In this document: positions 1-10,204 of the stretch, one piece after another
Layout: each line of letters opens with the position of its first letter
Position numbering within the stretch: position 1 is the first letter of the stretch
Origin: Terana coerulea
Lineage: Eukaryota; Basidiomycota; Agaricomycetes; Polyporales; Phanerochaetaceae
Assembly: GCA_024811115.1 (NCBI GenBank)
Contig: JAKOGH010000477.1
Coordinates: 1 to 10,204 of the forward strand
Length of the DNA stretch: 10,204 nucleotides
Direction: 5' to 3'
Notes under the pieces: model-generated
Databases searched by the model: none
Seen by the model: the letters and a program-made list of their open reading frames with translations, nothing else
Told to the model about the DNA's origin: nothing
Program-made: the position numbers and the translations under genes

Positions 1-771
1 GTCTGCAACAGTCGGCGTAATCTGGAAAGTATCAATCAGGCTGCGCCGACGTGATGTTTAGGAATCCACTCACGCTTGCACGAGGTAGCGTCAATACTAG
101 TAAACTCGCGGCTGCTCATAATTGGCTGAATCTGAGTGTCGATGTTGTACGTCTTTGTCATTTTGAATTAGTAGCCTTCCTGGGTGCATGGGCATGATCT
201 CATTCGCTATGCTAGCATAATTCGGTTAGCTATAATCTCCAGGAAGGTCGAGGACGAGGTGTACCAGATGGGCCGTTGGAGAGACCGAAGGCATCAGACA
301 CCACTCGGCGACCGAACATCGACGTTAGAGACAACAAAGAGCAGTCATCGACACTGCAAAATAGCGGACAAGGTAGGGTGTGCCATGGCAGGGCAACCGT
401 ATACCCGTTGTGCTTGCCGCCGAGCGATTTGGGTCTCGGCACTAGGAATGGAGGTCCCTGACTCAGAAGCTTATGGGATCGCTATGAGTATTCAACGGCA
501 GTGAGCGACAGTCCTGCGAAGCATGAATATTGAGGTGCAGGCTGACCAAGAAGACGACCGTCTGCACCGACGTTCCCAGACACATGTCGTAGGGTGGGAT
601 GATCAGACACGGGCTCTTGCGGACTCTCTTGCTACGTGAGGGCGCAGAAGCCTGCCGGAATGGGGCTCATTCGTAGGCATCTAGAAAGCCTTGTTTTGAT
701 GTGCATAGGCGGCAGGGACCGGGGGTTGGTTGTTGCTGCTCGCGGTCATGGGGGCGTTGTGAGCTGGCGCC

Positions 772-795
772 CCAGGGCAAGAACCAGGGCAAGAA
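772..795. repeat. Perfect 12-base tandem duplication
   Basis: CCAGGGCAAGAA occurs twice head to tail (772-783 and 784-795) with no mismatch. It looks like a recent small slippage duplication in non-genic sequence. No function is implied. Confidence 0.8.
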
Positions 796-2178
796 CCCAC
801 ATACAAGGCACCCAACAGATAACACTAATTCCCGCAAAGTCTCTCTTGCGGCAGAGCGAGAGTTCAACGTGCTCTTGCACAGCGAGTTGTAAAGGTCTAA
901 CGTGTCGACACGACGCGGGCGAGTGGTTGGTGGGAACCTGCCTTCCGCGGACTTGCCCCTAACGGTGACTATTGACCGAGTTTGAATTCAGCCTCCATCA
1001 TTTGTCGCAAGCTACTGATAACGCACCCGGTACGTGAGTCTGAGTCTCCATTTACGCGCACGACATGGCCAGAGTGGTCTTCACCTTCAAGCCGACAGTG
1101 GTCGGGAAGAACTAGATGCACTGGAGTTTCCTTCAAGGCGACTGAGCGGGACGAGAGAGATGGTCGTCATCAGTATGACATGGTGGCACGCGTCTCATCA
1201 TTCATGCATGGTGGTTATTCGCGACTACTTCATCTTGAAGATATTGCATACATCCATAGGTTCTATATAAAGCGAATTGCATCGAGGTTGTTAGTGCTAC
1301 TGGAAGAGTCTACAGCGCAGCTGACGTACCTGTCCCCCAAGCTTTAAAAGACTAACAGCTCGTGGCCTCAACTCTGTGCGGTTACCTTCCTAAATACTGT
1401 CAGAGTTCATCTGAGCAGTAAGATATCCTCCTTCCTTACCTCGCAGCTCAACTTTCTATGGGTCTCCGTGCTTGAATCTCGATGCGGAAGCCTGCAGGTT
1501 TTTGTCGCAAGTGTGGAAGCGTGCAGTCCTCGGATCATCGTGCGGCGGTGTGTGTTACGGGTCTGATGACAGCTGCAGTTCAAAACCGTCGCCGGATAGA
1601 GATATTGGTGGAGTATAATGCGGTAGCAGGGAGAAGTCGTCGTGCCATACGCAAATTCGACATGAGCATTGGGAACAAGGGAAGTAGCGCCCGGCTTAAT
1701 GAGTTGCTCTCGACCTCGATGACCGGTCGACCACTTCTACTCAGTTCTACTCCCTGTCTCAAGCCTACCGACAGATCCCCTAATACACGCATTGTCCTGT
1801 CAGATTTCGGTATTTTAGTGTTATTAAGGTACTGTTACTATGCTTACTGCACCCGGACACCACTTGTAGCGTATATAGGTCACTCACATACTTGTACCTA
1901 TCCTCACGCGTTTGCACCCTCTCGGGTGCTGCACACCATCATCTTTACCGTCCTCGACGTTATGCGCAGTGCCCGCGCCGTCCCCAAGACCTTATTTTGA
2001 TATGTCCGATTACACGTCTTGTCTGGCGACGATGCCTAGTACATATCGAATACATGCATGGCTCGTAGCCCACGACGCAGCTTGAACGGCAAGCCTTGAT
2101 TCAGACCAGTCCTGGAGTAGGAGTCACGTCCTCGAGTCCTCAGCCCCAGTACGAGCGCATGGTTCTTGGGCAGCATTG

Positions 2179-2196
2179 CTTGCAGGGAGCTGCAAG
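2179..2196. repeat. Short perfect inverted repeat
   Basis: CTTGCAG and CTGCAAG form 7-base arms around a four-base GGAG loop. It stands alone, without a neighbouring gene or promoter, so it may be chance. Confidence 0.5.
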
Positions 2197-2869
2197 TCAA
2201 TGAGCTCCTCTTGCTAGCTGAACGAGGCCCCGAGCTGCGGTGCTACAAGGACAGGCCCTTGTGGCAAGTTACGGTACGTCTTTACGTCTCTCATTTTCAA
2301 GTTGTTCAAGACTCAAGACTACTTTTCAGACTGAAGAGAAATACAGCGCAGCTCATTGAACGTGAAGAGCAACGCTATTGCGCTTATCTTCAAGGGCCAT
2401 TGACTCGGTCGAAGGTGTTCAGCGCAGGCCGTAATGCGCAAGTCGGCAGCACGCTACGACCACGACAGAGTTCATCGAAAGAGTGTAGAAGTGCAGCGCA
2501 TACAGCGGCGTACACTCCTACCGAGGCCTAGAGGAAGCTAGGATGGTTACTCACCTGTGGGTTGGTTGATACACACGTTAGTGGGTTGAGAGTTGTAAGA
2601 GTCTTGTTAGAGTATGGCGCAGAGGGCTGCCTTATATACAATACTGGGTGGCTGTACTATAAACAGACACAAATAGGTACCAGGACAATAGACAATAGGC
2701 ATCGTCATGGTGGAACCTGGTAGAACAATAGAGAAGATGTGAGCAGAGCGCTTACGGCGTCTATCTGACTCAACAAAGAGGTGGCGAAGTAAGCCTCCTT
2801 ATCTTTGCTTCAATACGGTGTAATTAACGCACGTAGAATTGACTTGCACGCAAGCAGCGTCTGCGTGCA

Positions 2870-3460
2870 TTGCTCTGTGGTCGTGGAAGAATTGGCCAGC
2901 CCATCAATGTCGGCCACAGCTGGGCAACAGCGCTCTTTAAGCCGCTGACGTCGCTGCCCATGGAACAGGTCAGTTTCAGAAAAGAACAGCGTATTTAGGC
3001 AGCGTTCTCTGACCAATGGTACAGAATTCACCTGCTCGTAGCCATTGACGTCTGGCTCAAGACTTCCGACACACCGGCAGCAAATGCATCGGTGCTCAAG
3101 CGGTTCGCACATTTCATCATGGAGGGCGCGGGACGAGCATACGATGTCTCGAAATGAAAGAGGTAAGTGAACGAGGCTGAATTCCACTCGTATCAGTGCT
3201 TACGAGAAGCCCAGTAGATGCTCGCAGTGAAACACACGTGAGTGTGTATTCCGTCTTATGGAGTTTTACTGAGCTTACTTCCGTACACACTTCTAGTGCT
3301 TCTATCCTCATATGTATCATCGGCGATATCGGACCTAGACAGCCTGGTACCGTCAGCGGCATACGTGGACCCACAACAGCGGAAGCAGAATATATGCACG
3401 CGACAACGGATCAACGCGCGAGGAAGTTCGTCTGGGCATATGCGGAGACGGAAAGGTTCA
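2870..3460 (+). mobile_element. Decayed Ty1/copia retrotransposon remnant
   Basis: Seen in order on the plus strand, in shifting frames: an ALW followed by a degraded R-RLG-PSM string near 2871-2915, resembling the LWHRRLGHPS of the GAG-pre-integrase domain; NGTEFT at 3015-3032 with a displaced GAC just before it, matching the integrase SDNGTEF site; WLKTS, TPAAN and IMEGA blocks at about 3050-3130, typical of the integrase core; DLDS...AYV at 3332-3366 and PTTAEAEYM at 3370-3396, typical of copia RNase H; then a W about where RNase H has one. The order integrase then RNase H fits copia, but the roughly 200 bases between them are far too short to hold a reverse transcriptase, so an internal deletion is inferred. 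Frameshifts and stops show it is dead. A TATATA-bearing stretch at about 2556-2700 could be a relic of the 5' LTR, but no matching downstream copy was found. Confidence 0.55.
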
Positions 3461-3469
3461 CCGGTGACT

Positions 3470-3828
3470 GTGTTCCCCTCATAGCGCGAGCAGAGGTGCG
3501 TGTCCTTCCTGCACTCAGTGTCACTAAATCGGCTCACGTCATACACTGCGTTGTAGTATTCACCATTCATTAATGTCCGAGACTGGGGATATTAGTGTAA
3601 CGGATAGCACGTCAAACATGTACAGTAATCTGGCCGACTACGATACAAAGGCAACCTGCGAACTCGATCACGGCCAGCGCGACTTGTGGGACGTCGTGCA
3701 TACAGCGTGAAACTTCAAGAGTCATGGATGCGACATCGCAAAGCGGAGGCTGGTGATGCAAGTCAGCAAGAGATTGAGAAGAAACCAAGTGAAGCGCACC
3801 TGCGGTACTTCGCCAGGAGCTGAAGGCA
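3470..3828. other. Interval with no identified gene
   Basis: This stretch lies between the copia remnant and the 3' end of RNA gene D. The open frame ending near 3573 only continues the decayed RNase H stretch. I see no splice-site chain, tRNA or repeat. The 3' exon of gene D, on the minus strand, should begin at 3828 and run leftwards into this interval; its end cannot be seen. Confidence 0.4.
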
Positions 3829-3993
3829 CTACACGGGCGTTAGCAGTGGACCAACGAAAGAATGAGATTTAGGTGCTGGTTGGTTTCGCTCCCAGTCGGC
3901 GGGAAGACTACGGGAGTTACTCGTCCCGAGGGCCGCGAAGAGGCCGCACCAGGACGGACGTCTCCTCGACGCCCACCCTTCCTCGGGACTTAC
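3829..3993 (-). other. 165-base intron hosting the RNA element in gene D
   Basis: The donor is CAG|GTAAGT, the branch-like site TGCTAAC lies about 12 bases before the TGTAG acceptor, and the total is 165 bases. The homologous intron in gene A is 164 bases. Other introns in this window are 48-60 bases, so these two are about 100 bases longer, the extra being the structured element. The assignment is from sequence alone. Confidence 0.65.
3879..3989 (-). ncRNA. Three-way-junction RNA element, copy D
   Basis: Read on the minus strand. P1 is GTCCCGAG (3989-3982) with CTCGGGAC (3930-3923). P2 has 11 pairs, 3978-3968 with 3962-3952, loop GAGGA. The joint TGGTGC follows, then P3 GGCC/GGCC (3945-3942 with 3934-3931) around TCTTCGC. 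P3 is directly followed by the closing P1 strand, then linker GAGTAA. P4 is CTCCC-gt-AGTC with GACT-GGGAG (3916-3906 with 3897-3889), then C and GAAACCAAC (3887-3879). Copies A and C have the same plan with different but pairing bases. In D and A the whole element lies inside an intron, with P1 starting at intron base 5. I know no family with this layout. Confidence 0.75.
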
Positions 3994-4225
3994 CTGATTG
4001 CTGAGCTCTTGCGCCCTCTTGCGGAACCACCAGTGCTAGGATCGCATGCTGAGTCTTGCGTCTCTCGTCGTGTACGTCGCGGTTGAGGCGGAATCGTAAG
4101 TCTTCTTGTCTTCCGATCTTCTGTGGTGGTCATCCGGCACTGGTCGTGGCTGTAGCATTGACTGTCGGCTGTGAACAGAGGAATCAGAGCGTACACCCTG
4201 ACCGCGCACCTTGCCCTTGCGTGGG

Positions 4226-4263
4226 CCTGCCTGAGAGAAGGGGTGCCACTCCTCGCAGGCAGG
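4226..4263 (-). ncRNA. Long hairpin in gene D exon
   Basis: CCTGCCTG and CAGGCAGG form eight pairs. Inside, AGGGGT (4239-4244) and ACTCCT (4248-4253) form six more around a GCC loop. An outer CGTGGG/CCCACG (4220-4225 with 4282-4287) can extend it. Since gene D is read from the minus strand, the complement forms the equivalent hairpin. It supports an RNA-level role for this exon. Confidence 0.6.
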
Positions 4264-4342
4264 CACCGACACATCCGCCAGCCCACGTGTATCACTGTAT
4301 GAAGGGCGACTGAGGCTGCCGCGTCGGAAGCCGGTGTCGGTG
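4264..4342. repeat. Nine-base perfect inverted repeat in gene D exon
   Basis: CACCGACAC (4264-4272) and GTGTCGGTG (4334-4342) are exact complements 61 bases apart, next to the hairpin at 4226-4263. The lower strand of that hairpin is adjacent, so the two could be alternative or stacked helices of one fold. Confidence 0.55.
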
Positions 4343-4514
4343 GTCTTCACCTGCGGGAGTCTTGCTGCTCAGTGTCCCGCAGACAGCCTCCAGCGATCTG
4401 GACGGTGGCGGTGCGCAGATGAGGGAGGCTAGTCAAGAGGAATAACGAAGAGAAAGCAAAGAGTGGGGGCATTTATACGGTCGGATGCTCCTGGCTGACG
4501 GTGGACGTGACCTT

Positions 4515-4531
4515 GTTTATTCTGAATAAAC
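4515..4531. promoter_or_regulatory. 17-base palindrome, upstream of gene A
   Basis: GTTTATTC-T-GAATAAAC is a perfect 8-1-8 palindrome midway between the D and A TATA boxes. The promoter of gene B holds the related GTTTATTCGCGATAAAC. It is a likely site for a dimeric regulator; which one is unknown. Confidence 0.6.
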
Positions 4532-4619
4532 GAAACTGTGCCCGCCGCCAGCCTCACGTGGCGCCCGTCAGCCTCACACTTCACTGTGACATAGGTCAGT
4601 GACAACCAGCCTCCAGCAG

Positions 4620-4626
4620 TATAAAT
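4620..4626 (+). promoter_or_regulatory. TATA box of gene A
   Basis: TATAAAT within AGTATAAATACC. GTGAC ends 16 bases upstream and CAGCCTCCAG (4607-4616) lies between them. The same grouping is found before gene B. Confidence 0.7.
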
Positions 4627-4994
4627 ACCACCCCATTCACCCTCCAGATTCTCAACACCTCTTGACTAGCCTCCCTCATCTACTGGTCTCTTGCCTCATT
4701 CCCATCTGCCCGACACGCCCACATCCCTCCCCCATACCCGATACCCGACATTCGCCCGCACCTACCAACCCTCGAGTACGCCCGCAGCCCCAGTGGTGCC
4801 CGTAGAGGGAGACCCCGATGACAGATTCCGCGTTGGAGGGCCACGCGAGGCCTATAGCAAGAGGCGAAGACTCTCCTCAATCGGAAGCTCGAGGGCGGAC
4901 AGGGTGCTTAGGTACGTGCACTTCCTTTATCCGACATCGTCGCTGCTGGGCCCTCCGGCGACTCCGCAAGAGAGCATAAGAGCTCGTCAACCAG

Positions 4995-5158
4995 GTATGT
5001 CCCGAGGGAGGGCGAACATGGTCGTGATGTTCGTCCTGGTGCCGGCCTTTACGTGGCCCTCGGGATGAGTACTTCCCGGGTCTTTCGCCTGACTCGGGAA
5101 GGAAACAAACACGCACCGAATTTTTCTATCCTCATTATTTTACGAAGCTAACCTGCAG
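4995..5158 (+). other. 164-base intron hosting the RNA element in gene A
   Basis: CCAG|GTATGT at the start, GAAGCTAACCTGCAG at the end. The length is within one base of the gene D intron although the interior differs at many positions, so length and fold appear constrained. P1 begins at intron base 5, so pairing would tie up bases right next to the 5' splice site. Confidence 0.65.
4999..5109 (+). ncRNA. Three-way-junction RNA element, copy A
   Basis: P1: GTCCCGAG (4999-5006) with CTCGGGAT (5059-5066). Joint GGA. P2: GGGCGAACAT (5010-5019) with ATGTTCGTCC (5027-5036), ten pairs with one G-U. Joint TGGTGCC. P3: GGCC (5044-5047) with GGCC (5055-5058) around TTTACGT. Linker GAGTAC. P4: TTCCCGGGTC (5073-5082) with GACTCGGGAA (5091-5100), ten pairs with one G-U. 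Then GGAAACAAAC. The order, joint lengths and unpaired bases match copies D and C, while the helices differ in sequence and still pair. Confidence 0.8.
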
Positions 5159-5199
5159 CCTGCTACGTCTACGGTCTCTTGACTCCTGGACTCCTGAGT

Positions 5200-5745
5200 A
5201 CCAGCTCATGCGGTGTACTGTGTTGGGCTCCATCCTTCCGTCATCTGTACACTGTACCTTGTAGTGCCGTTTGAAATTCTACGATAACTTCCGTCGTATG
5301 ATGAATTAATGTATGTGGTCGATGAAGCTCACAGGCAGTAAGGTTAAGCTCGGCTATATCTCGGTCCCAGTGAACATGAGCACAATATTACCGCCCAAGC
5401 ACCGAGCCCAAACAGCCGCCTTTTGGTGTTCATCTGCGAGTGAGAATGGTAGAAGCCAGTTTCGACGTATATTCAGACATCAAGAAACGGGTTGCCACAA
5501 ACGGGGCTGCAGAGCCTGCGGACGACTGAAAGGAGAGAACATGGATGAGGACAAAGAGATCTCGCTGGCAGCTTTGTGGCGTACGGCAACCTCCGTCAAG
5601 CGCTCCAGTTCAATCTCCGCCGTAGACGCAACACCCCTCCCGTTCATTTACGTGGGCGGGCTATAGCGCAGTCTGGTATAGATAAGCTCTAATAGTGTTG
5701 CAGCTATGAAATGGTTGAATAAGTGCTAAAAGGCCTGCGGGAAAA
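5200..5745. other. Interval with no identified gene
   Basis: The longest open frame is 5313-5666 on the plus strand (117 codons, ATG start). It has no recognisable domain, no flanking promoter of the type seen for genes A-C and no obvious splice partners. Nothing else is supported here. Confidence 0.4.
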
Positions 5746-5750
5746 GCATG

Positions 5751-5914
5751 GGATCCTGGCCAGCCTCCAGGATCCTCGGCGCTCGCGGCATCTGGGTCCG
5801 AGCCTATTGCCATATGCGGTAGATTGATTGTACTTGTTTGTCCGGCTCGTTTATTCGCGATAAACAAAGCTGGCGCGTCTTTCGCGTGACCTGCCAGCCT
5901 CCAGGCGTATAAAT
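5751..5914 (+). promoter_or_regulatory. Promoter of RNA gene B
   Basis: From left to right: a perfect inverted repeat GGATCCTGG/CCAGGATCC (5751-5759 with 5767-5775) that overlaps a CAGCCTCCAG word (5761-5770); the palindrome-like GTTTATTCGCGATAAAC (5849-5865); GTGAC (5886-5890); CAGCCTCCAG again (5895-5904); and TATAAAT (5908-5914) within GTATAAATACCC. From GTGAC to beyond TATA it is closely similar to the promoter of gene A, and the pyrimidine-rich leader that follows is similar too. Confidence 0.65.
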
Positions 5915-6149
5915 ACCCGGGCTCCCTCACCTTCAGGCTTCACAACTCCTCCTCTCACCTCCTCCATCATCGCCAGCGGTCTCTCAAGAAAGGGGCTCGC
6001 TTGGAGCTTGAGGTCCCTGCCACTCCAGGGTAGTCCGAAGGACAGCTTGGACGTCGTCAAAAACTTTGTAAGTCTTTCCGCTGTTGCGAGGACGGCGGCT
6101 GACTTCTACACACAGAATCATGCATGTACCACAAGGTCATCCGATGGAA

Positions 6150-6824
6150 CTTCGACTAGTTGATCTAGCCTGGAGAGGACCGCTCGTTTGTCCCCAAGGA
6201 CAGTGGAAAGGTCACTCGGGAAAGGCCTGGGTGTAAGCGGAGCTCGTACAGAATCTCCACCGGAGCGGCGAGCCGTATGGCGTCTCGGCCTCAACCAAAT
6301 AGTAAGTCAGTATAGCTCTACTTTGCGGCTCATGATTACTAACCTCGACTGTAGGCAATATGACCCCCGTGCGCATCAGAAACGGCGGCCAGGAGCTTCA
6401 GCTAGTCAATCTGGTTTGAAGAGGACCGCTCATCCGTCCCCAAGGACAGCGGAAAGGTCATCTGGGAAAGGCCTGGGTGTAAGCGGAACTCGTACAGACC
6501 CTCCCCTGGAGCGGCGAGTCGGATAGCGTTTCAGCATCACCCAAATAGTAAGCCTGTATAGATTTTCTTCGTGGTCAATGATTACTAACCTTGGCTGCAG
6601 ATTATAGGACCTCAGTGCGCATTAGAAGCCACGGCTAGGAGCTTCGGCTAGTTGATCTAGCTTGAAGAGGGCCGCTCGTTCGTCTCAGAGTTCGCCAATC
6701 GTCCAGTAAGTTATTAAAGCCTCGCTCATGATTCACGAGTGCTCACTGTCGTGTAGGACGCAGCCTCGTGCGCATGTGCTTCAAGCCAAGGATAGGAACT
6801 TCAGCTAGTTGACCCAGTATGAAA
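6150..6824 (+). ncRNA. Recurrent bulged hairpin in gene B exons
   Basis: Exon 4 (6642-6667) reads CTTCGGCTAG-TTGAT-CTAGC-T-TGAAG: ten pairs around a single bulged T. Exon 3 (6396-6421) changes the 3' arm to CTGGT-T-TGAAG and stays paired through G-U wobbles. Exon 2 (6150-6175) and exon 5 (6799-6824) keep most pairs with one or two mismatches. The loop is TTGAT, TCAAT or TTGAC. Maintenance of pairing in diverged copies points to selection at the RNA level. Confidence 0.65.
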
Positions 6825-6851
6825 CGGATCCGTTCGTACGTCCTCTCGGAC
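6189..6851 (+). ncRNA. GUCC...GGAC hairpins and covarying stem in gene B exons
   Basis: A four-pair GTCC/GGAC stem recurs with different loops: CCAA in exon 2 (6189-6202, five pairs with the outer T-A) and exon 3 (6436-6447), TCTC in exon 5 (6840-6851). Farther on, GCTCG/CGAGC in exon 2 (6242-6246 with 6269-6273) becomes ACTCG/CGAGT in exon 3 (6488-6492 with 6515-6519), a true compensatory change, with an inner CTCC/GGAG stem in both. Confidence 0.65.
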
Positions 6852-7185
6852 CGCGGGAAGAACACCGAGGGACGGTGCAAGGGAACTCGTGCGTAGGTTT
6901 CCCGAGAGCGGCGTGTCGTACTGTGGCTTTTCAACTACAACGCGGTAAGTTTTGATACTGCCTTGAATAGCTCGGTGCTAATCTCGAGTGCGCTCAGATT
7001 ATGTTCCGGCTTACACTCTCTGAGCCGTTCGGTCACTCATCTCCTTCCGTATACCAACTAATGGCCTTCTAGATTGTCTGTAGACTAAGCTGTACCGGTC
7101 TCTTTCGCATCGTCGTCAAGCCGGGGGTCTCGCTACTTTCACCCACTCTAGAACTTGAAGGTAATTTCTCCAGAGTTTCACTGTA

Positions 7186-8763
7186 TCATCCTACTCTGTA
7201 GCTCTTAGGAATGTACAGTACACGCCCTGTAGTAAATAAAGCATAAATAGTTGTCTCATTATCACGCTTGCTCGATTGAACAGTCGCGGATGTGTAACAC
7301 CTGTTTCTCCATAACGCTATCGTCGTCCTCTGCCGTTCCCTGTAGCGTCGAAGACCCAATGCTGTAACTCCGTCTATGCCTTGAACGCGCACAAGTGTGG
7401 AATTCCCTCGGCTGTGGCTTAAGTAAGGTGCGGGTGCGGGTACGGGTGCGGGGACAGGCATAAATGCCTGAGGCTCGTGGTGGAAGATACCAAGCTGTGC
7501 TGTAATCAGACATTGGGAGATGCCCTGTGGGGTGAAGTGTCAGATTGGACACGCTATGTGACCGGCGGTAGACTTACGAAAAACACGGGGATTATGCATA
7601 TCATCACATATCCAACATTAAGGTCCGTCTGTCAAGCGAATTGAGCCTTGCAAGATAAGAAAATAATGGGAAGCACTCACGGTGATGTGTCCCTCCGGTG
7701 CCAGGGTCGCAATTTCGTACAGTACGAGACCGCCCCAGGTCACCGCAGCCGACTCCACAATAGCTTCCGTCAGCGTACTCAGATGGCCATCTCCAGTTCC
7801 TCCAACCCTCCCTCTAGTTTGTCGTTTAACGTACCTACAAAATACAACATCAGTGGTGGTCGTGGGTTACAGCGAACGGAGACCTCTTACACAATCCTAC
7901 CAACGATGGCGCCGGTGAGCAAAGTGTTGTTTACGAGCATCGCGTATCCCCAGGCGGCGTTTACCGTGAAGGCTGTCTTCTGGTAGTAGGCGTTGTACTT
8001 GGTGATGCTGTGGTAGACGGCTAGGTACTGAAAGTCTCCAGCAAAGCCGAGAACTAACCAACAGTCGTAGATTTTTAGATCGTGTAGACAAGGAGGGTTG
8101 GTAAAACGCACGCGAGTTAACGAGTACCGCTACGGCGGGAACGTAAATGCCCACCGAGGGCGTCCGTAGATGACATAGAGCCGCCACGCTAACAATCCGT
8201 CCGATAGCAAGCCCTTCATCGTCCGCATCAGTAGGGGCTGAGCTAAGGAAATGAAATGTTTATACAGCGAGTGTCGTAGTCAGACTAACAGTGAGCCTCG
8301 TTAGCTAAGATTATTCAAGAGTGAAGCAACGCTGAACCACTCACCTGGATACGAAAACAACTGGTACGTACCACGCCGTTTCAGCATCAGCGGGCTGATG
8401 AAGCAAGCGGCGCTGCCCAAGCGTCAGCGCTCGCATGATGTAGTGTATCAGAAGCACGACGAATCTGCGCTCGATACATCAGCATGCAAAAATCACCGCC
8501 GAGCTGCGTGTTGCCTACAAGCATATGGTCACGGCGCGGAGTACTGTGCTTAACCGGTCGCTCCGGCGGAAGGTAGACCGCATAGCGAAGACGAAGAGTA
8601 CGCAGTATGCACCTGTATCGAAGTGGTTAGATAAGCGGGAGTAAGGGAGACGTTAGCTGCCACATACCAAAAGTGCGCTGAGAGCGGAGAAGACAACTAC
8701 TGTGATAGATAAGACTTGGAAGGACCCCTCCAAGGCAGAGGTGGCTGCCTGCGTGGACGCCAT
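7186..8763 (-). CDS. Basidiomycete multipass membrane protein, function unknown
   Basis: Exons on the minus strand: 8763-8664, 8612-8519, 8464-8345, 8284-8112, 8053-7891, 7834-7681, 7628-7578, 7524-7186 (397 codons plus stop). The ATG at 8763 follows a pyrimidine-rich stretch and starts MASTQAATSALEG. Introns are 51-60 bases; several have CTAAC- or CTGAY-like branch sites. The first donor must be GTGGCA to keep frame; GTATGT four bases earlier looks better but shifts it. Family signatures, by my recognition: YCVLFVFAMR, LIHYIMRAL, LLSDGLLAWRLYVIYG, NNTLLTGAIVGRIVYVKR, AIVESAAVTWGGLVLYEI and FGISQCLITAQLGIF, giving about seven membrane spans. The tail is rich in Pro-Ala (PVPAPVPAPAP). Anomaly: in the exon 8284-8112 the frame entering and leaving meets TAA at 8262-8260, while the family motif lies one base off and meets TAG at 8132-8130. 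That implies two compensating indels: a pseudogene or sequence errors. It converges on gene B and diverges from gene C. Confidence 0.8.
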
Positions 8764-9030
8764 CACAGACAGGGAGAGATAGAAACTTGGGTGTATTCGC
8801 GGTCCCTGCAGCTGGTAGTTAAGAACAGATCTCCATTGAGGCTGTATACGGGAACGTTATGAGCGATGGCTAGCAATAGCGCACAACTCCGGAAAGCTAA
8901 CCTGATACCTCGTCAGCGCTCATAGAATGGTGCGAAACAGAAGACCCATCATCAACCCCACACTTGTCCGCCCAACTTGGGACTGCTGGTGGACTGCATC
9001 CGTCGGTGATAGGTAACATACCGCGGCTGA
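8764..9030. other. Intergenic region between the membrane-protein gene and gene C
   Basis: Divergent spacer between the ATG at 8763 (minus) and the promoter of gene C (plus). No TATA box of the RNA-gene type was seen on the minus strand. Open frames here on the minus strand run through the gene C promoter and have no recognisable domain. Confidence 0.5.
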
Positions 9031-9037
9031 CAGTCTC

Positions 9038-9065
9038 GTGACTGCCCGCCGCACAGAGTATAAAG
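9038..9065 (+). promoter_or_regulatory. Promoter of RNA gene C
   Basis: GTGAC (9038-9042) lies 16 bases before TATAAAG (9059-9065), the same spacing as in gene A (16) and gene B (17). The intervening bases are C-rich, as in the others. The 17-base palindrome is absent; a weaker GGTA-ACA-TACC inverted repeat lies at 9012-9022. The leader about 38 bases after TATA (CCTCTCACC) resembles that of gene B. Confidence 0.55.
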
Positions 9066-9143
9066 CAAGCCTCTGCTCTGCTGTTAACGAAAGCCAGAGC
9101 CCGCCTCTCACCGCCGCGATACCCCCTTCCTCCCCTCTCTCTC

Positions 9144-9543
9144 AGGGTTCGCCCTTCATCGTGGATGGCGTTGGCGGCTTGGGGGTTCGCCCTGCGTCGG
9201 GGTTCGCCTCGCCGTCCGCTGTACGCCACTTCTTCTGTCTCAGGGTTCGCCCTTCATCGAGATCGGCGGTGGTGGTTTGGGGTTTGCCCTGCGTCGGGGT
9301 TCGCCTCGACGTCCATCGCTCGCCAGTCTCTTTCTTCCGGGGTTCGCCCTTCATCGACGATGGTGTCGGCGGTTTAGGGGTTCGCCCTGCGTCGGGGTTC
9401 GCCCTGGCGTCCGCTGTATGCCACTTCTCTCTCTCAGGATTCGCCCTTCGTTCAGGCTGGCGGTGGCGGTCTGGGGTTCGCCCTGCGTCAAGGTTCGCCT
9501 TGTCGTCCATCACTTTCCAGTCTTTTCTCTCAGGGTTCGTCCT
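9144..9543 (+). repeat. 97-base tandem array of UUCG-tetraloop hairpins
   Basis: Thirteen hairpins start at 9144, 9182, 9198, 9242, 9279, 9295, 9339, 9377, 9393, 9436, 9473, 9489 and 9532. Twelve have a TTCG loop; the one at 9279 has TTTG. There are three per unit: AGGG/CCCT or GGGG/CCCT, GGGG/CCCT, and a five-pair stem. The third stem covaries between units: CGGGG/CCTCG, CGGGG/CCCTG and CAAGG/CCTTG. The last hairpin has AGGG/TCCT, paired through G-U. One hairpin (9436) has an A-C mismatch next to the loop. Four full units and one partial unit are present, with units 1 and 3 more alike and units 2 and 4 more alike. Confidence 0.85.
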
Positions 9544-9658
9544 CGGCGTCCTGCTTTCTTGTCAAGATTCCAGTGTGTGTCACTGCGGGGGACGCCCCGT
9601 GTGTGGTCGTAGCCCGGTCTCTGTAGATACTCCGCCTGTTGTCCTCGCTCCAATGTAT

Positions 9659-9759
9659 TCTCGGCGGAGGGCAGCCACTTGTTGCTGCTCCTGGCACGAC
9701 CTCTTCGCGGTCGCCGGGACGAGTACTCCTCGGGTCTGACCCCCGAGGACGAAACTAAC
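9659..9759 (+). ncRNA. Three-way-junction RNA element, copy C
   Basis: P1: TCTCGGC (9659-9665) with GCCGGGA (9713-9719), a different sequence from copies A and D but fully paired with one G-U. Joint GGA. P2: GGGCAGC (9669-9675) with GCTGCTC (9684-9690), seven pairs including a G-U. Joint TGGCAC after the base at 9691. P3: GACC (9698-9701) with GGTC (9709-9712) around TCTTCGC, a compensatory change from GGCC/GGCC. Linker GAGTAC. P4: TCCTCGGG (9727-9734) with CCCGAGGA (9742-9749), then C and GAAACTAAC (9751-9759). Confidence 0.8.
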
Positions 9760-9800
9760 TTGTGCCAAAGCTTCAGTGTACTTCCATAGCTTGCAAAAAT

Positions 9801-10204
9801 AGATCTTGCTCATATTCGCCAGCTCCTTTCCACAATTCTCGTGAGCCGTGTCCTTCTCAAATGACCGTTGGTTGTATTTACCTTAGTTCTCTCTCGCGTT
9901 CCGACATTATGATTCCTGGCCAGGGGCCAAACACAGTCATTGGAAGTCGAGGCAATGCTAAGGCCAGCCAGTTCAACTGACTCATCCTGCAGCCCATCGC
10001 ACGAGAGCTTCGCGAAGAGGCAAAGTATTGGCGTCGGCCAGTCTGCGTCTCTATCATTGCGCTCGGTTCCCTGACCAGTGGAGAGTTGCTGTCAGAAAGA
10101 AAAAGTCAGTCCCCTCAGCGTGAAAATAGCAACAAGCGGCAGGCGTACGTTATATCCGCAGACCGATTAGCAGCTAAGTACACCTCTCTTAGATGGTTGT
10201 ATTG
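9801..10204. other. Terminal interval with no identified gene
   Basis: It holds open frames up to 72 codons without recognisable features and no further copy of the RNA elements. The 3' end of gene C may reach into it. Confidence 0.4.

Follow-up and report, generated by a model that had tools for sequence, protein, structure and literature searches.

HDV-like ribozymes have a P1 helix of 7 bp and cut at the 5' end of P1, leaving 2',3'-cyclic phosphate and 5'-OH ends. With the hepatitis delta virus ribozymes, the RNA copies described here share the strand order, the 7-bp P1, L3 and the CNAA core, whereas a 4-bp P3, a weaker P1.1, a loop E and a J1/2 hairpin set them apart. Loop E has been published as a feature of the fungal HDV variants (Li and Breaker 2017). 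Their first P1 pair is typically C-G, and in vitro cleavage was seen for two of them (PMC5640933). The HDV-like fold is also found in the R2 ribozymes, in which J1/2 is variable and sometimes very long in the part of the source used (PMC3774820). The mammalian Cpeb3 gene contains an intronic HDV-like ribozyme affecting splicing, and the likeness resides in the presence of such a fold within a spliceosomal intron (predicted here). The source describes, in the sections cited, a single gene with a cut 9931 nt upstream of the following exon (PMC10919898), whereas in the present case the donor itself is predicted to be cut, at dozens of loci.

In the 10,204-nt stretch of Terana coerulea DNA analysed here (the window), an earlier note had located three copies of a structured RNA: D (3989-3879, minus strand), A (4999-5109) and C (9659-9759). 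All three were re-found at these places, and the proposed common layout was upheld: P1, GRA, an inner hairpin, UGGYRC, P3 with a UYUWCGY loop, P1', GAGUAM, P4 and SGAAACNAAC. P1' adjoins P3' directly in copies A, D and C. The predicted ribozymes are made of the following parts (the slash marks a junction).

5000-5006 (UCCCGAG) with 5059-5065 (CUCGGGA), plus strand: copy A P1, 7 bp, from pair counts.
Between 4999 and 5000, plus strand: copy A cleavage, predicted by analogy with HDV ribozymes.
5010-5018 with 5028-5036, plus strand: copy A extra J1/2 hairpin, from helix pair counts.
5037-5042 (UGGUGC) with 5113-5118 (GCACCG), plus strand: copy A P2 pseudoknot, from pair counts.
5044-5047 with 5055-5058, plus strand: copy A P3, from pair counts.
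5048-5054 (UUUACGU), plus strand: copy A L3.
5068-5071 (AGUA) and 5102-5104 (GAA), flanking P4 at 5072-5101, plus strand: copy A loop-E-like motif, from core letters.
5106-5109 (CAAA), plus strand: in copy A J4/2, at the end of the segment 5068..5110; predicted catalytic C at 5106.
3871..3988, minus strand: copy D ribozyme, from pair counts and core letters.
3988-3982 with 3930-3924, minus strand: copy D P1.
3978-3970 with 3960-3952, minus strand: copy D J1/2 hairpin.
3951-3946 with 3876-3871, minus strand: copy D P2, 3' strand GCACC(U).
3945-3942 with 3934-3931, minus strand: copy D P3, with L3 at 3941-3935.
3921-3918 (AGUA), 3887-3885 (GAA) and 3883 (predicted catalytic C), minus strand: copy D core.
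9659..9767, plus strand: copy C ribozyme, from pair counts and core letters.
AAUGUAU/UCUCGGC, plus strand: copy C upstream junction, without splice donor.
9659-9665 with 9713-9719, plus strand: copy C P1.
9669-9675 with 9684-9691, plus strand: copy C J1/2 hairpin.
9692-9697 with 9762-9767 (GUGCCA), plus strand: copy C P2.
9698-9701 with 9709-9712, plus strand: copy C P3, with L3 at 9702-9708.
9722-9725 (AGUA), 9751-9753 (GAA) and 9755 (predicted catalytic C), plus strand: copy C core.

Pattern, BLAST and model searches showed that the same genome contains this structured RNA many times over. Across its 48.4 Mb, a strict pattern has 111 matches and the reversed pattern none. Two sets of copies, 100 in all, were assembled. 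The first, gathered with BLAST queries containing P2', was reduced from 84 model matches to 64 distinct copies by leaving out 5 weak partial matches, 2 internally deleted copies, 12 equal-score duplicates (judged by eye) and 1 identical copy. The second consists of 36 distinct copies from 34 stretches, picked among the pattern places listed (100 of the 111) with search patterns that held no P2; their donor status was assigned by eye, then checked by a text expression. The core was lost in two copies (L041 44-150 and L042 1260-1366). The collections scanned for homologues in other genomes were viral or prokaryotic only, and none is shown there. The gene content fits a fungal source: STE3 and hydrophobins, both fungal families, have 23 and 107 matches in the genome, exon-sized pieces being counted separately.

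The claim that every helix covaries, with partners changing on both sides, held when counted on the 64 distinct copies. P1 was paired in 97.8% of cells, P3 in 98.8%, P4 in 85.5%, and the J1/2 hairpin (the P2 of the earlier note) in 96.0%, with two-sided changes in six of its nine pairs. With all helices taken together, 2151 cells were counted and 94.0% were paired, against 35-49% when the partners were slid by 1-3 columns. The covariation score was matched by none of 500 shuffles and the number of further pair types by seven of 500; cells and haplotypes are not independent in these counts because the copies share descent.

The UGGYRC segment had been taken for an unpaired joint. It is in fact paired with a GCACC or GUGCC strand, which in all three copies lies outside the end points first given (5113-5118 in A, 3876-3871 in D, 9762-9767 in C). 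In the second set, 176 of 180 inner P2 cells pair, compared with 26-58% when slid. The alignment-based count in the first set, 313 of 320 against 22-47%, is not blind to the P2' letters since the BLAST queries contained them. Together, 489 of the 500 cells pair and a broken pair is present in 6 of the 100 copies. When the copies were reduced to 16 haplotypes, 73 of 80 cells were paired, a value reached by none of 300,000 haplotype shuffles. This pairing gives the strand order P1, P2, P3, P1', P4, P2', which is that of the HDV ribozyme, with the nested double pseudoknot typical of HDV-like ribozymes. It is by the P2 pseudoknot that the family is recognised.

The letters of the core point in the same direction. 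AGUA is found in 61 and GAA in all of the 64 first-set copies; flanking P4, they form what we take to be a loop-E-like motif, as in the fungal variant. P1 has the 7 bp of HDV-like ribozymes, and the cut is predicted at its 5' end. The C of CNAA in J4/2, predicted to be catalytic, is present in 64/64 copies of the first set, and the 36 copies of the second carry it by construction of the pattern. P1.1 is weak: of 106 copies, 82 have a standard pair at its strongest candidate (L3 position 2 with J1/4 position 38), and the other 24 have C-A or C-C. In L3, U, U and G are invariant in 64/64 first-set copies; they include both columns of the reverse wobble, with the role of G and U described in the cited part of PMC3774820.

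The earlier note had recognised no known family. Once the P2 pseudoknot is added, L3, loop E and CNAA fall into place in an HDV-ribozyme fold: the structured, covarying RNA stands, and the new RNA class does not. Copies A, D and C are, by their modelled structure, HDV-type ribozymes predicted to self-cleave. A comparison with Rfam, suggested at the time, gave no relevant family match: with Rfam 15, the whole window searched up to E 5 had just two matches, both weak, away from the copies and far below the gathering score, and 20 loci showed none up to E 1. Compared by description, these copies would constitute a variant apart from the published fungal one because their first P1 pair is U-A in 59/64 first-set copies (disrupted in the other 5), not C-G. 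The two have in common the nested pseudoknot, a P4 partly replaced by loop E and a pyrimidine-purine first P1 pair (PMC5640933, in the passages cited). The additional nucleotide that separates P2 from P3 in the fungal variant is seen here in A and in 33/36 second-set copies and is absent from D and C. Unlike the variant as described there, these copies have a long, covarying J1/2 hairpin, and 59 of the 100 sampled lie on a donor-like site.

Other identities were tried and rejected. For a protein-coding exon, nine frames of the window had no Pfam match, and when exon 1 was aligned for eleven A-type copies, it showed indels of lengths not divisible by three; a short conserved RKRAEEL-like frame at the exon end is interrupted by a stop in copy A. 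No tRNA identity was found. In the viral and prokaryotic collections, no viral match was found for a pattern combining P3 and P1'; a donor-plus-P1 pattern had no viral and one bacterial match, and a looser core pattern had three viral matches. These four matches are ascribed to chance, since the model found only two fragments there (E 0.26 and 0.91).

The position of the copies relative to predicted introns and to TATAAA motifs is as follows.

4995..5158, plus strand: copy A predicted intron, with AG/GTATGT at 4995, a branch-like CTAAC at 5148-5152 and a CAG acceptor at 5156-5158.
3829..3993, minus strand: copy D predicted intron, with AG/GTAAGT at 3993, CTAAC at 3843-3839 and a TAG acceptor at 3831-3829.
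4620..4625, plus strand: TATAAA, 375 nt upstream of the copy A donor, the probable promoter of the A transcript.
4472..4477, minus strand: TATAAA, 484 nt upstream of the copy D donor.
9059..9064, plus strand: TATAAA, about 600 nt upstream of copy C.

Copies A and D are oriented divergently, and copy C is preceded, at 9135-9535, by an array of short UUCG-hairpin repeats. At seven loci (L030, L033, L040, L043, L096, L105 and L032, the last nearly a copy of L030), a donor-less ribozyme precedes a donor-type one by about 310 nt.

The ribozyme occupies most of the predicted intron of copy A. Altogether 59/100 copies, A and D included, begin at position +6 of a donor-like AG/GURNGU, and among these AGGU is present in 59, R at +3 in 58, G at +5 in 58 and U at +6 in 57. 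This donor is under constraint: on a tree made from the other alignment columns, no change was counted at -2, -1, +1 and +2, against 11 at +3, 9 at +4 and 8-14 per position upstream (-12 to -3). A branch site and an acceptor were present within 75 nt in 32/37 donor-type and 0/27 donor-less copies of the first set, with 9.5% for random stretches, and in 6/22 donor-type copies of the second set. A 130-nt window gave 30/37 donor-type, 1/23 C-type and 0/4 R1-type copies, with 16% at random. The placement of the predicted HDV-type cut on a donor-like site is the new part of the finding. Among the results listed in searches of an open-access library, no natural ribozyme with a cut inside a 5' splice site was reported.

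We therefore consider it probable, with good though not full confidence, that A, D and C are HDV-type, self-cutting RNAs and that in A and D, where the cut is predicted between +5 and +6, cleavage, by destroying the donor, would probably compete with splicing. The mechanism we propose is a choice between splicing and cutting. If the copies are transcribed and the donor is used by the spliceosome, U1 snRNP bound there would mask +5 and +6 and protect the cut site. With U1 arriving late, P1 would close onto U+6, and the unshielded ribozyme would cut between +5 and +6, the transcript being lost or ended there. The donor-less C-type copies would simply cut their own RNA.

The ribozymes may instead be part of a retroelement, either non-LTR-type or non-autonomous, whose 5' end they would release from a co-transcript, the role that HDV-like ribozymes have in R2 according to the cited part of PMC3774820. 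Copies are many and dispersed, their upstream sequences are alike within subfamilies, and the genome is rich in reverse-transcriptase (RT) matches (150 scored). We think this unlikely: the R2 ribozyme is located at the 5' end of its RT element, whereas here no RT lies within 5 kb of a ribozyme among the places listed. Ribozyme and RT share ten contigs among the matches listed, the nearest about 6 kb apart (C121; distances read by eye), and twenty frames scanned against Pfam were without RT. In addition, TATAAA is present within 480 nt upstream in 11/37 first-set donor-type copies, and the donor letters are constant while the flanks vary. This last pattern also bears on a role in trimming the 3' end or precursor of a non-coding RNA, in which AGGURNGU would be only the upstream substrate strand of the ribozyme. 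The C-type copies without donor, the position of copy C downstream of the UUCG-hairpin array and the seven paired loci would fit such trimming, which nevertheless appears improbable as the sequence 5' of the cut differs in C-type copies and the constant -2 to +2, the R at +3 and the free +4 make up a donor pattern. HDV ribozymes are not known to depend on a particular sequence upstream of their cut.

It could also be that the HDV-like fold no longer cleaves and hides or presents the donor to U1, or binds a protein. The weak P1.1, the unusual first P1 pair and a J1/2 hairpin kept as well as the catalytic helices would agree with this. The predicted catalytic C, never lost in the first set, and the conserved U and G of L3 make it quite doubtful, and the same core is found in donor-less copies, so splicing alone would not explain it.

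Returning to the self-cutting ribozyme placed on the donor, we propose more tentatively, with somewhat more doubt than confidence, that it extends to a genome-wide family in which dozens of spliceosomal introns have a 5' splice site that is also an HDV-type cleavage site. If this is true, each transcript would be either spliced or cut, and the race between U1 binding and P1 folding would act as an inbuilt timer. A one-nucleotide change in a minigene would make the question of ribozyme versus spliceosome testable and, with more than 100 pattern matches in one fungus, the contest between them would be readable from ordinary RNA-seq. The finding bears on the role of HDV-like ribozymes in cellular genomes.

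All three RNA copies of the earlier note (A, 4999-5109, plus strand; D, 3989-3879, minus strand; C, 9659-9759, plus strand) were found again in the window and matched their description there, apart from one element. The conserved UGGYRC, which had been taken for an unpaired joint, pairs with GCACC or GUGCC (P2'), located three letters past CNAA and beyond the ends that had been assigned to the copies. The strand order is P1, J1/2 hairpin, P2, P3, L3, P3', P1', J1/4, P4, J4/2, P2' (P, helix, with a prime for its 3' strand; J, joint; L3, loop of P3). This order, set by the UGGYRC/P2' pairing, matches the nested pseudoknot of HDV-like ribozymes. The z-scores of nested folding were mixed (A -4.3, D -1.4, C -2.5), and the pseudoknot is therefore not demonstrable by nested folding alone.

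The genome containing the window comprises 896 contigs totalling 48.4 Mb. BLAST queries made from copies A and C, both including P2', gave at least 40 matches each. A covariance model of 32 sequences, ending ahead of P2', gave 77 full-length matches across 60 stretches, among which 64 distinct copies were aligned (alignment A4, the first set). This set is not blind to the P2 letters, since the BLAST queries contained P2'. The P2-free pattern GGGAYRAGTAN{15,40}GAAACNAA occurred at 111 genomic places (reversed control, 0), and a second one, containing L3, at 77 places versus 0 in its control. From 34 stretches chosen among these places came 36 additional distinct copies (the second set). All copy counts refer to one genome and to mutually related copies. 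Two near-identical copies (L041 44-150 and L042 1260-1366) lack everything from within L3 through the end of P4.

Across the complete structure, pairing held in 94.0% of the 2151 cells of the 64 copies, as compared to 35-49% with partners slid; the covariation score was 0.468 versus 0.251 after shuffling, and two-sided changes were seen at 24 of the 34 pairs. The inner five pairs of P2 were paired in 313/320 cells of the first set and in 176/180 cells of the blind second set, where all five were intact in 33 of the 36 copies. The P2 haplotypes include GGUGC/GCACC, GGCAC/GUGCC, GGCGU/ACGCC, GGCAU/AUGCC, GGCGC/GCGCC, GGCGG/CCGCC, GAUGC/GCAUC and GACAC/GUGUC. Sixteen haplotypes had 73 of 80 cells paired, a value equalled by none of 300,000 reshufflings (mean 62.9, highest 72). 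Inner P2 was broken in 6/100 copies, one of which, L084, also has no donor. The diverged ribozymes L084, L086, L089, L091 and L099 have no donor and neither the C-type nor the R1-type lead described below; inner P2 is fully paired (five positions) in all of them except L084.

L3 reads UYUNCGY in most copies, AGUA lies within J1/4 in 61/64 copies and J4/2 carries GAAAC-NAA; we take AGUA and GAA to form a loop-E motif. The earlier note had recognised no known family, and the Rfam search indeed gave no match to any of these ribozymes in the window and the loci searched, but the pseudoknot order puts the copies in the HDV-like class. Li and Breaker 2017 reported 230 fungal HDV variants from 26 species, with cleavage shown for two, and characterised them by loop E within P4, a first pair that is usually C-G and one additional nucleotide between P2 and P3 (PMC5640933). 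Of these marks, loop E is shared by the present RNAs; their first pair is also pyrimidine-purine, yet U-A; the extra nucleotide is present in copy A and in 33/36 second-set copies and absent from D and C. On their sequence, we place these RNAs in the HDV-like class as a separate, new variant rather than as ordinary members of the published fungal consensus.

In the window, each copy is preceded by a TATA box:
4620-4625, plus strand, TATA box preceding copy A
4477-4472, minus strand, TATA box preceding copy D
9059-9064, plus strand, TATA box preceding copy C

The host transcripts in the window look non-coding, because a Pfam scan of nine window reading frames gave no match and indels in exon 1 argue against coding. 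Elsewhere, in L030, the ribozyme ends about 370 nt upstream of the ATG of a short-chain dehydrogenase frame, and a CHAT-domain reading frame (L019, 3254-3769, minus strand) lies close to two ribozymes. The genome has STE3 and hydrophobin matches, on which its assignment to a fungus is based, and at least 150 reverse-transcriptase matches. At least 10 contigs carry both ribozyme and reverse transcriptase; among the matches listed, on ten shared contigs, none lay within 5 kb of a ribozyme and the nearest pair was about 6 kb apart.

The divergent units A and D have a perfect 24-nt inverted repeat (4417-4440 / 4658-4681) between them. Copy C and its TATA box flank a repeat array rich in GGG-UUCG-CCC (9135-9535), in which each repeat can fold into a small UUCG hairpin. 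Another TATA-led unit at 5908-7140 (18 genome matches, six contigs) contains tandemly arranged repeats about 246 nt long (6146, 6392, 6638 and a shorter one at 6783), reading like structured exons with GTAAGT..CTAAC..AG introns between them.

P1 starts at or beside position +6 after AG/GU in 59/100 distinct copies, including A and D. Selection required GU in both sets; in the second it also required R at +5 and Y at +6, the candidates there having initially been picked by eye. Positions -2 and -1 were outside both selection expressions. In the 59 copies, A at -2, G at -1, G at +1 and U at +2 were each present 59 times, with G at +5 in 58 and U at +6 in 57, whereas +3 (A 40, G 18, U 1) and +4 (C 34, A 13, U 9, G 3) varied. 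On a tree of the ribozyme body, donor columns excluded, the minimum number of changes was 0 at -2, -1, +1 and +2, 1 at +5 and 2 at +6, as compared to 11 at +3, 9 at +4 and 8 to 14 per position over -12 to -3. Since -2 to +2 are constant while +3, +4 and the upstream positions vary, the profile is that of a donor, beyond what shared descent alone gives. A second donor-like AG/GTACGTG is located at 4912-4918, 83 nt 5' of the A donor, and is kept as AG/GTRCGTG in eleven aligned A-type copies. Just ahead of the end of exon 1, a hairpin GUCGCYG..CGGYGAC is present at 4939-4962 and in A-type relatives, the L026 version (GCCGUC..GACGGC) being a two-sided change.

A branch-like CTRAY plus YAG within 75 nt past P2' was present in 32/37 first-set donor-type copies, with predicted introns of 162-185 nt, but in 6/22 of the second set; the donor is thus general and the acceptor clear only in part of the copies. 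The same combination occurred in none of the 27 donor-less copies of the first set, and its frequency in random stretches from the same loci was 9.5%. The 41 donor-less copies comprised 30 C-type (UGUAYUC ahead of the ribozyme), 6 R1-type (CUUCCCCGAG or a near variant) and 5 others. Tandem pairs about 310 nt apart (L030, L032, L033, L040, L043, L096, L105) have the donor-less ribozyme first, with CUUCCCCGAG or a near variant in front, and the donor-type second.

Antisense block of the intronic HDV-like ribozyme of Cpeb3 gave more spliced host mRNA, and fast ribozymes inside introns reduce splicing, as reported or cited in PMC10919898. Beyond the fold and the donor constraint, we infer the following steps. 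As judged from the HDV class, cleavage would fall 5' of P1, the predicted cuts being between 4999 and 5000 in A and between 3989 and 3988 in D, at donor +5/+6. U1 snRNA would use these very donor letters for base pairing, and its binding and P1 closure would collide at the predicted cut site. Because the two meet there, each transcript would be either spliced, with the ribozyme removed, or cut, with the donor removed.
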